This document shows positions 1-64,000 of a DNA stretch of 64,000 nt, one piece after another (positions within the stretch are counted from its first letter, which is position 1; each line of letters starts with the position of its first letter). The notes below the pieces were generated by a model. The model made no database searches. It saw only the letters and a list, made by a program, of their open reading frames with translations, and was not told where the DNA came from. This DNA comes from Chloroflexota bacterium (GTDB lineage Bacteria > Chloroflexota > Dehalococcoidia > Lucifugimonadales > UBA1127). Both the position numbers and the translations under genes were made by a program. The stretch spans positions 1 to 64,000 of the forward strand of contig JAPONS010000071.1 in NCBI GenBank assembly GCA_026713825.1, written 5' to 3'.

Positions 1-1879
1 AGGCGTGGGTCGCCGAGAAGGTCAAGCAGGGCATCGACGTGCTGGTCTGCCACCCCCGGCTGGTGCAGACGGGCCTGGACCTCATCGACTTCCCGACCAT
101 CGTCTGGGATGAGATCGAGGTCTTGGTCTCGTAGTCCAGCGTAGTCCCCTGCTTCACGCTGATCTGGCCCGTGGCGGCGACGATGTCGAAGTACGTTGCA
201 GCCTCACCATGCAGCGTGTGGGTGTACGTCTCTTCTCCATAGGGCGTGGCGGCCACCGGGGCGCCAACCAGCGTGCCCGCAGCGGAGTTCTCCATGACAG
301 CGCGCTCCGCGTTATAGACGATCGTGTACGTAACCGTTTTCGATGCGACACCGCCGTACCCGTCACTGACGCCGTACGTCAGCGTCGAGGTGCCAGGGTT
401 GAGTCCTACTACACGGATGGAATAATCGGTTCCCGTGGATGCCGAGACTCTCAACAGACCCGGATACTGGGCTTCCGCTGAAGGCGTTAGCGTGTCGCCG
501 TCGGAGTCAGTGAAGTACGTCGGCCACTCCCCCGCGGGTCTGCTGTATGACGCATACGGCTCACGAATAATCTCGAAATCGGTCAAAACCAGTCCGACTT
601 TGGGCGGGCTGTTGGCCTTGCCGGAACCAGTGCCAGACCACGAGGAGGAGCCGCCACCGTCATAGAGGCCCTGCACACGCACTTCATAGGTGGCGCCCGC
701 TTCCAGGTTCAGGTTCTCATCCTTGCCCAGCACCGCGTTAAGTGTTGACCCATTCACCTGGCCGTATGGCAGCCACGTGTTCGAGCCCTGCTTACGGAAC
801 TCCACAGCGTAGCGCTCCAAGTTTATTGTGATCGCCGGAGCCGTCCAGCTCACGCTCAACGCCGGCTTTGTCGGCTTGCTGAACTTGACGCGGGTGACCG
901 TTGGTGTACCGGGGCTAGTCAAAGATTGCTTCGCCGTCTTTGGCGCCGCGTCCACGGTGATGGTGAACGTGAAGGCCGCCTCGTCGCCGTCCGCGTCGGC
1001 GGCGGTGTAGGTCATCGCGTATTCGCCGGCCTCGGACGGCGTGCCGCTGAGTGTGCGGGTGCCCGCGGCAAACGCCAGCCCCTCCGGCAAATCGGGCGAC
1101 AGGCTGTAGGTCAGATCGCCGTCGCCGCCGTCGGCCTCGGGCAGCGCCGTCTCGCCGGCGTCCTCGCCCTCCTGGAAGGACAGCGCATTGATTGCAACGG
1201 AGAAGGACGGCGTCAGGTCCGCCTGCGATGACGGATCCGTCTTCGGCTGCGGCGTGGCCGTCGGCACGGGGGGCGGCGACGCCTGCGCGGCCTGCTCGAC
1301 CGTAAACCGCGTTGTGCCGGGCGACCCGCAGCCCGCGCTGTTGCACGCCTCCACCCGCACCACCCACTCGCCGTAGCCGCCGACGGTGATTGTGGCGTCG
1401 GAGGAGTACACCTCCACACCCGTGTTCAGCGAGTTCCCAGGCCCCGCCACGCGCCAGCGGGCCAGGTACCGGCTCGCTCCGGTGATGTCGTCCCAGTCCA
1501 CCTGCACGCTCAGCGAGCCGGATTGGGCGTCGGCCCGCAGCCCCGTGGGTTGTGCCGGTACGGTGACTCTCGGCGCAGCCGTGGGTTCAGGAGTTGGTTC
1601 GGGAGTAGGCTGCGGCTCAGGCGTCGGTTCGGGAGTAGGCTGCGGCTCAGGCGTCGGTTCGGGAGTGGGCTGCGGCTCCGGGGTGGGTTCGGGAGTAGGC
1701 TGCGGCTCCGGCGTGGGTTCCGGCGCCTGCTGAGGCGCCGGAGTAGGCTGAGGGACCGGAACGGTCTCCTCAGCGGCGGCGGGCAGCGGGGAGAGGGGGC
1801 CAATGAAAGCAATGAGGGCCAGGGCCAGCAATGCCGCGCCCAGGACTTCAACCCGCAATCTCTCTGCCCTGTGGACCAT
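1..1879 (-). CDS. Secreted FN3/Ig/cadherin-repeat surface protein, truncated by the window edge or junction
   Basis: Translation from the ATG at 1877-1879 gives an N-terminal hydrophobic signal sequence (about residues 8-32), then a Pro/Thr/Glu/Gln spacer encoded by four 30-bp tandem repeats, then a fibronectin type III domain (about 97-190) and a putative-Ig domain with a SGTPSEAGEY motif typical of He_PIG repeats. A second FN3-like domain (about 315-425) and a cadherin-like repeat ending in TLDYETKT follow. A cadherin repeat should continue with a SYTVTVTATD-like strand, but from about base 120 downward the frame reads antisense to a helicase, so real coding probably stops there. No stop codon is reached before base 1. 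The likely role is an adhesive or extracellular matrix protein; the substrate is unknown. Confidence 0.7.
   Translation of the reverse strand, partial: MVHRAERLRVEVLGAALLALALIAFIGPLSPLPAAAEETVPVPQPTPAPQQAPEPTPEPQPTPEPTPEPQPTPEPTPEPQPTPEPTPEPQPTPEPTPEPTAAPRVTVPAQPTGLRADAQSGSLSVQVDWDDITGASRYLARWRVAGPGNSLNTGVEVYSSDATITVGGYGEWVVRVEACNSAGCGSPGTTRFTVEQAAQASPPPVPTATPQPKTDPSSQADLTPSFSVAINALSFQEGEDAGETALPEADGGDGDLTYSLSPDLPEGLAFAAGTRTLSGTPSEAGEYAMTYTAADADGDEAAFTFTITVDAAPKTAKQSLTSPGTPTVTRVKFSKPTKPALSVSWTAPAITINLERYAVEFRKQGSNTWLPYGQVNGSTLNAVLGKDENLNLEAGATYEVRVQGLYDGGGSSSWSGTGSGKANSPPKVGLVLTDFEIIREPYASYSRPAGEWPTYFTDSDGDTLTPSAEAQYPGLLRVSASTGTDYSIRVVGLNPGTSTLTYGVSDGYGGVASKTVTYTIVYNAERAVMENSAAGTLVGAPVAATPYGEETYTHTLHGEAATYFDIVAATGQISVKQGTTLDYETKTSISSQTMVGKSMRSRPVCTSRGWQTSTSMPCLTFSATHA
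3..134 (+). pseudogene. C-terminal-region fragment of a DEAD/SNF2-type helicase, cut at a junction
   Basis: Frame 3 is open from the window edge to a TAG at 132-134. The peptide contains KVKQGIDVLVCHPRLVQTG and then GLDLIDFPTIVW, which resembles the second helicase lobe of SNF2-like DEAD/DEAH helicases often carried by integrative elements. In that family the text continues into an arginine-finger motif (ASRRSWRIGQ-like). Here homology ends about base 118-122, and the following bases code, on the other strand, for a cadherin-like repeat. The gene is therefore incomplete at both ends. The family assignment is from memory of the motif and is moderate in confidence. Confidence 0.5.
1596..1720. 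repeat. Four 30-bp tandem repeats encoding a PTPEPQ-rich spacer
   Basis: The unit begins GGTTCGGGAGTAGGCTGCGG on the plus strand and recurs about every 30 bases from 1596 to 1720 with one or two substitutions per copy. It is read in frame on the minus strand as Pro-Thr-Pro-Glu-Pro-Gln repeats linking the signal sequence to the first FN3 domain. Such repeats are prone to copy-number change and to misassembly. Confidence 0.85.
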
Positions 1880-1973
1880 CTACTGTATTGCCCCTGCCGT
1901 CGAGTTTTCGGCCCGAATGTCCATTCGCCGTTCTCTCCGGGCCCCTGTGCGCTGTTGGCGCTCCCAAGTGTTT

Positions 1974-1995
1974 GCACACACAATCTGTGTGTTGC
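1974..1995. promoter_or_regulatory. Imperfect inverted repeat, candidate operator between divergent genes
   Basis: GCACACACA and TGTGTGTTGC form an imperfect inverted repeat around ATC, midway between the minus-strand surface protein and the plus-strand MarR gene. Its position in a divergent intergenic region suits a regulator site. No binding protein is assigned. Confidence 0.35.
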
Positions 1996-2048
1996 TCTAC
2001 TGTTGCACCAACAGTGATTTCCAAGACTATAATTGTCTACAAAAAACA

Positions 2049-2078
2049 TTGTCAACCCCCAATTTTGCGATGTATACT
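2049..2078 (+). promoter_or_regulatory. Sigma70-type promoter for the MarR gene
   Basis: TTGTCA (2049-2054) and TATACT (2073-2078) are separated by 18 bp, close to the bacterial housekeeping consensus. The start codon at 2213 lies about 130 bases further on, leaving a long leader. A second, poorer pair (TTGCAC 2003-2008, TATAAT 2028-2033, 19-bp spacing) lies just upstream. A direct repeat ATTGTCTAC / ATTGTCAAC (2032-2040, 2048-2056) overlaps the -35 region and may be a regulator site. Confidence 0.6.
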
Positions 2079-2212
2079 ACAACAAGGTGATAAGATACGA
2101 GATGGTAGCCGATGCCCCCTGGAGCGGGCCGCAGCGCAACGCTCACCGGCGGGACGGGCTACCGGGCGCGCCAAGGCTTCTGCGCCCTAATGCAAAGGAA
2201 GGAACGGGAAAC

Positions 2213-2695
2213 GTGGCAGACCTTACCCCCCCGAATGACCCAGGCCACTGGACCGAAATCCTGGCTAACGACTGGCGAGTGCGCATTTCCGAGTTGAACA
2301 ACTTGGCGATAAAGAGTTTGACGACCCAGGTGGCGGTCCACGGCTTGACCCCTATGGAGTTCGACCTCCTCAGAGTCTGTGATGCACTGGACAGGGAATG
2401 CACCGCCACGGAGCTGGTGAGATTCCTGCCGGTGGACCCCGCCCGCATAAGCCGCCTCGTCAACACGCTGGTGGACGCAGGTCTGCTGATCAGGCGCCGC
2501 ACTCTTGAGGACCGGCGGATTGTCATGCTCCGGCTTTCTGAAAAGGGCAGAGACCTGACCTCCCGCATCATGGAGGACATCACGCAGTATAACGCCGGGC
2601 TCATAGAGGGGATTGGGCCGGATGAGCTGCAGGTCTTCCTTCAGGTCACGTCCCGCATCATCGCCAACCTTGAGGCATTGGCGGAGCCCGAGTAG
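2213..2695 (+). CDS. MarR-family transcriptional regulator
   Basis: This encodes a 160-residue winged-helix regulator. The open frame reaches back to 2033, but the GTG at 2213 follows a purine-rich AAAGGAAGGAACGGG site and gives the usual MarR length, so it is preferred. The protein shows a helical dimerisation start, a helix-turn-helix around ATELVRFLPVDPARISRLVN, and a wing with the MarR signature RRRTLEDRRIVMLRLSEKG. Such proteins usually repress nearby genes and are released by small phenolic ligands. The target here is unknown; the neighbours are a surface protein and two methyltransferases. It is convergent with the methyltransferase at 2802. Confidence 0.9.
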   Translation: MADLTPPNDPGHWTEILANDWRVRISELNNLAIKSLTTQVAVHGLTPMEFDLLRVCDALDRECTATELVRFLPVDPARISRLVNTLVDAGLLIRRRTLEDRRIVMLRLSEKGRDLTSRIMEDITQYNAGLIEGIGPDELQVFLQVTSRIIANLEALAEPE

Positions 2696-2769
2696 CCCCG
2701 GACGGACGGCTCAGGCGAGCGCCGCGAGACCTCAGTCACGGGGAGGGCGTTGCGTCCGCCCGCACAGAC

Positions 2770-2794
2770 GCGCCGGCGAGGGCCGGGCCGGCGC
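2770..2794 (-). terminator. GC-rich hairpin downstream of the first methyltransferase
   Basis: GCGCCGGC (2770-2777) pairs with GCCGGCGC (2787-2794) across a 9-base loop, just past the stop of the minus-strand gene ending at 2802. There is no clear U tract, so its termination role is uncertain. Confidence 0.35.
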
Positions 2795-2801
2795 TAAGGG
2801 A

Positions 2802-3629
2802 TCAGGCAAACGCCTTGTTGGCCAGCGTCTCCCCATACGCCACGCCAAGGAAGGCGCCGGGATGCTCCCTCCACCTGGCATAGGCATTGCCGATTGCGTC
2901 GCACAGCTCTCTCGTCGCCGCTCCGTACTTTATGGCTGCCTCCGCGATCTCCGGCGACAGAAACCACTGGGTCGCTATCCCGTAGATGAACTCGACGTCC
3001 GCGGGCGCGCTGAAGATGTCAAACGTCGCTGTGGCGTAGACGTTCTCAAACCCCGCGTTCTTCAAGTGGACCTTCAGCTCCTTGCCCATCTGTGGATGCC
3101 CGTCGTCGGCGGCCAGGAGGTCTTCAAACATATCCCATGCCTGCCGGATGACGCCGAAATCGGGCTCCGTGAAGCTGGACGCGCAGATCATCTCCCGGCA
3201 CCCCAGGATGCCGCCGGGCTTGAGCACCCGCTTCACTTCCGCCAGCGCCGCGGCGGTGTCGGGAATGTGCATCAGCACGTTGTGGCAGTGGGCCACGTCA
3301 AAGTAGTCGTCCTCAAAGGGGAGGGCCGTCACATCGCCCACGTGGAACGTCGCGTTGCTGACGTCGTGCGCCTCCGCCACCGACCGCGCCAGCTCGACCT
3401 GTGACGGCTCCATGTCCACGCCGTGCAGCTCGCCCGGCGCTATGGCCCGCGCCAGCCCCGCGGATATGGTGCCCGGCCCGCAGCCGAAGTCCAGGACCCG
3501 GAGGCCCGGCCTCAGATACGGGATCAGGTAGGCGGCGTTTGCCTGCGCCGTGAATCGCCGGAGGTTCTCCAGGAACTCCTCGCTGAAGCCCATCGTATAA
3601 TCTGGCGTTCCCGCCTGCTCTTCAGTCAT
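2802..3629 (-). CDS. Class I SAM-dependent methyltransferase, copy 1 of a tandem pair
   Basis: A 275-residue methyltransferase of the UbiE/Methyltransf_11 type. The SAM-binding motif I is VLDFGCGPGT (about residues 45-54), followed by the acidic strand HGVDME, motif II around FEDDYFDVAHC and the post-motif LKPGG. Class I methyltransferases transfer a methyl group from SAM to a small molecule; the acceptor cannot be read from sequence. The next gene upstream (3731-4558) encodes a protein of the same length that aligns without gaps along its whole length. Both are on the minus strand about 100 bases apart, so they are probably cotranscribed. No membrane segment or signal peptide is seen. Confidence 0.9.
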   Translation of the reverse strand: MTEEQAGTPDYTMGFSEEFLENLRRFTAQANAAYLIPYLRPGLRVLDFGCGPGTISAGLARAIAPGELHGVDMEPSQVELARSVAEAHDVSNATFHVGDVTALPFEDDYFDVAHCHNVLMHIPDTAAALAEVKRVLKPGGILGCREMICASSFTEPDFGVIRQAWDMFEDLLAADDGHPQMGKELKVHLKNAGFENVYATATFDIFSAPADVEFIYGIATQWFLSPEIAEAAIKYGAATRELCDAIGNAYARWREHPGAFLGVAYGETLANKAFA

Positions 3630-3730
3630 ACCTCATGCCTCCCCTGTTTTGCACATGCAGCTTGAACTGTGAAGCTCCCCGCGGCAGCCCGCCATTGCCC
3701 GGCCCGATGGGCAAGCGGCGCAGCCGGGGA

Positions 3731-4558
3731 TCAGGCAAACGGCTTATACCCCACAGCCTCCCCGTAAGCTATGCCGACCAGCGCGCCCGGATGGGCCCTC
3801 CACTGTTCGTGGGCTTCCCGTATGTTGTAGTAGAGTCCCTGGGTGGCGGCCCCGTACTTTATAGCCGCTTCCTTTACATCGGGAGACAGGAACCAGTTTT
3901 TGACCATGGCGTAAAAGTAGTCCAGGTCCCTCTGGGAGCTGTAGCTGTTGAAGGACGTGCTCGCCTGGACGTCGGCAAACCCGGCCGCAAGAAGATGAGT
4001 TTTCAGGGATTTGCCTATTTGAGGATGGCCGTCGTCGGCAGCCACCAGGTCCCTGAATACTTCCCAGCCCCTTTGCAGGTACCCAAAGTCCGGGTGGGTA
4101 AAGCATGAATCGCAGATCATCTCCCGGCATCCAATGATGCCGCCCGGCTTGAGGACCCGCTTCACTTCCGCCAGCAGGGCGGCGGTGTCGGGAACGTGCA
4201 TCAGGACGTTGTAAGAGTGGGCGATATCGAAGTAATCATCCTCGAAGGGCATATCCGTGGCATCGGCAACGTGGAAAACAGCGTTGTCCCGCCTATCGGC
4301 CCGGACTACGGCCCGGGCCCGCTCCACCTGGGACTCCTCCATGTCCACCCCATGCAGCTCGCCGGGAGCTACGGCCCTGGCGATCCCCACCGATATGGTG
4401 CCGGGCCCGCAGCCGAAGTCCAGGACCCGCATTCCGGGCTTCAGATACGGAATCAAATAGGCTGCATTGGTCTCCAGGGTATGCCTTTGGAGGTATTCGA
4501 GCATAGCCGGACTGAAGCCCATCGTATAGTCGGGCGTTCCTGATTCCTCACGCGTCAT
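3731..4558 (-). CDS. Class I SAM-dependent methyltransferase, copy 2 of a tandem pair
   Basis: This 275-residue protein is a paralogue of the product of 2802-3629. It keeps motif I VLDFGCGPGT, the acidic HGVDME strand, FEDDYFDIAHS and LKPGG, and ends with the same AYGE...KPFA pattern. The middle-to-C-terminal part (about residues 180-260), which usually forms the acceptor cap, is less alike than the SAM core, suggesting the copies differ in substrate. It is the promoter-proximal gene of the pair and is divergent from the kinase at 4884, sharing an intergenic region with paired promoters and a direct repeat. Confidence 0.9.
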   Translation of the reverse strand: MTREESGTPDYTMGFSPAMLEYLQRHTLETNAAYLIPYLKPGMRVLDFGCGPGTISVGIARAVAPGELHGVDMEESQVERARAVVRADRRDNAVFHVADATDMPFEDDYFDIAHSYNVLMHVPDTAALLAEVKRVLKPGGIIGCREMICDSCFTHPDFGYLQRGWEVFRDLVAADDGHPQIGKSLKTHLLAAGFADVQASTSFNSYSSQRDLDYFYAMVKNWFLSPDVKEAAIKYGAATQGLYYNIREAHEQWRAHPGALVGIAYGEAVGYKPFA

Positions 4559-4733
4559 GAATGCCTCTCCACTACACTACCGGCATCGAACTGCCTGAAA
4601 CCCCAGTCGTTGGACGGCCGTCCGAAGGCGGCCTGCGCGGGGTCGGCAACGTCCGCAGCTTGGACGGAGGCCGATGAATTTCCCGCCTGTGCTTGTGTTT
4701 GGGGGTAAGACAGCGAATCATCGTACCACATCC

Positions 4734-4762
4734 ATATAATCTTGCTGTAACTTTTTGAGCAA
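4734..4762 (-). promoter_or_regulatory. Promoter for the methyltransferase pair
   Basis: On the minus strand TTGCTC (4757-4762) and TTATAT (4734-4739) are spaced by 17 bp. The spacer contains one copy of the TGTAACTTTT repeat (4746-4755, plus-strand reading). The start codon at 4558 is about 175 bases downstream. Confidence 0.5.
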
Positions 4763-4787
4763 TTTCCCATGACTACTTGTAACTTTT
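4746..4787. repeat. Direct repeat TGTAACTTTT x2 in a divergent promoter region
   Basis: Exact copies lie at 4746-4755 and 4778-4787, 32 bp apart, near three helical turns. One sits in the spacer of the minus-strand promoter; the other overlaps the -35 box of the plus-strand promoter. Direct repeats are the usual site form for OmpR-type DNA-binding domains, and the adjacent kinase ends in such a domain. Confidence 0.6.
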
Positions 4788-4805
4788 CGCCGGATTTGGC
4801 ATAAT
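4777..4805 (+). promoter_or_regulatory. Promoter for the GAF/PAS kinase-regulator gene
   Basis: TTGTAA (4777-4782) and CATAAT (4800-4805) are separated by 17 bp. Transcription would begin about 4811, which rules out the GTG at 4806 as the start codon and favours the TTG at 4884. Confidence 0.6.
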
Positions 4806-4883
4806 GTGCCTCTATTCGCCCAGACTTCTCCGTCCATCGGCATCGGATTGCCGGGATCTGGATATTTCCGCCGAGGTGACCAG

Positions 4884-7292
4884 TTGGACCAACAGGATGG
4901 ACCCCACCGGGAGATCGCCAGGCTGCGGGAGCGCCTCACGCGACTGAGCGAGGCCAGCCTCCGCATCAACGAGAGCCTCGACTTCGACACGGTGCTGCAG
5001 GAGGTGGTCGACAGCGCCCGGGCGCTGACGGCCTCACGCTACGGGGCGATAACCGTCTGGGGGGAAGCCGGGCAGACGCCCGATTTCATCGTCTCCGGCC
5101 TGACCGGGGAGGAGCACCAGGGGCTGTGGGACATGCCGGAGGGACTGGGATTTTTCAAGTATCTCAGCGGGCTTGAGGAGCCCCTGCGGGTTTCGGACGT
5201 TGACAGCCACCTGGGAGGACTGGACATGCCCCGGTTCCTGCCCTCGGTGCCGGTGAAGTCCCTGCTGGTCGCTCCTATCCGTCACCAGGGGGTCGGGGTC
5301 GGTACGATCTATCTGGGCCATGACACGGGCGACCGGGAGTTCACGCGGGAGGACGAGGAGACCCTCGTGCTCTTCGCCTCCCAGGCGGCTATGGCCATCG
5401 CCAACGCCCGCCGGCACCGGGAGGAGCGGCAGGCCAGGGCTGACCTTGAGGCCCTCATCAACACCTCCCCGGTGGGCGTCGTGGTCTTCGATGCCGCCTC
5501 AGGGGTTCCCAAGTCCTTCAACCGGGAGGCTGTGCGGATCGTCGACAGCCTGCGCAGCCCCGGCCAATCTCTGGAGGCCATGCTGGACGTGATGACCTTC
5601 CGTCGGGCCGACGGCCGGGAGGTCTCCCTGCGGAATTTCCCCGTAGCCGAGCTGCTGAGGGCTGGCGAGACGGTGCGGGCCGAGGAGATTGTCCTGGAGG
5701 TGCCCGGCCGCCGGACGGTCACGGTGTTGCTGAACGCCACGCCCATCCTCTCCGACGGGGGCGCCGTGGAGTCGATGGTGGTCACCATGCAGGACATGGC
5801 CGACGTCCAGGAGATGGAGCGGCTGCGGGCCGACTTTCTCGCCATGGTGAGCCATGAACTCCGTGCGCCGCTGACCTCTATCAAGGGCTCCGCCGCTACG
5901 GTGTTGGGTTCGTCCACGGAGCTGGACCCGGCGGTGGTGCGCCAGTTCCTCCGCATCATTGAGGACCAGGCCGACCACATGCACGGCCTGGTGGCCGACC
6001 TGCTGGATGTGGCCCGCATCGAGACGGGCGAATTGCCGGTCAGCCCCGAACCCGCGGATGCCGCCGTGCTGGTGGACCGGGCCAGGAGCGCCTTCATCAG
6101 CTCCGGAGGCAGGAATAACCTCACCATAGATGTGGAGCCGGGCCTTCCCCTGGTCATGGCGGACAGGCGGCGCATCGTCCAGGTGCTCCGCAACCTCCTG
6201 TCCAACTCGGCGCGCCACTCGCCCCAGTTGTCGGTGATCCGGGTCAGTGCCGCGCGGGAGGGCGTTGACGTGGCGTTCTCGGTGGCCGACGACGGACGGG
6301 GGATACCCGCCGAGAGCCTGCCCTTCCTGTTCCGCAAGTTCTCCCGGGTCCAGTCTGAGGAGCAGGGAGGGGACACGGGACTGGGGCTCGCCATCTGCAA
6401 GGGGATAGTGGAGGCGCACGGCGGCCGCATCTGGGCCGACAGCGACGGGCCGGGACGTGGCTCACGTTTCACCTTCACCCTTCCGACGGTGGAGGAAGCC
6501 GGAACTGCTGCCGCTGGCCGATTTCCAACGATTGCGGAGAGTTCCCTGCGTCATATGCAAACCGGCTTTGAGGAACAGGTGCGGGTCCTCGCGGTGGACG
6601 ACGACCCCCAGACACTCAGGTACGTCCGGGATACGTTGGCCGGAGCCGGATACTACCCGATAGTGGCCGGAGACCCGGAGGAGGTGCTCCGGCTCGTGGA
6701 GGAAGAGAAGCCTGAGCTTGTGCTGCTGGACATGATGCTGCCCGGATACGACGGCATTGATCTGATGAAGGACATCATGGAGGCGGCGGACGTGCCGGTC
6801 ATCTTCCTGTCCGCCTACGGACGGGAGGAGCTGATCGCCAGGGCCTTCGACATGGGCGCCGCCGATTACGTCGTCAAGCCATTCTCTCCAACTGAGCTGG
6901 CGGCGAGGATCAGGTCGGCCCTGCGCCGCCGTTCGGTGGGCGAGCCGTCGGAACCGTACGTGCTGCGCGCCCTGACCATCAACTACTCAGAGCGCAGAGT
7001 GACCCTTGCCGGTCGTCCGGTTCGGCTGACCCCGATTGAGTACCGGATGCTCGCCGAGCTCGCGGCCAACTCCGGGCGACTGTTGACCTACCAGCGTCTG
7101 TTGGACCGGGTGTGGGGAGAGAAGGGCGATAGCGACCTTCGGCCCATGCGGACCATCGTGGGCAAGCTCCGCCGCAAGCTGGGTGAAGACACGAACAACC
7201 CCGAATACATTTTCACCGAGCCCCGCGTCGGCTACTGGATGGCAAAGGGCGGGCCGCCGGAGCCGGAGAGTGGGCCGCAACCATCAGACTGA
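4884..7292 (+). CDS. One-chain two-component regulator: GAF-PAS-HisKA-HATPase-REC-winged helix
   Basis: The open frame starts at a GTG at 4806, but a GAGGTG ribosome site sits five bases before the TTG at 4884 and the promoter overlaps 4806, so an 802-residue product is preferred. Domains in order: coiled start, GAF sensor (about 20-175), PAS-like (about 185-310), HisKA with phospho-acceptor His324 in MVSHELRAPL, HATPase with DDGRGI and GLGLAI boxes (about 410-535), receiver with phospho-Asp616 in LVLLDMMLPG (about 565-680), and an OmpR/PhoB winged helix (about 690-790) with RLTPIEYRMLAEL. There is no membrane segment, so it should sense a cytoplasmic ligand and act on DNA itself. Putting kinase and output DNA-binding domain in one chain is uncommon. 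Likely targets are itself and the divergent methyltransferases. Confidence 0.9.
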   Translation: MDQQDGPHREIARLRERLTRLSEASLRINESLDFDTVLQEVVDSARALTASRYGAITVWGEAGQTPDFIVSGLTGEEHQGLWDMPEGLGFFKYLSGLEEPLRVSDVDSHLGGLDMPRFLPSVPVKSLLVAPIRHQGVGVGTIYLGHDTGDREFTREDEETLVLFASQAAMAIANARRHREERQARADLEALINTSPVGVVVFDAASGVPKSFNREAVRIVDSLRSPGQSLEAMLDVMTFRRADGREVSLRNFPVAELLRAGETVRAEEIVLEVPGRRTVTVLLNATPILSDGGAVESMVVTMQDMADVQEMERLRADFLAMVSHELRAPLTSIKGSAATVLGSSTELDPAVVRQFLRIIEDQADHMHGLVADLLDVARIETGELPVSPEPADAAVLVDRARSAFISSGGRNNLTIDVEPGLPLVMADRRRIVQVLRNLLSNSARHSPQLSVIRVSAAREGVDVAFSVADDGRGIPAESLPFLFRKFSRVQSEEQGGDTGLGLAICKGIVEAHGGRIWADSDGPGRGSRFTFTLPTVEEAGTAAAGRFPTIAESSLRHMQTGFEEQVRVLAVDDDPQTLRYVRDTLAGAGYYPIVAGDPEEVLRLVEEEKPELVLLDMMLPGYDGIDLMKDIMEAADVPVIFLSAYGREELIARAFDMGAADYVVKPFSPTELAARIRSALRRRSVGEPSEPYVLRALTINYSERRVTLAGRPVRLTPIEYRMLAELAANSGRLLTYQRLLDRVWGEKGDSDLRPMRTIVGKLRRKLGEDTNNPEYIFTEPRVGYWMAKGGPPEPESGPQPSD

Positions 7293-7603
7293 CCTGCATC
7301 GGCATGACCCGGATAGACGCCGTCGCGGGCCGGTCTGTCATAGTCAAAGGATGGCGGCCTTTTGGGAACCGCACACGCTGCCCGGCCGCATCTGAAAGAC
7401 GGCGCGGCGTCCGGCGACGTCCCGCTTCCGGTAGCCGGGCCGCTCAAGAGACTCATGGACGAACAGCCCGGCGGGTTTGACAGCCCGGATTGGGGACACG
7501 TACGATGCCCCGGACTCGCCTGCAATGGTTTTTCGGTAAGCGTGATGTTTCGGCGCGGAAGCCGGGCTGACTTGCCGCAAACCCTGCCGGAGCTAGGGAA
7601 CAC
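7293..7603. other. Intergenic stretch, no gene recognised
   Basis: Several short frames exist on both strands here, but none has a convincing ribosome site, composition or known motif. I see no terminator with a U tract after the kinase stop. Confidence 0.5.
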
Positions 7604-8185
7604 ATGCTCAAACTGATCGCGCCCCGGGACCTCGCCCCAATCCCGGCTGCGGCCGCTGCGGCCTTCGTGGCCTTGGCCGTCTTTGCCTGGACGGAGCGGA
7701 CCATCCTGGTGGACCCGGATGGGATGTCTGTTCCCTATTGGCCGTGGAAGCTCTGGCAGACCGGCCCGCTGCTCATCGGGGCCGTCGGCGTCTGGTGGGT
7801 CTGGCTGAGCACGCGCCGCGTCCCGTGGGTGCGGAGCCTTGCGCTGGGCATCCTGGCCTTCGCCGTGCTCGCCAACGGGTACAGCGGACTGTTTGGCGAC
7901 CACTGGGGCAACGTCTGGCGCACAATCAACCCCCTGTTCATCGGCTCCTCCAGCGTGGCGGCGGTTGCCCTGTGGCGGACCGGGTGCGCAGCGGGACGCG
8001 GGGCCGCAGTGGTCTCGGCGGGATTGGGCGCGATCGTTTTCGCCAACGCCTACTTCATCGACAACGGAGTCCTGTGGCAGATACTGAACCCGGTGCGGAT
8101 GCTTGCGGCGCTGGCCTGGGCCGGATGCGCCGGCGAGGCAAACATCGCCGCATCGGAAGGCGGCGCGCCGGGAAGCCGCAGCTAG
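7604..8185 (+). CDS. Hypothetical polytopic membrane protein
   Basis: A 193-residue protein starting at the ATG at 7604 after GGAGCTAGGGAACAC. About five or six hydrophobic segments are visible, the first over residues 11-29, then around GPLLIGAVGVWWVW, ALGILAFAVLANGY, SVAAVALW, and AAVVSAGLGAIVFANAYF. No family motif is recognised. It stands alone between the kinase and the MFS carrier on the same strand, with a 260-base gap before the carrier. A small multipass protein of this kind could be a sensor partner or a transport accessory; neither can be shown. Confidence 0.65.
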   Translation: MLKLIAPRDLAPIPAAAAAAFVALAVFAWTERTILVDPDGMSVPYWPWKLWQTGPLLIGAVGVWWVWLSTRRVPWVRSLALGILAFAVLANGYSGLFGDHWGNVWRTINPLFIGSSSVAAVALWRTGCAAGRGAAVVSAGLGAIVFANAYFIDNGVLWQILNPVRMLAALAWAGCAGEANIAASEGGAPGSRS

Positions 8186-8445
8186 CGGCCGAGTCGCCGG
8201 GCTGATGCGCAACGGACGCTTTGCCCGCCAGTCCATCGGGCGGCCGGGCCTTTTCGAGGATACGATCAACCTGAACGGCCAACACTTCGACATGGATGAC
8301 TGCCCGATGCCATCCCCCGGCTAACCTCGTGACGCGGCGGTGTGCCGGCGAAAGCCGGTTTGCCGCAATCCGATGCTGCTGCGGCGGTTGCCCTTGACGC
8401 ACCCTTGGCATAAGGTTGCTGTGCCTGGCGGCGTAAGGGGGTGAT

Positions 8446-9777
8446 GTGGACGCTGCAGCGCCAGAGCAGGGGTCACGCCGGCCGCGTTTCTACTACGGCT
8501 GGGTGATCGTTGCCATTGCCATCGTGGGCGGTGCGTTCACCAGCGGCACGGGCGTGTGGGGCGCGAGCGTCTTCGTGACCCACATGGGCGACGACCTCGG
8601 CTGGTCGCGGTCGGCGTTCTACGGGGCATTCACCGTGCGGGCGCTGGCGGCGGGCATGCTGGCGCCCATCATCGGCCCGCTGCAGGACAAGAAGATGGGG
8701 CCGCAGTTCCTCATGCTCATGAGCGCCGTCGCCCTTGGCACGGCGCTTGTCAGCATGAAGTGGGTCAACGATCTGTGGGTGTTCTACCTCATCTTCGGCG
8801 GCCTGGGCGCGCTGTCAATGTCGTCGCTCAGCGAGATGCTGACCGTGGCCGTCGTGCCGAAGTGGTTCGTGCGGCGTCGCGGGCGCGCCCTCGGCATCGC
8901 GTCGACAGGCACGGCCATGGGCCCGCTCTTCTTCCCCATCACCGTGACGGCCATCGTCGAGGCCGTGGGCTGGCGCGACGGATGGCTGATCATGGGCCTC
9001 GCCGTGTTCTGCGTCCTGGTCCCGCTGTCCTTCCTCATCCGCACGCGGCCGGAGGACGTCGGCCTGCTGCCCGACGGCGACGACCCCTCGACGCGGCCGG
9101 TCACCCCGACCGCCGCGACTCCCACGGCCGCCTCGGTCGCCACGCAGCCCTCCGCCGCCGCCGAGGTCAGCTACAGCCGCGGCGAGGCGACGCGCACCAT
9201 GACGTTCTGGCTGCTGGCGCTGGCCTTCGCAATGGCGACGCTCTGCATGGGCGGGTTCTTTGCCAACTGGCTGCCCTACTTCCAGGACATCGGCTTCACG
9301 GCGGCGGTTGGGTCCCTCGCGGCGGTGGCCTACGGCATCTGCTCCATCAGCGTGCGTCTCTTCTGGGGCCTGCTCAGCGAGCGGTTCTCGGTCCGCTACC
9401 TGCTGATGGCACAGGCGCTGGTGACCGCGGCCAGCGTGATCTTCTTCATGCAGATATCCGGCCCAATCTCGCTGGTGATGGCCGGCGGGTTCCACGGGCT
9501 GGCCGTGGGCGGGTTCTTCATCATGCGGCCCATGATCGTCGCCAACTACTTCGGGCGGCAGCACATTGGCGCCGTCAACAGCATCATTAGGCCGATAACC
9601 ACCGTCAGCGGGTCGATGAGCCCGGTGCTCATTGCCGGGCTGTACGACATCCGGGGCTCGTACATGCTGGCGTTCTCGGCGATTGTCGCCGCGTGGCTCG
9701 GCGTGGCCAGCATCGTCAGCTTCGCACGCCCCCCGTCCCGGCAGCGAGCGGCTGCTGCAACACCAACGCAGCCGTAG
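8446..9777 (+). CDS. MFS transporter, monocarboxylate/oxalate-formate antiporter-like
   Basis: A 443-residue, 12-segment carrier of the major facilitator superfamily. It begins with GTG at 8446 after AAGGGGGTGAT. The opening YYGWVIVAIA and GVWGASVFV resemble the MCT/OxlT branch. The conserved loop between segments 2 and 3 reads GPLQDKKMGP, and a long cytoplasmic linker rich in Thr, Ala and Pro (about 205-240) separates the two six-helix halves. It should move an organic anion across the inner membrane with protons or by exchange; the substrate is not predictable. It is convergent with the SDR gene, whose stop is four bases away. Confidence 0.88.
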   Translation: MDAAAPEQGSRRPRFYYGWVIVAIAIVGGAFTSGTGVWGASVFVTHMGDDLGWSRSAFYGAFTVRALAAGMLAPIIGPLQDKKMGPQFLMLMSAVALGTALVSMKWVNDLWVFYLIFGGLGALSMSSLSEMLTVAVVPKWFVRRRGRALGIASTGTAMGPLFFPITVTAIVEAVGWRDGWLIMGLAVFCVLVPLSFLIRTRPEDVGLLPDGDDPSTRPVTPTAATPTAASVATQPSAAAEVSYSRGEATRTMTFWLLALAFAMATLCMGGFFANWLPYFQDIGFTAAVGSLAAVAYGICSISVRLFWGLLSERFSVRYLLMAQALVTAASVIFFMQISGPISLVMAGGFHGLAVGGFFIMRPMIVANYFGRQHIGAVNSIIRPITTVSGSMSPVLIAGLYDIRGSYMLAFSAIVAAWLGVASIVSFARPPSRQRAAAATPTQP

Positions 9778-9780
9778 CGT

Positions 9781-10695
9781 CTAACCCGGCCCGCCGAAGC
9801 GCGGCGCCCGCGGCCCGAGTTCACCTGAGAGCAGTTTCTTCGTCATTTCCGGGTTGCCGATGGGATCCGGCGCCAGCCATGCGTTGGGCCCCCCGAAGCC
9901 ATGCTCCAGGTTCCACGTCACGGCGGTGAACATCTTGCCCGTCAGTCCCTCGCTGGCGTCCTGCGTGGCGAGGAACCGGGTCACGGGCACCACCGTGTCG
10001 GCGCGGCTGGACAGCGACGTCGGCTGCATCCCCTTCGCCACGCGCTCTGCCGAGCGGTCGTCGAAGCCCGTGGTGCGCGCGCCCGGCGGGAAGACGACGT
10101 TGACGGCGATGTTGTGCCCGCGCACCTCGTCGGCCAGGTAGTGCGACATGTTGGTCATCGCGGCCTTTGTCGCCATGTAGGGCTGCTCGCGGCTCCAGGG
10201 CCGCCACAGCTCGTGCGACGGGATGCTGCCGGTAGTCGAAACGTTGACGATGCTGCCCCACTGCTTCTCGATCATGGGGCGGATGAAGCGGCGGATCATC
10301 TTGACGGCGCCGATGACGTTGGTGGCGAAGGCCCGCTCCCAGTCGGCGTCCACGGTCTCCAGGATGGTGATGCCCAGGGCGCCCTCGTGCTGCTGGTCGC
10401 GGGTGCGGAACGCCGCGTTGTTGATGAGCACGTCCACGGTGCCGAAGCGGTCGATGACGGCGGCGTAGGCGTCGTCCACGTCCTTGTCCTGGGAGACGTC
10501 GCAGTTGAGGGTGAGGGCCAGCTCGTTGGCGTCCAGCTCCTCGCGGAATGCCTCCTCGCCCTCCCAGGAGCGCTCCAGCGCCGCGACGCGCGCTCCCTGC
10601 TCCAGGAAGGCCCGCGTGTATTCCGCGCCCATGCCCCGCCCCGCGCCGGTGATGACCACAACCAGGTCCCGCAGTTCCCGCGCCGCCATGCGCAC
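9781..10695 (-). CDS. Short-chain dehydrogenase/reductase (SDR)
   Basis: A 304-residue SDR. The NAD(P)-binding motif is TGAGRGMG (about residues 17-24), the structural NNAA box and the active-site YMATK (Tyr-x3-Lys) with an upstream Ser in NVSTTGS are all present. An acidic residue follows the second strand less clearly than usual, so cofactor preference is open. The C-terminal 60 residues (VTWNLEHGFGGPNAWL) extend beyond a minimal SDR. It oxidises or reduces an alcohol/ketone of unknown identity. It stands alone on the minus strand, tail to tail with the MFS gene, which might import its substrate. Confidence 0.9.
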   Translation of the reverse strand: MRMAARELRDLVVVITGAGRGMGAEYTRAFLEQGARVAALERSWEGEEAFREELDANELALTLNCDVSQDKDVDDAYAAVIDRFGTVDVLINNAAFRTRDQQHEGALGITILETVDADWERAFATNVIGAVKMIRRFIRPMIEKQWGSIVNVSTTGSIPSHELWRPWSREQPYMATKAAMTNMSHYLADEVRGHNIAVNVVFPPGARTTGFDDRSAERVAKGMQPTSLSSRADTVVPVTRFLATQDASEGLTGKMFTAVTWNLEHGFGGPNAWLAPDPIGNPEMTKKLLSGELGPRAPRFGGPG

Positions 10696-11034
10696 CCTCC
10701 TAAACCTCGGCAGAAGATGACGAGATGGTACTCGATACAGGGCAATGAGTGTAGTGTGCAGGACAGGGGTGAAGGGATAGCAGTTGTTGGGCCAGGGGCT
10801 ATCGAGTTACGACCTTTCGCCGGGAAATTTCGATTTGGGTAAGGCGCCGGAAGATCCTGGCCCGGCCAAGCCAATTCTGGCTCTGGCCGTCGCCCTTGTC
10901 TCTACCTGCTGATGGAAGTAGATATCTTGGCTCCCATGCTCAAGAGTGACGAAAACCGAGGGAGTTGTTCCTGCCTGCGCGGGAATTGTAGAGCCAACGC
11001 TTCGACAGGCTTGGGGCAGACGGGTTTGGTGGAG
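10696..11034. other. Intergenic stretch with a possible dispersed repeat
   Basis: No gene is recognised. TTCCTGCCTGCGCGGGAA (about 10970-10987) is an imperfect palindrome, followed by CGCTTCGACAGGCTTGGGG. Both resemble dispersed intergenic repeats known from many environmental genomes. Only one copy is seen here, so the assignment is tentative. Confidence 0.3.
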
Positions 11035-11712
11035 TCAGTGGGAACGGCGCCAGAGGAGGAGCGTGAGGGCCAGGAGCAACGCAGCGCCCACGCCGGTGGC
11101 GCCCACTGCCCAGGTCGAACCTTCGAGGAGCTCGTCGTAGCGGCCAAGGACCGTGGCGACGAAGACCGAGGCGAGCGCCAGCGCCAGCCCGGCGGCCAGC
11201 AGGCCCGCGAACAGGAGGCCCTCAAACAGGAGCACGCGGCTTCTGTCGGCCGTCGCGATGCCCTGCAGCGCCATGCGGCGATCGAGGGTACGCAAGCCGA
11301 TTATCCGGTGCAACGTGACGATGCCAGCCAGACTCGCCAGGAGCAGCGCGGCGTCGCGCAGCAGTAACCGCTCACCTATGAGCTCGGTCTGGACGCCCAA
11401 GAGCTCGTACCACTCGAGTTGGTTGTGGCCCCACACAGGGACGGCGTGGGGGAGGATGACAAGTCCCGCCATGATCCAGAAGGGGAGCTGAGTGTGCCCC
11501 AGGGCCTGCAGCGCCCAATACGCCACCGTGAGTGCCGCCACGGCGACGATGACCTGCACTGAAAAGAGCCCGGGAAAGAGATCGGTGAGCCACGTCAACC
11601 ACCGGGGCTCCGACAGGCCTAATGCGGGGCCCGCGTCCCACACGACGAAGCCTGCCAGGAACAGCAGGCTGGCAAGCAGCAGTGTTTCCGCGGCGGCGAC
11701 TCTCACACTCAT
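11035..11712 (-). CDS. Small membrane protein, last gene of the transglutaminase/MoxR operon
   Basis: A 225-residue protein with about six hydrophobic helices (first at residues 8-30; others around VQVIVAVAALTVAYWAL, LPFWIMAGLVIL, AALLLASLAGIVTL, LLFAGLLAAGLALALASVF and GVGAALLLALTLLLW). No catalytic motif is seen. Its start is 12 bases after the stop of the DUF58 gene on the same strand, so it is probably cotranscribed. Its place suggests a structural or anchoring partner of the transglutaminase system. No named family is recognised. Confidence 0.75.
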   Translation of the reverse strand: MSVRVAAAETLLLASLLFLAGFVVWDAGPALGLSEPRWLTWLTDLFPGLFSVQVIVAVAALTVAYWALQALGHTQLPFWIMAGLVILPHAVPVWGHNQLEWYELLGVQTELIGERLLLRDAALLLASLAGIVTLHRIIGLRTLDRRMALQGIATADRSRVLLFEGLLFAGLLAAGLALALASVFVATVLGRYDELLEGSTWAVGATGVGAALLLALTLLLWRRSH

Positions 11713-11724
11713 CCGATCTCCAGG

Positions 11725-13053
11725 CTACCTGTACACATCGACGTGCCGCACCAGCACGGACGTGAATTCCTCCCGCGCGGGCTCCCACTCGATAACGTAG
11801 GCGCCCCTGTTGCGCAGCTCCGTCGCCACATGGCGCGTTTCCCAGCGGGCGAGCCCCAGCCCCCGGGATGCCGCCGGGGCCTCCTGCGGTTCCACGTGCA
11901 CGACCCGCACGCGGCCGGAGCGGAGCGAGCGCGGCTTCAATGCGATCAGCCGGCTGATCGCGGTCTTGAATCGCTCGAATTCCGCCGAGTCCTCGCCGGG
12001 GCGCGTGTAGTGGACATCGAGGCGGGTGATGACGAAGACCTCCGGCCTGATTCGGTACAGGAAGCCCTTGCAGCGTTCCACCGACTGCAGGAGGTCCTGC
12101 TCCGGAGGACCCGGTTTCACGCCGGCCAGCATCTCCATCAGCCGGTTGAACTGCCGCATGCCGGTCTCAGGCGCGAGGATCTCGCCCGCGCCACCGGAGC
12201 CGTTGTAGGCGTAGGCGCCAAGGGTGGATCCCCTCGAAAGGTAGTACTGAGCGAGCGTGCCCGCGGCCTCCACGGTGCTTTCTAGGGGGTTCGATAACGG
12301 CAAGCCCACGTCCATGTAGTCGGCGATGTCCAGAAATATCCACACCGCCCGCTTGGTTTCCGGCTCCAGTTCGTTCACCAGCGGGAGATTGTTGACGCCC
12401 GCGTTCCGGGCGCTGGCCTTCCAGTTGATGCGCTTGAACGAGTCGCCGGGGTGGTACGGGCGGATCTCCTTGAACTCGTCCGTGGAAGCGCCGGTCTTGG
12501 CGAGGTCGTCCTGATAACGGCCGGTGCGGTGGACGGCGCGCACCTCATTGAGGCGCGTCACGTTGCGGATCCTTGGCACGACGGAGACCTCGAAGGCCGG
12601 TCCCCCCACGCCCAGGAGGCTTCGGCCGATGCCGAAGGGCGCCTGCGATTCCCAACCGGACTCGGGCAGCGTGTAGGCGCCTCGCCTGGGGAACCGCAGC
12701 CGATACGAGACGTCAGCGTCCAGTCTGCCGGGCCATTTCCAGACCACGCGCAGGTTGCTGCCCTCCACCAGCTCGGCCTCCGGGGGCAGCACGTCGTGAA
12801 TGAAGACAGGGCCGATGCCGTGCAGGGTTGTGAGCACACGCCGCACCGTCAGCGCATCACCGGCCCAGCAGGCGGCGCGGGACATTTCCCGCTTGACCCC
12901 GACGCTGGAGGGCGGCGCGAGGGCAGTCGTCAGCAGGACGGTGAGGAGGAGAAAGACGGCCCCGGTCAGCAGGAGCACGTTGCCCCATGAGAGGCCCAGC
13001 AACAGCAAAACCAGTGACAGCGCAATCCAGATGAGCTGCGACGACCTGGACAT
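11725..13053 (-). CDS. DUF58 domain protein
   Basis: A 442-residue protein with two N-terminal membrane helices (about 8-45) and a cytoplasmic or periplasmic body carrying the DUF58 signature YHPGDSFKRINWKASAR (about residues 198-214). The rest has a von Willebrand A-like fold in this family. DUF58 proteins are almost always encoded next to MoxR AAA+ ATPases and often beside TgpA-like transglutaminases, exactly as here, two bases after the MoxR stop. The family is thought to work with MoxR in assembling or regulating envelope complexes. The molecular role is not established. Confidence 0.9.
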   Translation of the reverse strand: MSRSSQLIWIALSLVLLLLGLSWGNVLLLTGAVFLLLTVLLTTALAPPSSVGVKREMSRAACWAGDALTVRRVLTTLHGIGPVFIHDVLPPEAELVEGSNLRVVWKWPGRLDADVSYRLRFPRRGAYTLPESGWESQAPFGIGRSLLGVGGPAFEVSVVPRIRNVTRLNEVRAVHRTGRYQDDLAKTGASTDEFKEIRPYHPGDSFKRINWKASARNAGVNNLPLVNELEPETKRAVWIFLDIADYMDVGLPLSNPLESTVEAAGTLAQYYLSRGSTLGAYAYNGSGGAGEILAPETGMRQFNRLMEMLAGVKPGPPEQDLLQSVERCKGFLYRIRPEVFVITRLDVHYTRPGEDSAEFERFKTAISRLIALKPRSLRSGRVRVVHVEPQEAPAASRGLGLARWETRHVATELRNRGAYVIEWEPAREEFTSVLVRHVDVYR

Positions 13054-13055
13054 CG

Positions 13056-14042
13056 CTAGCGGGCCATCCTTCCCATGTCGCTGGGCACGGGCACCTGCGC
13101 CAACACGTCGTCGACGACGGCCTCGCCGCGGGTGCCCTCCAGCGTGTCCTCGATGTTGAGGATGACGCGGTGAGCGAGGACATCGGGGACGACCATCTTC
13201 ACATCGTCCGGCACGACGAAGTCGCGGCCGTGGATGAGGGCGATGGACCTGGCGGCCCGGAGGAGGGCGAGTCCCCCGCGAGGGCTGGCGCCGACGGCCA
13301 CGCGTGGGTGCTCACGGGAGAGCCGGACGATCTGCGTGATGTACTCGACGATGACCTGGTCGGTGTAGACGCCGGTCTCCACGAAGCGCTGGAGATCTAC
13401 GAAGCGGCCAACGTCCACCGCAGGTTCCATGTCCTCAGTTGGGTCGTCCTTCTGCCACTGGATGCGCCGCAGCAGGATGTCGCTTTCAAGCTGGTCGTTG
13501 GCCGGGTAGCCGGTGGAGAGCTTGAGGAGGAAGCGGTCCAGTTGCGCCTCAGGCAGCGGGTAGGTGCCCTCCTGTTCGATGGGATTCTGCGTCGCAATGA
13601 CAACGAAGGGCGAGCCGAGGGACATGGTGTCCCCGTCAATGGTGACCTGACGCTCCTCCATCGACTCGAGCAGAGCGGACTGGGTCTTGGGGGGCGCGCG
13701 GTTGATCTCGTCGGCTAGGAGGACATTGGTGAACACCGGCCCCTGCATGAGCTGGAACGTGCCGTCGTTTTGCCGCCAGACGTTCATGCCGAGGATGTCG
13801 GAGGGCAGCAGGTCCGGGGTGAACTGGACGCGCTTGGTATCGCCGCCAATGGCACGGGCGAAGAGCTTGGCCAGGAGGGTCTTGCCGAGGCCGGGATAGT
13901 CCTCGAACAGGACGTGGCCGTTGGCGAGCCCGGCGGCCAGCAGCTTTCGCAGCATAAGACGATTGCCGACGAAGACCTCCGCGATACGGTCGATGATTCG
14001 CTCGCACGAGAGACGGGCCTCTTCCAGTTGTTGCTCGTTCAT
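13056..14042 (-). CDS. MoxR-type AAA+ ATPase
   Basis: A 328-residue cytoplasmic ATPase. Walker A is YPGLGKTLLAK (about residues 48-58), Walker B is LLADEINRAPPKTQ, and a sensor-1 region ATQNPIEQEGTYPLPEAQLDRF follows, typical of MoxR. MoxR proteins act as chaperone-like ATPases with VWA/DUF58 partners to mature protein complexes. Its gene lies between the 839-aa membrane protein (36-base gap) and the DUF58 gene (two-base gap), so the three should be translated from one mRNA. Confidence 0.93.
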   Translation of the reverse strand: MNEQQLEEARLSCERIIDRIAEVFVGNRLMLRKLLAAGLANGHVLFEDYPGLGKTLLAKLFARAIGGDTKRVQFTPDLLPSDILGMNVWRQNDGTFQLMQGPVFTNVLLADEINRAPPKTQSALLESMEERQVTIDGDTMSLGSPFVVIATQNPIEQEGTYPLPEAQLDRFLLKLSTGYPANDQLESDILLRRIQWQKDDPTEDMEPAVDVGRFVDLQRFVETGVYTDQVIVEYITQIVRLSREHPRVAVGASPRGGLALLRAARSIALIHGRDFVVPDDVKMVVPDVLAHRVILNIEDTLEGTRGEAVVDDVLAQVPVPSDMGRMAR

Positions 14043-14078
14043 CTGTAGATTGCCGCCCTTTCGATGGTGAATGTTGAC

Positions 14079-16598
14079 TCAGTCGCCGGCGCCGGACGCT
14101 GCGACGACCTCGGCCAACCTTCTTGGGTCCAGGTTGGCGGAGGCGCGGGCCGCAGGGCTGAAGAGTGTTGCCGCGGTGTTGTCCACGAGCCGGACGCGCT
14201 CGTCCCGTTCGCGAGTCCGGGCGTTCGCGCGGGTCCAGGGCAGCAGGAACCACCCCGACTCCCGCTCCGGCATATCCAGGAGGTGAAGCCAGCGGTCTAT
14301 AGCGCTTTGCACGTCGAGGCCCTGCCCGCAATGCCCAACGATGAGGGCGATGACCAATCGCTCGGCATCGGCGCCGGTCTCGACGAAGAGGGCGGCGGCG
14401 GCGCGAAGGTCGGCCTCGTTGATGGACGGCAGTGGCGGTTGGCCGGAGGCCAGGGCACTGTCGGCGCGCCGCAGCGTCTCCTCCAGCGCGGCCACCCTGC
14501 CCATCCGCCGCAGGTTGCTGCGATCGAGGAACCGCATGGCAGCTGAGGAAACGGCGCTCGCTCGAATCGGGCGGAGGGTTGCGCGCATCTCCTCCAGGGA
14601 GACGCCATTCCGGTAAAGCAGGGCCATGAGGTATGACCAGAGAGGCTTCCACTCGCCGTAGTCCACAAACCGCCGGCGCATGGCGGAGGAGAGCGCGGAG
14701 CGGGGGTCGTCCTTGCTCTCCAGGACCTGGTGATGGCGCGTCCACTGGCCTGAGTCTGGCTCCTGCGCCTCGGGGACTGCGGTATCCCTTCGCAGGAGGT
14801 CCACCACGAAAAGCAGGGCCAGGAACAGGACCGCCAGCAGCGCAATGTACTCGTAGAGGGCGGCGAACCACAACGCCTCGTAGAGCACCGGGCGCAACAG
14901 GAGACCGTAGACCGCAAGGGCCGCCCCGAGAACCACGCCGCGCAGCCGCGAGACCGCGAGCCAACTTGCCATGGGGGCCAGGGCATTTTGCGACGCCGCG
15001 GCATAGCTGAACACCTGCGCGAGCCCCAGTGCAAACATGCCCGCGGCGCCGGCCGCGCCACCGAGAACAAATCCATGTCCCAGCGGTGAAAGCGACGACC
15101 CGACCACCCATACAAGGTACCCTGCGGCGCTGCAAGCGACGGCGTTCAACAGCGGCTGCCAGCGCGTGAAGACCCGGTCTTCCCGAGACCAGGGAAGGGT
15201 CAGCGCGAAGGCCATGGCGGCGCCAAGGGCCGCAGCGCTCACACGCACGTCGAATAGGGTCGCGAAGTAGGGTATCGCTTCGCGGCCGATGCTCCGCGTC
15301 GACTCGTTGTCGATGAGCGCGGCGTTGATGGCGGGCAAATGGTCCAGCACAACCCCCATCGACAACCCCGCAGCAAGGGCGGCGATCGAGGCCGCCGCCA
15401 ACGCGAGGACAACCGAGGCCGCGGGCCAGTATCGAAACTGCGAATCGGTCCGCGCAACATTACCCACGATCGAAGCGGCGTAGGAAAGCATGATCCCCAG
15501 GGCCAGCACAGCCATGACCTGCGGAACGCTCAACTGGACAGCGACCGCAAGGATGCCGCTGCCCGAGAACACCACGTACACGACACTCAGGAGCGCTAGG
15601 CGGACTACGGGGAACCCCAGGATGCGGTCCACCGGGGGCCAGAAAACACCACAGGCGCGCACCAGCGCGAAGGGCAGCAGCACGGCGAGGAGTTTCGGCG
15701 ACGTCAGCTCCCCCAAGCTCACCACGTACTCCGCTGCCCTGGCGGCGTCAAACCCAAAGTGGCCGGCAAGCACAGATTCGATCGCGGAGGGGAGCCCCGC
15801 CAACGCCTGCAGGGAGACGCTGACCCATGCGGCCTCGGCCAGCAGCAGCAAAGCTCGGAGCACGTTCGCCGTCTGCTGCCGGACCCGCTCCCTGAGAACG
15901 TTCCGCAGGGCCAACGCGCCATAGGACAGCGCCAACGCGGCGGCCAGGGCCGTCAGCAGCGGAGAGCCCTCGAAGCCGACAGCGACGTTCAGCACGCCGC
16001 CGTTGGACAGCAGGACGTAGCCGGATCCGAGGGTAACGAGCCGCCACCAGGGCATGGAAAGCGCCGCGCCAACGCCGGGGCGGACCTGGGCAATTGCGCG
16101 CAGGACGGCCACCAGTGTCATAAGGGGGAGTCCCCACATGGACATCGGGCCGAAAGCCGCAACGTAGGGCAGCGCGGCATCGGGCACCGGTCCGCTTTCG
16201 CGTTCGGCCAGGGCTTCCGTCATTGCGGGGACCGCAGCGATGAGCGCGAGGCCCAGTATGAACCACGCGAGGTCCGCTAGGAATCTCCTCGCAAAGGCCA
16301 GGGCGGCGGCGGCCCGCAGTTCATGGCCCGACCGGGTGGGCCTCCACAGCAGTGCTGCCAGCCTCGTACCGTCGGCCCGCGCGGCGAGACGGCTCAGCAG
16401 CGTCAGGACCGTCCACAGCGCGATAGGGGGGAAGAGGAAGTCCAGATCTATGCCGGACCAGGCGGAGAGCGGACTGGCCGTTCGCCAGAACAGGAAGAAT
16501 CCAGCCACCAGGACTCCCACCAGGAAGAGGGCGGTCAGCGGCAATCGGTACGAGGGTACGGCGGTTACCACAGCTACTCCTCCACCACGGCGTGCCAT
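14079..16598 (-). CDS. 839-residue polytopic membrane protein of the transglutaminase operon
   Basis: About 14 hydrophobic helices fill residues 15-600. The C-terminal ~230 residues are soluble and charged, with a helical region around SSAMRRRFVDYGEWKPLWSY and SLEEMRATLRPIRAS. I recognise no catalytic motif and no named family. Its start overlaps the end of the giant transglutaminase gene by 25 bases, implying translational coupling. The position between the transglutaminase and MoxR suggests it is part of the same membrane complex, perhaps a scaffold or a flippase-like channel. That last point is a guess. Confidence 0.8.
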   Translation of the reverse strand: MARRGGGVAVVTAVPSYRLPLTALFLVGVLVAGFFLFWRTASPLSAWSGIDLDFLFPPIALWTVLTLLSRLAARADGTRLAALLWRPTRSGHELRAAAALAFARRFLADLAWFILGLALIAAVPAMTEALAERESGPVPDAALPYVAAFGPMSMWGLPLMTLVAVLRAIAQVRPGVGAALSMPWWRLVTLGSGYVLLSNGGVLNVAVGFEGSPLLTALAAALALSYGALALRNVLRERVRQQTANVLRALLLLAEAAWVSVSLQALAGLPSAIESVLAGHFGFDAARAAEYVVSLGELTSPKLLAVLLPFALVRACGVFWPPVDRILGFPVVRLALLSVVYVVFSGSGILAVAVQLSVPQVMAVLALGIMLSYAASIVGNVARTDSQFRYWPAASVVLALAAASIAALAAGLSMGVVLDHLPAINAALIDNESTRSIGREAIPYFATLFDVRVSAAALGAAMAFALTLPWSREDRVFTRWQPLLNAVACSAAGYLVWVVGSSLSPLGHGFVLGGAAGAAGMFALGLAQVFSYAAASQNALAPMASWLAVSRLRGVVLGAALAVYGLLLRPVLYEALWFAALYEYIALLAVLFLALLFVVDLLRRDTAVPEAQEPDSGQWTRHHQVLESKDDPRSALSSAMRRRFVDYGEWKPLWSYLMALLYRNGVSLEEMRATLRPIRASAVSSAAMRFLDRSNLRRMGRVAALEETLRRADSALASGQPPLPSINEADLRAAAALFVETGADAERLVIALIVGHCGQGLDVQSAIDRWLHLLDMPERESGWFLLPWTRANARTRERDERVRLVDNTAATLFSPAARASANLDPRRLAEVVAASGAGD

Positions 16599-19500
16599 GC
16601 GCGGTACATGGACTCGTAATGCCGGCGGACGATGGGGTGTTCGCTGTAGTCGGCCTCCTCAAAGCGGGATATCAGCTCATCCAGGGGCTTCTGGGGCACG
16701 GGCAACTCCCGGGACACGAGCAACAGCTCGACTTCCCGAGGCGTCATCTGGTCAACGGACGTGTTGGTCCTGTTCGCCGCCCATTGCAGGAAGGCGTTGT
16801 ACAGCCGGACGATCTCCTCCCGGAAGTCCACGACGCGGAAAGTCCTGGAATCACTGGCCGGTAGGCAAGCCTGGTTCCCCGCAAGCTCCGCCGCAACCTG
16901 GTATTCGCCTGTATCGCTCGCTGTCCATTGGAGCGTGCTGGTCCCGTCGTCGCCCGCGACAAGCGACTGCGGCGGCTCGCCGGCCACGGACGCTTGGACC
17001 TCCGCCCCGGCGATGGGAACCCCATCACGGTCCGCGGCCGTTACGGAGACATCCACGTCCTCGCCGACTCCCCACACGTCCGGGATGTCCGCGGCAGGCT
17101 TGGCAAACGTTATGGTGAGCGCAACTCGGGTACGGGTCTCCGCCGAATCCTCATCCTTGACGTCTTCAACGCCGTCCCTCAGGGCTTCCTCGGAGACCGT
17201 CGCATCCTCGCGGCGCCGGGTGAGGACTCTCGGCAGCGGCACCAGGCGCATTCTGCTGCCCGCATAGCCGGCAACGGCAAGGGCGGCGGCGGCGCCGGGT
17301 GCGCCGGCCCACAGAAGCCAGTTGAATCCCCAAGGAGTCACCGGCACGCCGATGAAGTAGGTGAGGGGCATGTGCCGTTCGTCACCGTCATAGGTGAACG
17401 TGAGGGGGAGGGTAAGGGCCTCCTCGTCGTCCGGCACAGCGACTTCCAGCAGCGCGGCGCCGAGCCCGTCCGTGGTCAGTTGCGTTCCATCGTCCAAACG
17501 CAGACCGGCATTGCGAATGCTTCTCCGCCTGTCGTCCAGCAGTCGGACTTCCAGTTCCGCCAACTCACCGGGCCGCAGCTTGTCCATGGGGGTAACGGTA
17601 ACGCGGACGGCGGACTTTACCATGAAGGACGCGCTCGCGCTGACATCGAGGCCGGGAGCGGCGACCGTCAACTCGCCGGCCCCCAGCGGGGCGCTATCGG
17701 GCACCCGGTGGGTGTAGGAGAAGGTGCCCGTGGCGTCGGCCTGCACGGCGTCGCCCTCCACTGTCAATTCGATGCCCGACGCGGGGCGGGCGCCGAGCAG
17801 CGCTGTGCCGCGCAGCGTGACGGTATCGCCGCGCGCCACCGGCTCCAGCGGCTCCAGCAGAAGCCGCGGGACACCGACAACCACGTCGGTTGCGGCGGAG
17901 CTCGCCGCCAGGTGGTCGGTTCCGGAGAATGCGACCTCCACGACAAGCGGCGACTCATGGGCCGACTCCGATGCGGTCTCATCGAACAGCGCGACGGTCT
18001 CCCATCTGAAGCTGCCGTCGACGCCGGTCGTGAGGGTGAGCGGGATGTCTCCGACAACCTCCATCCGGGCGTCCCGCACGGGTTGCCCGTTGACGTCCCG
18101 CAGGGTCCCGGACACGGTGAGGCTCTCGCCGTCCCTGACGATGGCGGGCGCTTCCAGGCTGATCCACGTGGGCGCCAGCACGGAAAAGGTTAGGCGGGCG
18201 GAACTCGGGACGATGAAGTCGGCGCCGGGATACAGGACGGAGAGCGAGTGGGGCCCCGTCTGGAAGAAGGCTTCATGACGGTACTGAAATGCGCCGTCAT
18301 CGTCCGTGGTCACCGCGGCAAGCTCCTCCCCCGCGGCGTCGACGATCCTCAGCGTCGATTGACCGATGGGCGAGCCGTCGGCTTTGGCGAGGCGTCCGGC
18401 AAAACCGCCTCCGTCGCCGAGCTCGACTGTGCTGGGCCCCCCCAACGTGAGGAGCGCGGCCTCCCGCACAGCCACCCGCGCGATGGCCTGGGAGGCGAGG
18501 ATGGGGCCGTCGCCGGCATAGCCGGCGCGAACGGTGAAAGGCCCCGGCTCGTCGAGGATGCTCACGAGATCGAAGGCCCCATCCGCGTCTGTGGAGACCT
18601 GCTTCACAGGGAGATCGCCAACGCGGACTACGATGCTCCGGCCGGTAAGCGGCTCGCCGCGCACACCGCGCAGCGTTCCGGTGATGCGGAACTCTTCACC
18701 AACCTCCACGGAGACAGAGACATCGACGGCGGTCTCCGTGGGGAGCGTCACCTCGAAGTCGATGCGCGCTCTGTTGTCCAGCAGGAACGCCTGCCCTTTC
18801 AGCTCCACCTCAACCCAGTGGGGACCGGGGTCCGCGAAGGCCCGGGTGAACGTGAAGCGGCCGAAGTCGTCAGTCATGACGGGGTCCACGGCGCTGCCGT
18901 TCACTGCGACCGTAATTTCACGGTTTGACGCGCCTCGCCCGGTGTCCTCACTGAGCTTGCCCGTGAACACGGCTCCAACGTCCACCGGGATACTGGACGG
19001 GCCGGTCAATTGGAGGCCGGTCCCGGAATACACCGTGAGGTCAGGGTCGCTCCATGACTCATTAAAGCTGTCGTTCTCCACGGCGCGGGCCAGCAGCTGC
19101 CAGCCGCCCACCTCCAGGGACGGCGGCAATTGCACCTCCACGTCGTACCGGCCTTGGCGCGTCACCGTTTCGCCGATCTTCACGCCGCCATGCTCCTTGG
19201 TCTCGTTCACGTAGATCTCGACCTTCATGCCGTCGACAAACCTGCCGGTCGCGGTGTTCACCCAGCCGCCCACGGTGAAGGGCTGCTGTCTCCTGACGTC
19301 CGACGGCGACTGCGTGATAGTGGTGATGGTATCCAGCGGGCGGACGGGAATCTCCGGAACTTCGTCTTCCTCTTCCGCCAGCCGCGACGGCGCGGCGCCC
19401 GACGCAGTGGGCTCAAAGCTGATCCATCCCAGGCCTTCAAACGCCACTTCTGCCCACTGGTGGGCCTGCCAGGCATACACCGTCTGGATATCCGGGGTAG

Positions 19501-22500
19501 GGTTGATGACAAAGCCGGACACCACCCTTGCAGGAATGCCGATGGAGCGGGCCATGACCACAAAGACGCTGCTGAACACCCCGCAGGTGCCCTCCTTGTG
19601 GTCAAAGAGGAACCAATCGACGGGATCGCGTCCTTGCGGCAAGACATCCTCAGGGCCGTCGGCCAGTCGGTAGGGAAAGGTGGTGCTCAGGTACCGTTCC
19701 AGCGCCTTGGCCTTCTCATATGTCGACCGGTACTCTGCCGTTACCTCCAGCGCTAGCTCTCGAATGCGTTCCGGCATATCCGGTGGAAGCTGTAGGTACG
19801 TCGGATCCCTGGCGGCGAGGGCGCGGACGAGATATTCATCGGAAAAGCTCAGCGCATGCGACGTCCATTTGTATGCCGGGACAGTCTCACTGGACCGGAA
19901 TGTCCTGCTATAGGGGCGGTGCGCTCCCCGGAGCGAGATCGTTTGCAGGCCATTGGCAACCGGCACCACGCCGGGAAAAATGACGGCATCGTCCTGGATC
20001 GGAAACAGCGTAATCTCGTCTCTCCGTGACCTGTACTCCCACGGGTCTAGCCCTATGAACCCGAACAGAGAGGCATGACTCCGCCTCTCGAAGGGCACGT
20101 TTCTGAACTGGCTATCCGTGCTTGCATACTCCGCCCACACTGCATCGGGGACAACGGCGCCCAGAAGGATTCTTACGTCCACCGGGTCCAGTTGCCGCCA
20201 TCCGCCGTTCTCATACACGTCTCCCGTTGCCATACGCAAGTGGCCGGTGTTGGCGGCGCCAGCGACTTTGAATACCCGGCCCATAGGGAATTCCGATACC
20301 TGTGCGGTTGTGGTGCCTCCCGCAAAAGCCAGGTCCTCGCCGTCTTCCACAATCGCCGCGCCGTTCTCCAGCCGCACCACTTCCGCGCCTGATTCCTCCA
20401 ACGCCCGCAAGGCCTCCTCTAGCTCCTCCGGGTCACCCGTGGGCAGTCCTGCATCCGCCGCCCGCGCCTGCGGCCCGCCGGGGGTCGGTTCGAAGGCGAC
20501 CCAGCCGAGCCCCTCAAACGCCACCTCTGCCCATTGGTGGGCCTGGTCCGTGGAGACGGTCTGGCTGAAGGGCGTGGCGCTGATGGCCCAGCCCGAGACG
20601 ACCCTGGCGGGAAGTCCGATTGCGCGGGCAAGGAAGACGAACGCGCTGCTGAAGTTGCCGCATGTCCCCTCCTGTTCCACAAAGAGGAACCGCTCAACGG
20701 GATCTTGCACGTCGGGAGCCTTCAGTGCGTCTGATTTGTTTGCAAAGGCATAGTCATAGTTGGTCCGCAGATAGTCGGCGATCGCTTTGGCCTGGGCGTA
20801 GGGCGTCGGGTGACCAGCGGTGATTTGCGCGGCGAGGTCAAAGACTGGCCCGGTGCGCGCCCACTCCGGCAGGCTGGTGTACGGAGAATTGATTGGGACG
20901 GCTGCTTTGTCCGCCGACCGCAACTGCTCCTCGGAATAGCGATGGACCGCCGCGGTCCATGAGTAGCTCCTGACAGGGTATTCAAGCGCGAAAACACCGC
21001 TCTCCGGCAAGAACGTTCCGGGGACCTCCACCCTCTCCAGGTGCGCTGACGTCGGCACCAAGCCGGCCAGGACTCGTAGACTCACGATGGATGGGGGAGG
21101 TACGGGCACGACAGTGATGGTGTCCTGGTAAAGGATGTGGGGAGCGACGCTTGGCGAGATGGCCCCGTGCTGTACCTGCTGGTTGGACGAGTGCCGCAGC
21201 CGCGTCTGTGGTGCAGCAAGCCACTGCCCATCAACGTAGATGGCGCCGACTGCCGATCGCAGCAGTGTCGTGGATCTCGCGCCTGTCACCTGGAAGACGC
21301 CTTCCTTTTCCGGTCCCGCGCTTCGGAACGCAGTAGCGTCCGGGATGACCCCTACCAGATCCCCAAAACGGAGAATGCCCGCTCCGTTCTCCAGCCGGGT
21401 TATGGGGCCGTAGTTGTCCAGCGCTTCCCGGGCGGCGTTGCGGACCAACTCATCGGGGTCGCTTGACGCTATAGTAAGAGCGGGAACTGCGTTCAAACTA
21501 TGACGCGACCCTAACACCTCTGCGGCGGCGGCTCGCAGCGCAGGGTCAGGGTTATCCAGCAGGGTTGCCGCCAGGACGCTGGTCTCCCACCTGGCCAGCG
21601 CTTTCCTGGCAGCGCTCTGGACGCTCTGCTCTGGGTCGGTTGTCAAGACGTCCAACAGAGGCGGCAGGGTAACGGCCACCTGAAGCTCTCCCATCGTCTG
21701 CGCAGCGGCGGTGCGGACATCCGTGTCGGGGTCGGTGCGGAGCACGGCAACCAGGCCCTCCGCAGTCCAGCGTGCCTTCCGCTCGCCGAGTCCGAGAACG
21801 GAGACCTCCCGGACGACAGCTTCTTCATCAGCAAGCGCCGCGTCCAGCAGTCCTTGCTCAGCCTTCTCGCCGCCGATCTGCACCAGGGCCCCCGCTGACG
21901 CTAAGCGGACCCGTGCTTCCATGTCGGTGGACAGGGCCTGGCGAAGCGCCTCCACGACCCTGTACGTTCCGGCCAGCCTGAGGCCGTTTGCCGCGGCCTC
22001 GCGGACGACCGGGTCCTCGTGGTTCAGGAGCAGCCGGATCAGCTCGTCGACACCGATCTTGTGGATCGCGGTTTCGGCGGCCAGCCGGACCGCCAGCGAC
22101 TCGTCGCTTTCTGCGGCTTCGATCAGTGCGGGCAGCGCCTCCGGTTCATCGAGATCGCCCAGGGACTCGGCAGCCTCCTCCCTGGCCTTCGCGTCGTCAC
22201 TGGATTCCAACTCCTCCACCAGGGTTGGGAGTGGTTCAGCTTCCGTTTCAGGGGGGAAGGCGTCTATAAGGGTTGGGTCGAAGCGCACCCATCCGATGCC
22301 GTGCAGCGCGATTTCCGCCCATTGGTGCGCCTGGTCGGCGTTGACAACCTGGGGTCCCGCAGCAGCTTCAATGGCCCAACCGGCCACGACCCTCGCCGGG
22401 ATGCCCGCAGCCCGGGCCAATATGGCGAATGCGCTGCTGAAATGGCTGCTGTCTCCCCAGCGGCGCTCAAAGAGGAACCAGTCGACCGGGTCATGCCCGG

Positions 22501-22699
22501 CGGGGCGCTCTCTGGCGACCCCTCCATCCTCCGGTTTGGCGTACGCAAAGTTCTCCCGCAAATACGAGTGAATCCGGATAGCCCGAATGTACGGGGACTC
22601 GTCCGTATCGAACTGCCCGGCAAGCTCCAGCACGCGGGACGGGAGGTCTTCCGGCAACTGAAGGTAGGCGGAATCAGCGGCGGGAGCGGCCGCGAACAT
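16574..22699 (-). CDS. Giant transglutaminase protein body: 3 TGase modules, HEAT repeats, Ig-like domains, DUF4129
   Basis: The first ATG after an in-frame TAG (22730-22732) is at 22697-22699, giving 2041 residues, but the frame is continuous with the upstream 402-residue product. Layout: TGase module 1 (to about 145) with Ser84 where Cys is expected, His125 and Asp141; HEAT-like repeats (about 165-430); beta domain; TGase 2 with Cys680, His721, Glu737; beta domain; TGase 3 with Cys1039, His1080, Glu1096; a run of Ig-like beta domains (about 1120-1750); one membrane helix (about 1785-1805); another Ig-like domain; and a C-terminal DUF4129-like helical region. TgpA relatives are extracytoplasmic, membrane-anchored transglutaminase or protease-like enzymes. 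Without the upstream head this product has no export signal. Confidence 0.85.
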   Translation of the reverse strand: MFAAAPAADSAYLQLPEDLPSRVLELAGQFDTDESPYIRAIRIHSYLRENFAYAKPEDGGVARERPAGHDPVDWFLFERRWGDSSHFSSAFAILARAAGIPARVVAGWAIEAAAGPQVVNADQAHQWAEIALHGIGWVRFDPTLIDAFPPETEAEPLPTLVEELESSDDAKAREEAAESLGDLDEPEALPALIEAAESDESLAVRLAAETAIHKIGVDELIRLLLNHEDPVVREAAANGLRLAGTYRVVEALRQALSTDMEARVRLASAGALVQIGGEKAEQGLLDAALADEEAVVREVSVLGLGERKARWTAEGLVAVLRTDPDTDVRTAAAQTMGELQVAVTLPPLLDVLTTDPEQSVQSAARKALARWETSVLAATLLDNPDPALRAAAAEVLGSRHSLNAVPALTIASSDPDELVRNAAREALDNYGPITRLENGAGILRFGDLVGVIPDATAFRSAGPEKEGVFQVTGARSTTLLRSAVGAIYVDGQWLAAPQTRLRHSSNQQVQHGAISPSVAPHILYQDTITVVPVPPPSIVSLRVLAGLVPTSAHLERVEVPGTFLPESGVFALEYPVRSYSWTAAVHRYSEEQLRSADKAAVPINSPYTSLPEWARTGPVFDLAAQITAGHPTPYAQAKAIADYLRTNYDYAFANKSDALKAPDVQDPVERFLFVEQEGTCGNFSSAFVFLARAIGLPARVVSGWAISATPFSQTVSTDQAHQWAEVAFEGLGWVAFEPTPGGPQARAADAGLPTGDPEELEEALRALEESGAEVVRLENGAAIVEDGEDLAFAGGTTTAQVSEFPMGRVFKVAGAANTGHLRMATGDVYENGGWRQLDPVDVRILLGAVVPDAVWAEYASTDSQFRNVPFERRSHASLFGFIGLDPWEYRSRRDEITLFPIQDDAVIFPGVVPVANGLQTISLRGAHRPYSRTFRSSETVPAYKWTSHALSFSDEYLVRALAARDPTYLQLPPDMPERIRELALEVTAEYRSTYEKAKALERYLSTTFPYRLADGPEDVLPQGRDPVDWFLFDHKEGTCGVFSSVFVVMARSIGIPARVVSGFVINPTPDIQTVYAWQAHQWAEVAFEGLGWISFEPTASGAAPSRLAEEEDEVPEIPVRPLDTITTITQSPSDVRRQQPFTVGGWVNTATGRFVDGMKVEIYVNETKEHGGVKIGETVTRQGRYDVEVQLPPSLEVGGWQLLARAVENDSFNESWSDPDLTVYSGTGLQLTGPSSIPVDVGAVFTGKLSEDTGRGASNREITVAVNGSAVDPVMTDDFGRFTFTRAFADPGPHWVEVELKGQAFLLDNRARIDFEVTLPTETAVDVSVSVEVGEEFRITGTLRGVRGEPLTGRSIVVRVGDLPVKQVSTDADGAFDLVSILDEPGPFTVRAGYAGDGPILASQAIARVAVREAALLTLGGPSTVELGDGGGFAGRLAKADGSPIGQSTLRIVDAAGEELAAVTTDDDGAFQYRHEAFFQTGPHSLSVLYPGADFIVPSSARLTFSVLAPTWISLEAPAIVRDGESLTVSGTLRDVNGQPVRDARMEVVGDIPLTLTTGVDGSFRWETVALFDETASESAHESPLVVEVAFSGTDHLAASSAATDVVVGVPRLLLEPLEPVARGDTVTLRGTALLGARPASGIELTVEGDAVQADATGTFSYTHRVPDSAPLGAGELTVAAPGLDVSASASFMVKSAVRVTVTPMDKLRPGELAELEVRLLDDRRRSIRNAGLRLDDGTQLTTDGLGAALLEVAVPDDEEALTLPLTFTYDGDERHMPLTYFIGVPVTPWGFNWLLWAGAPGAAAALAVAGYAGSRMRLVPLPRVLTRRREDATVSEEALRDGVEDVKDEDSAETRTRVALTITFAKPAADIPDVWGVGEDVDVSVTAADRDGVPIAGAEVQASVAGEPPQSLVAGDDGTSTLQWTASDTGEYQVAAELAGNQACLPASDSRTFRVVDFREEIVRLYNAFLQWAANRTNTSVDQMTPREVELLLVSRELPVPQKPLDELISRFEEADYSEHPIVRRHYESMYRAWHAVVEE

Positions 22700-22729
22700 A
22701 TCGTCTGGCGCAAAGCGGGGGAGGGTGGT

Positions 22730-22732
22730 CTA
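22730..22732 (-). other. In-frame amber codon splitting the transglutaminase reading frame
   Basis: TAG lies between SYRL and TTLPRF. No frameshift is present: coding resumes in the same frame. In the two internal paralogous modules the aligned codon specifies Thr (SYSW-T and AYKW-T). Confidence 0.85.
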
Positions 22733-23938
22733 AAGCCGGTAGCTGCCGGTGGGCGCCGGGACACTCAGGGTGGCGCTGAATGGATGGAAGGAGACCGGGA
22801 CGTCCACCTTGAAGAGGAATTCCGTGCTTGGCACGCTGCCCGCGCTGAACACGCCACCCTCCAAGTATGGGGTGACGACGATCACGTCCGGCACCAGATC
22901 GGCGGGCTCAACGGTCGGGTAGACCAGCAGCGCCCTGTCCAACCGTTCCGGCGGCAGACCGCCCGCATCAGCGGCCCGCAGCTGCTCCAGCGCAGCCAGC
23001 ACGTTGTCGGGCACCAGGCTGTCCTTGTCGGCTGGGAGGAAGCCGGGGTCAACCTGCGTCCAGACCCCGTTTTCATACACGTCGCCCGTCGCGGTCCGGA
23101 GATAGCGGGTGTGGAACGCGCCGGAAACCCAGAACACCGGCAGCGGATCGGGCGATTCCGACAGGTCCGCCGTGACGGATGGGGCGACGACGGCGCTTAC
23201 CCCCGGCGGCTGTGGGGCTTCAGCTTCACCGTGCGTCTCGGGGTCCGGATTCGCTTCCTCAACCAGGGGGGCGTCCGTCCTCTGGTGCCGCTCGATAACG
23301 TCCGTGTACTCGGAAGGCGCTTCGAGCAATGACGGGCGCTCAAAGAGGTACAGGCCGTCCACGGGCCGCGTGTCGAAGAGGCCAACAGCAGAGGCGGCAG
23401 CCAGCCAGGCTATAACGACAAGCGCCAGCGCATACCGGTTGATAAACCCGGCGATGATGAGCGTCAGAAACACCACCGCCACTAGGGCTAGGGCGCCCGA
23501 CTCCAGGAAGGAGCGATAGACCGTGTGCTCGCTGTAGCCGATATCGCGCCCCACGACACCGGAGAAGGCGAGATACGCTCCCGCGCCCGCGATGGCAAGG
23601 GCGCCCAGAGCGCCTGCGGCAAGGGGCAGGGAGGGCCTGAATAGAGCCTTGGCAGGTCGCCGTCCGATCGCCGCAATGAACACCGCAAGGGCCAGGACCA
23701 CGGATACGCCGAGGACCGCCGCTTCAAGCATGCCGACGCCGTTAGGCAGCCCGACGGTTTCTTCCTGAAAGGGAGTCGTCGCAAGAATGTCACCGGGACC
23801 TGAGGAAAGCAGGGAGACCAGGAACTCAAGAAGGAGAAAAAACCCGGCCAACGCCGTCATGAGTATGAGGAGCAGCCTGGCTTGACGCACCAGGGACCTG
23901 GACATCGGCACAGATAGGCTTGTACTCAGCCATTGCAT
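22730..23938 (-). CDS. Membrane head of the TgpA-like transglutaminase protein, ended by an in-frame TAG
   Basis: A 402-residue product with four or five N-terminal helices (about residues 17-210) and then a periplasmic beta domain. That domain contains TRYLRTATGDVYENGVW, matched in the downstream body by LRMATGDVYENGGW. It ends SYRL-TAG. The bases after the TAG continue in the same frame into sequence that aligns without gaps to the equivalent part of module 2 in the next product (SYSWTAAVHRY). So this is probably the front of a single ~2454-residue protein. A second ATG at residue 12 (23905) could be the start. It is the first gene of the operon. Confidence 0.8.
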   Translation of the reverse strand: MQWLSTSLSVPMSRSLVRQARLLLILMTALAGFFLLLEFLVSLLSSGPGDILATTPFQEETVGLPNGVGMLEAAVLGVSVVLALAVFIAAIGRRPAKALFRPSLPLAAGALGALAIAGAGAYLAFSGVVGRDIGYSEHTVYRSFLESGALALVAVVFLTLIIAGFINRYALALVVIAWLAAASAVGLFDTRPVDGLYLFERPSLLEAPSEYTDVIERHQRTDAPLVEEANPDPETHGEAEAPQPPGVSAVVAPSVTADLSESPDPLPVFWVSGAFHTRYLRTATGDVYENGVWTQVDPGFLPADKDSLVPDNVLAALEQLRAADAGGLPPERLDRALLVYPTVEPADLVPDVIVVTPYLEGGVFSAGSVPSTEFLFKVDVPVSFHPFSATLSVPAPTGSYRL

Positions 23939-24069
23939 ATCGAGTCGTCTTCACTCTGCATCCAACTGCCCTGAAGCAGTCCCGCCGGCGCGGGCATCAC
24001 CGCGCGCCGCGCATCCGCCGACGCTGTTGACACAGGCAGGCGATGCGTCATTCGCAGGCACACTCCCTT

Positions 24070-24145
24070 TTCAAGGCGCTTCTCATCTATAGGAGGTCAT
24101 TCTACAACCCCATCGCCGTCACGCCAATGTTGCCCTCAATGGGAG
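24070..24145 (+). mobile_element. IS3-family transposase C-terminal relic (frameshifted)
   Basis: One frame reads LLIYRRSFYNP and, after a one-base shift, HRRHANVAL. Together they match the C-terminal IS3/IS150 transposase pattern Y-I-E-x-F-Y-N-x-x-R-R-H-S. No intact transposase, terminal repeats or target duplication are visible. It lies between the transglutaminase operon and a recombinase relic. Confidence 0.5.
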
Positions 24146-24154
24146 AGCACGGCG

Positions 24155-24399
24155 GTGTCGGCGCGTCGCCACATGCTGAACCAACTCGACACGGTGACGG
24201 CCTACGTGAGGGACATGGCTGCGTTCCTGCGGGAGAGCGGCATCACGGAAACCAAGGCCTTTGTTCGCTCCTTCGTGAAGCAGGTCGCGGTGAGCCCGGC
24301 ACGGGCCGTCATCCACTACACCATTCCTACGCCGTGGGACAGCCCACTGGCAGGGGCGGACGCGGCAGAGGTGGCTTTGGCGGGTGGTGTTATGAGTAC
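24155..24399 (+). pseudogene. C-terminal relic of a large serine recombinase
   Basis: The translated segment with KAFVRSFVKQVAVSPARAV, IHYTIPTP and DSPLAGADAAEVAL matches the C-terminal end of large serine recombinases (site-specific DNA invertase/integrase type). The catalytic N-terminal resolvase domain and the zinc-ribbon region are absent. The frame runs on without its own stop through the tRNA-Glu gene to 24514, which shows the end was lost. It probably marks a decayed integrative element next to tRNA genes. Confidence 0.7.
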
Positions 24400-24408
24400 C
24401 GCAAGCAG

Positions 24409-24485
24409 TGGTGGCGCATACGGGATTCGAACCCGTGGTCTCCGCCTTGAGAGGGCGGTGTCCTTGGCCGCTAGACGAATGCGCC
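24409..24485 (-). tRNA. tRNA-Glu (anticodon CTC)
   Basis: Read on the minus strand the gene begins GGCGCAT and ends ATGCGCC with discriminator A and an encoded CCA (24409-24411). The acceptor stem pairs perfectly over seven base pairs. The anticodon loop is CTCTCAA, giving anticodon CTC. The T arm has GGTTCGAATCC. The tail of a serine recombinase relic abuts its 3' end. Confidence 0.95.
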
Positions 24486-24521
24486 ACGCGGATACGGCCA
24501 ATAATGAAGTCTGACATGACA

Positions 24522-24551
24522 AGTATAGCGCACCCACTTGAGGCGTGTCAG
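24522..24551 (-). promoter_or_regulatory. Promoter for tRNA-Glu
   Basis: On the minus strand CTGACA (24546-24551) and TATACT (24522-24527) are spaced by 18 bp, about 37 bases before the tRNA 5' end. Confidence 0.55.
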
Positions 24552-24576
24552 CATCCGTCGCTCCCAACTGTCTCGG

Positions 24577-24605
24577 TTGAGGGCGGCCACCTGTTCCCGT
24601 ACAAT
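24577..24605 (+). promoter_or_regulatory. Promoter for tRNA-Leu
   Basis: TTGAGG (24577-24582) and TACAAT (24600-24605) are separated by 17 bp, ending 15 bases before the tRNA 5' end. Confidence 0.55.
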
Positions 24606-24619
24606 TGAATTGCTCCCTG

Positions 24620-24705
24620 GCCGAAGTGGCGGAATGGAAGACGCGGCGGACTCAAAATCCGCTGCCCGCGAGGGCGTGTGGGTTCGACTCCCTCCTTCGG
24701 CACCA
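24620..24705 (+). tRNA. tRNA-Leu (anticodon CAA)
   Basis: The gene begins GCCGAAG and ends CTTCGGC, discriminator A, encoded CCA. The anticodon stem GCGGA/TCCGC encloses the loop CTCAAAA, giving anticodon CAA. A long variable arm (about CTGCCCGCGAGGGCGT) identifies a class II tRNA, as expected for leucine. Confidence 0.95.
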
Positions 24706-24794
24706 TTGCACTTGCGCCTGATCCCTTCCCCCTTGATGGCGGAAGGGTAGAGCCTGCCCCGTACGTGATACGGAGATGGGGGTGCGCGACCGCC

Positions 24795-25049
24795 ATGGCC
24801 GACATGCAAGACGCCTTCAACCTCGCCCGCGCCATCGACGGCCGGCTGGCGTTGGCTGACGAAACCGCCACGGAGCAGGCTGTCGACGACTTCCGGGAAG
24901 CCCTCTACGACTACCGCGCCGATGGCGACCTCGACACCTTCCTGGAACGCTGTGCCGCGCTGCTCGCGGAGACCGGTGGTGCGCTCGGTGGACCCGGCGT
25001 CGCGGGCCGTTGCTTCCGCGCGCTCGATTCGGTGTTCAGCAGCGGGTAG
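24795..25049 (+). CDS. Small hypothetical protein
   Basis: An 84-residue product from the ATG at 24795. The open frame extends upstream into the tRNA, so this ATG is the first plausible start. The sequence is acidic and helix-prone (AFNLARAIDGRLAL, VDDFREALYDY, LDTFLERCAALL) with no recognised domain. It lies 63 bases upstream of the DUF362 gene on the same strand. It may be real because codon use is regular, but there is no homology support. Confidence 0.45.
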   Translation: MADMQDAFNLARAIDGRLALADETATEQAVDDFREALYDYRADGDLDTFLERCAALLAETGGALGGPGVAGRCFRALDSVFSSG

Positions 25050-25112
25050 TCCGTTACACATTGACTTGGGAAGCGCGCGCGTGACCTCCAATTCCTGGGG
25101 TACACTGTTTCT

Positions 25113-26240
25113 ATGACAACGCAACCCTCCGCATCTGACGCGGCGAATCTCGGGGCAAGCTCCAAGCGGTCCGTCGTCGCGGTCGTGCGCACCACGCCCG
25201 ACACGGTGCTCGACGACACCGGCGCGGCGATGCGCATGGCCGGCTACCGGGACGTTCTGCCCATCGCGGACCCTGTCCTGCTCAAGATCAATATCTCCTG
25301 GCAGCACTGGTACCCCGCGTGCTCCACGTCGCCGTGGCAGCTTGAGGGCGTCATCAAGACGCTGCGGGTGGACGGCTACTCGGAGCTCATCGGCGCGCAC
25401 AACGGCACCGTCGTTGTCGACTCCTACGAGGGCGAGGTCGCCAACAAGCACAAGTCGGTCACGGACCGGCTTCAGGTGCCGACGGTCCACCTCGACGTGC
25501 CGCCCAACGAGTGGGTGCTCTACGAGCCCAAGGGTGAGATGCTGGTGCTGGACAAGATCTTCCCCGAGGGCATCACCGTGCCGGCCAGCTTTGCCGGCAA
25601 GAGCATCATCCAACTCCCCACAATGAAGACCCACGTCTTCACCACCATGACGGGCGCGATGAAGAACGCCTTTGGCGGCCTGCTGAACCGCAAGCGTCAC
25701 TGGACCCACTCAGTCATCCACGAGACGCTGGTTGACCTGCTGACCATCCAGAAGGAGCTGCACTCCGGCCTCTTCGCGGTCATGGACGGCACCTTCGCGG
25801 GCGATGGCCCGGGCCCAAGGGCCATGCGGTGGCACACGCCGGGCGTCATGCTGGCCTCGGCGGACCAAGTAGCCATCGACGCCATTGCCGCGAAGATGAT
25901 GGGCCTCGACCCGCTGAGCATCCCTTTCATCCGCATCGCCCACGAGCGCGGCCTCGGCTGCGGCGACCCGGATGCGATCGAGGTTGTCGGCGAGGACATC
26001 TCGGACGTGAACTACCACTTCGAGGCGGTACAGAACACCTTTGCGAGCCGGGGGCAGAAGCTCATCTACTGGGGGCCGCTCAAGTTCCTCGAGAAGGTGT
26101 GGCTGCGCTCGCCGCTGGTGCCGCTGGCCTACCTCGCTTCGAACGTCTACCACAACGGCTACTGGCGCAACCTCAAGGGCAAGCGCCGCATCCGCGAGGC
26201 GCTCAACACGCCGTGGGGGAAGCTGTTTCAGGAGTATTAG
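25113..26240 (+). CDS. DUF362 domain protein
   Basis: A 375-residue protein with the DUF362 hallmarks: an early VLLKINISW strand, the central LPTMKTH followed by TMTGAMKNAFGG (about residues 170-195), and VMDGTFAGDGPGP. The family is widespread and usually annotated as uncharacterised, sometimes fused to a 4Fe-4S ferredoxin domain; here no Cys cluster is present. It begins with ATG at 25113. It is alone on the plus strand and convergent with the UbiE-like gene at 26317. The function is unknown. Confidence 0.88.
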   Translation: MTTQPSASDAANLGASSKRSVVAVVRTTPDTVLDDTGAAMRMAGYRDVLPIADPVLLKINISWQHWYPACSTSPWQLEGVIKTLRVDGYSELIGAHNGTVVVDSYEGEVANKHKSVTDRLQVPTVHLDVPPNEWVLYEPKGEMLVLDKIFPEGITVPASFAGKSIIQLPTMKTHVFTTMTGAMKNAFGGLLNRKRHWTHSVIHETLVDLLTIQKELHSGLFAVMDGTFAGDGPGPRAMRWHTPGVMLASADQVAIDAIAAKMMGLDPLSIPFIRIAHERGLGCGDPDAIEVVGEDISDVNYHFEAVQNTFASRGQKLIYWGPLKFLEKVWLRSPLVPLAYLASNVYHNGYWRNLKGKRRIREALNTPWGKLFQEY

Positions 26241-26316
26241 GGGCCTGACGCCACCTGAACGGATTTGGGTTTTGAATACCCCCAGAGCGAACTATCGGAA
26301 CTGCTTGCAATCTTGC

Positions 26317-27009
26317 CTACCCCGCCACCCCCCAGTGGATGGCGATGCTCCCCAGCATGAGACCACGGTAGCCTACCTCTGTGAAACCTGCTGCTGACAT
26401 GGCCTCAGCGAGCTCGTCCGGGTCCAGGTAACGCTCCACGGAGTCCGGGAGGTATTGGTAGGCTCTTCGGTCGCCGGAGAGGGCCCAGCCTATGAGAGGC
26501 ATCATGCGACGGAAGCCGACGCTGTAGGCCGCTCGCCCCACGGCGTTTCGGGGCCGCACGATGTCCAGCACCGCAAGGCGGCTGCCGGGCTTCAGCACCC
26601 GCTGAAACTCGCGCAGGCCGAGGGGAATGTCGGCGAGGTTGCGCAGCCCGAATCCGATGGTCGCGCAGTCGAAGGTAACGTCCGGGAAAGGCAGGGCCAG
26701 GATGTCACCCTGCACACGGTTAATGCGGTCTGAGAGGCCCCGCGCCGCCAGGTCCGGGCCCCCGCGGACCAGCATGGGCGCGGAGAAGTCGAGGGCAGTG
26801 ACGTGCGCAGCGCGCGCCGCCAGGACCGCCGCGAGCTTGCCCGTGCCCGCCGCGGCGTCCAGCCCTCGCTCTACCGGCTCGGGCGCGGCGATGCGGGAAG
26901 TCAGCCGCCGCCACGACTCGTCGCGTCCGAGGGAGGCGACGGTGTTGAAGGCGTCGTAGCGGCGGGCGATGCCGTCGAACATGCGCTGAACGCGCCGTGG
27001 GTCGCTCAT
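26317..27009 (-). CDS. ubiE: UbiE/MenG-like class I methyltransferase
   Basis: The ATG at 27009 overlaps the upstream epimerase stop (ATGA) and gives 230 residues, the usual UbiE size; a longer frame to 27120 is unlikely. Diagnostic features are the N-terminal MFDGIARRYDAFN, motif I LDAAAGTGK, IGFGLRNLADI (the UbiE-specific GFGLRN) and VLKPGSRLAVLD. UbiE/MenG proteins methylate demethylmenaquinone or the ubiquinone precursor. Other menaquinone genes are absent here, so the acceptor could also be another prenyl compound, in keeping with nearby isoprenoid genes. Confidence 0.85.
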   Translation of the reverse strand: MSDPRRVQRMFDGIARRYDAFNTVASLGRDESWRRLTSRIAAPEPVERGLDAAAGTGKLAAVLAARAAHVTALDFSAPMLVRGGPDLAARGLSDRINRVQGDILALPFPDVTFDCATIGFGLRNLADIPLGLREFQRVLKPGSRLAVLDIVRPRNAVGRAAYSVGFRRMMPLIGWALSGDRRAYQYLPDSVERYLDPDELAEAMSAAGFTEVGYRGLMLGSIAIHWGVAG

Positions 27010-27965
27010 GCCGCGCCCTGCGCGTGACGCGCCAGCGTCGATGCCTCCAGCGCTTCCCGTGAGGTGTAGCGCGGGCGAAAGCCTGTCTCCCGCGTGAATT
27101 TCTCGTTGCTGGCGAACCACGGGAACCGCATCATGGTCAGGCCGCTAGCCTGCGAGTCGCTCTGGATTTGCAGGGCCCAGCTCGCCTGTGTGAGGAAGGT
27201 GAGCAGCGGCGCGGGCACGGCGATCGAGCGGCGGCCCGCCACCTGCGCGACCTCGCTGAAGGCGGCGGTGCCCTGCCCTGTAATGTTGTAGACGCCGGGA
27301 ACGTGCTCAAACAGGCAGAGCTCCAGCGCCTCCTGCGCGTCATCCTCGTGCATGAACTGCATTTGCGGGTCTGCCCCGGCAATGCTGACGAGGAACGGCT
27401 TGCGGAAAGCCTGCGCAATGAAGTTGTCTGAGCGAGGCCCCATGATGACGCAACCACGCAACACCGTCACGCAGGTGTCCGGGTTGTCCGCCATGAAGGC
27501 ATCCAGCATGAGTTCCGTTGCCGCCTTGTCCTCGGCGTATTGAAATCCGCGCACGGGCCGCACCGGCGACTCCTCCGTGTAGGGCAGCGGGTCGTCCCGA
27601 TGCGGGCCGTAGACGGTCGTGCTGCTGAAGTACAGGATCTGCCGCACGCCCGCCTCTTTGCACGCTCGGAGGGTTTGCGCCGTCCCGCCCACGTTGACGC
27701 GCCGCACGAACTCGCGGTTGCGGCCCGGACGCAGCAGAAAGGCAAGGTGGACAAGGGCGTCGACGCCGTATTCGCGAAGGATGTCGGCATATGGCTGACG
27801 AATGTCCATGTGGAAACGGGCGACCTTCGGATGCTCGATGGTCAGAGGGCGATTGTCGAATGCGACGACGCCGTCCACGTCATCCGAGGCCGCGAGCCGC
27901 TCCACCAGCATGGCGCCCACCGAGCCCGCGGCGCCGGTGACCGCGACTCGAAGGCCGCTAGCCAT
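27006..27965 (-). CDS. NAD-dependent epimerase/dehydratase (extended SDR)
   Basis: A 319-residue extended SDR starting at the ATG at 27965 (a longer frame to 28031 adds no homology). It has the Rossmann motif TGAAGSVG, a conserved STTVYG strand end, and the catalytic YAEDK (Tyr-x3-Lys). The family acts on nucleotide sugars or on hydroxyl groups of sterols and other lipids. It overlaps its upstream neighbour by eight bases and its downstream methyltransferase by four, so the three form one translational unit. The substrate is unknown. Confidence 0.88.
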   Translation of the reverse strand: MASGLRVAVTGAAGSVGAMLVERLAASDDVDGVVAFDNRPLTIEHPKVARFHMDIRQPYADILREYGVDALVHLAFLLRPGRNREFVRRVNVGGTAQTLRACKEAGVRQILYFSSTTVYGPHRDDPLPYTEESPVRPVRGFQYAEDKAATELMLDAFMADNPDTCVTVLRGCVIMGPRSDNFIAQAFRKPFLVSIAGADPQMQFMHEDDAQEALELCLFEHVPGVYNITGQGTAAFSEVAQVAGRRSIAVPAPLLTFLTQASWALQIQSDSQASGLTMMRFPWFASNEKFTRETGFRPRYTSREALEASTLARHAQGAA

Positions 27966-28329
27966 CGTTGGCCGCGTCGGTGAAGTCGAACCGCAACACC
28001 CCGAGACCCTGGACCTCGAAGGCCATGCCAATCTTGTGGGCGCCCGGCGTCAACGTAAGGCCGGACGCCGCGATGGTCGTCGTGCGGTTCATGGCGAGGG
28101 TGAAGGGCACGTCGGCGTTTACGTTCGAGAAGGCCACGGTCCTGCCGTCCACGGTGAAGGTGGTGTTCTCCATTGGCACCTCCTCACCGTCGATAGTCAG
28201 TGGGTGCATGCCCCTGGCGTAGCCGGACCCCAGGGTGTTCTTCATCTCAAATGACAGACCGTTCTCCGTGGCACGGAGGCTTCCTTTGACGTAAAGCCGG
28301 CGGAGCAAGAACCCGGGAACGGAGACCAT
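27958..28329 (-). CDS. Conserved small beta-rich protein of unknown function
   Basis: A 123-residue protein, likely mostly beta strand, with no signal peptide or membrane helix. Regular features include LYVKGSLR, FEMKNTLGSGYARG, PLTIDGEEV and a C-terminal VQGLGVLRFDFTDA. The pattern looks like a conserved single-domain family that is sometimes seen in Chloroflexota and archaea; I recall similar proteins annotated only as hypothetical. It is coupled to the epimerase and methyltransferase genes by overlap, which suggests a shared pathway. Confidence 0.7.
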   Translation of the reverse strand: MVSVPGFLLRRLYVKGSLRATENGLSFEMKNTLGSGYARGMHPLTIDGEEVPMENTTFTVDGRTVAFSNVNADVPFTLAMNRTTTIAASGLTLTPGAHKIGMAFEVQGLGVLRFDFTDAANDG

Positions 28330-28424
28330 TGTCCCTCCTGGCGCGGCTACAGTGTGCCCTCAACGGAGAGGCTCATTTGAAAGAGTTCCTCTTCCATGGC
28401 GAGCGCCTCCGGGGGCAGGGGCCG

Positions 28425-29018
28425 CTACAGCCCCAGCAGCCGCGTGATGATGGAGATGTGCGCAGCGCGTTCCACGAGAACCGCGATGTCCATGGCCGTC
28501 TCCAGGTCCTTGCCCAGCGTCACCAGACCGTGGTTGCTGATGAGCGCCGCGCTCCGGCCTTCGAGCGCCTCAACCGCCTTGTCCGCAAGCTCCTCTGTGC
28601 CCGGCGGAGCATAGCCGGTCACGCGCACGGCGCCGCCGACAGTCACCGCAACCTCATCGATGACGGCGGGAACCTCGATGCCGGCGACGGCGCAGACGGT
28701 TGCGTAGACTGAATGCGTGTGGACGACGGCCTTCGCGTCCTTGCGGGCGCGATAAACAGCGAGGTGGAGCGCCGATTCCGACGAAGGCGGGAGGTCGCCG
28801 AAGACCGGCTCGTACTCGAAGTCGATAACCGGGACGTCATCGGCAGTCATGCGGCGGTAGGTCACCCGGCTGGGTGTGATCGCAACGAGCGGCGGATCCC
28901 CGGGGATGAGCAGGCTGACGTTGCCGCTGGCCCCGGCCACGAGACCCAGACGGTCGAGCTCCTGCGCGGTCTCACAGACGGCTGCCCGCTCGGCGCTCCA
29001 GGTCTCTGACGGCATCAC
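28425..29018 (-). CDS. Class II aldolase/adducin-family protein
   Basis: A 197-residue zinc aldolase-like protein. It has the GNVS motif (about residues 32-35), the catalytic Glu in PPSSESALH, the metal-binding HTHS and the later SNHGLV histidine. Family members such as L-fuculose-1-phosphate aldolase and L-ribulose-5-phosphate 4-epimerase cleave or epimerise phosphorylated sugars. It stands upstream of nothing on its own strand but lies 60 bases past the FGGY kinase gene, so kinase plus aldolase could open a sugar pathway. Confidence 0.9.
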   Translation of the reverse strand: MMPSETWSAERAAVCETAQELDRLGLVAGASGNVSLLIPGDPPLVAITPSRVTYRRMTADDVPVIDFEYEPVFGDLPPSSESALHLAVYRARKDAKAVVHTHSVYATVCAVAGIEVPAVIDEVAVTVGGAVRVTGYAPPGTEELADKAVEALEGRSAALISNHGLVTLGKDLETAMDIAVLVERAAHISIITRLLGL

Positions 29019-29077
29019 TCGCTCCTTGGTGGACTACGGTCTATTGTAACGCATACGGCGGTGGCTACGGTGCGTGT

Positions 29078-30589
29078 CTACAGGAACCCTTCCATGCGCG
29101 ACTGGGCGTCCAGCCACCGGGCATAGTGCTCCTGGTATTCGTGCTGAGAGACAGGGTCCGGCGTGACTTCACGCAAGCCGTCGCGGGCGGCGAGCGCCAA
29201 CTGATCGAGGGCTCCCGCGCCTTCCAGGGAGGCCTCGGCCGCCAGCGCGGCGCCTTGCAGGCTCACCTCCGGCGTTGGCGCAGCGTGGACGGGTCGCGAC
29301 ATGACATCGGCGAGGACCCGCGCGAACAACGCGGTGCGCGTCATGCCCCCGCCGACGGCGAGACCGGCAGGCTGTACGCCCGTCACCTCAAAGAGCAGGT
29401 CAGCCGCGCCACGCACGGCGAAGACCACGTTCTCCAGCGCGGCACGGGCCAGCCGGGCCCGGTCAAGGCCGCTGAAGGTTACGGGCACCGGGAAGAGCAG
29501 GCCTCCCGGCTGCAGTCCGGGCCGTGACAGGTCCAGCGGCGCCGGGCCAAGGAGCGCGACAGCGCCCGCCGCGCCCGCCGGTGACTCGGCGGCCAGCGCC
29601 TCCATGCGCTCGAAGCCGCCGTTCGCAGGGCCAAGGAGCAGCTCCATCAGCCAGCGGTACGCGTTGCCGCCGTCGCCGGCGTTGGCCTCGGCCACCCATC
29701 GCTGGGGCACGACGTGTCGGCCCACCCATGTCCGGCGGGCAGGGTCGGGCTGCGGGGCCGCCGTGACCGACTGCGTCGTGACGCTCCATCCTGCAACAAC
29801 GCCGGTGTCGCCAGGCGACGCCGCGCCCATCGCCAGCAGGCCGCACTGCGTGTCCGGCCCGGCAACCACGACGGGTACGCCGGGCGGGATGCCCAACTGG
29901 TCTGCGGCGTCTCTTGAAAGGGCTCCAAGGACCTCGCCCGGCTTTGTGATTGGCGGAAAGCAATCGCTCCTTAGGCCGAGAGAATCGAGAACCGGTGTGG
30001 CCAGCGCTCCGCCCGTGACGTCGAGCAGCCCGGACTCCGCTGCGAGTGTTTCCTGCAGGGCGCGTTCACCCGTGAGCCGGTGCCCTACCCAATCGCCCAC
30101 TGTCAGCACGACAGAGATGCGCTCATAGGTGTCGGGCTCGTTCTGTTGCCGCCAGCGCAACTTGACCGGAGCGAGCATGTAGGACGGCAGGTGGCCGGTG
30201 AGACGGTAGACCGTTTCCGCGTGTTCTTCGTCAAAGGCCAGCCCCTCGAAGAGGGCGCGCAGGTCCATATTGGGGCCGAGGAAGAGGTCATGGCCCTCGG
30301 CGTCCAGCGCGCCGATGCCCTGCCGCTGGCTCGTGACGCCCACGGCGGCGACGCTGCCGTTCCTCACGCCGGCATCGTGGAGCGCGCGGCGGACGGTGTC
30401 CGCAATAGCAGGCCACAGCGCCTCTGTCTCGAACGATCGGCTGAAGGGCGCGTCCCTGTCCTGCGGCTCGTAGGGTACGGGCGCCGAAGCCCTCGACAGA
30501 AGGCGGCCGCCTGTCGCCGACACGGCAGCCTTCAATGTGCCCGTGCCGGCGTCGATGGCGAGGAACACCGCTCCGTTGTCGGCGCTCAT
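29078..30589 (-). CDS. FGGY-family carbohydrate kinase, autoinducer-2-kinase-like
   Basis: A 503-residue sugar kinase of the actin-like ATPase fold. The phosphate-1 motif is AIDAGTGTLKAAV near the start; SQRQGIGAL, SGLLDVTGG, the central VVAGPDTQCG and the C-terminal AVGGGMTRTALFA (adenosine motif) are all present. The opening and the final TPDPxxxHEYQxxY pattern are closer to LsrK, the AI-2 kinase, than to xylulokinase. It would phosphorylate a sugar or sugar-like ligand with ATP. Its ATG overlaps the stop of the dehydrogenase-like gene (ATGA), so the two are coupled. Confidence 0.9.
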   Translation of the reverse strand: MSADNGAVFLAIDAGTGTLKAAVSATGGRLLSRASAPVPYEPQDRDAPFSRSFETEALWPAIADTVRRALHDAGVRNGSVAAVGVTSQRQGIGALDAEGHDLFLGPNMDLRALFEGLAFDEEHAETVYRLTGHLPSYMLAPVKLRWRQQNEPDTYERISVVLTVGDWVGHRLTGERALQETLAAESGLLDVTGGALATPVLDSLGLRSDCFPPITKPGEVLGALSRDAADQLGIPPGVPVVVAGPDTQCGLLAMGAASPGDTGVVAGWSVTTQSVTAAPQPDPARRTWVGRHVVPQRWVAEANAGDGGNAYRWLMELLLGPANGGFERMEALAAESPAGAAGAVALLGPAPLDLSRPGLQPGGLLFPVPVTFSGLDRARLARAALENVVFAVRGAADLLFEVTGVQPAGLAVGGGMTRTALFARVLADVMSRPVHAAPTPEVSLQGAALAAEASLEGAGALDQLALAARDGLREVTPDPVSQHEYQEHYARWLDAQSRMEGFL

Positions 30590-31560
30590 GACGACCCCGT
30601 GGCGGCTGCGCGCCGGTCGCGACGGACTGCCCCCTCAAACCGGAGGAGGGCCCGCGTGATGGCGCGCGAGTAGCGCTCGACAGTCTCCGCCGTCGCGCCG
30701 CCGACGTGCGGAGTCAGGAGGACGTTGTCCAGCTTGAGAAGCGGGCTGTTGGGAATGATGGGGTGCGTCTCAAAGACGTCGAGGCCCGCGCCGGCCAGCC
30801 GCCCGCTGCGGAGCGCTTCCACGAGTGCAGCCTCGTCCACCAGGGCAGCCGACGCCGTGTTGATGAAGCAGCTTCCGGGCGGCATCAGCGCCAGGCGGTC
30901 TGGGCCGAGCATCCCGATTGTCTCCGGCGTCTCGGGCACATGCAGGGTCACGACGTGGCTGCCCGCCAGGAGGCCTTCTAGCGTGGTCATGGTCACGTAG
31001 CCCAGCCCGGAGGCATAGGGATCGTGGCCCAGGACGTGCATGCCCAGCCCGCGGGCCAACCGCGCTACACGGCGGCCTATCGCGCCCATGCCGACGATGC
31101 CCATCGTCCTGCCGGCGAGCTCGGCGCCGCGCATGTCCGTGTAGGCTGCCATCGGGTGGTCCCATGAGCCGCTGTGCACATAGGCGTTGGCGGCCGGTAT
31201 GCGGCGCATGAGCGACAGCGCCAGACCGATGACCAGCTCGGCGACGGCGTTGGCGTTTCGGCCCGGTGTGTTCACTACCGCCACGCCGCGCTTGGCTGCC
31301 GCTTCCATGTCGATTTGGTTGGTAGCCTGCCTGCACAAGCCGATGAAACTCAATGGTGACGGGTCCTCGAAGACCTCGTCGAAAAAGAAGTCTACCTCGG
31401 CCACCACCACCTCAATGCCCTCCTCCGCAAGGCGGACGGCAAGCTCGGCCGGGTCCCGGAGTGAGCGGGTCTCCGTCCATGGCTCGTAGATGACCGTCAT
31501 GCGTCGCCGGAGTCGTTCCAGAGCGATGGGTGCAAAGGGAGCAAGTATGAGGGCCTTCAC
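30586..31560 (-). CDS. D-2-hydroxyacid dehydrogenase-like protein lacking catalytic Arg and Glu
   Basis: A 324-residue protein starting with GTG. The fold is clear: GIVGMGAIGRRV (NAD-binding), HVPETPET, and TPHVGGAT with the catalytic His. But the substrate-binding Arg, normally in N-T-x-R-G, is replaced (INTASAALVDE), and the catalytic Glu, normally E-P, is His (FETHP). The homologue at 38109 in this window keeps both (NTSRG, HQEP). So dehydrogenase activity is doubtful. It is translationally coupled to the FGGY kinase. Confidence 0.85.
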   Translation of the reverse strand: MKALILAPFAPIALERLRRRMTVIYEPWTETRSLRDPAELAVRLAEEGIEVVVAEVDFFFDEVFEDPSPLSFIGLCRQATNQIDMEAAAKRGVAVVNTPGRNANAVAELVIGLALSLMRRIPAANAYVHSGSWDHPMAAYTDMRGAELAGRTMGIVGMGAIGRRVARLARGLGMHVLGHDPYASGLGYVTMTTLEGLLAGSHVVTLHVPETPETIGMLGPDRLALMPPGSCFINTASAALVDEAALVEALRSGRLAGAGLDVFETHPIIPNSPLLKLDNVLLTPHVGGATAETVERYSRAITRALLRFEGAVRRDRRAAATGSS

Positions 31561-31575
31561 CGGCGATGGACCCCC

Positions 31576-32088
31576 TTAGGAAGTGTGGGACCGGACCACC
31601 TGAAACGCCTTGGCCCCCAGCAATCGAACATCGTCGGGCGGGGGCGCGCCCTCGGCGCCGTTGCGCGCGAGGGTGACGCCCTCGGCAAGCTCCTCGCGGG
31701 TCACCCACCGCCAGCCGTCGGGGGTCGACTCGATGCGCGCCTTTGGACGGCACACGTAGATGAAGTCGATGTGCTGGTGGAAGCCCTGCACAGGGTCGTT
31801 GATGTCTTCCACCATGATGGTGAGCGGGGGCGTCACTTCCTTGGGGTACTCGAGATCGCTTTCGACGCCACCGGTGGGAACGACCACTGCGTCAACACCC
31901 GTCTCCTCAGCCACCTCCCGGATGACGGCTTGCACCGGGTCTTCATTGGGCTCAATGTGGCCGCCGGGGGGAAGCCAGCATTGCAGCTTGGCGTGCCAGT
32001 GCAGCAGCGTCGCGTCATCCTGCACCACGAACCCGGTGGCTGTGAAGTGTCTTTCCAATACCGTATACACCCCCTGAGTCTTGGGCAA
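31576..32088 (-). CDS. Nudix hydrolase
   Basis: A 170-residue protein with a complete Nudix box: GGHIEPNEDP followed by REVAEETGV, matching G-x5-E-x7-R-E-U-x-E-E-x-G-U. Nudix enzymes hydrolyse nucleoside diphosphates linked to another group, or prenyl diphosphates in some cases. It lies 46 bases after the hpnE stop and 15 bases before the dehydrogenase-like gene, both on the same strand, so it may be cotranscribed with the squalene genes. Substrate not predictable. Confidence 0.9.
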   Translation of the reverse strand: MPKTQGVYTVLERHFTATGFVVQDDATLLHWHAKLQCWLPPGGHIEPNEDPVQAVIREVAEETGVDAVVVPTGGVESDLEYPKEVTPPLTIMVEDINDPVQGFHQHIDFIYVCRPKARIESTPDGWRWVTREELAEGVTLARNGAEGAPPPDDVRLLGAKAFQVVRSHTS

Positions 32089-32133
32089 AGGCAGCGTGTC
32101 ATGGTGGCGTTTGCCGTGTCAAGGCGCGATCCA

Positions 32134-33519
32134 CTACGTTCCACCGCGTTCCAGGCCGGCACCGATCGCCTCGGCGGCGAGGAGGCCGCTGCGGACGGCG
32201 GACTCCATCGTGGCGGGCCAGCCGGTCTGCGTCCAGTCGCCGGCGAGCGTCAGGCCATCGATGGGTGTCGACTGCCCGGGCCGCAGCGACTGCGTCCCCG
32301 GCGTGCAGCGGAAGGTGGCGTTGGGTTGCCTCACGACCATGAAACGCTCGACGACCGCATCGGCTGCGGCGGGGAAGACGCACGCCATCTCGCCGAGGAA
32401 AACCTCGCGCAGGGCGTCACGACCCTTCCCCGCGTGCTCCCATGCGCCGCTCACTGAGATGCAGAGGTGCTGTCCGGGCCCGGGCAGACCCTCTATGTGT
32501 GACCTGTTGAACACCCATTGCAGGGGGCTGTCGAGCACGGCAAGGAAGGGTTCGTCGATGACTGGGCGGTCGTACCAGACGTGCACGTTGATGATGGGCG
32601 CCCACTGGAGGGCGGCGGATGGGGCAAGGCGCTCGTGCGCCGCTATGCCGGTGGGGAGCAGGCGCACGAGCGCGTCCCACGGCACCGCCGCGACTACGGC
32701 GTTCGTTGGCGTGAACTCGCCGTCTGCTACAAGGCCAGTCACCGCCCCATCCTCCACTTCGATGCGTGTCACGTTGCGGCCCGTGAGGATCTTTCCCCCC
32801 CGTTCGACGAGGTAGCGGCTGGCGGCGTCGGCGACTAGCTGCGTTAGGCCGACGCGGGAAACGCCGATATCGGCGCTGTGGCGGCCGGAGAGCATGCCGT
32901 CCTGAAAGAACATCAGGCCCATATAGGCGCTGACAGCGTCCACGGTGTCGTTGAAGACGGGAAGGGTCATCAGGTCCCACAGGGCGGCGATGGCCCGCTC
33001 CGATTGCCCGTGTCTCACGAGCCAGTCTTGGAAGGTCTCGGACTCAAGCGCATCGCGGAGCTTGGCGCGATTTGTGCGCTTGATGCTGAGCATCGCGGAG
33101 GCGGCGCGGAGTTTGTCGCGGAGGCCAAGGTGCGGGTAGGCCAGGAAGGACGGCAACAGGTGGAAGGGCGAGGGAAGAAGCGGCGCGGCGGCAAGCGCTC
33201 CTCGACGGCCGTTCCTGTCGACGATAACGGCGCGGAGGCGGCGCTGGAGTGTCGTGCGGTCAAGGACGCCTAGCTTGCGCAGGAAGGCGGTGTATGCGGT
33301 GCAGCAGGCCAGGTAGATGTGCTGCCCGTTGTCGATGTGGCGACCGGACTCGGCGTCTGGGAAGGAGAAGGCGCGGCCGCCAAGGTAGGGACGCTTCTCC
33401 AGCAGGGTAACGGGAACGCCACGGTCAGCGAGGGCGCAGGCGGCGGACAAGCCCGCCAGCCCGCCGCCGATCACCACGCAGCGGCGCCCCCTCTCAGGGG
33501 CAGGTAACTCTGAAGCCAA
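32134..33519 (-). CDS. hpnE: HpnE-like squalene-associated FAD-dependent desaturase
   Basis: The frame is open to an ATG at 33645, but that would overlap hpnD by 175 bases; a TTG at 33517-33519 gives 461 residues and the FAD motif VVIGGGLAGLSAACAL (about residues 15-30), so it is preferred. Later marks are PYLGGRAFSF, the GxHxxxxxC-like HIDNGQHIYLACC, and the C-terminal TLAGDWTQTGWPATMESAV typical of amine-oxidase/desaturase flavoproteins. HpnE reduces hydroxysqualene to squalene. Gene order hpnC-hpnD-hpnE matches known squalene operons. The start codon is uncertain. Confidence 0.88.
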   Translation of the reverse strand: MASELPAPERGRRCVVIGGGLAGLSAACALADRGVPVTLLEKRPYLGGRAFSFPDAESGRHIDNGQHIYLACCTAYTAFLRKLGVLDRTTLQRRLRAVIVDRNGRRGALAAAPLLPSPFHLLPSFLAYPHLGLRDKLRAASAMLSIKRTNRAKLRDALESETFQDWLVRHGQSERAIAALWDLMTLPVFNDTVDAVSAYMGLMFFQDGMLSGRHSADIGVSRVGLTQLVADAASRYLVERGGKILTGRNVTRIEVEDGAVTGLVADGEFTPTNAVVAAVPWDALVRLLPTGIAAHERLAPSAALQWAPIINVHVWYDRPVIDEPFLAVLDSPLQWVFNRSHIEGLPGPGQHLCISVSGAWEHAGKGRDALREVFLGEMACVFPAAADAVVERFMVVRQPNATFRCTPGTQSLRPGQSTPIDGLTLAGDWTQTGWPATMESAVRSGLLAAEAIGAGLERGGT

Positions 33520-34358
33520 ATGCGCACCGCCAGAAAGAGCTTCTCTCGGGTTGGGAGGGATATACGGCGCTCGAAGACGTCGTACCCCTGCTGTTCTATG
33601 CGGTCCAGGACGCGGCTGTACAAGCCCCCAAGCACCGCCGGACACGCCCGCGACCGCACCGGCAAGAGGGGCAGCAACCGTTTGCCGCTGTCGAAGTAGC
33701 CCCGGGCGCGGGCGACCTGGAAGCGCATGAACCGGATGAAGTCGTCGTTGACCTCGCCGGCCATGAGCGCCTCTTCAGGATACCCGAACCGGCGCATCTC
33801 CTCCTGCGGCAGGTAGACGCGGTCCATCTCCGCGTCCTCTCTGATGTCGCGCAGGATGTTGGTGAGCTGCATCCCGAGACCGAGGTCGATGGCATAGTCG
33901 CGGGCGACGGGGTCCGAGAAGCCGAAGATGTGGATGCAGACGATGCCCACCACGGAGGCGACCCGGTAGCAGTAGGTGGCGAGGTCATCGAAGGTCTCGT
34001 AGCGGTTGAGGGTGAGGTCCATCTCCACGCCGCGGGCGATCTCCGACAGGTCCTCCCACCGGATGCCGTACTCGCTGACGGCGTGGGCGAGGGCGCTGTA
34101 GACGGGGCCGTCGGGGTTGCCGTCCCTCGCGCGCTCCAGGGCGGCATCAACCTCGCGGAGCTTGCGGCGCTTCTCATCGAGGGGCAGCGGCTCGTCGGCG
34201 ATGTCGTCGCAGAGGCGGCAGAAGGCGTAGGCGGCAAAGATGGCCTGTCGCTTGGTCTTGGGGAGGGTCACAAAGGCGTAGTAGAAGTTCTTGGCCTCAG
34301 TCTTGGTGACGCGTTGGCAGTGGGCGTAGGCCTCTTCCAATGCCGTCGTCCGCGCCAT
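33471..34358 (-). CDS. hpnD: HpnD, presqualene diphosphate synthase
   Basis: A 295-residue trans-isoprenyl diphosphate synthase (phytoene/squalene synthase fold). The first aspartate motif is CRLCDDIADE and the second NILRDIREDAEMDRVYLP, both intact. HpnD condenses two farnesyl diphosphates to presqualene diphosphate. It begins with ATG after hpnC (26-base gap) and its end overlaps the start of hpnE. A CrtB phytoene synthase is the alternative; the C-D-E order favours HpnD. Confidence 0.9.
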   Translation of the reverse strand: MARTTALEEAYAHCQRVTKTEAKNFYYAFVTLPKTKRQAIFAAYAFCRLCDDIADEPLPLDEKRRKLREVDAALERARDGNPDGPVYSALAHAVSEYGIRWEDLSEIARGVEMDLTLNRYETFDDLATYCYRVASVVGIVCIHIFGFSDPVARDYAIDLGLGMQLTNILRDIREDAEMDRVYLPQEEMRRFGYPEEALMAGEVNDDFIRFMRFQVARARGYFDSGKRLLPLLPVRSRACPAVLGGLYSRVLDRIEQQGYDVFERRISLPTREKLFLAVRIWLQSYLPLRGGAAAW

Positions 34359-34384
34359 GCCTTGCTCCGTGTTGTGATGACCGC

Positions 34385-35269
34385 CTATATCTGACGGGTC
34401 AGCTTCATGCCCAGGTACGTCTTAGTCAAAAGCCACGCCTTGCGGCGGCCTGTCACTGTTGGACGTTTTGAGAGGACATCGTAGCCCTGCGCCCGGATGG
34501 CGTCCAGCACGCGCATGCCGCCGAGGCTGAAGAGCTTGACGTGCAGGCGCGCCGTGCCCTCCAGCATCTCGACGAGCGGCAGGCCCTGCTCGAAAAGCGC
34601 CTGCGCGCGTTCTACCTGGAAGGCCATAAGGTCACGGAAGGCCTGGTTGCAGACGCCGCGCGCCAACTCCTCCTCTGTGTAGCCGAAGCGCTCCAAGTCC
34701 TCCAGCGGCAAGTAGACGCGGCCCTTGTCCCAGTCGCGGCGGACGTCCTGCCAGAAGTTGGCGAGCTGCAGCGCGGTGCACGTGAAGTCAGAGAGCCGCC
34801 GGCGCTCGTCGTCGTCGTAGCCGAACAGGAGCAGGTAGAGGAAGCCGACGGGGTTGGCCGAGTGCGCGCAGTAGTGGAGCACGTCGGCAAAGGTGGCGTA
34901 GCGGCGCTGCGTCTGGTCCATGCGGTTGGCGGTGACCAGCTTGCGGAAGGGCTCCGGCGGGATGGAAAAGGCGCGAATGGTGTGCTGCAGCGCCTTGAGG
35001 TGGGGCGCCGTCGGGGCGCCGGTGTAGCACTGCTCCAGGTCGGCCTCCCACGCGTCCAGCAGGGTGAGGCGGTCGCCTGCGGCCTCGTCGCCGAGGTCGT
35101 CGACGCCGCGGCAGTAGGCGTAGACCGCAGCGACGTGGGGGAGCAGCCGCTTCGGCAGGAATCGCCCGACGACCGTGAAGTTTTCGTAGTGGGACTTGGC
35201 GAGCGCAATGCACTCGTCGTAGGCGGGGGCCAGCTCCGGGGGGATGGCGTGGACGACTGTTGACGCCAT
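34385..35269 (-). CDS. hpnC: HpnC, hydroxysqualene synthase
   Basis: A 294-residue paralogue of HpnD. The first motif is VDDLGDEAAG and the second ANFWQDVRRDWDKGRVYLP; the N-terminal YENFTVVGRFLPKRLLPH is typical of HpnC. HpnC converts presqualene diphosphate to hydroxysqualene, which HpnE reduces to squalene. It is the first hpn gene of the set and starts two bases after the yjbQ-like gene stop, so it is cotranscribed with it. Confidence 0.9.
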   Translation of the reverse strand: MASTVVHAIPPELAPAYDECIALAKSHYENFTVVGRFLPKRLLPHVAAVYAYCRGVDDLGDEAAGDRLTLLDAWEADLEQCYTGAPTAPHLKALQHTIRAFSIPPEPFRKLVTANRMDQTQRRYATFADVLHYCAHSANPVGFLYLLLFGYDDDERRRLSDFTCTALQLANFWQDVRRDWDKGRVYLPLEDLERFGYTEEELARGVCNQAFRDLMAFQVERAQALFEQGLPLVEMLEGTARLHVKLFSLGGMRVLDAIRAQGYDVLSKRPTVTGRRKAWLLTKTYLGMKLTRQI

Positions 35270-35271
35270 GG

Positions 35272-35745
35272 CTACCCCTCGACTCCCGTGACCTGCATGA
35301 CTATCTCGCGGCGGCGGGGGCCGTCGAGCTCGGCAAGGAAGATGCGCTGCCAGGCGCCGAGGTGCAGGCGGCCGTCAACCACGGGGACAGTCTCCGATGC
35401 CCCCAGCAGGAGATGACGCAGGTGGGCGTGGCCGTTCTCTGGCTCGTTGGGGATGGTGCGGGCCATCGCGTTGTGGAGGTACTCGCCGCCGCGGGGCGCG
35501 AGCCGTTCCAGCATTCGCTCCATGTCGCGCAGGAGCCCCGGCTCGGCCTCGTTGATGACGATGGCGGCCGTGGTGTGGCGGGAAAAGACCAGGGCCGCGC
35601 CAGCCGTCACGCTCGACTCCGCGACAACCTCCTCAACCAGGTCGGTGATGTCGACGAACACGCTCTGCTCAGCCGTCTCTACGGTCTGGACGGCTGTGCA
35701 AACTCTTACACCTGTTGCGAGGTGCGATGAACGTCTCGTGTTCAT
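35272..35745 (-). CDS. yjbQ: YjbQ family protein (UPF0047)
   Basis: The product is 157 residues from the ATG at 35745 (a TTG at 35763 is possible). It matches YjbQ: SVFVDITDLVEE, FSRHTTAAIVINEAEPGLL, NGHAHLRHLLLG and a C-terminal LGAWQRIFLAELDGPRRR. Some family members have weak thiamine-phosphate synthase activity, but the physiological role is not settled. The conserved His residues in SRHTT and NGHAH form its metal or active site. It is coupled to hpnC by a two-base gap. Confidence 0.9.
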   Translation of the reverse strand: MNTRRSSHLATGVRVCTAVQTVETAEQSVFVDITDLVEEVVAESSVTAGAALVFSRHTTAAIVINEAEPGLLRDMERMLERLAPRGGEYLHNAMARTIPNEPENGHAHLRHLLLGASETVPVVDGRLHLGAWQRIFLAELDGPRRREIVMQVTGVEG

Positions 35746-36104
35746 AGCATTAGTGTGGCCCAAGGGGCTGGCACGCGCAACCGGAGCATCGCCAAGGCGG
35801 TACAGGTGCAGAATTGTTTTCGACCCGTCCCACCAAAGTTGTAGCTATGCGAGCCGTTTCCAGCTAGGATGTGATGAAACGAAAAGCGGTCTATCTGCGA
35901 AACAATTCGCGGAGACGCCGTAGCTGGGCGCGATGCGATTAGGGTTCGCCTGGGTCTCGCAGTTGGTAATACGTTGGTAGGCGCAGGGCAAAGTCCGGCG
36001 GCGTGGGGTAACTGCTACTGGGCGCACCAGTCCATGTAAAGAGGGACAGAGCGTTGGGGCAATGGCGCTGTGTCAGGGTGCGAGGCGAGCCGCCTGCCGG
36101 CATG
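35746..36104. other. Intergenic stretch, no gene recognised
   Basis: Between yjbQ and the prenyl synthase I see no convincing frame, RNA gene or terminator. The composition is somewhat less GC-rich than the genes. A promoter for the yjbQ-hpnCDE operon probably lies here, but I could not pick out a strong -35/-10 pair. Confidence 0.4.
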
Positions 36105-37169
36105 CTAGTGGTCGCGGTGGGCGAAGAAGTGGGCGAGGTCGTGCAGGTCCTGGAGGGCCTCTTCTGTGATGTCGGCGTCGCGGGCCTCGTTGATTGCCAG
36201 TGCCCCCTTCTCCTCGGCGACGGACTGTGCGTAGGACTCGGCGCCGATGCGGTCGAGGATGCCCATGACGTCAGCGACGGCTGACTCCTTCATCTCATCC
36301 TCTGAGCTGTAGATTTGATCCAGGCGCGCGCGTTCGGGGCCGGTCGCGCCGGCAAAGCCGAAAACGACGGGCAGCGACTTCTTGCGGCGGCGGATGTCGG
36401 CGCCGGTTGCCTTGCCCATAAGGACAGGGTCGCCCCAGATGCCGAGAACGTCGTCGCGGGCCTGGAAGGTGAGCCCGAGAAGGCGGCCGCACCGGGCGAG
36501 CCGCGCCACCTGTCCGGGGGAGGCGCTGCCGAGGAGGGCGCCCATGTGCATGGCAGCCTCGACGAGGGCGCCGGTCTTGCGCGATACCATGTCGAGGTAC
36601 TCGTCCGGGCCAACGTCCCGTCGGGACTCGAAGTTGAGGTCCATGCGCTGACCCTCGACGAGCTCCAGGCACCGGCCGGTCAGCGTTTGCACGACCTCGA
36701 GGGCGGCGGCCGTCGTCACGCCTGTCTCCCTGAGCTGATAGAGGGTGGCGTCGGCGACGGTGCGCAGGGCGTTGCCCGCGACAACGCCGCTGGGCTTGCC
36801 CCAGATGGACCACACGGTGCCGCGGCCGTGGCGCTCCAGGTCCTGGTCCTGGATGTCGTCATGGATGAGGGAGAAGTTGTGGATGAGCTCCAGCGCAACG
36901 GCGGCCGGGAGGGCATCCTCGATGCCGCCGCCGACGGCCTCACAGGTGAAGAGGCACAGGGCGGGGCGGAGCCGCTTGCCGGCGGCGAACTCCTGCGACT
37001 CGCCTTCGGGCGACTCCCAGCCCATGTGGTAGCGGAGCATGGTGCCGATGGGGGGCGGTGAGCCGCCGAGTCGATCGCGCAGGGCGTCCTGCACGGGCCC
37101 CTGGTACTTGCCCAGGAAGTCCGGCGACGATGCGGGGCCGTGTTGGCTGGATGGAGGAGGCAAAGCCAC
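36105..37169 (-). CDS. Polyprenyl (farnesyl/geranylgeranyl) diphosphate synthase
   Basis: A 354-residue trans-prenyltransferase starting with GTG after GAGGTGCA. The first aspartate-rich motif is DDIQDQD and the second FQARDDVLGIWGD, the latter lacking the usual third Asp at DDxxD, a form seen in the geranylgeranyl-type subfamily. It makes the prenyl diphosphates that HpnC/HpnD or quinone tailoring would consume. It is on the same strand as the hpn genes but separated from yjbQ by 360 bases, so it may have its own transcript. The chain length is not predictable by eye. Confidence 0.9.
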   Translation of the reverse strand: MALPPPSSQHGPASSPDFLGKYQGPVQDALRDRLGGSPPPIGTMLRYHMGWESPEGESQEFAAGKRLRPALCLFTCEAVGGGIEDALPAAVALELIHNFSLIHDDIQDQDLERHGRGTVWSIWGKPSGVVAGNALRTVADATLYQLRETGVTTAAALEVVQTLTGRCLELVEGQRMDLNFESRRDVGPDEYLDMVSRKTGALVEAAMHMGALLGSASPGQVARLARCGRLLGLTFQARDDVLGIWGDPVLMGKATGADIRRRKKSLPVVFGFAGATGPERARLDQIYSSEDEMKESAVADVMGILDRIGAESYAQSVAEEKGALAINEARDADITEEALQDLHDLAHFFAHRDH

Positions 37170-37300
37170 TGCACCTCAATGCTGACCGCCCGGAGAGGGG
37201 AGACCCCAACGGGCGTTGGCGGGCGTGTCGAAACACGCAAACCTTGACGGGGACCACGGCGAATGCTAGCGAGGGCGCGCTGTGGGTGTCAAGGCAAAGG

Positions 37301-37354
37301 GCTATCTCTCGATAGCGATCTCAATTGACTGTCGAGATCGCGTCAAGCTATACT
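37301..37354 (+). promoter_or_regulatory. tRNA-Ile promoter with hairpin and inverted repeat
   Basis: TTGACT (37325-37330) and TATACT (37349-37354) are spaced by 18 bp. A perfect inverted repeat GCGATCTC / GAGATCGC (37315-37322, 37334-37341) brackets the -35 box, and a hairpin GCTATC-TCTC-GATAGC (37301-37316) lies just upstream. Confidence 0.6.
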
Positions 37355-37401
37355 TACAGATACGGCATCACCTTACCCACCCCTGATGTGCCGTCCTCCT
37401 C

Positions 37402-37478
<77 letters not shown>

Positions 37479-38108
37479 CCAACCCCAGCACTCATACCAC
37501 CGTCCGCCATAACCACTTCCGCCTATCCGCGCCTGCGCTCCCTGAGTGCGGGCGTTTTCAATGTCACAGAAGGAGGGAACCGGCACGGAAGTCATGCAAG
37601 TAGTCGAGGCCATGAATAAAGCGGTGTTCACTGTTGTGTCTCGGGGGAAAGAGAGACGGCGGTGCAGCCTGTGGACCGGATAGGCGGCAAGATACACCAA
37701 CACAGAAACCCAGGTTGGCGGCCTGATACTGGTTGAGGCGGTTGAAGAACTACTCTATGGACCCCAAATGTCTGCTGCAGATGCTGTGAGCCACAGTATT
37801 GCCGAGCTCATCCCTCCGAGCAATTGGCAGCATGTGGAAGAGTGCCGGAATCCGGTTCGGGATTGGCCGTCCTGTGCACGGCTGCTCAACTTGTCGCTGC
37901 GCGCTGCAAACCGGCGGCCCAGGAATTTGTCATAACTTGACTCAACGGAGACAATACTCCCTGGCGTAGCCACTATAGCGTAGCTACAGAAGGGAGATGA
38001 TCATAGACATGTCTATTGGGCTGGGTCGGGCAGTCGCATGGGATTGACGTCTGGTGGTCATGGCCATGATAGCGGCTGACGTTAAGAAGTGTGCAAGGAG
38101 AGTATGCA
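37479..38108. other. Intergenic stretch after tRNA-Ile, no gene recognised
   Basis: About 630 bases of lower GC content than the flanking genes. Short frames on either strand (for example 37755-37973 minus) lack homology and ribosome sites. A position directly 3' of a tRNA suits a site of past integration, but no integrase, direct repeat of the tRNA end or transposase remnant is visible. Confidence 0.45.
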
Positions 38109-39146
38109 GTGAAGGTGTTGGTACTGAATCTGGCAGGACAGGATGAGGCCTTGAAATCCCTTACGGAGGCAGGGCATGAGGTTGTCTTTGGCCGGCCTTC
38201 CGCGCCTGGAAATGTGGCTAGTCCTAGAGAGGCTTATACCGCGGGCGAGCTGATGGAATTGTGTCACGATGTCCATGCTGTTCTCGGCCCTCCCGCGACT
38301 TTGACCGGCGCCGTCATGGAGGCGGCTCCGCTGCTTCACACCCTGGTCGTTCCTGTCATTGGCTACGAGCGAGTGGATGTCCAGGCGGCCACGGACTTGG
38401 GCATCATGGTCTGCAACAGTCCTACGCCAGAGAACTTTGTGAGCGTATCGGAAGCCTCGATAGCGTTGATGACGATGCTGGCCAAGCGCCTCAGGCGAAA
38501 GGAAGCGCGCATTCGCGGAGGCGAGTGGAGCCAAAACTCTGATCGAGGCTTCCTGCTCTGGCAAAAGACAGTCGGAATCATCGGGTTGGGACGAACAGGA
38601 TCGGGGGTGGCCAAGCGACTCTCAGGGTGGGACGTTCGGCTGATTTGCTATGATCCTTACATCACCGATGAACGCGCGGCGGAGTTTGGCGCGGAGAGGG
38701 TCGATCTACCCACCCTGCTGCAAGAATCGGACTTTGTGACAGTCCATGTGGTGATCACGCCGGAGACCTTCGAGATGATAGGTGAGGACCAACTTCGGAT
38801 GATGAAGCCGTCCGCCTACCTCATCAACACCTCTCGCGGGGAGGCAATCGACGAAGCCGCGATACGAAAGGCTCTTGACGAAGAATGGATCGCGGGCGCC
38901 GCGCTCGACGTTTTCCATCAGGAGCCTTTGCCCGTTGACAGCCCGATGAGGAGCCTCGATCCGGACCGGGTGTTTCTCACGCCGCACAGCATTGCCCATA
39001 CACACGCGAGCCTCGTTGCCAACCGCGAAAAGGCAATTGACACCACGATAATTGCCCTGAGAGGGGAAGTGCCAGACTCAGTGGTGAATCCAGATGTTCT
39101 ACCCAAATGGATAGAGCGGATCAAGTTGATCATGGAGACCGCCTGA
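38109..39146 (+). CDS. D-2-hydroxyacid dehydrogenase (NAD-dependent)
   Basis: The GTG at 38109 follows AAGGAGAG and gives 345 residues. The NAD-binding motif is GLGRTGSGVA, and all three catalytic residues are visible: Arg in NTSRG, Glu in HQEP and His in TPHSIAH. It interconverts a 2-hydroxy acid and a 2-keto acid, with glyoxylate, hydroxypyruvate or phosphoglycerate as possible substrates. It is followed by the amidohydrolase after about 175 bases on the same strand. Confidence 0.9.
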   Translation: MKVLVLNLAGQDEALKSLTEAGHEVVFGRPSAPGNVASPREAYTAGELMELCHDVHAVLGPPATLTGAVMEAAPLLHTLVVPVIGYERVDVQAATDLGIMVCNSPTPENFVSVSEASIALMTMLAKRLRRKEARIRGGEWSQNSDRGFLLWQKTVGIIGLGRTGSGVAKRLSGWDVRLICYDPYITDERAAEFGAERVDLPTLLQESDFVTVHVVITPETFEMIGEDQLRMMKPSAYLINTSRGEAIDEAAIRKALDEEWIAGAALDVFHQEPLPVDSPMRSLDPDRVFLTPHSIAHTHASLVANREKAIDTTIIALRGEVPDSVVNPDVLPKWIERIKLIMETA

Positions 39147-39320
39147 TTCCCGTCCCTCCAAGTCCCGGAACTGCGGGAGGTCACCCCGGACCACTGCGCC
39201 GCAACCTTGACAGTCGTTGAACACGACGCATAGGTTATCGTCAACAAAGCGGGAGGCGCGAGGATGCGTCTCCCAGGCCTCTGCAGACGACTGGGACCGG
39301 CCCACCGAAGGAGCGGCAGG

Positions 39321-40520
39321 ATGAAGTACCAACGCATCTCAGGAGACTCGCATCTGGAGGTTGCGGCGGACCGCTGGACGCACCGGGTCGACCCTCGGTA
39401 CCGCGGCCACGCGCCGAGGAACGTCACGCTGCCGGACGGCGCGGACGGGACGATCGTGGAAGACCTGCCGCCGGTGCAGAACCCGATGGACCTGTATGGC
39501 GGCAAGGGCCGGGACGTCTGGCACCCCTTCGGCCAAACGTACGCGAGCACCCCCGGCACCGGCTCGCCCGAGCAGCGGTTGGCGGAGCAGACCCAAGACG
39601 GCCTGGACGCGGAGGTCCTGTTCCCGGCGGTGGTATGCGGCCCCCGGCTGTGGTCCAGGGTGAAAGACTATGCCGCCAGGCTGGCCATCTTTCGCGGGTG
39701 GAACGACTGGCTGGCGGAGGAGTACTGTGCCGTGTCGCCGGACCGGCTCATTGGCGTGGCCGCGCTGCCGACGACGGGCGTCGACGACGCCATCGCGGAG
39801 ATGGCGCGCTGCCGGGACCTGGGGCTGAAGGCGGCCATGCTGGTCCGGTTCCCCAACGGAGGCGCGCGCCCCAGCGCCGAGGATGACAAGTTCTGGGCCG
39901 CGGCAGTGGAAATGGACTTCCCCATCACCATCCACGTGGACCTGGACCGTTCCCCGGACCCCAACGGGCGGCTGCTGGAGTACCCGAGGGAACACGAGGT
40001 ACTGAACCGTACGGAACTCGCGTTCCAGGTCCAGCGGTTCGCTCGCGCCGGGGGCGTCAACACCGTGCAGCTGGTGCTCTCCGGCCTCTTCGACCGTTTC
40101 CCCACGCTGCAGATTGACATGGCTGAGAACTGCATTGGCTGGGTGCCCTTCTTCCTGGAGATGGCGGATGTCCGCTACAAGCGGCACATCTACTGGTCTG
40201 AGCAGTTTGTGGGCTTCAAGCCACTGCAGCAGCTTCCCAGCGAGTACATCACCCAGCACTTCTACTGGGGCTTTCAGGTCGACCGCTCAGGCGTGGAGCT
40301 CCGTCATTGGCTGGGCGTGGACAAGCTGATGTGGGCAGCGGACTTCCCGCACCAGGAATCCGATTGGCCCGACTCTGACGAGGTGATTGAGCACAATTTC
40401 CATGGCATACCGGAGGACGAGGTCTACAAGATGGTGGCCGGAAACGCCATTCGGTTTTTTCACCTGAACGCGGAGGACCCGGCCCCCGCCGGCGGGCTGG
40501 CGGGCCAAGCATCGCGTTAG
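39321..40520 (+). CDS. Amidohydrolase-family protein (metal-dependent TIM barrel)
   Basis: The ATG at 39321 follows a GGAGCGGCAGG site and gives 399 residues; the frame upstream has no homology. The N-terminal SGDSHLEV carries the D-x-H metal motif, ITIHVDLDRS and MAENCIGWVPFF are conserved strand ends, and the C-terminal WAADFPHQESDW has the last metal Asp. The ACMSD/amidohydrolase-2 group decarboxylates or hydrolyses aromatic-derived acids. The neighbourhood (Rieske oxygenases, FAH hydrolase) suggests a role in aromatic breakdown. Confidence 0.88.
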   Translation: MKYQRISGDSHLEVAADRWTHRVDPRYRGHAPRNVTLPDGADGTIVEDLPPVQNPMDLYGGKGRDVWHPFGQTYASTPGTGSPEQRLAEQTQDGLDAEVLFPAVVCGPRLWSRVKDYAARLAIFRGWNDWLAEEYCAVSPDRLIGVAALPTTGVDDAIAEMARCRDLGLKAAMLVRFPNGGARPSAEDDKFWAAAVEMDFPITIHVDLDRSPDPNGRLLEYPREHEVLNRTELAFQVQRFARAGGVNTVQLVLSGLFDRFPTLQIDMAENCIGWVPFFLEMADVRYKRHIYWSEQFVGFKPLQQLPSEYITQHFYWGFQVDRSGVELRHWLGVDKLMWAADFPHQESDWPDSDEVIEHNFHGIPEDEVYKMVAGNAIRFFHLNAEDPAPAGGLAGQASR

Positions 40521-41221
40521 CACGCCTAAAGACCTGAACTTGAAGCGCCCTGCCGCGGGAGCGGTGTGTGCGCCAAGCCTTGACTTTCCTTGCGGCCGCC
40601 ACTAGACTGCGCCCAACTTGTTGACTATAACCTTTGTAAAGCAGTCCGGTTTCTTAATAAGTTCGTAAAAATATTCACAATACCCGTCGAAAACAGTGAG
40701 TAGTCCGCGCATATGCGTAGCATTGGAGCAATCCAGGCGCAGACTCAACTTACAGAACGGGGCCAGCGATGGTCAGGGCAGTTGAAGATATACCTTCTTC
40801 TTCCCGTCCTTTGACGCACCTCATAGGGGCGCCATTCTCATCCTGCGGCATGCGCCCTGCCTCCATCGGATCCTCGACACAAGCTGCATCGGTCAAAACC
40901 GCCCGCCACAACCCCGATTGCTCCTCGAATCGGGCGTACACCGTCCACCAACCCCTCCGCAAATTCCCGATCAGATTCCCCCGTGCCAACCCAGTCATCG
41001 CGGTCACCAATGGTAACGTGTCTCGCTGCGCCACCGAAGGCCGGAGACCTCACGCCTTTCCCTCCTGCCAGATGGCAAATCCTTATGTGCATTTCGGGTC
41101 ATACCATGCCCTGGAAGAGCTGCCTGCAGAACATTCCGTTGGGCATTGCGTGAGGGCGTGAATACTGTCAACAGAATCGGAGTTGGGATTCCCAACAAGG
41201 GTGATTGAGTTAGGAGGGGCA
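40521..41221. other. Long intergenic stretch before the first binding lipoprotein
   Basis: An AT-richer part around 40620-40690 (TTGACTATAACC and TTCTTAATAAG) may hold a promoter. Overlapping frames at 40750-41034 (minus) and 40769-41161 (plus) have no recognised motif; the minus one, 94 residues, is the better but remains unsupported. Confidence 0.4.
41182..41196. promoter_or_regulatory. Perfect palindrome upstream of the binding lipoprotein
   Basis: GTTGGGA-T-TCCCAAC is a perfect 7+7 inverted repeat centred 33 bases before the ATG at 41222. Its size and place suit a repressor operator in the leader. Confidence 0.5.
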
Positions 41222-42988
41222 ATGAAGAACTTTTCGGTCAAGAACGGAATAATGGCGGCAATTGTCGCGTCGCTTGGGCTGCTCTTGTTGGTCGCCTGTG
41301 GGAACGGAGATGACGATTCGGAGCCCTCGACCAGTCAGCCTACCGCGGCTCCCACGGCGGCGCCGGAGTCGGCCGCAGTGAGCCCGACGGCCTCCCCCGC
41401 TACGTCCGCTCCTGTGATGGCTGAGCCTGTCGAGCCAAAGATCAAGCGCGTAATCATGGCGGTTACTCCACCCTCCTCGGAGTTCTCTGCACCAAGAATG
41501 GGCGGGCAGCCGCAGGCCTTCCAGGTGCGCCCCATCTATGAGTACCTGATTGGCATAGACGCCGAAACCGGGGGATTCGTGCCTGAGCTTGCGACGGAAT
41601 GGAACCTGGAACCCGATGGCCTATCGTTCAGGTTCAAGTTGCGGGAGGGCGTCAAGTGGCAGCGGGACTTCGGAGAGTTTACTGCCGAGGATGTGCTCTT
41701 CACGCATGAGCAGTTCATTCTGGAAGACAGCGTCCACGGACAGACGACGAGCTATGGCGAAATGGTTGGCAGCGTGGAGATCGTCAACGACTATGAGGTT
41801 ATCTTCAGGCTGAGCAGGCCCGCCGCGGAGTTCATCACCGTGATGTCCGCACAGCAAGGGAACATGGGCGATCAGGTTAGCAAAGCCCACCATGAGGCGG
41901 AAGGAGAGCCGCTCAACCTGGACGACTCTGTTGTCGGTACGGGCCCCTACCAGCTTCTGGAACGGCAGCAAGAAAGATTCCTCATCTTTGAACGGGTGCC
42001 CTACGAGCACTGGAAGGTCACGCCGGACTTCCAGGAGTTCGAGTACCGATGGCTGGCTGAGGCCTCCACGCGGCTGGCCGCGCTGCTTGCCGGCGAGGTC
42101 CACCTGGCCTCTATTCCCAAGGACAATGTCGGCACCGCAACCAATGAGGGCATGCTCCTTGTCCAGGGCAAGGTGCCCGGCCAAAGGACGTTCATCCGGT
42201 ACTACTGCTGCAACTTTGACTCGGAGTCGCAGGCCTGGACCAACCCGGACACTCCCCTCATGGACATTCGGGTGCGCAAGGCGTTCTCCAAGGCAGTTGA
42301 TCGTGACCAATTGAACGAGGCCTACTTTGGCGGGTCCGCCGTCCCGATGTACAACGCGCACCAGAACCCAAGCCGGGAGGGCTGGGACCCCACCTGGGTC
42401 ACTCGCTTCCCTGACGAGTACGGATACGACCCTGTGGCGGCGAGGGCGCTTCTGGCGGAAGCGGGCTATGGCCCCAACAACCCTGTGGAAGCAAATCTCT
42501 TTGTTATCCGGGAGACGCGAGGCATCCCTGCGTCCCTTGACCTGACCGAGGCCGTAGGCGGCTACATGAGTGATATCGGGGCTAGTGTGAAGCTCATTTC
42601 CATCGAGCGCGGCGGGATTTCCCCAGGTACCAGGAATCCTCCCTTTGAATTCAACAACCACCTGAACCTTGACATCACCTCCTCCGACCTGTTCATCGCG
42701 ATCAGGGTGAAGAACTCAGGGACCGGCCAGCCCAACCGGTTGTATGGCTTCGCTACGCCGGAAATGGACGACGCATACTATAGGCTCATCAGCGAAGTGG
42801 ACGACGTCAAGCGAAACGAAATCGCCCGTGAATGGGGCAACCTGCACTACGACCTGCACGCCAGCAACCCGCTCTTCTGGGTGCCGGCGGAGATAGTGGT
42901 CAACCCCGAGTTCGTGAGCGATTACGTGTGGCCCGGCGCCTTCACCGGCACGTGGAGCCACGTTCACAACATCAAGGCGGCGACTTAG
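41222..42988 (+). CDS. ABC transporter substrate-binding lipoprotein, SBP_bac_5 family
   Basis: The ATG at 41222 follows TAGGAGGGG and starts a lipoprotein signal with the lipobox LLVAC (Cys about residue 22). A short Ala/Pro/Thr/Ser linker follows, then a ~500-residue DppA/OppA fold: RPIYEYLIGID, the conserved FRFKLREGVKWQ and a middle VRKAFSKAVDRDQ box. Such proteins bind oligopeptides, nickel complexes, opines or glycosides at the outer face. No permease or ATPase follows directly. A paralogue of similar length lies at 51728. Confidence 0.92.
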   Translation: MKNFSVKNGIMAAIVASLGLLLLVACGNGDDDSEPSTSQPTAAPTAAPESAAVSPTASPATSAPVMAEPVEPKIKRVIMAVTPPSSEFSAPRMGGQPQAFQVRPIYEYLIGIDAETGGFVPELATEWNLEPDGLSFRFKLREGVKWQRDFGEFTAEDVLFTHEQFILEDSVHGQTTSYGEMVGSVEIVNDYEVIFRLSRPAAEFITVMSAQQGNMGDQVSKAHHEAEGEPLNLDDSVVGTGPYQLLERQQERFLIFERVPYEHWKVTPDFQEFEYRWLAEASTRLAALLAGEVHLASIPKDNVGTATNEGMLLVQGKVPGQRTFIRYYCCNFDSESQAWTNPDTPLMDIRVRKAFSKAVDRDQLNEAYFGGSAVPMYNAHQNPSREGWDPTWVTRFPDEYGYDPVAARALLAEAGYGPNNPVEANLFVIRETRGIPASLDLTEAVGGYMSDIGASVKLISIERGGISPGTRNPPFEFNNHLNLDITSSDLFIAIRVKNSGTGQPNRLYGFATPEMDDAYYRLISEVDDVKRNEIAREWGNLHYDLHASNPLFWVPAEIVVNPEFVSDYVWPGAFTGTWSHVHNIKAAT

Positions 42989-43064
42989 CCCCTTCTGGAT
43001 TCGATTGGAAGCTGCCCTGTTAGAGAGTCTTGGCAGTGGATGACTTACTCGATAGGAGGTTGGC

Positions 43065-44012
43065 ATGAAGATTGGATTCTATGACGACTTTCGTCCTTGT
43101 GTTGTAACCGACCGAGGGGTCGTAGACGTCAGCGATGTCGTGGGGGTTGGCGACGGCGGAACACCCCAGCTGTTGCTGGAAGGCATCATCCGGAACTTCG
43201 ACCAGCTGCGGCCGGCGTTGGATGCCGCGGCGGAGAGCGGCGACGCGGTCCCGCTCGACCAGGTCCGGCTGCGGCCCCCGGTGCCCAGGCCCGGCAAGAT
43301 CCTCATGGGCCAGGGGAACTATTTGGAGAACGTCGAGAACCCCGTGCGGCGGCCCATGAGCATGTTCTTCAAGTCGCCGGACGCCGTTATCGGGCCGGGG
43401 GACACGGTGGTGCTGCCGCCGTTCCAGGCGCGCATCTTCCACCACGAGGCGGAGCTGGCCTTTGTCATTGGCTCGGAGGCGAGCAACGTGTCGGATGACG
43501 AGGCCATGGGCCACATCTTCGGCTTCCTCGCAGGGGTCGACGTGTCGGCGCGGTCGCCGTGGATTGGCGGCCCTCCGCCGGGGCCAACGCAGGGCGACGG
43601 CCCGGCTATGCCCGGCAACTTCGGGAAGTCGTTCGACACGTTCAACCCCATTGGCCCCTGGATCGTGACCGCGGACGAGATTGCCGACCCGCACAACCTG
43701 CACGTGCAGTACCGGGTGAACGGCGAGATTCGCCATGACTACCACACCTCCGATATGGAGCATCAGATTCCTGTGCTGATATCGACCATGTCCAGCATCA
43801 TGACGCTGAAGCCCGGCGACCTCTTCATGTGCGGCACCAACCACCAGGGTTTGGGCCCTCTCCAGGACGGCGACATCGGCGAGATGGAGATTGAGGGCAT
43901 CGGCAAGTTTTCGCACTCGGTCGTGGACGCGCTGAAGCGCGAATGGCCAAGGGGCGTGGAGTCGCTGGCTGCGGGGAGTGTTCGCGCATCGAGGACGGGC
44001 GGCAACACCTAG
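43065..44012 (+). CDS. Fumarylacetoacetate hydrolase (FAH) family protein
   Basis: A 315-residue protein with an N-terminal lid region and a C-terminal FAH barrel. The metal-binding H-x-E-x-E reads HHEAELAFVIG, with GVDVSARS and LMGQGNY-type motifs, and PGDLFMCGT near the end. The start ATG follows GATAGGAGGTTGGC, a strong ribosome site. FAH proteins hydrolyse or decarboxylate acylpyruvates in aromatic meta-cleavage paths. It lies just upstream of a Rieske oxygenase on the same strand, which supports a catabolic unit. Confidence 0.92.
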   Translation: MKIGFYDDFRPCVVTDRGVVDVSDVVGVGDGGTPQLLLEGIIRNFDQLRPALDAAAESGDAVPLDQVRLRPPVPRPGKILMGQGNYLENVENPVRRPMSMFFKSPDAVIGPGDTVVLPPFQARIFHHEAELAFVIGSEASNVSDDEAMGHIFGFLAGVDVSARSPWIGGPPPGPTQGDGPAMPGNFGKSFDTFNPIGPWIVTADEIADPHNLHVQYRVNGEIRHDYHTSDMEHQIPVLISTMSSIMTLKPGDLFMCGTNHQGLGPLQDGDIGEMEIEGIGKFSHSVVDALKREWPRGVESLAAGSVRASRTGGNT

Positions 44013-44120
44013 GGGTGCTGACGACAAGATGCGTTGTCGTGGACTTAGTCAAGGGGTATCATGCGCTAAAATCCCCCGCGCGGGACGAATGCGGACGCTT
44101 GGAAGAAAGAGAGGGAGAAA

Positions 44121-45488
44121 ATGCTGACCCGGGAAGAAAACGAGTTCATGTGTCAAACGGGCCCAGGCACTCCCATGGGGGAGTTCTGCCGGCGGTTCTG
44201 GACGCCGGTGCTGCTCTCGGAGGAGCTGCCGGAGCCGGACTGCCCGCCGGTGCGGACGAAGATCTACGGCGAGTTCATGGTCGCCTTTCGGGACACCAGC
44301 GGCAGGATAGGGTTGCTGGCGGAGTTCTGTCCCCACCGGCTGTCCAGCCTCTTCTTCGGCCGCAATGAGGACAACGGGCTGCGCTGCATCTACCACGGCT
44401 GGAAGTTCGACGTGGAGGGGCAGTGCGTCGACATGATGTCTGAGCCTGTGGAGAGCGCCTTCAAGGACAAGGTCCGGGCCACGGCCTACCCCACCTTTGA
44501 GGGTGCGGGTTTCATCTGGGCCTACATGGGGCCGCCGCACCTGGAACCCCCGAAGCCGGAGCTTGAGTGCCTGCTGCTGCCGCCGGAGCACATGGACACC
44601 ACCAAGATCCTCTACGAGTCCAACTGGGTGCAGGTGATCGAGGGTGAGATTGACACGGTCCACTCATCCATCCTGCACAGCGTGCTGGACCAGCACGAGA
44701 TCGCCAAGCAGGAAGGCCAAGGCGTCAACGCGCGCTACCACCTGCGCGGCAGGCCGCCGGAGTTCTTTGTAGAGGACACGGACGGCGGCATCCTCATCGG
44801 CGCGGTGCGCGAGGCGGAAGCGGACAGCAACTACTGGCGGATATCCCGCTGGCAATTCCCGTGGATCACCATGCCGCCGGGCGGTGGCAACGGCTCGCCG
44901 CCGGAAGGCAAGAACGCCGTGCGCGGACCGATACGCGCCGCCTTCCTGGTGCCCATCGACGATGAGAACTGCTGGTTCTACATGTGCTCATGGCACCCCT
45001 ACAGGCCCTACAACGAAGACGAGCTCATCTACAAGGTGGGGCGCGGCAACCCGAGCCGGGGCGTTCCCCCGGAACCCTGGAAGAACGGGCTGATTCCCGG
45101 GACATGGATCGGGAAGGCCAACAAGCACAACGACTACATGATCGACCGGGACGCGCAGAAGAACTACAGCTTCTCCGGCATCCCCTTCAACAACGGACGG
45201 GCCCAGGACTCAGCCATGACCGACAGCATGGGCTCGAGCACCACGGCGCCCCGGTGGATGGAGCACTTGGGCACGACGGACCGCGCCATCATCCGGATGC
45301 GCCGGCGGCTCATCCGGGGTGCGAGGGACCTGCAGGAGGGCATCGAGCCCTACGCGGCGTCGCACCCGGAGTCGTTCCGGGTACGTTCGGGGCAGGCCAT
45401 CCTGCCGAAGGGCGTCTACTTCACCAACGACCCCGATACATGGGACAGCATCACGGTACCGAGCTCGCTGCAGCCGGCGAAGGCCTGA
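44121..45488 (+). CDS. Rieske non-heme iron oxygenase alpha subunit, paralogue 1
   Basis: A 455-residue oxygenase. The Rieske 2Fe-2S ligands appear as CPHR and CIYHGW (about residues 74-98), and the mononuclear iron site D-x2-H-x4-H is IDTVHSSILHS (about 178-188). The opening GPGTPMGEFCRRFWTP is shared with paralogues at 48901 and 50384. These enzymes need an electron-transfer reductase, not seen here. Substrate classes include aromatic acids and O- or N-methyl groups. The gene follows the FAH gene by 108 bases and ends before a large hairpin. Confidence 0.95.
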   Translation: MLTREENEFMCQTGPGTPMGEFCRRFWTPVLLSEELPEPDCPPVRTKIYGEFMVAFRDTSGRIGLLAEFCPHRLSSLFFGRNEDNGLRCIYHGWKFDVEGQCVDMMSEPVESAFKDKVRATAYPTFEGAGFIWAYMGPPHLEPPKPELECLLLPPEHMDTTKILYESNWVQVIEGEIDTVHSSILHSVLDQHEIAKQEGQGVNARYHLRGRPPEFFVEDTDGGILIGAVREAEADSNYWRISRWQFPWITMPPGGGNGSPPEGKNAVRGPIRAAFLVPIDDENCWFYMCSWHPYRPYNEDELIYKVGRGNPSRGVPPEPWKNGLIPGTWIGKANKHNDYMIDRDAQKNYSFSGIPFNNGRAQDSAMTDSMGSSTTAPRWMEHLGTTDRAIIRMRRRLIRGARDLQEGIEPYAASHPESFRVRSGQAILPKGVYFTNDPDTWDSITVPSSLQPAKA

Positions 45489-45520
45489 TCCCGGGGGCCG
45501 TTCCAACGTCTGATTGACGG

Positions 45521-45564
45521 AGTGGGAGCTACACGACCGGCGACCCGGTCGCGTAGCTCCCACT
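45521..45564 (+). terminator. Large hairpin downstream of the Rieske gene
   Basis: AGTGGGAGCTAC (45521-45532) pairs with GTAGCTCCCACT (45553-45564), and inside it CGACCGG pairs with CCGGTCG around a four-base loop; only one position is unpaired (A/C). The total is 19 base pairs. A short TGATTTC follows, so this is a possible terminator or a repeat element. Confidence 0.55.
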
Positions 45565-45710
45565 GATTTCAGTGAGGCACACGTCGGGCCTCGGCGTGGG
45601 CCACAATGGGGGCTCGGCAGGCCGCGCATCCATCTGCGGAAGGGGTGCGTGGTTGGGTCCGGGGACCGATCGGGCCAATCATGGGCAATCGAAGAAGGAG
45701 GGCGTTCGCC

Positions 45711-46145
45711 ATGTTCAGGGGCGTTAGCCACATCTACTACCGGGTGCGGGACGTAGAGGAGTCCATCGAGTTCTACACCAAGAACCTAGGGTTCACCCTG
45801 CTGCGGAAGTACCTGACGAACGGGAGACTGTCCGCCTATGTGGAACTTGACGGCGTTCTCCTGGAGTTCGGCGTGCCAGCCGACCTCAGCGAGCTCCCGG
45901 GGGAGCGCACCATCCGGAGAATCGGCATTGCCGTGGACGACATGGACGCAGCGCTCGCCGACCTCACCAGCAAGGGAGTGGAAGTGGTGCGGGAGCCGTG
46001 GGACGCGACGACTTTCTGGGGGCGGCAAGCGGTCATCCGGGACCCGTCCGGCTACGAGGTCTCCTTACGCGAATGGAGCGCGCCCGACGGGCCCACGTTC
46101 GAGGGGTGGACGCCCCGCCATGAGACTGTAGAGCGCCTGGGCTGA
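45711..46145 (+). CDS. VOC-family (glyoxalase/extradiol dioxygenase fold) protein
   Basis: The ATG at 45711 follows GAAGGAGGG and gives 144 residues; upstream frame is non-coding. Two paired beta-alpha-beta modules are seen: SHIYYRVRDVEESIEFYTKNLG and RIGIAVDDMDAALADLTSKG, ending in IRDPSGYEVSLREW. Metal ligands His (SHIYY) and Glu (LLEF, SLREW) are retained. VOC proteins include lyases, isomerases and ring-cleaving dioxygenases. Its place behind a Rieske gene fits a catabolic step, but the substrate is unknown. Confidence 0.9.
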   Translation: MFRGVSHIYYRVRDVEESIEFYTKNLGFTLLRKYLTNGRLSAYVELDGVLLEFGVPADLSELPGERTIRRIGIAVDDMDAALADLTSKGVEVVREPWDATTFWGRQAVIRDPSGYEVSLREWSAPDGPTFEGWTPRHETVERLG

Positions 46146-46790
46146 TGATTGTTTCCCAGCTTGGCAGCGTTGGTGGTCCAGAGCACCACCAACCGGGTAA
46201 GGCGTGCGGCTACAGCGGCAACTCCTATGCGAACCTCTGCGCGATGGCAAAGCCTTGCCTGTCGGCTGGACAAGCATCGGAATCCCCTGTCCGCTTTCTC
46301 TTCAGGTTGCCCGCGCAGGGCATTCGTACCCACATGCCTGTCGCCGATGTTGTGTGTGTCGGCTGATGCGGCGTTCCGTTGCCCCGCCGCATGCGGCACG
46401 CTATCACCGTGGCCCGGCGACCCCGCCGTCCCATCGGCTGGGGCATTGCGCGGTTGAATGGCAAGACTCGTGCTGGTGTCCGGCAGTGATTCCTGTGCAG
46501 CTTCATTGGGTCCAGATAGACACAATCCCTTTCGACCGGTGAGGAAACGGGCCGGATTCGGCTGGGTCAGCCGCTTACACTGGCGTTGGGACAAACGTAC
46601 ACTGTCATATGACGGGCACGGGCAACCCGGGTACGGACGCCGTCATCCTGGCCGCTCAAGCTGCAGAGGCCTCGGTGGCCCCCACGATCTGAACGGCAAC
46701 GGTACAATGAAGATGACGAGGTCATGGCGCTTGTTTCGCGCTGCTCTGCTGAGTAGGCTGGGGCATCACCGCTGCGAACGGGAGGGCAAA
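46146..46790. other. Intergenic stretch with a 9-bp hairpin
   Basis: GTTGGTGGT (46169-46177) pairs with ACCACCAAC (46185-46193) around a 7-base loop, right after the VOC stop; with no T tract it is a weak terminator candidate. No other gene is supported; the frame upstream of 46791 is open by chance. Confidence 0.4.
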
Positions 46791-47594
46791 GTGATCCGGA
46801 CTTCCCTGGGGATTATTGCGGCACTGGCAATCGCCGCCATGCTGGGCGCAGTCGCGTTCCTGGCGCAGCCCGACGACGTAGAGGCGCAGTCGCATAGCGC
46901 TGAGCGTACCTTCAAGCAGGACTGGGCCTCGCCCGGCGGCGTGCTTCAGGTCACCATCACGGCCAGCAACTATGGGCCAATCGGCCAGGTAGTTGAAACG
47001 CTGCCGAACGGCTTCACCTTCGTCAACTCAAGTCTGTTGAGCAGCCAGATTGAACTGGACGGGCAAGTCATCCGGTTTAACCTGTTTGGCGACTCCAGCT
47101 TCATTTACAGCGTAACCGTTCCACCGACGGCGGGGCTGTACACTTTCAATGGCCTCATCAGAAACGTCGACCGCAATGAACTGAGCGTCACCGGCGACAC
47201 GCAGTTTCGCGTTGGGCCGCCGCCGACACCGGTCCCTACATCAACGCCTGCCCCGACGGCGACGCCGACGCCGGAGCCTACGGCCACGCCGACGCCGGAG
47301 CCTACGGCCACGCCGACGCCGGAGCCTACGGCGACGCCCACGCCGGAGCCTACGGCCACCCCGACCCCTGAGCCTACGCCGACCCCTGAGCCTACGCCGA
47401 CACCCGAGCCCCAGGTAATCATCGTGGTGGAGCCTACCGTAGCGCCGACGCCGACGGCGACTGCCGCTCCAACCCAGCCCCCAGCTACCGCGGGTGCAGG
47501 CGGCAGTGTGCCGGGAGTGCTATGGTTCATTGCGGTACTCGCCGGCGTCGGCATCCTGCTGGCAATCTTCTCGTACATCCGTACCCGGAGCTAA
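46791..47594 (+). CDS. Membrane-anchored surface protein with DUF11-like domain and PTPEPTAT repeats
   Basis: The GTG at 46791 follows GGGAGGGCAAA. The 267-residue product has a signal helix (about 3-24), a beta-rich region (about 35-135) with GGVLQVTITASNYG and VVETLPNGFTFVNSS typical of DUF11-like Ig folds, then Pro-Thr-Pro-Glu-Pro-Thr-Ala repeats (about 143-225), and a C-terminal helix SVPGVLWFIAVLAGVGILL ending in a short basic tail. It is likely a cell-surface anchored stalk protein. The tandem repeat DNA is 24 bp. Confidence 0.85.
   Translation: MIRTSLGIIAALAIAAMLGAVAFLAQPDDVEAQSHSAERTFKQDWASPGGVLQVTITASNYGPIGQVVETLPNGFTFVNSSLLSSQIELDGQVIRFNLFGDSSFIYSVTVPPTAGLYTFNGLIRNVDRNELSVTGDTQFRVGPPPTPVPTSTPAPTATPTPEPTATPTPEPTATPTPEPTATPTPEPTATPTPEPTPTPEPTPTPEPQVIIVVEPTVAPTPTATAAPTQPPATAGAGGSVPGVLWFIAVLAGVGILLAIFSYIRTRS
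47260..47410. repeat. 24-bp tandem repeats encoding TPTPEPTA
   Basis: ACGCCGACGCCGGAGCCTACGGCC-like units (about 24 bp) recur five times from roughly 47265 to 47380 and shade into a shorter TPTPEP run. They encode the proline-rich stalk of the surface protein. Confidence 0.8.
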
Positions 47595-48109
47595 GTGTAG
47601 GGTAAGAGTTGCGGAAGGTTGACCCTCGGTTGGTTGGCGCCGGAATGTGGCCGGGCTGACGTTGGCTTGCGTCCACGCCGTACAGCGGGAGTGTGGCGGC
47701 TGGCGATGCTGGCCATCGCCCCGGAGGCAGTCACTCCCCATTCCGCACAAGGGGCCAACCCTTGACTTCCACTATTGCCGTGCCTACACTGCGCGCAAAC
47801 CGAGGCTATTGTGCTTGAATCGTGCCTTATTGTGTCGTTTTTTCGCAATATATATGGCGATAAATAACGAAATACTGCCATATTCTGCCAATCGAGAGTA
47901 TATTCAAGGTCGTAGGGAAAAGGCATCGGGTAAGGTCATTCGGGTGATCGCGCAGTGATGGGGTCTCCTTAAAGGGGGCGTCGACGACCGCCTGACGAGG
48001 GCCCCACTGCGATGGTGAGGGCTAAGCGAGAGCGAAGTCTCCGGTTGCGGCTTTGATGCAGGCGCCGAGCACAAGAGTCAATACGCCAAGAGCGAGGAGG
48101 GAGGCAGAG
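47595..48109. other. Intergenic stretch with an AT-rich block
   Basis: Bases 47820-47930 are markedly AT-rich (AATATATATGGCG and AAATAACGAAATACTG). A possible stem CGCAGTGATGGGG (47951-47963) versus CCCCACTGCG (48002-48011) lies before the RidA gene. A promoter is likely in the AT-rich block but is not resolved. Confidence 0.4.
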
Positions 48110-48520
48110 ATGGCGGAGCGGAAGATGCTGACGATCCAGGGCATAGACTACTCGGAGCGGGGGGTGCACCCGATCCCGATGGGGGCGAGGGTGGGCAGCC
48201 TGATCGTGTCGTCCATACTGACTGGCACGGACCCGGGGACTCGCGAGCTCCCTCCGAACGTGGAGGGGCAGGCTGAAGTGCTGTTTCGGAACATCTCGAC
48301 CCTGATGGAGGACGCCGGGGGGACGGTGGATGACATCGCCCGTGTGACGTTCTTCGTACAGAGCAAGCAGATGCACCGGCCGGCCATTGACGTCGAGTGG
48401 GAAAAGATGTTCCCGGCGGGCGGGTTCCGTCCGGCGCGCATTGTCCTGGAGGTGGCGCCGCAGGGCTCGCCGCTGATACAGGCCGAGGTCATCGGGCTGC
48501 TCACCAACGGCGGCGACTAG
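48110..48520 (+). CDS. RidA family protein
   Basis: The ATG at 48110 follows GAGGAGGGAGGC and gives 136 residues. The family pattern is visible: GSLIVSSILTGTDPGT, NISTLMEDAGGTVDDIARVTFF, and near the end RPARIVLEVAPQGSPLIQAEVIG. RidA proteins are small trimers that deaminate reactive enamine/imine intermediates; some relatives work in aromatic degradation. The invariant catalytic Arg is in RPARI. It is alone on the plus strand; a relic of a Rieske gene follows. Confidence 0.88.
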   Translation: MAERKMLTIQGIDYSERGVHPIPMGARVGSLIVSSILTGTDPGTRELPPNVEGQAEVLFRNISTLMEDAGGTVDDIARVTFFVQSKQMHRPAIDVEWEKMFPAGGFRPARIVLEVAPQGSPLIQAEVIGLLTNGGD

Positions 48521-48549
48521 CCTCCGGGTTTTCGCGGCGGGCATGCGCC

Positions 48550-48609
48550 GATGCTGTCACCTGGGCCAGCATTACAACACAGAGCACGCTGCGGCCGGCG
48601 AAGGCCTGA
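48550..48609 (+). pseudogene. 3' end relic of a Rieske oxygenase gene
   Basis: The frame reads ADAVTWASITTQSTLRPAKA-stop, which aligns to the C-terminus of the Rieske protein at 44121-45488 (DTWDSITVPSSLQPAKA-stop). DNA identity continues a little past the stop (GGCGAAGGCCTGAT then GGGGCCGTTCC-like). Only about 20 codons remain, so a paralogue was deleted or recombined here. Confidence 0.65.
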
Positions 48610-48800
48610 TACTGGGGCCCGTTCCGGCGCTTTGCTTGGTATAGGCCATGTACCGTCCTCGCGGTGGCTGGGACACCGTTGCACTTGACGGTCTTATTCG
48701 GCATGGTCAGTCCGCCGGTCAAGGCGAACGACTACGACGCTCGTATACGCTCAGGTTCAGCCTGCATGAGGTAATGCCGCGTCCGGGCGCACATAACGTG

Positions 48801-48854
48801 CAAGAAAAGGAGCGGCGGCGCTGATGAGGCTCTGGCCTCCCTTGCGCCGCCGCT
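48801..48854 (-). terminator. Terminator hairpin for the minus-strand Rieske gene
   Basis: AGCGGCGGCGC (48811-48821) pairs with GCGCCGCCGCT (48844-48854), with an inner GAGGC/GCCTC hairpin. Read on the minus strand it is followed by CCTTTTCTTG (48801-48810), a T-rich tract, so it fits an intrinsic terminator 47 bases past the stop at 48901. Confidence 0.7.
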
Positions 48855-48900
48855 TCGTTTCGGTGTGCTTCTCTGCTCCAACTCAAGCTGGACGTGCAGT

Positions 48901-50151
48901 CTATCCCGTCGTCGTCGCCCCCGAGCTCTCGCTGCGGTACTGACGATAGCCCTCGGGCTTCCAGGGCTCGGCGGGCTCCTGGCCTTCCATCAGCGCGCGT
49001 GCCGTCTCGATGAGGCGCTGCCGAACGCGGATGATGATCTTGTCCGTGCTGACCAGGTGCTCCTTCCAGCGCTTGGAGATGGGTCCCCATTGGTTCTCCT
49101 GCATCGCCGTGTCCTGCACGGCTGTCTGCGACATCCCGCTGAAGCTGAACTGCTTCTGCTTGATGCGGTCGATGTTGTAGTCGTTGAAGATGTTGTCCTT
49201 GTACAGGAATGTGCCCGGCTGCTGGGGCGGGTTGATGTACCCGCCGATGCGCAGGTCCCACACCTGCTGCTCCGTCAGGGGCCCCGTCGGGCTCCACCGG
49301 ACGCGGAAGTAGATGGTGTGCTCGTCGTCCGCCGGCACCTTGATGTTCATCGGGTAGGTGCCCGCCGACGCCAGCCCGACGGGGTCGAAGCACGGCATGA
49401 GCCAGCTCGGCCCGCGCCCCAGGTTCGACGTCCTGCCGAGCGGGCCCATCGCGCGGCCGACGTTGCCGACGCCGCAGTCGTAGTCGATGGGCTCCGGCTG
49501 CGGCGGCACGAACTCCGGCGACGTCCCGACCGGCCGGCTCGTGATGCCCGCGAACTTGTTGGCGGGGTTGCTCACGTTGCTGTCGAGGGTGCTGTGCAGG
49601 AATGCGCCGTGGCTCGGGTCGAAGTCGCCCTCCAGCGCCTGCATGTAGTTGGAGTGGTAGATGTACTTGGCGGAGTGCGTCCAGCTTGACGGGTTGTGGA
49701 ACCACTCGAAGCCCGGGTCCGGCGGCCGCTTGTCCGGCGGGCCCAGATAAAACCACACCAGCCCGCCGCCCTCGATGGCCGCGTAGCTCGCGATCTGGAT
49801 TTTCTCCCGATAGCTTGACCCCTCCACGCAGTTCGGCATGTCGACGCAGACGCCGTTCACGTCGAATTTCCAGCCGTGGTAGATGCAACGGAGGCCGTCG
49901 AGCTCGTTGCGGCCGAAGAAGAGCGGCGCCCCCCGATGCGGGCAATACGCGTCGATGCAGCCCACGCGCCCGTGGGAATCGCGGAACACAATGAGCTCCT
50001 CGCCCAGCAGCGTCAGGCGCACCGGCTCGCAGTCCGGCTCCGGCAGCTCGCTGGACAGCATGGCGGGGAGCCAGAACCGCCGGAACACCTCGCCCATCGG
50101 CGAGCCCGGCCCTACCTGCGTCAACATGGCATTGTCTTCTACGGACAGCAT
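48901..50151 (-). CDS. Rieske non-heme iron oxygenase alpha subunit, paralogue 2
   Basis: The ATG at 50151 follows GGAGGAGGGCGAC and gives 416 residues; the frame to 50433 is non-coding. Rieske ligands are CPHR and CIYHGW, the iron site is FDPSHGAFLHS (D-x2-H-x4-H). The N-terminus GPGSPMGEVFRRFWLP shows the same subfamily as the two neighbours. It is divergent from paralogue 3 and shares a control region with a palindrome. The substrate is unknown; no reductase is encoded nearby. Confidence 0.95.
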   Translation of the reverse strand: MLSVEDNAMLTQVGPGSPMGEVFRRFWLPAMLSSELPEPDCEPVRLTLLGEELIVFRDSHGRVGCIDAYCPHRGAPLFFGRNELDGLRCIYHGWKFDVNGVCVDMPNCVEGSSYREKIQIASYAAIEGGGLVWFYLGPPDKRPPDPGFEWFHNPSSWTHSAKYIYHSNYMQALEGDFDPSHGAFLHSTLDSNVSNPANKFAGITSRPVGTSPEFVPPQPEPIDYDCGVGNVGRAMGPLGRTSNLGRGPSWLMPCFDPVGLASAGTYPMNIKVPADDEHTIYFRVRWSPTGPLTEQQVWDLRIGGYINPPQQPGTFLYKDNIFNDYNIDRIKQKQFSFSGMSQTAVQDTAMQENQWGPISKRWKEHLVSTDKIIIRVRQRLIETARALMEGQEPAEPWKPEGYRQYRSESSGATTTG

Positions 50152-50215
50152 GTCGCCCTCCTCCCCCGCTTGCGTCGAGGCCGGACCGCACCCGGCCAGA
50201 GCCCATTCTGACGCC

Positions 50216-50243
50216 AATGTACCCCAACCCTTGGGGTTGTCAA
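50216..50243 (-). promoter_or_regulatory. Promoter with internal palindromic operator for Rieske paralogue 2
   Basis: On the minus strand TTGACA (50238-50243) and TACATT (50216-50221) are 16 bp apart. The spacer contains the palindrome ACCCCAA-CCC-TTGGGGT (50221-50237, plus reading), a classic position for a regulator that blocks or untwists a promoter. Confidence 0.6.
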
Positions 50244-50285
50244 GCTGAGGGAACGTCAAATCGTCTGACAGTGTTGTAGAAGCGA

Positions 50286-50314
50286 TTGACATAGTTGGCC
50301 CACAGCCGTATTGT
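50286..50314 (+). promoter_or_regulatory. Promoter for Rieske paralogue 3
   Basis: TTGACA (50286-50291) and TATTGT (50309-50314) are separated by 17 bp, about 70 bases before the ATG at 50384. Confidence 0.6.
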
Positions 50315-50383
50315 GCGCCAAAACAGCAATGGCTTGATTCGTCCAATACGATTTCGTCTCGGTGCCCGTCTAGGAGGCGCGGC

Positions 50384-51655
50384 ATGCTCAGCCAGAGCGA
50401 CAACGAGCTGCTCACGAGGGTTGGCCCCGGCACTCCTATGGGCGAGCTGCTGCGCCGCTTCTGGATCCCCGGCCTCCTCGAAGAGGAGGTCCCCGCGCCC
50501 GACTGCCCTCCCGTGCGCCTTCGCTTGTTGGGCGAGGACCTCGTTGCCTACAAGGACACCGACGGCAACATCGGCGTCCTGGACAATTACTGCCCGCACC
50601 GCCGCGCCAGCCTCTTCTTCGGCCGGAACGAGGAGAGCGGACTCCGCTGCGTCTACCATGGCTGGAAGTTCAACGTCGACGGCTTATGCGTCGACATGCC
50701 TTCGGAGCCGGCCGAGAGCAACTTCAAGGACAAGGTGCGCATCACGTCGTACCCCGCCGTCGCACGGGGCGGCATCGTGTGGCTGTACATGGGCCCACCG
50801 GAGCTCCAGCCCGAGCTTCCGGCCTTCGAATGGTCGGCGTTGCCCGAGGACCAGCGCGTGGCCACCAAGCGGCTGGAGGAGTGCAACTGGGCGCAGGCGG
50901 TGGAGGGCGGGATAGACTCCAGCCACATCTCCTTCCTGCACCGCAACCTGGTTGACCTCAACCCGGACGCCCCCAAGACCCTGCACCAGAAGTACGCCGC
51001 TGGCGACCGCTCGCCGTCCTTCACCATCAGGCCGACCGACTATGGCTTCATGGTGGGCGCGGGCCGCAACGCAGAGGCGGGGCAACGGTACTGGCGGATC
51101 ACCCAGTTCCTGACACCCTTCTACACGATGATCCCGCCCGTGCTCGTGCGTGACACGGACTCGCGCAATATGGGCTACGGCGGCCACGCGTGGGTACCCA
51201 TCGACGACGACAACACGTGGACGTGGAACCTGAGCGCGAGCCCGCACCGCGCGTACGAGGAGAGCCGAGGCGGCGGAGGCCTCGAGGAGGCCCTTGACGC
51301 GAAGTACCGTCCCCTCCGCAACATCGACAACGACTACGGACTGGACCGCGAGAGGCAGCGGACGGTGAACTACACCGGCATCGTCGGCATCAACACGCAG
51401 GACCGCGCCGTGCAGGAGAGCATGGGCCGCGTCGTCGACCGCACCGCCGAGCACCTCGGCACCACCGACGCCGCTGTGATCGCGTTCCGACGCCGCCTCA
51501 TGCGCATGGCGCTCGCCCTGCAGGAGGGTGTCGAGCCCGTTGAGGCCGCCAACGGCGATTGGTACCGTGTGCGCTCAGCGTCCGCGGTCCTGCCGGCGGG
51601 CGTCCCCTTCGATGTGGGAGCGGCGTCGCTGCTGATGCCGTCGTACAGCGGGTAA
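50384..51655 (+). CDS. Rieske non-heme iron oxygenase alpha subunit, paralogue 3
   Basis: The ATG at 50384 follows TAGGAGGCGCGGC and gives 423 residues. Rieske ligands CPHR and CVYHGW and the iron triad IDSSHISFLHR (D-x2-H-x4-H) are intact. The N-terminus GPGTPMGELLRRFWIP places it with the other two in one subfamily. A binding lipoprotein gene follows 72 bases on, on the same strand, so an uptake-oxidation pairing is plausible. Reductase and substrate are unknown. Confidence 0.95.
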   Translation: MLSQSDNELLTRVGPGTPMGELLRRFWIPGLLEEEVPAPDCPPVRLRLLGEDLVAYKDTDGNIGVLDNYCPHRRASLFFGRNEESGLRCVYHGWKFNVDGLCVDMPSEPAESNFKDKVRITSYPAVARGGIVWLYMGPPELQPELPAFEWSALPEDQRVATKRLEECNWAQAVEGGIDSSHISFLHRNLVDLNPDAPKTLHQKYAAGDRSPSFTIRPTDYGFMVGAGRNAEAGQRYWRITQFLTPFYTMIPPVLVRDTDSRNMGYGGHAWVPIDDDNTWTWNLSASPHRAYEESRGGGGLEEALDAKYRPLRNIDNDYGLDRERQRTVNYTGIVGINTQDRAVQESMGRVVDRTAEHLGTTDAAVIAFRRRLMRMALALQEGVEPVEAANGDWYRVRSASAVLPAGVPFDVGAASLLMPSYSG

Positions 51656-51727
51656 GAGTCAATCACAACATCAATCACGGAGTGTCCGGAGGAAGACAGA
51701 GCTAAACGGTTAGACGGAGGTGCAGCA

Positions 51728-53530
51728 ATGACCAAGCAATTGCGATTCGCGATAACCCTGGTGCTTGCATTCGCCACGCTTGTGTTCGTGGCCGCGTGTG
51801 GCGGGTCGAGTAGTGACGACACGGCCACGACGGCCACAATGACCGAGCCGCAGTCGCCCCAGCAGCCCGTGCAGCCCGCTCCGGCGACGGCTCCAGACGC
51901 GCCGACGCGACCCTCGACGATAGCTCCAGTGGTCGCGCCCACGGCGGCCGCACCCACGGGGAGCGTCGATCTTGCTATGCCAGGGCCCGCGCCGTTCGAG
52001 CGCCTCGTCATAGCTATGACCGCGCCGACCGACGAGACCAATTCCGCCATCTCCGTCGGTGGCACATCGGGCTGGCAGCTCGGCCCAATGTACGAGTGGA
52101 CTGCATCTGTCGACCCGGAGACGGGCGCGTACACTCCGATGCTCGCTGAGGACTGGTCCATAGCTGAGAAGTCCGTCACGTTCACCTTCCGCGAAGGGGT
52201 GCAGTTCCACAACGGTTGGGGCGAACTGACCGCCTACGATTTTGAAGACTCCATCCGTGACGCTACTCACGAGGACAACCCTGGCGGAGCCCAGTACATT
52301 GCGGCAATCGAAAACGTGCAGGTGTTGAATGACCGGCAGGCGGTCGTCAACCTCAAGACCATCAACGTGACGTTGTTCAGGAACATGTCACAGTTCGTCG
52401 GTGGTTTCGAGTTGATGAGCAGCAAGAACTTCGACGAGCTTGGGCGCTATCCCAAACTCGACGAACCCCCAATCGCCGGCACTGGCCCGTACCAGTTTGT
52501 GGAGCGAAGCGAGGGCAGCTACGTCCGATTCAAGCGCGTGCCCTATCAGCACTGGCGTGTCACGCCGGAATTCGAGGAGCTGGAGCTGCGCTTCATCTCG
52601 GAAGAGTCGACAAGACTGGCCGCGCTCCTGACCGATGAAGTGCACATTTCGCCATTGGCCACGGACCTGCACGAGACCGCCTTCTCCAAGGGCATGTCCT
52701 CCATCAAGGGCACAATCCCGGCCAAGCGGATAAATTTCCAGTACCTCTGCTGTTACCTGGAGGACAGGACGATGCCTGAGTTGGGCTACGTCTACCCGGA
52801 CGTTCCCATGATGGACATCCGTATCCGTCAGGCGCTGAGTAAGGCCATTGACCGCAATGTCATCAACCAGGCCCTCTTCAACGGCGGCGCCGACATCATG
52901 CAGGTTCAGGGCTACAACCCCCGCAGCGACGGCTGGAACCCGGAGTGGCCCGCAGCATTTGAGGCCAACTTCAACTACGACCCGGAGGGCGCGAAGGCGT
53001 TGCTGGCGGAAGCCGGCTACGGCCCCAATAACCCGTACGAGATGGGCATGGTCCTGCTCAGCAGCTACCGGGGCTTGCCAGAAGGACAGGACGTCGTGCT
53101 GGCGACGGTGGACATGCTGCAGGACATTGGGGTCAAGGTGAATATCGAGAGCATGGACAGCGCCACACAGGGGACGCGGGCCAGGAACCTGGAGTTTGAC
53201 AACCACCTGAACCTGCGGCAGACGTCGTCAGACCTGTTCACCAACGTCTTCATCTACGGGAGCCAGTGGGGCAGGACGCCCGGCGTCTTCGTCATCCCGC
53301 GATTGAACGAGCTCCACCTGGCGGCCCGGGCGACCCTGAACCAGGCCGAACACACCAAGATCTTCCGTGAGGTGGGAGACATCATGGTGAACCAGAACCA
53401 GGCAATTCCGTTGCTCTGGATTCCCACTGTGATGGTCTACAACCCTGACATCGTGGGTGAATGGGTGTTCCCTGGCAGCATGATCGCCCTGTACAGCCAC
53501 TTCGACAACGTGAAGGCAGCCAGACAATAG
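51728..53530 (+). CDS. ABC transporter substrate-binding lipoprotein, SBP_bac_5 family
   Basis: 600 residues starting at the ATG at 51728. The lipobox is FVAAC (Cys about residue 22) followed by a Ser/Asp/Thr/Pro linker to about residue 80. The core has LGPMYEWTASVDPETG, VTFTFREGVQFHNG and VNLKTINVTLFRNM-type strands and ends in a conserved VYNPDIVGEWVFPG. It is a paralogue of the 41222 protein (shared YRFISEESTRLAALLxxEVH pattern). A strong terminator follows at 53552. The Dpp-type permeases on the opposite strand just beyond may serve it. Confidence 0.92.
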   Translation: MTKQLRFAITLVLAFATLVFVAACGGSSSDDTATTATMTEPQSPQQPVQPAPATAPDAPTRPSTIAPVVAPTAAAPTGSVDLAMPGPAPFERLVIAMTAPTDETNSAISVGGTSGWQLGPMYEWTASVDPETGAYTPMLAEDWSIAEKSVTFTFREGVQFHNGWGELTAYDFEDSIRDATHEDNPGGAQYIAAIENVQVLNDRQAVVNLKTINVTLFRNMSQFVGGFELMSSKNFDELGRYPKLDEPPIAGTGPYQFVERSEGSYVRFKRVPYQHWRVTPEFEELELRFISEESTRLAALLTDEVHISPLATDLHETAFSKGMSSIKGTIPAKRINFQYLCCYLEDRTMPELGYVYPDVPMMDIRIRQALSKAIDRNVINQALFNGGADIMQVQGYNPRSDGWNPEWPAAFEANFNYDPEGAKALLAEAGYGPNNPYEMGMVLLSSYRGLPEGQDVVLATVDMLQDIGVKVNIESMDSATQGTRARNLEFDNHLNLRQTSSDLFTNVFIYGSQWGRTPGVFVIPRLNELHLAARATLNQAEHTKIFREVGDIMVNQNQAIPLLWIPTVMVYNPDIVGEWVFPGSMIALYSHFDNVKAARQ

Positions 53531-53551
53531 CCGCAACTCGATGGCAATAGG

Positions 53552-53583
53552 GAGAGGGGCGCCGGTAGGCGCCCCTCTCTTTT
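53552..53583 (+). terminator. Intrinsic terminator after the binding lipoprotein gene
   Basis: GAGAGGGGCGCC (53552-53563) and GGCGCCCCTCTC (53568-53579) form a perfect 12-bp stem with a GGTA loop, followed by TTTT. It also serves as a separator from the convergent minus-strand permease unit. Confidence 0.9.
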
Positions 53584-53614
53584 GCTTCCGTGCTGTTTTG
53601 GTCGATATAGGCCT

Positions 53615-53833
53615 CTAGTAGAACGGCCGGTCCCAGTTGTTGAGCGGCGGCTGCGGACGCTTCTTCCGTCGCTCGTTAATCCCCTTCCACACCCCCAGTG
53701 CGAGCCCGATGCCCGCGCCAATGGCGATGCCGAACCCGCCGAGGTACGCCATCACCCAGAACATGAAGATGCCGAACGCCACGCATGTTGCGCCGGCCAA
53801 CGCTCCGCCAAGCGCCCACCAGACGACGTTCAT
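53615..53833 (-). CDS. Small membrane protein downstream of the permease genes
   Basis: A 72-residue product with two or three hydrophobic stretches (VVWWALGGALAGATCVAFG, IFMFWVMAYLGGFGIAIGAG, IGLALGVW) and a basic tail (INERRKKRPQPP). It starts with ATG 35 bases past the stop of the permease gene at 53869, so it may be cotranscribed. No family is recognised. Confidence 0.55.
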   Translation of the reverse strand: MNVVWWALGGALAGATCVAFGIFMFWVMAYLGGFGIAIGAGIGLALGVWKGINERRKKRPQPPLNNWDRPFY

Positions 53834-53868
53834 CGCCTAGTCCTCCCGTAGGCCGCCGAGGGCGACGA

Positions 53869-54780
53869 TCATCGCCGCACCTGCCGCAGCTTCGGGTCGA
53901 GCCGGTCGCGCAGCCAGTCGCCGAAGAGGTTCAGCGACAGCACCGTCAGGAAGATGCCCAGACCCGGGATGACGGCAACCCACCATGCCACGGCCAGGTA
54001 GTTGCGCCCGTCGGCCACCATGACGCCCCACGCCGGCGTGGGGCGCGGTATCCCGACGCCAAGGAAGCTCAGCGTCGACTCCAGGATGATGACGACGCCC
54101 ACTTCCAGCGTCGCCAGCACGATTAGCGTGTTGGCGACGTTCGGCAGGATGTGCTTGAAGATGATGCGTGGCGTCGAGCAGCCGGCGACGCGCGCGCGCG
54201 CCACGAAGTCCATGTTCCGCAGCGACAGCGTCTCCGCGCGGATCAGCCGCGTATACCGGTTCCAGAGGAATATGGCGATGACGGCAATTGCGACGAAGAT
54301 GCTCTGCCCGAAGATGCTCACGAAGATGAGCGCCATGAGAATGGCCGGAATGGACGCCTTGATGTCCACGATCCGCTGCACGACGTGGTCGACCCAGCCG
54401 CCGTACCAGCCGGACAACAGCCCCAGCGTCGTGCCGACGGTGGCGGAGATGAGCAGCGCCGTCATCGAGACGAAGAGCGCGATGCGGGAACCGTATATCA
54501 GGCGGCTGAGCTGGTCGCGGCCCTGCCGGTCGGTGCCGAGGATGTGCTCCCAGCTGCCCTCGGCGTCCCACACGGGCGGGGCCAGCCGTCTCGTGAGGTC
54601 GCCGTCCAGCGGGTCGTGCGGCGCGATGATGGGCGCGAATAGGCCCGGGATGACCAGCACCACCAGCAAAATGATGACCCACAGCAACGGTAGGCTGCGC
54701 AGGAACCCAATCGCACGCTGGAAGCTGGACTGCGTCCGCTCCATGGCGCCCAACTGGGTCCTGTCGGCAAACGTGGCCAT
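53869..54780 (-). CDS. ABC transporter permease, DppC/OppC type
   Basis: A 303-residue inner-membrane permease of the oligopeptide family. It has an N-terminal helix (LLWVIILLVVLVIPGLF), the OppC-type start HDPLD followed by HILGTDRQGRDQLSRLIYGSRIAL, and the EAA loop around AETLSLRNMDFVARARVAGCSTP. It would pair with the DppB-like protein at 54800. An ATPase is not encoded in the window. It is on the opposite strand to the binding lipoprotein. Confidence 0.93.
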   Translation of the reverse strand: MATFADRTQLGAMERTQSSFQRAIGFLRSLPLLWVIILLVVLVIPGLFAPIIAPHDPLDGDLTRRLAPPVWDAEGSWEHILGTDRQGRDQLSRLIYGSRIALFVSMTALLISATVGTTLGLLSGWYGGWVDHVVQRIVDIKASIPAILMALIFVSIFGQSIFVAIAVIAIFLWNRYTRLIRAETLSLRNMDFVARARVAGCSTPRIIFKHILPNVANTLIVLATLEVGVVIILESTLSFLGVGIPRPTPAWGVMVADGRNYLAVAWWVAVIPGLGIFLTVLSLNLFGDWLRDRLDPKLRQVRR

Positions 54781-54799
54781 TCGGCTCTCCTTCTGGCCG

Positions 54800-55726
54800 C
54801 TACCTGTTAATGCGCGTGAACCGAATGCGCGGGTCGGCGTAGACGTAAGCGATGTCCGTGACCAGGTGCATGATGATGAGGATGGTCGAGCCCATGAGCG
54901 CCAGGGCCTGCACGACGTGGTAGTCGCGGGCGTTGATGGCCTGGATGGCGAGCTGGCCCATGCCCGGCCACGAGAAGATGGTCTCGACCACGATGGACCC
55001 CGACACGAGTTGCGCGATGACGACGCTCATGAACGTCAGCGGCACGATAGCCGCGTTCCGGAAGGCGTGCTTCCAGATGATCTTCCACTCCGGCAGCCCC
55101 TTGATGCGCGCCAGCTTCACGTACTCGGAGTCCAGCTGGTTGAGCATCGCCGAGCGCATCAGCCGCAGCGTGGCCGCGCTGGGCAGCGCGAGTACGATGA
55201 CGGGGAGCACGAGGTGCTCGACGCCCCCCTTCCCCGACGTCGGCAACCACCCTAACGTCACGGCGAAGATCCAGATGAGGATGATGGCGATCCAGAAGTC
55301 GGGCGTCGCCTGCCCGACGATGGCAAGCGACTTGCCGCCGTAGTCGAAGGCGGAGTCCCGCCTCACCGCGGTGAGTACGCCGATGGCGATCGACAGCGGG
55401 AAGCTGATGGCCAGCGAGATGCCGCCGAGGAGGAGCGTGTTGGGCAGCCGCCGCTTGATGAGCTCGCCCGCGGAGGCGTCAAAGCTGAATGACGGACCAA
55501 ACTCGCCCCGCAGCACATTGCCCATATACGTGAAGTACTGGACAGCAAGCGGACGTTCGAGCCCCCATAGCTCGCGGATGTACTGGGCGGTAGTCTCGTC
55601 GTCTTCCTCGCTCAGCAGGTTGTCGAGAGGGTCGCCGGAGAGCCGCACGAGGGAAAAGATGATGATGGTCACACCCAGGAAGGCGATTAGCCCGTGAAAC
55701 AGCCGGATGAGGATGTATCGCTGCAC
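54800..55726 (-). CDS. ABC transporter permease, DppB/OppB type
   Basis: A 308-residue permease. The opening YILIRLFHGLIAFLGVTIIIFSLVRL is the standard DppB first helix, with LLLGGISLAISFPLSIAIGV and the EAA-like loop LDSEYVKLARIKGLPEWKI. It lies 19 bases upstream of the DppC-type gene on the same strand, in the usual B-C order. It forms half of the channel through the inner membrane. No ATPase genes follow. Confidence 0.93.
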   Translation of the reverse strand: MQRYILIRLFHGLIAFLGVTIIIFSLVRLSGDPLDNLLSEEDDETTAQYIRELWGLERPLAVQYFTYMGNVLRGEFGPSFSFDASAGELIKRRLPNTLLLGGISLAISFPLSIAIGVLTAVRRDSAFDYGGKSLAIVGQATPDFWIAIILIWIFAVTLGWLPTSGKGGVEHLVLPVIVLALPSAATLRLMRSAMLNQLDSEYVKLARIKGLPEWKIIWKHAFRNAAIVPLTFMSVVIAQLVSGSIVVETIFSWPGMGQLAIQAINARDYHVVQALALMGSTILIIMHLVTDIAYVYADPRIRFTRINR

Positions 55727-55826
55727 GCCGCCCCCTGTTAAGGCGAAACGAGATTACGTGTGGGCAACATAGTTGCCATAAACTGGAGTGTCAAGCAACT
55801 CTAACCCAGGGAAACGGCTAGCGTCC

Positions 55827-57719
55827 TTACCCCTGCCGCCGCCGAATGAGCCGCGTCGGGGTGTCCGCGATAAAGCCGGACAGGTTCAACGCCGTGTGGA
55901 TAAGCCCGATGTGTGAGTACGCCTGCGGGAAGTTCCCAAGCTGACGGTTCTCGGCGGGGTCGAACATCTCCGCGAACAGCCCCAGGTGGTTGGAGCACCT
56001 CGTGATCATCTCGTGGAAATAGTCGAATGCCCTGTCCGTCTGACCGGTGTAGATCAGGTTGCCCATGAGCCAGAAGCTCAAGAGCGTGAACGCCCCCTCC
56101 GGCTGCGCCTCCAGCCCGTCGTCCGTCTCCTCCGGGATGTAGCGCCATACGAGCGGGCCGTCGGCCAGTTCCCGTTCGATGGCGTCGACGTTCCAGCGGA
56201 CGCGAGGGTCCTCGCGGGGGATGAGGCTGAAAAAGGGGATGGCCAGGTTGGAGGCGTCGAGGGCGTCACTGCCGTAGTGTTGCCGGAACGCTCCTTTGGA
56301 CTCGCTCCAGCCCAGGTCGAGCACCTCGGTCTTGATGTTGTACGCCTGCTGTGCCCAGCGCCGGTAGTGCCGCCGGTGCCCGACGGCTGCCGCGATGTAC
56401 GCCGCCGTGTCCAGCGCGGTCCAGCAAAGCACCTTTGAGTACACAAAGTGCTGCTGCGCCCCGCGCACCTCCCACACCCCGCGGTCGCGCCTTTGCCAGT
56501 TCTCGATGACCGTTTCAGCCAGCGAGTCCACCAGTTCCCAGGCCTCCTCAGGGATCTCGCCGTGGAGCACGAGCAGCGAGTGGATGGACGCGATGACCTC
56601 GCCGAAGACGTCCATCTGCAGGTGCTCGGCGGCCCCGTTCCCGATACGGACGGGGCGCGAGTCCTCGTAGCCGCGCAGGTGATCGAGAATCTGCTCCTTC
56701 AGCGACGACGACTGCGTGATGCCGTAGACGATGCGCGTCCTGCGCGTGTTGAGCTGACATTGCTCCAGCAGCCATTTGACGTAGCTGTCCGCGCCGTACA
56801 CGTCGCCGAGCCGGTAGAGGATATCGACGGTGAAGCTGGTGTCGCGCAGCCAGGAGTAGCGGTAGTCCCAGTTCCGTGAGCCGCCGATGGTCTCCGGCAA
56901 GCTCGTCGTGGGCGCCGCGACGATGGCGCCGGTGCCCCGGTACATCATCAGATGCAGCAGCAGAAAGGAACGCACCACCTGCTCGCGCCACAGGCCCTGG
57001 TAGCGCATCCCGGCCACCAGCTCCTGCCAGTAGCGCTGCGTAAGCCGCAGCTTCTCGTGCGAGCGGTACCGCTCCAGGCTCGCGGGCCGCCCGTTGCCGT
57101 ACGCCATCACGAAGGTGGCCGTCTCACCCTGCGACAACGTGAAGACGCCGGACATTCCGCCGTCGCTCACCTGCAGGGGAACGTCTGTGAGCATCATCAT
57201 GCTCTGCCGCCCGCCCTGTGCCTCGACCACGGTGCCGCTCCCGTTGCCCCGGACCACGCGGAACGCCGGGACAGCGCGCGCGTAATCGTGCCGGGGTTCG
57301 TAGTCGCACTGTATTTCGACGCTGCCCGCCGAGCATGTGACGATGCGGTGCAGTTCCGGCAGTTCGGAGGGGTTCGTGTCCGGCTTGCTGTCGAAGTCGC
57401 TGTCACGGATGGGCATGAAGTCGGTGATGGACACGACGCCGGTGGGTGTCGAAAAGACGGTTTCCAGGACGTTGGTGTCCTGCACGTAGGTCTGGTGCGC
57501 GTTGGTGTAGGCCTCGGCTGGCCGAATGCGGAAACGCCCGCCGATGTCCTGGTCGAGAATGGCGGCGAAGACGCTTGGCGAGTCGAAGCGGGGAAGGCAG
57601 CACCAGTCGACGGAGCCGTCCGTGCCGACAAGCGCCGCCGAGGACATGTCGCCGATGAGGCCGTATTCGTACAAGGTTTCTTCTTGCCCTGGTGTCGGAA
57701 GGCTGCACCACTCTAGCAT
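55827..57719 (-). CDS. Glycoside hydrolase family 15 protein (trehalase/glucoamylase-like)
   Basis: About 630 residues. The frame runs to an ATG at 57743; the ATG at 57719 leaves the usual family start, YEYGLIGDMSSAALVGTDGSVDW. The N-terminal beta super-sandwich is followed by an (alpha/alpha)6 barrel with the GH15 marker GGSRNWDYRYSWLRD and the acidic VFGEVIASIH region. GH15 enzymes remove glucose from alpha-glucans; many relatives with this N-terminus hydrolyse trehalose. No signal peptide is seen, so it is cytoplasmic. It is a single gene between two transporter units on the minus strand. Confidence 0.9.
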   Translation of the reverse strand: MLEWCSLPTPGQEETLYEYGLIGDMSSAALVGTDGSVDWCCLPRFDSPSVFAAILDQDIGGRFRIRPAEAYTNAHQTYVQDTNVLETVFSTPTGVVSITDFMPIRDSDFDSKPDTNPSELPELHRIVTCSAGSVEIQCDYEPRHDYARAVPAFRVVRGNGSGTVVEAQGGRQSMMMLTDVPLQVSDGGMSGVFTLSQGETATFVMAYGNGRPASLERYRSHEKLRLTQRYWQELVAGMRYQGLWREQVVRSFLLLHLMMYRGTGAIVAAPTTSLPETIGGSRNWDYRYSWLRDTSFTVDILYRLGDVYGADSYVKWLLEQCQLNTRRTRIVYGITQSSSLKEQILDHLRGYEDSRPVRIGNGAAEHLQMDVFGEVIASIHSLLVLHGEIPEEAWELVDSLAETVIENWQRRDRGVWEVRGAQQHFVYSKVLCWTALDTAAYIAAAVGHRRHYRRWAQQAYNIKTEVLDLGWSESKGAFRQHYGSDALDASNLAIPFFSLIPREDPRVRWNVDAIERELADGPLVWRYIPEETDDGLEAQPEGAFTLLSFWLMGNLIYTGQTDRAFDYFHEMITRCSNHLGLFAEMFDPAENRQLGNFPQAYSHIGLIHTALNLSGFIADTPTRLIRRRQG

Positions 57720-57774
57720 TCCATAGTTGCGCGGTGCAATCATGCGGATGACAAGAATGTATCCGGATAGGGGC

Positions 57775-58584
57775 TTACTCCTCCTCCATCGGCTGCACCT
57801 TGCCGAGGAAGACCTCCGTCAGGATGTTGGTCTCACGCACGTCGTCCGGCGTGCCCTCGAAGACGACGCGGCCAGTGTCGAGGATGTACGCCCGGTCCAC
57901 GATGTCCAGCACTCCCCTGATGTTGTGCTCCACCACCATGATCATCGTGCCGAGCTGTTCGCTGATGAGTGAGACGTTGAAGAAGACGCTTGCGACGATG
58001 TTGGGTGCGAGCCCAAGCGTCGGCTCGTCCAGCAGCAGCACCTCTGGGTTGGCCATCAGGCCCCGGCCCAGCGCCAGCATCTGCTGCTGCCCGCCCGACA
58101 TCTGGCTCGCGAGGTCCTTGCGCTTGTCGTGGAGCACGGGAAAGAGGTCCATCACCGTGTCCATGCGCCGGCGCCGCTCCGTCTTGTCTCGCAGGTAGGG
58201 GCAGCCCATCTCGAGGTTCTCCTTGATGGTCAGGTGCGTGAAGAGCCGTCTGCCCTGCGGCACGAAGGAGATGCCGTGCTTGACGATCTCGTGCGTGGCC
58301 GTGGTCAGCGGCGCGTTGCGCCAGTACACATGGCCCTCGGCGACGGGCGCGAGGCCCATGATCGCCTTGAGCACGGTCGACTTGCCCGCGCCGTTGGGCC
58401 CCATCACCGCCACGACCTCACCCTTGCGAATGCCCAGCGACGCGTGCTCCAGCGCCGCGACGGCCCCGTAGCGCACGGAGACGCCCGCCATCTCCAGCAT
58501 GTACGGCTCGTCCGTCACGCCGTTGGTGGCATCGACCGGCTCCGGTTGTTCTGTCACTTCCTGTGCCTCGTATTCTTCTGCCAT
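57775..58584 (-). CDS. livF: LivF-type branched-chain amino acid ABC ATPase
   Basis: A 269-residue ATPase. Walker A is GPNGAGKST, the signature is MSGGQQQMLALGRGL, and Walker B is VLLLDEPTLGLAP. A ~25-residue acidic N-terminal tail precedes the domain. It powers the LivH/LivM permease with LivG. It lies 24 bases after the livG stop on the same strand, the last gene of the operon. Confidence 0.93.
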   Translation of the reverse strand: MAEEYEAQEVTEQPEPVDATNGVTDEPYMLEMAGVSVRYGAVAALEHASLGIRKGEVVAVMGPNGAGKSTVLKAIMGLAPVAEGHVYWRNAPLTTATHEIVKHGISFVPQGRRLFTHLTIKENLEMGCPYLRDKTERRRRMDTVMDLFPVLHDKRKDLASQMSGGQQQMLALGRGLMANPEVLLLDEPTLGLAPNIVASVFFNVSLISEQLGTMIMVVEHNIRGVLDIVDRAYILDTGRVVFEGTPDDVRETNILTEVFLGKVQPMEEE

Positions 58585-58608
58585 GTTCCACCGTCTAGGG
58601 GACTGCGA

Positions 58609-59370
58609 TTACGCGCCCAGGTACGCTTCGATGACCTCTCGTTTTGCGAGCACCTCGTCCACGTCACCCTCGACCAGCAGCTCGCCGCTGTCCATGACGA
58701 TCAGGTGGTCCGAGAGCTCCCGCACGATTTCCATGTTGTGGGAGATGAAAAGGATGCTCTTTCCCCTCGCCCGCAGCTGCTTGAGGATGTCCTTCACCCG
58801 CACCAGCATCTGCGGGAAGAGCCCGGCAAAGGGCTCATCGAACAGGTAGATGTTCACGTCGAGGGCCATCGCCCTGGCCATCTCCAGCAGCTTCCGCTGC
58901 CCGTAGGAGAGGTCCTCCGCCTGCGCGTCGCGCTTGTCCCACATGCCCACGTCGCGCAGCACCTGCTCCGCCCGCTGCTTCTTCTGCGCCTTGCTCCGCT
59001 CGAAGAGCGAGGGCCACAGCCTCCGCTCCGTCAGGACGACCATGATGTTGTCCCATACGCTTATCTGGTTGAACAGCCGCACGTCCTGGAACGTCCGCGT
59101 GATGCCGAGGCCCGGCGTCTCATGCGGGTGGACTGTCCGCAGGCCCACGCCGTCGACGATGACCATGCCGCTGTCGAGGGGCAGCACGCCGCTCAGGATG
59201 TTGATGAGCGTCGATTTGCCGGAGCCGTTGGGGCCGATGACGCATGTAATCTGCCCCCGCGGTATGGAGATGGAGAGCCGGTGCAGCGCCTGCACGCCGC
59301 CGAAGTTCTTGCTGACGCCCACGGTGCCGAGGGCGTAGTGTTCAGCGTCCCGGGCCGGAACTTGCGTCAT
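58609..59370 (-). CDS. livG: LivG-type branched-chain amino acid ABC ATPase
   Basis: The ATG at 59370 overlaps the livM stop (ATGA) and gives 253 residues; the longer open frame to 60330 is antisense noise. Walker A is GPNGSGKST, the signature is LSYGQRKLLEMARAM (a GQRK variant) and Walker B ends in LFDEPFAGL. TFQDVRLFNQISVWDN is the LivG-type Q-loop region. It pairs with LivF as the ATPase dimer. Confidence 0.93.
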   Translation of the reverse strand: MTQVPARDAEHYALGTVGVSKNFGGVQALHRLSISIPRGQITCVIGPNGSGKSTLINILSGVLPLDSGMVIVDGVGLRTVHPHETPGLGITRTFQDVRLFNQISVWDNIMVVLTERRLWPSLFERSKAQKKQRAEQVLRDVGMWDKRDAQAEDLSYGQRKLLEMARAMALDVNIYLFDEPFAGLFPQMLVRVKDILKQLRARGKSILFISHNMEIVRELSDHLIVMDSGELLVEGDVDEVLAKREVIEAYLGA

Positions 59371-60413
59371 AGCCTGTACCTCCCCAGCAGCCCTTGCGGG
59401 CGGAAGAGCATGAGCAGCACCAGCATTACGCCCAGCACCACCTGCCGCGCCTGCCCCACGTACACGTCGGGCAGGAACGGAATGAACCGCATACCCTCCT
59501 CCAGGAGCACGAACGTCATCGCGCCCAGCAGCGAACCCCAGATGGTTGCCAGCCCGCCCAGGATGACGATGGACACCAGCAGGATCGACTCGAGCAGGAT
59601 GAAGGAGTTGGGGTCGATGAACGACGTCCAGCTCGCGAAAAGGCCGCCGGCCACCGCCGCCATCATGGCGGAGACCACCCAGATGGCCAGCTTGTAGTGC
59701 GTCACCTGGTAGCCGAACACCGAGGCCGCCTGCTCGTCCTCGCGGATGGCCGTCAGCACCCGCCCGAACGATGACGTCACGATGAACCACGCCGCCACGG
59801 AGACGAGCGCAAGGCATGCGAGCGCCATCGCCAGGAACTCCAGCTCGCCGTCCAGCGCGCGCGTGCCGAGCACCGGCCTCGCGATGTCGTGAATGCCGAA
59901 CGCGCCTCGAGTGACCGCGCGCGCATTGAGGAAGAGGTTGAAGGAGATGATGGCGAAGCCGAAGGAGACCAGCACGAAGACATCGTCGCGGAAGCGGTTG
60001 AACACCACGCCCACCACCAGCGCCGTGACGCCCGCCAGCGCTATGCCGACGGGCAGCGCCGCAAAGAACGGGAGCTCGTACGTCGGGATGCCCTCCGTTC
60101 GCAGAAGCGAGTAGTCGGTTGTGGAGGTGAGGATGGCCACGCTGTACGCGCCGATGCCGAAGAAGCCTATATGCCCCACGGAGAGCAGCCCGGTGAAGCC
60201 GATGACCAGGTTCAGGCTCACGGCAAGGATCGCCCAGATGGCGAAGACTGTGCCGATGGTGATCGCGAACCCGACGCCCTGCCACAGCACGAACGCCACC
60301 ACCCACACCAGAACGATGATGTTCGCCCACAGTTCGACGTTTCCGTTGGCGAGCCGCAGAAAAACCCGGCGGGCGCGCCGATTTTCGGTTGTCTCGGGGG
60401 TGTTCGTTGTCAT
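59367..60413 (-). CDS. livM: LivM-type branched-chain amino acid permease
   Basis: A 348-residue permease with about nine to ten helices. The central region SLNLVIGFTGLLSVGHIGFFGIGAY is the LivM marker, and TAIREDEQAASVFGYQV is the EAA-like loop that meets the ATPase. It ends MLFRPQGLLGRYRL. Its start is four bases after the livH stop, and its end overlaps livG. Topology and order match a complete Liv importer. Confidence 0.93.
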   Translation of the reverse strand: MTTNTPETTENRRARRVFLRLANGNVELWANIIVLVWVVAFVLWQGVGFAITIGTVFAIWAILAVSLNLVIGFTGLLSVGHIGFFGIGAYSVAILTSTTDYSLLRTEGIPTYELPFFAALPVGIALAGVTALVVGVVFNRFRDDVFVLVSFGFAIISFNLFLNARAVTRGAFGIHDIARPVLGTRALDGELEFLAMALACLALVSVAAWFIVTSSFGRVLTAIREDEQAASVFGYQVTHYKLAIWVVSAMMAAVAGGLFASWTSFIDPNSFILLESILLVSIVILGGLATIWGSLLGAMTFVLLEEGMRFIPFLPDVYVGQARQVVLGVMLVLLMLFRPQGLLGRYRL

Positions 60414-60417
60414 TCCG

Positions 60418-61773
60418 CTACTTCCTTGGCAGCAGGCCCCTGGGCCAGAACGAGAGGAAGAGGATGAGCACCACGAAGGAGATGACGTCCTTCCACTCGC
60501 CCGCCAGGTCCCAGATGCCGAACTGTTCCACCATGCCCAGCGCGAAGCCGCCGATCAGGGCGCCGTACAGGTTGCCGATGCCCCCCACGACCGACGCGAT
60601 CCAACCCTTCAGCAACAACAGCAGGCCCATGCGAGGCTGTATCGCCGTGTCGTGGCCGCTCAGGATGCCCGCCATCGCCGCGAACACCGCGCCGATGAAG
60701 AACACGATGGCGATGACTACCGTCGTATTGATGCCCACCACCTTGGACACGTCCTCGTCGTCGCCGATGGCGCGCACGGTCCGCCCGAACGATGTCCGCT
60801 GCAGCAGCCACAGCAGCCCGGTGAACCCCACCAGCGAGACGCCCACCGTGAAGAAATTGAACCCCTTGATGTTCCCGCCCCCCAGCTTCAGCGGCTCGCT
60901 GCCGAAGGCGTCGGGCAGCGGGCGCGGCGCGCTCTCGAACACGATGGTGATGGCCGCGCTGATCGCCAGCAGGATGCCCATGGACGCCACCAGCATGACC
61001 AGCGGCGAGCGGGCCCGCTGTCGCAGGGTGACGTACAGGCCACGGTACAGCCCCAGCCCAACGCACCCGGCCAGCAGGCAGGACACCGCCCAGCTGAGGT
61101 ACAGCTTTGTCTCCGGCGCGCCCGCGAAGTATGCCGCCGCTACGATGCCCCCGGCCAGCCCAACGGCGATGGGGACGTACGTCGAAAGCCGGCTGTCGTT
61201 GCCCGTTAGCCGGACAAGCGCCTCGCGCACCGCCAGCCCCGCGACGGCGCCAATGGCAAGCCCCGCAAGGGGGCCGAAGAGGACATGAAGGTTGTCGGTA
61301 AAAGTGAACACAAACCCGGCGTAGACGCCTGCGGCCGCTCCGGCGGCCCCGGCGATGCCGTACATTCTCCGCTGGCTGACGCGATCGCGCAGGCGGGGCC
61401 AGAGGATCTCGTACAGCGCCCACGCCACAACGCCGGCCACCACCGCCGCGAAGAGCGCATTGACGACAGGGTTCTGCACCTGGTACAGCCCGCCTATGGC
61501 TTCCTTGGAGCGGAGGTAGAAGACGCCGTATGCGCCCAGGGCGGCGGCGGCGCCGTAGTACAGGTCAAAGAACCAGACGGTGCTGTAGACAAGGGTAAAT
61601 CCCATAGCGAGCAGCGCGTACACCGCGCCCACGGAGAGGCCATTGAATGCAAACTGCACGGACTGCGAGGGCGATTCCGTGACCTTCCACGCGAGGTATG
61701 CGACCACAAACGTCGCCAAAGCTATGGCAAGGATGTTGCCCTGGCGGCTACCGGACGCTATCAGGCGTCGCAC
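60418..61773 (-). CDS. livH: LivH-type permease with an extra ~110-residue membrane segment
   Basis: A 451-residue permease, against about 290-310 for ordinary LivH. The family parts are present: GLSVGAVYALLAMGFTLVYS, LYRGLYVTLRQRARSPLVMLVASMG, IGDDEDVSKVVGINT and the ending SFWPRGLLPRK. Between YEILWPRLRDR (about residue 130) and LYRGLYVTL (about 245) lies an insert of some 110 residues with three or four hydrophobic helices (IAGAAGAAAGVYAGFVF, GLAIGAVAGLAVREAL, VGLAGGIVAAAYFA, AVSCLLAGCVGLGL). It is the first permease gene after the binding protein. Confidence 0.9.
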   Translation of the reverse strand: MRRLIASGSRQGNILAIALATFVVAYLAWKVTESPSQSVQFAFNGLSVGAVYALLAMGFTLVYSTVWFFDLYYGAAAALGAYGVFYLRSKEAIGGLYQVQNPVVNALFAAVVAGVVAWALYEILWPRLRDRVSQRRMYGIAGAAGAAAGVYAGFVFTFTDNLHVLFGPLAGLAIGAVAGLAVREALVRLTGNDSRLSTYVPIAVGLAGGIVAAAYFAGAPETKLYLSWAVSCLLAGCVGLGLYRGLYVTLRQRARSPLVMLVASMGILLAISAAITIVFESAPRPLPDAFGSEPLKLGGGNIKGFNFFTVGVSLVGFTGLLWLLQRTSFGRTVRAIGDDEDVSKVVGINTTVVIAIVFFIGAVFAAMAGILSGHDTAIQPRMGLLLLLKGWIASVVGGIGNLYGALIGGFALGMVEQFGIWDLAGEWKDVISFVVLILFLSFWPRGLLPRK

Positions 61774-61802
61774 GTATCTACACCCCGCGCTTCAGAATGC
61801 AA

Positions 61803-61851
61803 GTGAGGATGGAGACTGCCCCGGCCAGGGCCAAGGCGTCTCCATCCTCAC
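61803..61851 (-). terminator. 14-bp hairpin between the binding-protein gene and livH
   Basis: GTGAGGATGGAGAC (61803-61816) pairs perfectly with GTCTCCATCCTCAC (61838-61851) across a 21-base loop, nine bases past the binding-protein stop. No real U tract follows. It probably attenuates transcription or protects the upstream mRNA, so that the binding protein is made in excess. Confidence 0.65.
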
Positions 61852-61859
61852 ACTCAGCT

Positions 61860-63113
61860 CTAAAGAATTGGCGCTGGGCCCAAGACCTTGTAGCCCAGGT
61901 TGTCATCGGTGCGCTCACTGACCGGGAGCACCTCAACGACCACGTTGGCCAGCCCGACGACTTCCCCCTTCTCGTCGAAGCTGTAATTCTCGCCGATGGC
62001 GCCGCTCCAGGTGATTCCGTAAAGACAGTCGCGCATACCGTCAGCGTCCTGGTCGTCGTCCGTCTGTTTGAGACACTCCGCCACGATGTACACGTCGTCG
62101 TACGCTGAGCCCAGGTACCAGGGCAGCGTCACGTAGTCGTACTTTGCCCGGAAGTTGTTGACCACCTCGGTTGCAGTGGTATTGTTCGGGTCAAGGTCAG
62201 TAATGATTGCCTTGACGCCTACTGCCGCGTCCCCTGCGACCTCCAACGCCGTCGTGCCGGCGACAACAACGTCGCCGTAGATGGGGCCGTCGTACCCAAG
62301 CTCGCGCGCCTGCTTCACTATAGTCCCGCCGGAGAATTCAGCCTGCGCGGCGACAAGCAGTGCATCTGGCTCCTCGGCGATCAGCTTGGTCAGCTGGCTT
62401 CGAAAGTCGGTGACGTCCGTGGGGTAGCTCTCCTCGAGCAGGGCCGTGCCGCCCAATTCAAGGAAACGGTCAGTCGACGCGCTCCGCACGCCCTCCGCGT
62501 AGTCGGTGGTTTCTGCGATGCTCGCAATCGTGCGAATGCCGTCGGCCCACATGGTGTTGCCCATGTCGATGCCGAGCTGTGCGTCGTTCAGGGATGTGCG
62601 GAAGATGTAGTCACCCGCCTCCGCGATGTCCGGGTTTGTCGCAAGCCCGGAGAACATGACTACTCCGTCGGCCTCGGCCAAAGGCGCCGCGCCGAGCATG
62701 GCGCCGCTGCAGGACGTGCCAAGTATGATCTTGATGCCGTCCACGTCTGTGAGCTTCCGGTAGGCGGTGATAGCGTCCTGGGCGCTGCACTTGGAGTCTT
62801 CAATCACCAGCTCCAGCATTCTGCCGTTGATGCCGCCGCTTGCATTGATCTCATCCATCGCCAGTTGCTTCGCCTGGTTGGCGACGGTGCCATAGGTCTC
62901 GCCCGGTCCTGTAAGGGACTCCATGACCCCTATTCTGAACGGTTCCGGCGGCTGTGTAGGCTGAGGGGCAGGTTCCGTCGCTGGTCCAGTGACGGTTGTG
63001 CCGGAGTCGCCTCCGCTTGCGGCCTCGTCTTCCCCGTTGCAAGCTATAAGGGATAACACCATTACCGGTAAGAGGACAAACAGAAGAATGGCTCTTGCAG
63101 AAAGCGTTTTCAT
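61860..63113 (-). CDS. Liv-type branched-chain amino acid binding lipoprotein (Peripla_BP_6)
   Basis: The ATG at 63113 follows GGGGAGGCCGAT and gives 417 residues; the frame to 63137 is not used. The lipobox LSLIAC places the Cys at about residue 25, after which an acidic/Thr/Pro linker leads to a two-lobe domain: FRIGVMESLTGPGETYG, ELVIEDSKCSAQDAI and TSCSGAMLGAAPLAE. It binds a branched-chain or related amino acid and delivers it to LivH/LivM. It is the first gene of the Liv operon. Confidence 0.93.
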   Translation of the reverse strand: MKTLSARAILLFVLLPVMVLSLIACNGEDEAASGGDSGTTVTGPATEPAPQPTQPPEPFRIGVMESLTGPGETYGTVANQAKQLAMDEINASGGINGRMLELVIEDSKCSAQDAITAYRKLTDVDGIKIILGTSCSGAMLGAAPLAEADGVVMFSGLATNPDIAEAGDYIFRTSLNDAQLGIDMGNTMWADGIRTIASIAETTDYAEGVRSASTDRFLELGGTALLEESYPTDVTDFRSQLTKLIAEEPDALLVAAQAEFSGGTIVKQARELGYDGPIYGDVVVAGTTALEVAGDAAVGVKAIITDLDPNNTTATEVVNNFRAKYDYVTLPWYLGSAYDDVYIVAECLKQTDDDQDADGMRDCLYGITWSGAIGENYSFDEKGEVVGLANVVVEVLPVSERTDDNLGYKVLGPAPIL

Positions 63114-63455
63114 ATCGGCCTCCCCTTCCCACATCACTGTGGTGCGACTCTAGCGGGCGGTTACGACCCCATCTGGGGTTAAAACAGTATGCCCCCACAT
63201 TGTGCATTCTTCAAGGACTCCACGTAAGTGCATTGCCGGGTTTGCAAGCGAGAATGCTCTTCCCGCCGCACAAGTCATCCCGTTTTGACCGCGCTTTGGC
63301 GCATCGAATCGTGTCAATTTAGTCACTTGCTGCTATGCTTGAACTGTTTAATTTGTATCGTTGCTTTCAGTGGCGAGTCCGTGAAATTGTGAAACTGCAA
63401 GCTGTAAGAGTGGCCTGCAAAGCCAATTGGGCGAATGGCACAAGTGGATGGGAGG
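63114..63455. other. Intergenic stretch between divergent binding-protein genes
   Basis: No gene is seen. This space should hold the promoters of both the Liv operon and the broken amino-acid-binding gene; a TATGCT at about 63332-63337 with an upstream TGC is a possible extended -10 for the plus-strand gene, and TTGACA on the minus strand (about 63313-63318) a possible -35 for the Liv operon. Confidence 0.4.
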
Positions 63456-64000
63456 ATGAAGGCGCGAATGGTGACCAAAGCTCGCATACTTACGGGAATT
63501 GCTCTTGCGCTCTTGGTCGCCGCCCTGTCACTTTCGTGCGCCGGCTCGCCGCCGGTGCGGCTCGCCACGGACGGCGAGTAACACCCCTTCAACTTCGTCA
63601 ACGACGCCGGCGAAATCGACGGGCTTGAGCGTGAAATGGGCGATGAACTCTGCCGCAGGGCTGACCTGGAATGTGAGTGGGTCCTGAATGAGTGGGACAC
63701 CATGATCCCCCACCTGCGTGCGGAGGACTTTGACGCAATCGTCGCGGGAATGAGCATCACGGACGAGCGCGATGAAAGGATTGACTTCACCGAGCCCTAC
63801 TACCCGCCGACTCCCTCGGTCTACCTGGCTAAGGCAGGCGCGGGCGATGAGGCCGCCGAGGGGAGTCTGGGCGCCCAGGCTGACACCATCTACTCCGACT
63901 ACTTCCTGGACTCCGGTATCTTCTTCAAGACGTTCCGGGACGCGCAGGACCCGGTGGACGCCATCCTGAACGGCGAAGTCGACGCTATCCTCGTCGACCA
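63456..64000 (+). pseudogene. Amino-acid-binding lipoprotein (SBP_bac_3) broken by an in-frame TAA
   Basis: The ATG at 63456 after TGGGAGG starts a lipoprotein signal with the lipobox LSLSC (Cys about residue 28). The mature part begins VRLATDGE, then a TAA at 63579-63581, then HPFNFVNDAGEIDGLEREMG in the same frame, and further IVAGMSITDERDERIDFTEPYY. The family has an aromatic residue (Tyr) at the stop position, so TAC to TAA would explain it. The frame stays open to the window edge. Such proteins bind polar amino acids for ABC uptake. Confidence 0.85.

Follow-up and report, generated by a model that had tools for sequence, protein, structure and literature searches.

The window analysed here is a stretch of 64,000 nucleotides in contig C71 of a draft, metagenome-type Chloroflexota assembly (2.64 Mb, 114 contigs, 96% complete). 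From 23938 to 16574, its minus strand carries a frame of 2,454 codons that is open apart from a TAG at 22732-22730, codon 403 of the joint frame. Counted with its terminator (2,455 codons), this frame is stopped only at codon 403 and at the natural terminator, with no frameshift, and the rest of the gene bears no other damage. About 61 stops would be expected in a random frame of equal composition, and 24-84 are seen in the other five frames, so that a single internal stop indicates that the coding character on both sides is not due to chance. This bears out the initial annotation, which had read the TAG as in frame with coding continuing on either side of it. The TAG closes an open reading frame of 402 amino acids (23938-22730, minus strand; the head proper spans 22733-23938). 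On its 3′ side lies a body of 2,051 codons (16574-22729, minus strand), which yields an open reading frame of 2,041 amino acids when counted from the first ATG (22699-16574), and a second TAG ends the gene. A single stop thus cuts a 2,454-codon membrane transglutaminase-type gene after its membrane anchor.

The head comprises the N-terminal membrane segments and the first half of the beta-domain of module 1, and it is orthologous to the N-termini of the corresponding proteins of G002 and G001. Its predicted membrane segments occupy approximately residues 16-167, all upstream of the stop, in agreement with the earlier statement that the body is left with no membrane head; a match to DUF3488 was not returned by Pfam for the head. 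On the 3′ side of the stop, Pfam identifies three Transglut_core domains, HEAT repeats, Ig-like domains and a C-terminal DUF4129. The features succeed one another on the minus strand as the interrupted TgpA-like module 1, in which the catalytic Cys is replaced by Ser (22250-23143); a HEAT-repeat insertion supported by Pfam matches, with approximate limits (21680-22183); TgpA-like modules 2 (20474-21301) and 3 (19397-20281), the only ones in which the Cys-His catalytic residues are present; a Pfam-defined Ig-like and carboxypeptidase-regulatory-like region (16868-19273); and the DUF4129 domain (16595-16804). The end of the gene is overlapped by a gene of the same cassette encoding an 839-aa membrane protein (14079-16598), beyond which lie genes for a MoxR-type AAA ATPase (13056-14042) and a DUF58 protein (11725-13053), all on the minus strand.

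MoxR and DUF58 genes are associated with TgpA loci, and both are found as neighbours here. With a membrane head, Transglut_core, DUF4129 and the MoxR-DUF58 neighbourhood, the ancestral gene displays the features of the TgpA-like family. It shares with TgpA of Pseudomonas aeruginosa (PA2873; PDB 6g49; PMC3507681) the N-terminal membrane head and the extracytoplasmic transglutaminase domain, yet it differs in having three transglutaminase modules, a HEAT insertion, a long Ig-like region and a module 1 devoid of the catalytic Cys. It is also enlarged about 3.5-fold, to approximately 2,454 residues against the 688 of TgpA. The two other transglutaminase-core genes of the genome, with frames of 917 codons (an ordinary TgpA-sized copy) and 321 codons, are not copies of the interrupted gene, and a scan of viral contigs for further copies found none.

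The segment around the stop had been described as matching the equivalent part of module 2 without gaps, and both the translation (SYRL-stop-TTLPRF against SYSWTAAVHRY) and the module alignment agree with this. The initial annotation had further placed the stop in the middle of a conserved domain and called the body catalytic. The interruption does fall in the middle of a domain, and the body does carry modules 2 and 3, but module 1 itself is non-catalytic. Its catalytic Cys is replaced in all seven orthologues compared (the window gene, L018, L068, L019, L021, L022 and L024), by Ser in five of them, by Gly in L019 and by Ala in L024, while the His is kept; in modules 2 and 3, GTC is kept wherever aligned. 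Because the Cys is gone from all seven, module 1 appears to have been non-catalytic before the stop arose. Judged from these alignments, the interrupted module is a lineage-wide pseudo-transglutaminase that long predates the stop, and its role is probably structural. For the orthologous module 1 of L018, an AlphaFold model (mean pLDDT 89) finds its best PDB match in 6g49, the periplasmic domain of TgpA, which module 2 matches by sequence.

The gene is uninterrupted at the stop position in six orthologues, those of G002 and G001, which belong to the same genus, and of L019, L021, L022 and L024. The residue found there is Glu in four of them, Arg in one and Val in the distant L024. Five of the six have full frames, of 2,346-2,473 codons: 2,461 codons in G002 (59% identity), 2,468 in G001 (52% identity), and 2,473, 2,346 and 2,394 in L019, L021 and L024, respectively. 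L022 was considered as a second broken orthologue and rejected, its break being a run of N further on. An alignment of 2,470 columns with an intact protein of the same genus runs through the stop at 58% identity. When 250 genomes of the order were scanned, one other gene among the matches listed had an in-frame stop (a TAA, in G011). The cassette occurs in three of five genus members; the transglutaminase and 839-aa genes are both absent from G003 and G004, which makes it accessory, and dispensable in this genus. On sequence comparison, the region 14079-23938 is a fast-evolving accessory cassette. The mega-transglutaminase and 839-aa genes that it contains are 52-58% identical to those of G002, and most neighbouring genes are 75-99% identical. 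In G002, the comparison also marked a TAG in the 839-aa gene; it was set aside because it sits at the extreme edge of the match and seems to terminate the gene before.

The nearest relative being only 59% identical, dN/dS at close range was replaced by a relative-rate count. At columns invariant in the other orthologues, changes found only in the window gene number 16 before the stop and 61 after it; the same count for the sister genome gives 9 and 48. There is thus no excess of change after the stop relative to the sister, which argues against a long decay and indicates that the stop is either recent or not real. A survey of in-frame stops, in which 57 matches with 24,801 aligned residues were accepted, compared the window and about 0.4 Mb more of its assembly with 0.4 Mb of G002. 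Most stops of the raw survey were rejected as lying in antisense frames or in stretches before starts or after ends, the best frame being kept for each place and the rest checked. Two mid-gene in-frame stops emerged, the TAG described here and a TGA (L117:14958-14960) in a Replic_Relax-type gene (L117:13860-15614, G000:C8), whose homologues in G002 and G001 run without a break. The transglutaminase gene is therefore not the only accessory gene with a lone nonsense codon, and the second being a different codon argues against TAG-specific recoding.

In this organism, TAG signals termination: RF1 (PVT motif) is present alongside RF2 (SPF motif), no tRNA with a CUA anticodon is among the tRNAs found in the 96% complete assembly, and TAG terminates 23 of the 41 genes for which the end was compared with a relative, in addition to the interrupted gene itself. 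This usage, with TAG as the commonest terminator among the checked genes of the window, is unusual for bacteria, which commonly prefer TAA or TGA. Regulated read-through or recoding of the TAG, yielding small amounts of the full-length protein, could account for the frame remaining intact beyond the stop, and it has been argued that a bacterial gene with an in-frame stop is often no pseudogene (Belinky et al. 2021, PMC7918605). According to the same study, however, such stops are mostly short-lived. Programmed read-through would moreover be marked by an in-frame stop conserved in orthologues, and none shares this one. Neither a suppressor tRNA nor PylS was detected in the genome, again at 96% completeness, and the sequence after the stop folds no better than its shuffles (z = -0.53), arguing against a stimulatory RNA structure. 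With RF1 present and TAG the prevailing terminator nearby, read-through is a most improbable explanation. The alternative of a genuine split, in which translation would yield a 402-aa head and, by a restart at ATG 22699, a 2,041-aa body that cooperates with it, draws on the retention of coding character in both halves and on the position of this first ATG (22697-22699, minus strand), 30 bases past the stop and near enough for re-initiation. Yet relatives have Ile, Val or Lys at that site, no purine-rich or Shine-Dalgarno-like sequence is evident before it, and the one promoter-like site in the scan, a weak one, lies upstream of the head; the same scan yielded no terminator-like site. A split pair would be expected to show a conserved start with a ribosome-binding site and a cut between domains. 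Here, the stop corresponds to index 138 in the model of module 1, within strand 135-143 (mean pLDDT 97 in the block), which places it inside a predicted beta-strand of the TgpA-like domain and not in a linker. The body would also lack a membrane head, and no relative is divided at this point into two separate start-stop genes, the arrangement that the initial annotation had named as the mark of a true split. A split gene is accordingly very unlikely. It is highly improbable that the amber codon serves as a switch in a protein whose first module was already a pseudo-transglutaminase, with the amount of body attached to the membrane head, or produced alongside it, being set by leaky read-through or by re-initiation. 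The read-through and two-product options raised at the outset thus found no support.

A recent, genome-specific nonsense mutation inactivating an accessory gene is, on balance, the probable explanation, which supposes both that the base is real and that function is lost. As in nonsense pseudogenes, intact orthologues carry a sense codon at the site. The case resembles the ordinary recent pseudogenes discussed by Belinky et al. (PMC7918605) in that one in-frame stop of recent origin interrupts an accessory gene whose frame is intact on either side. It differs from the stops retained in that study, where artefacts were limited by requiring that orthologues share the in-frame stop: found in no second genome, the present stop does not pass that filter. 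The main rival is an error of sequencing, assembly or strain consensus, possibly from a minority strain, in which case the organism would have a sense codon and an intact protein of 2,454 residues. The draft, metagenome-type nature of the assembly with its 114 contigs, the single interruption in an otherwise undamaged gene and the intactness of all relatives are consistent with such an error. It is, however, uncommon for an assembled consensus to contain a lone wrong base, and the second in-frame stop of the assembly, in a mobile-type gene, fits ordinary pseudogenes, although it could itself be an error. A consensus error is therefore a possible but rather unlikely account. The initial annotation had proposed that a sense codon in all relatives would denote an error; the sense codon is indeed there in the six orthologues, and a recent, real nonsense mutation fits it equally well.

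Under the nonsense mutation, the accessory TgpA-like triple-transglutaminase gene would be cut at codon 403, where RF1 would terminate translation and leave a 402-residue fragment containing the membrane helices and one half of a beta-domain. The 2,051 codons beyond the stop would lose their membrane head, and any product of a chance restart would begin inside the broken domain and probably stay cytoplasmic. Most likely, the gene is inactive in this genome and leaves a headless, probably non-functional body; translation of the overlapping 839-aa gene may also be reduced through polarity. The locus would best be annotated as one interrupted gene, and neither as a head gene followed by a headless enzyme nor as evidence of recoding. 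Beyond annotation, the stop would have little significance. Somewhat more interesting is the family itself, in which a first transglutaminase module without Cys precedes two modules that contain it.
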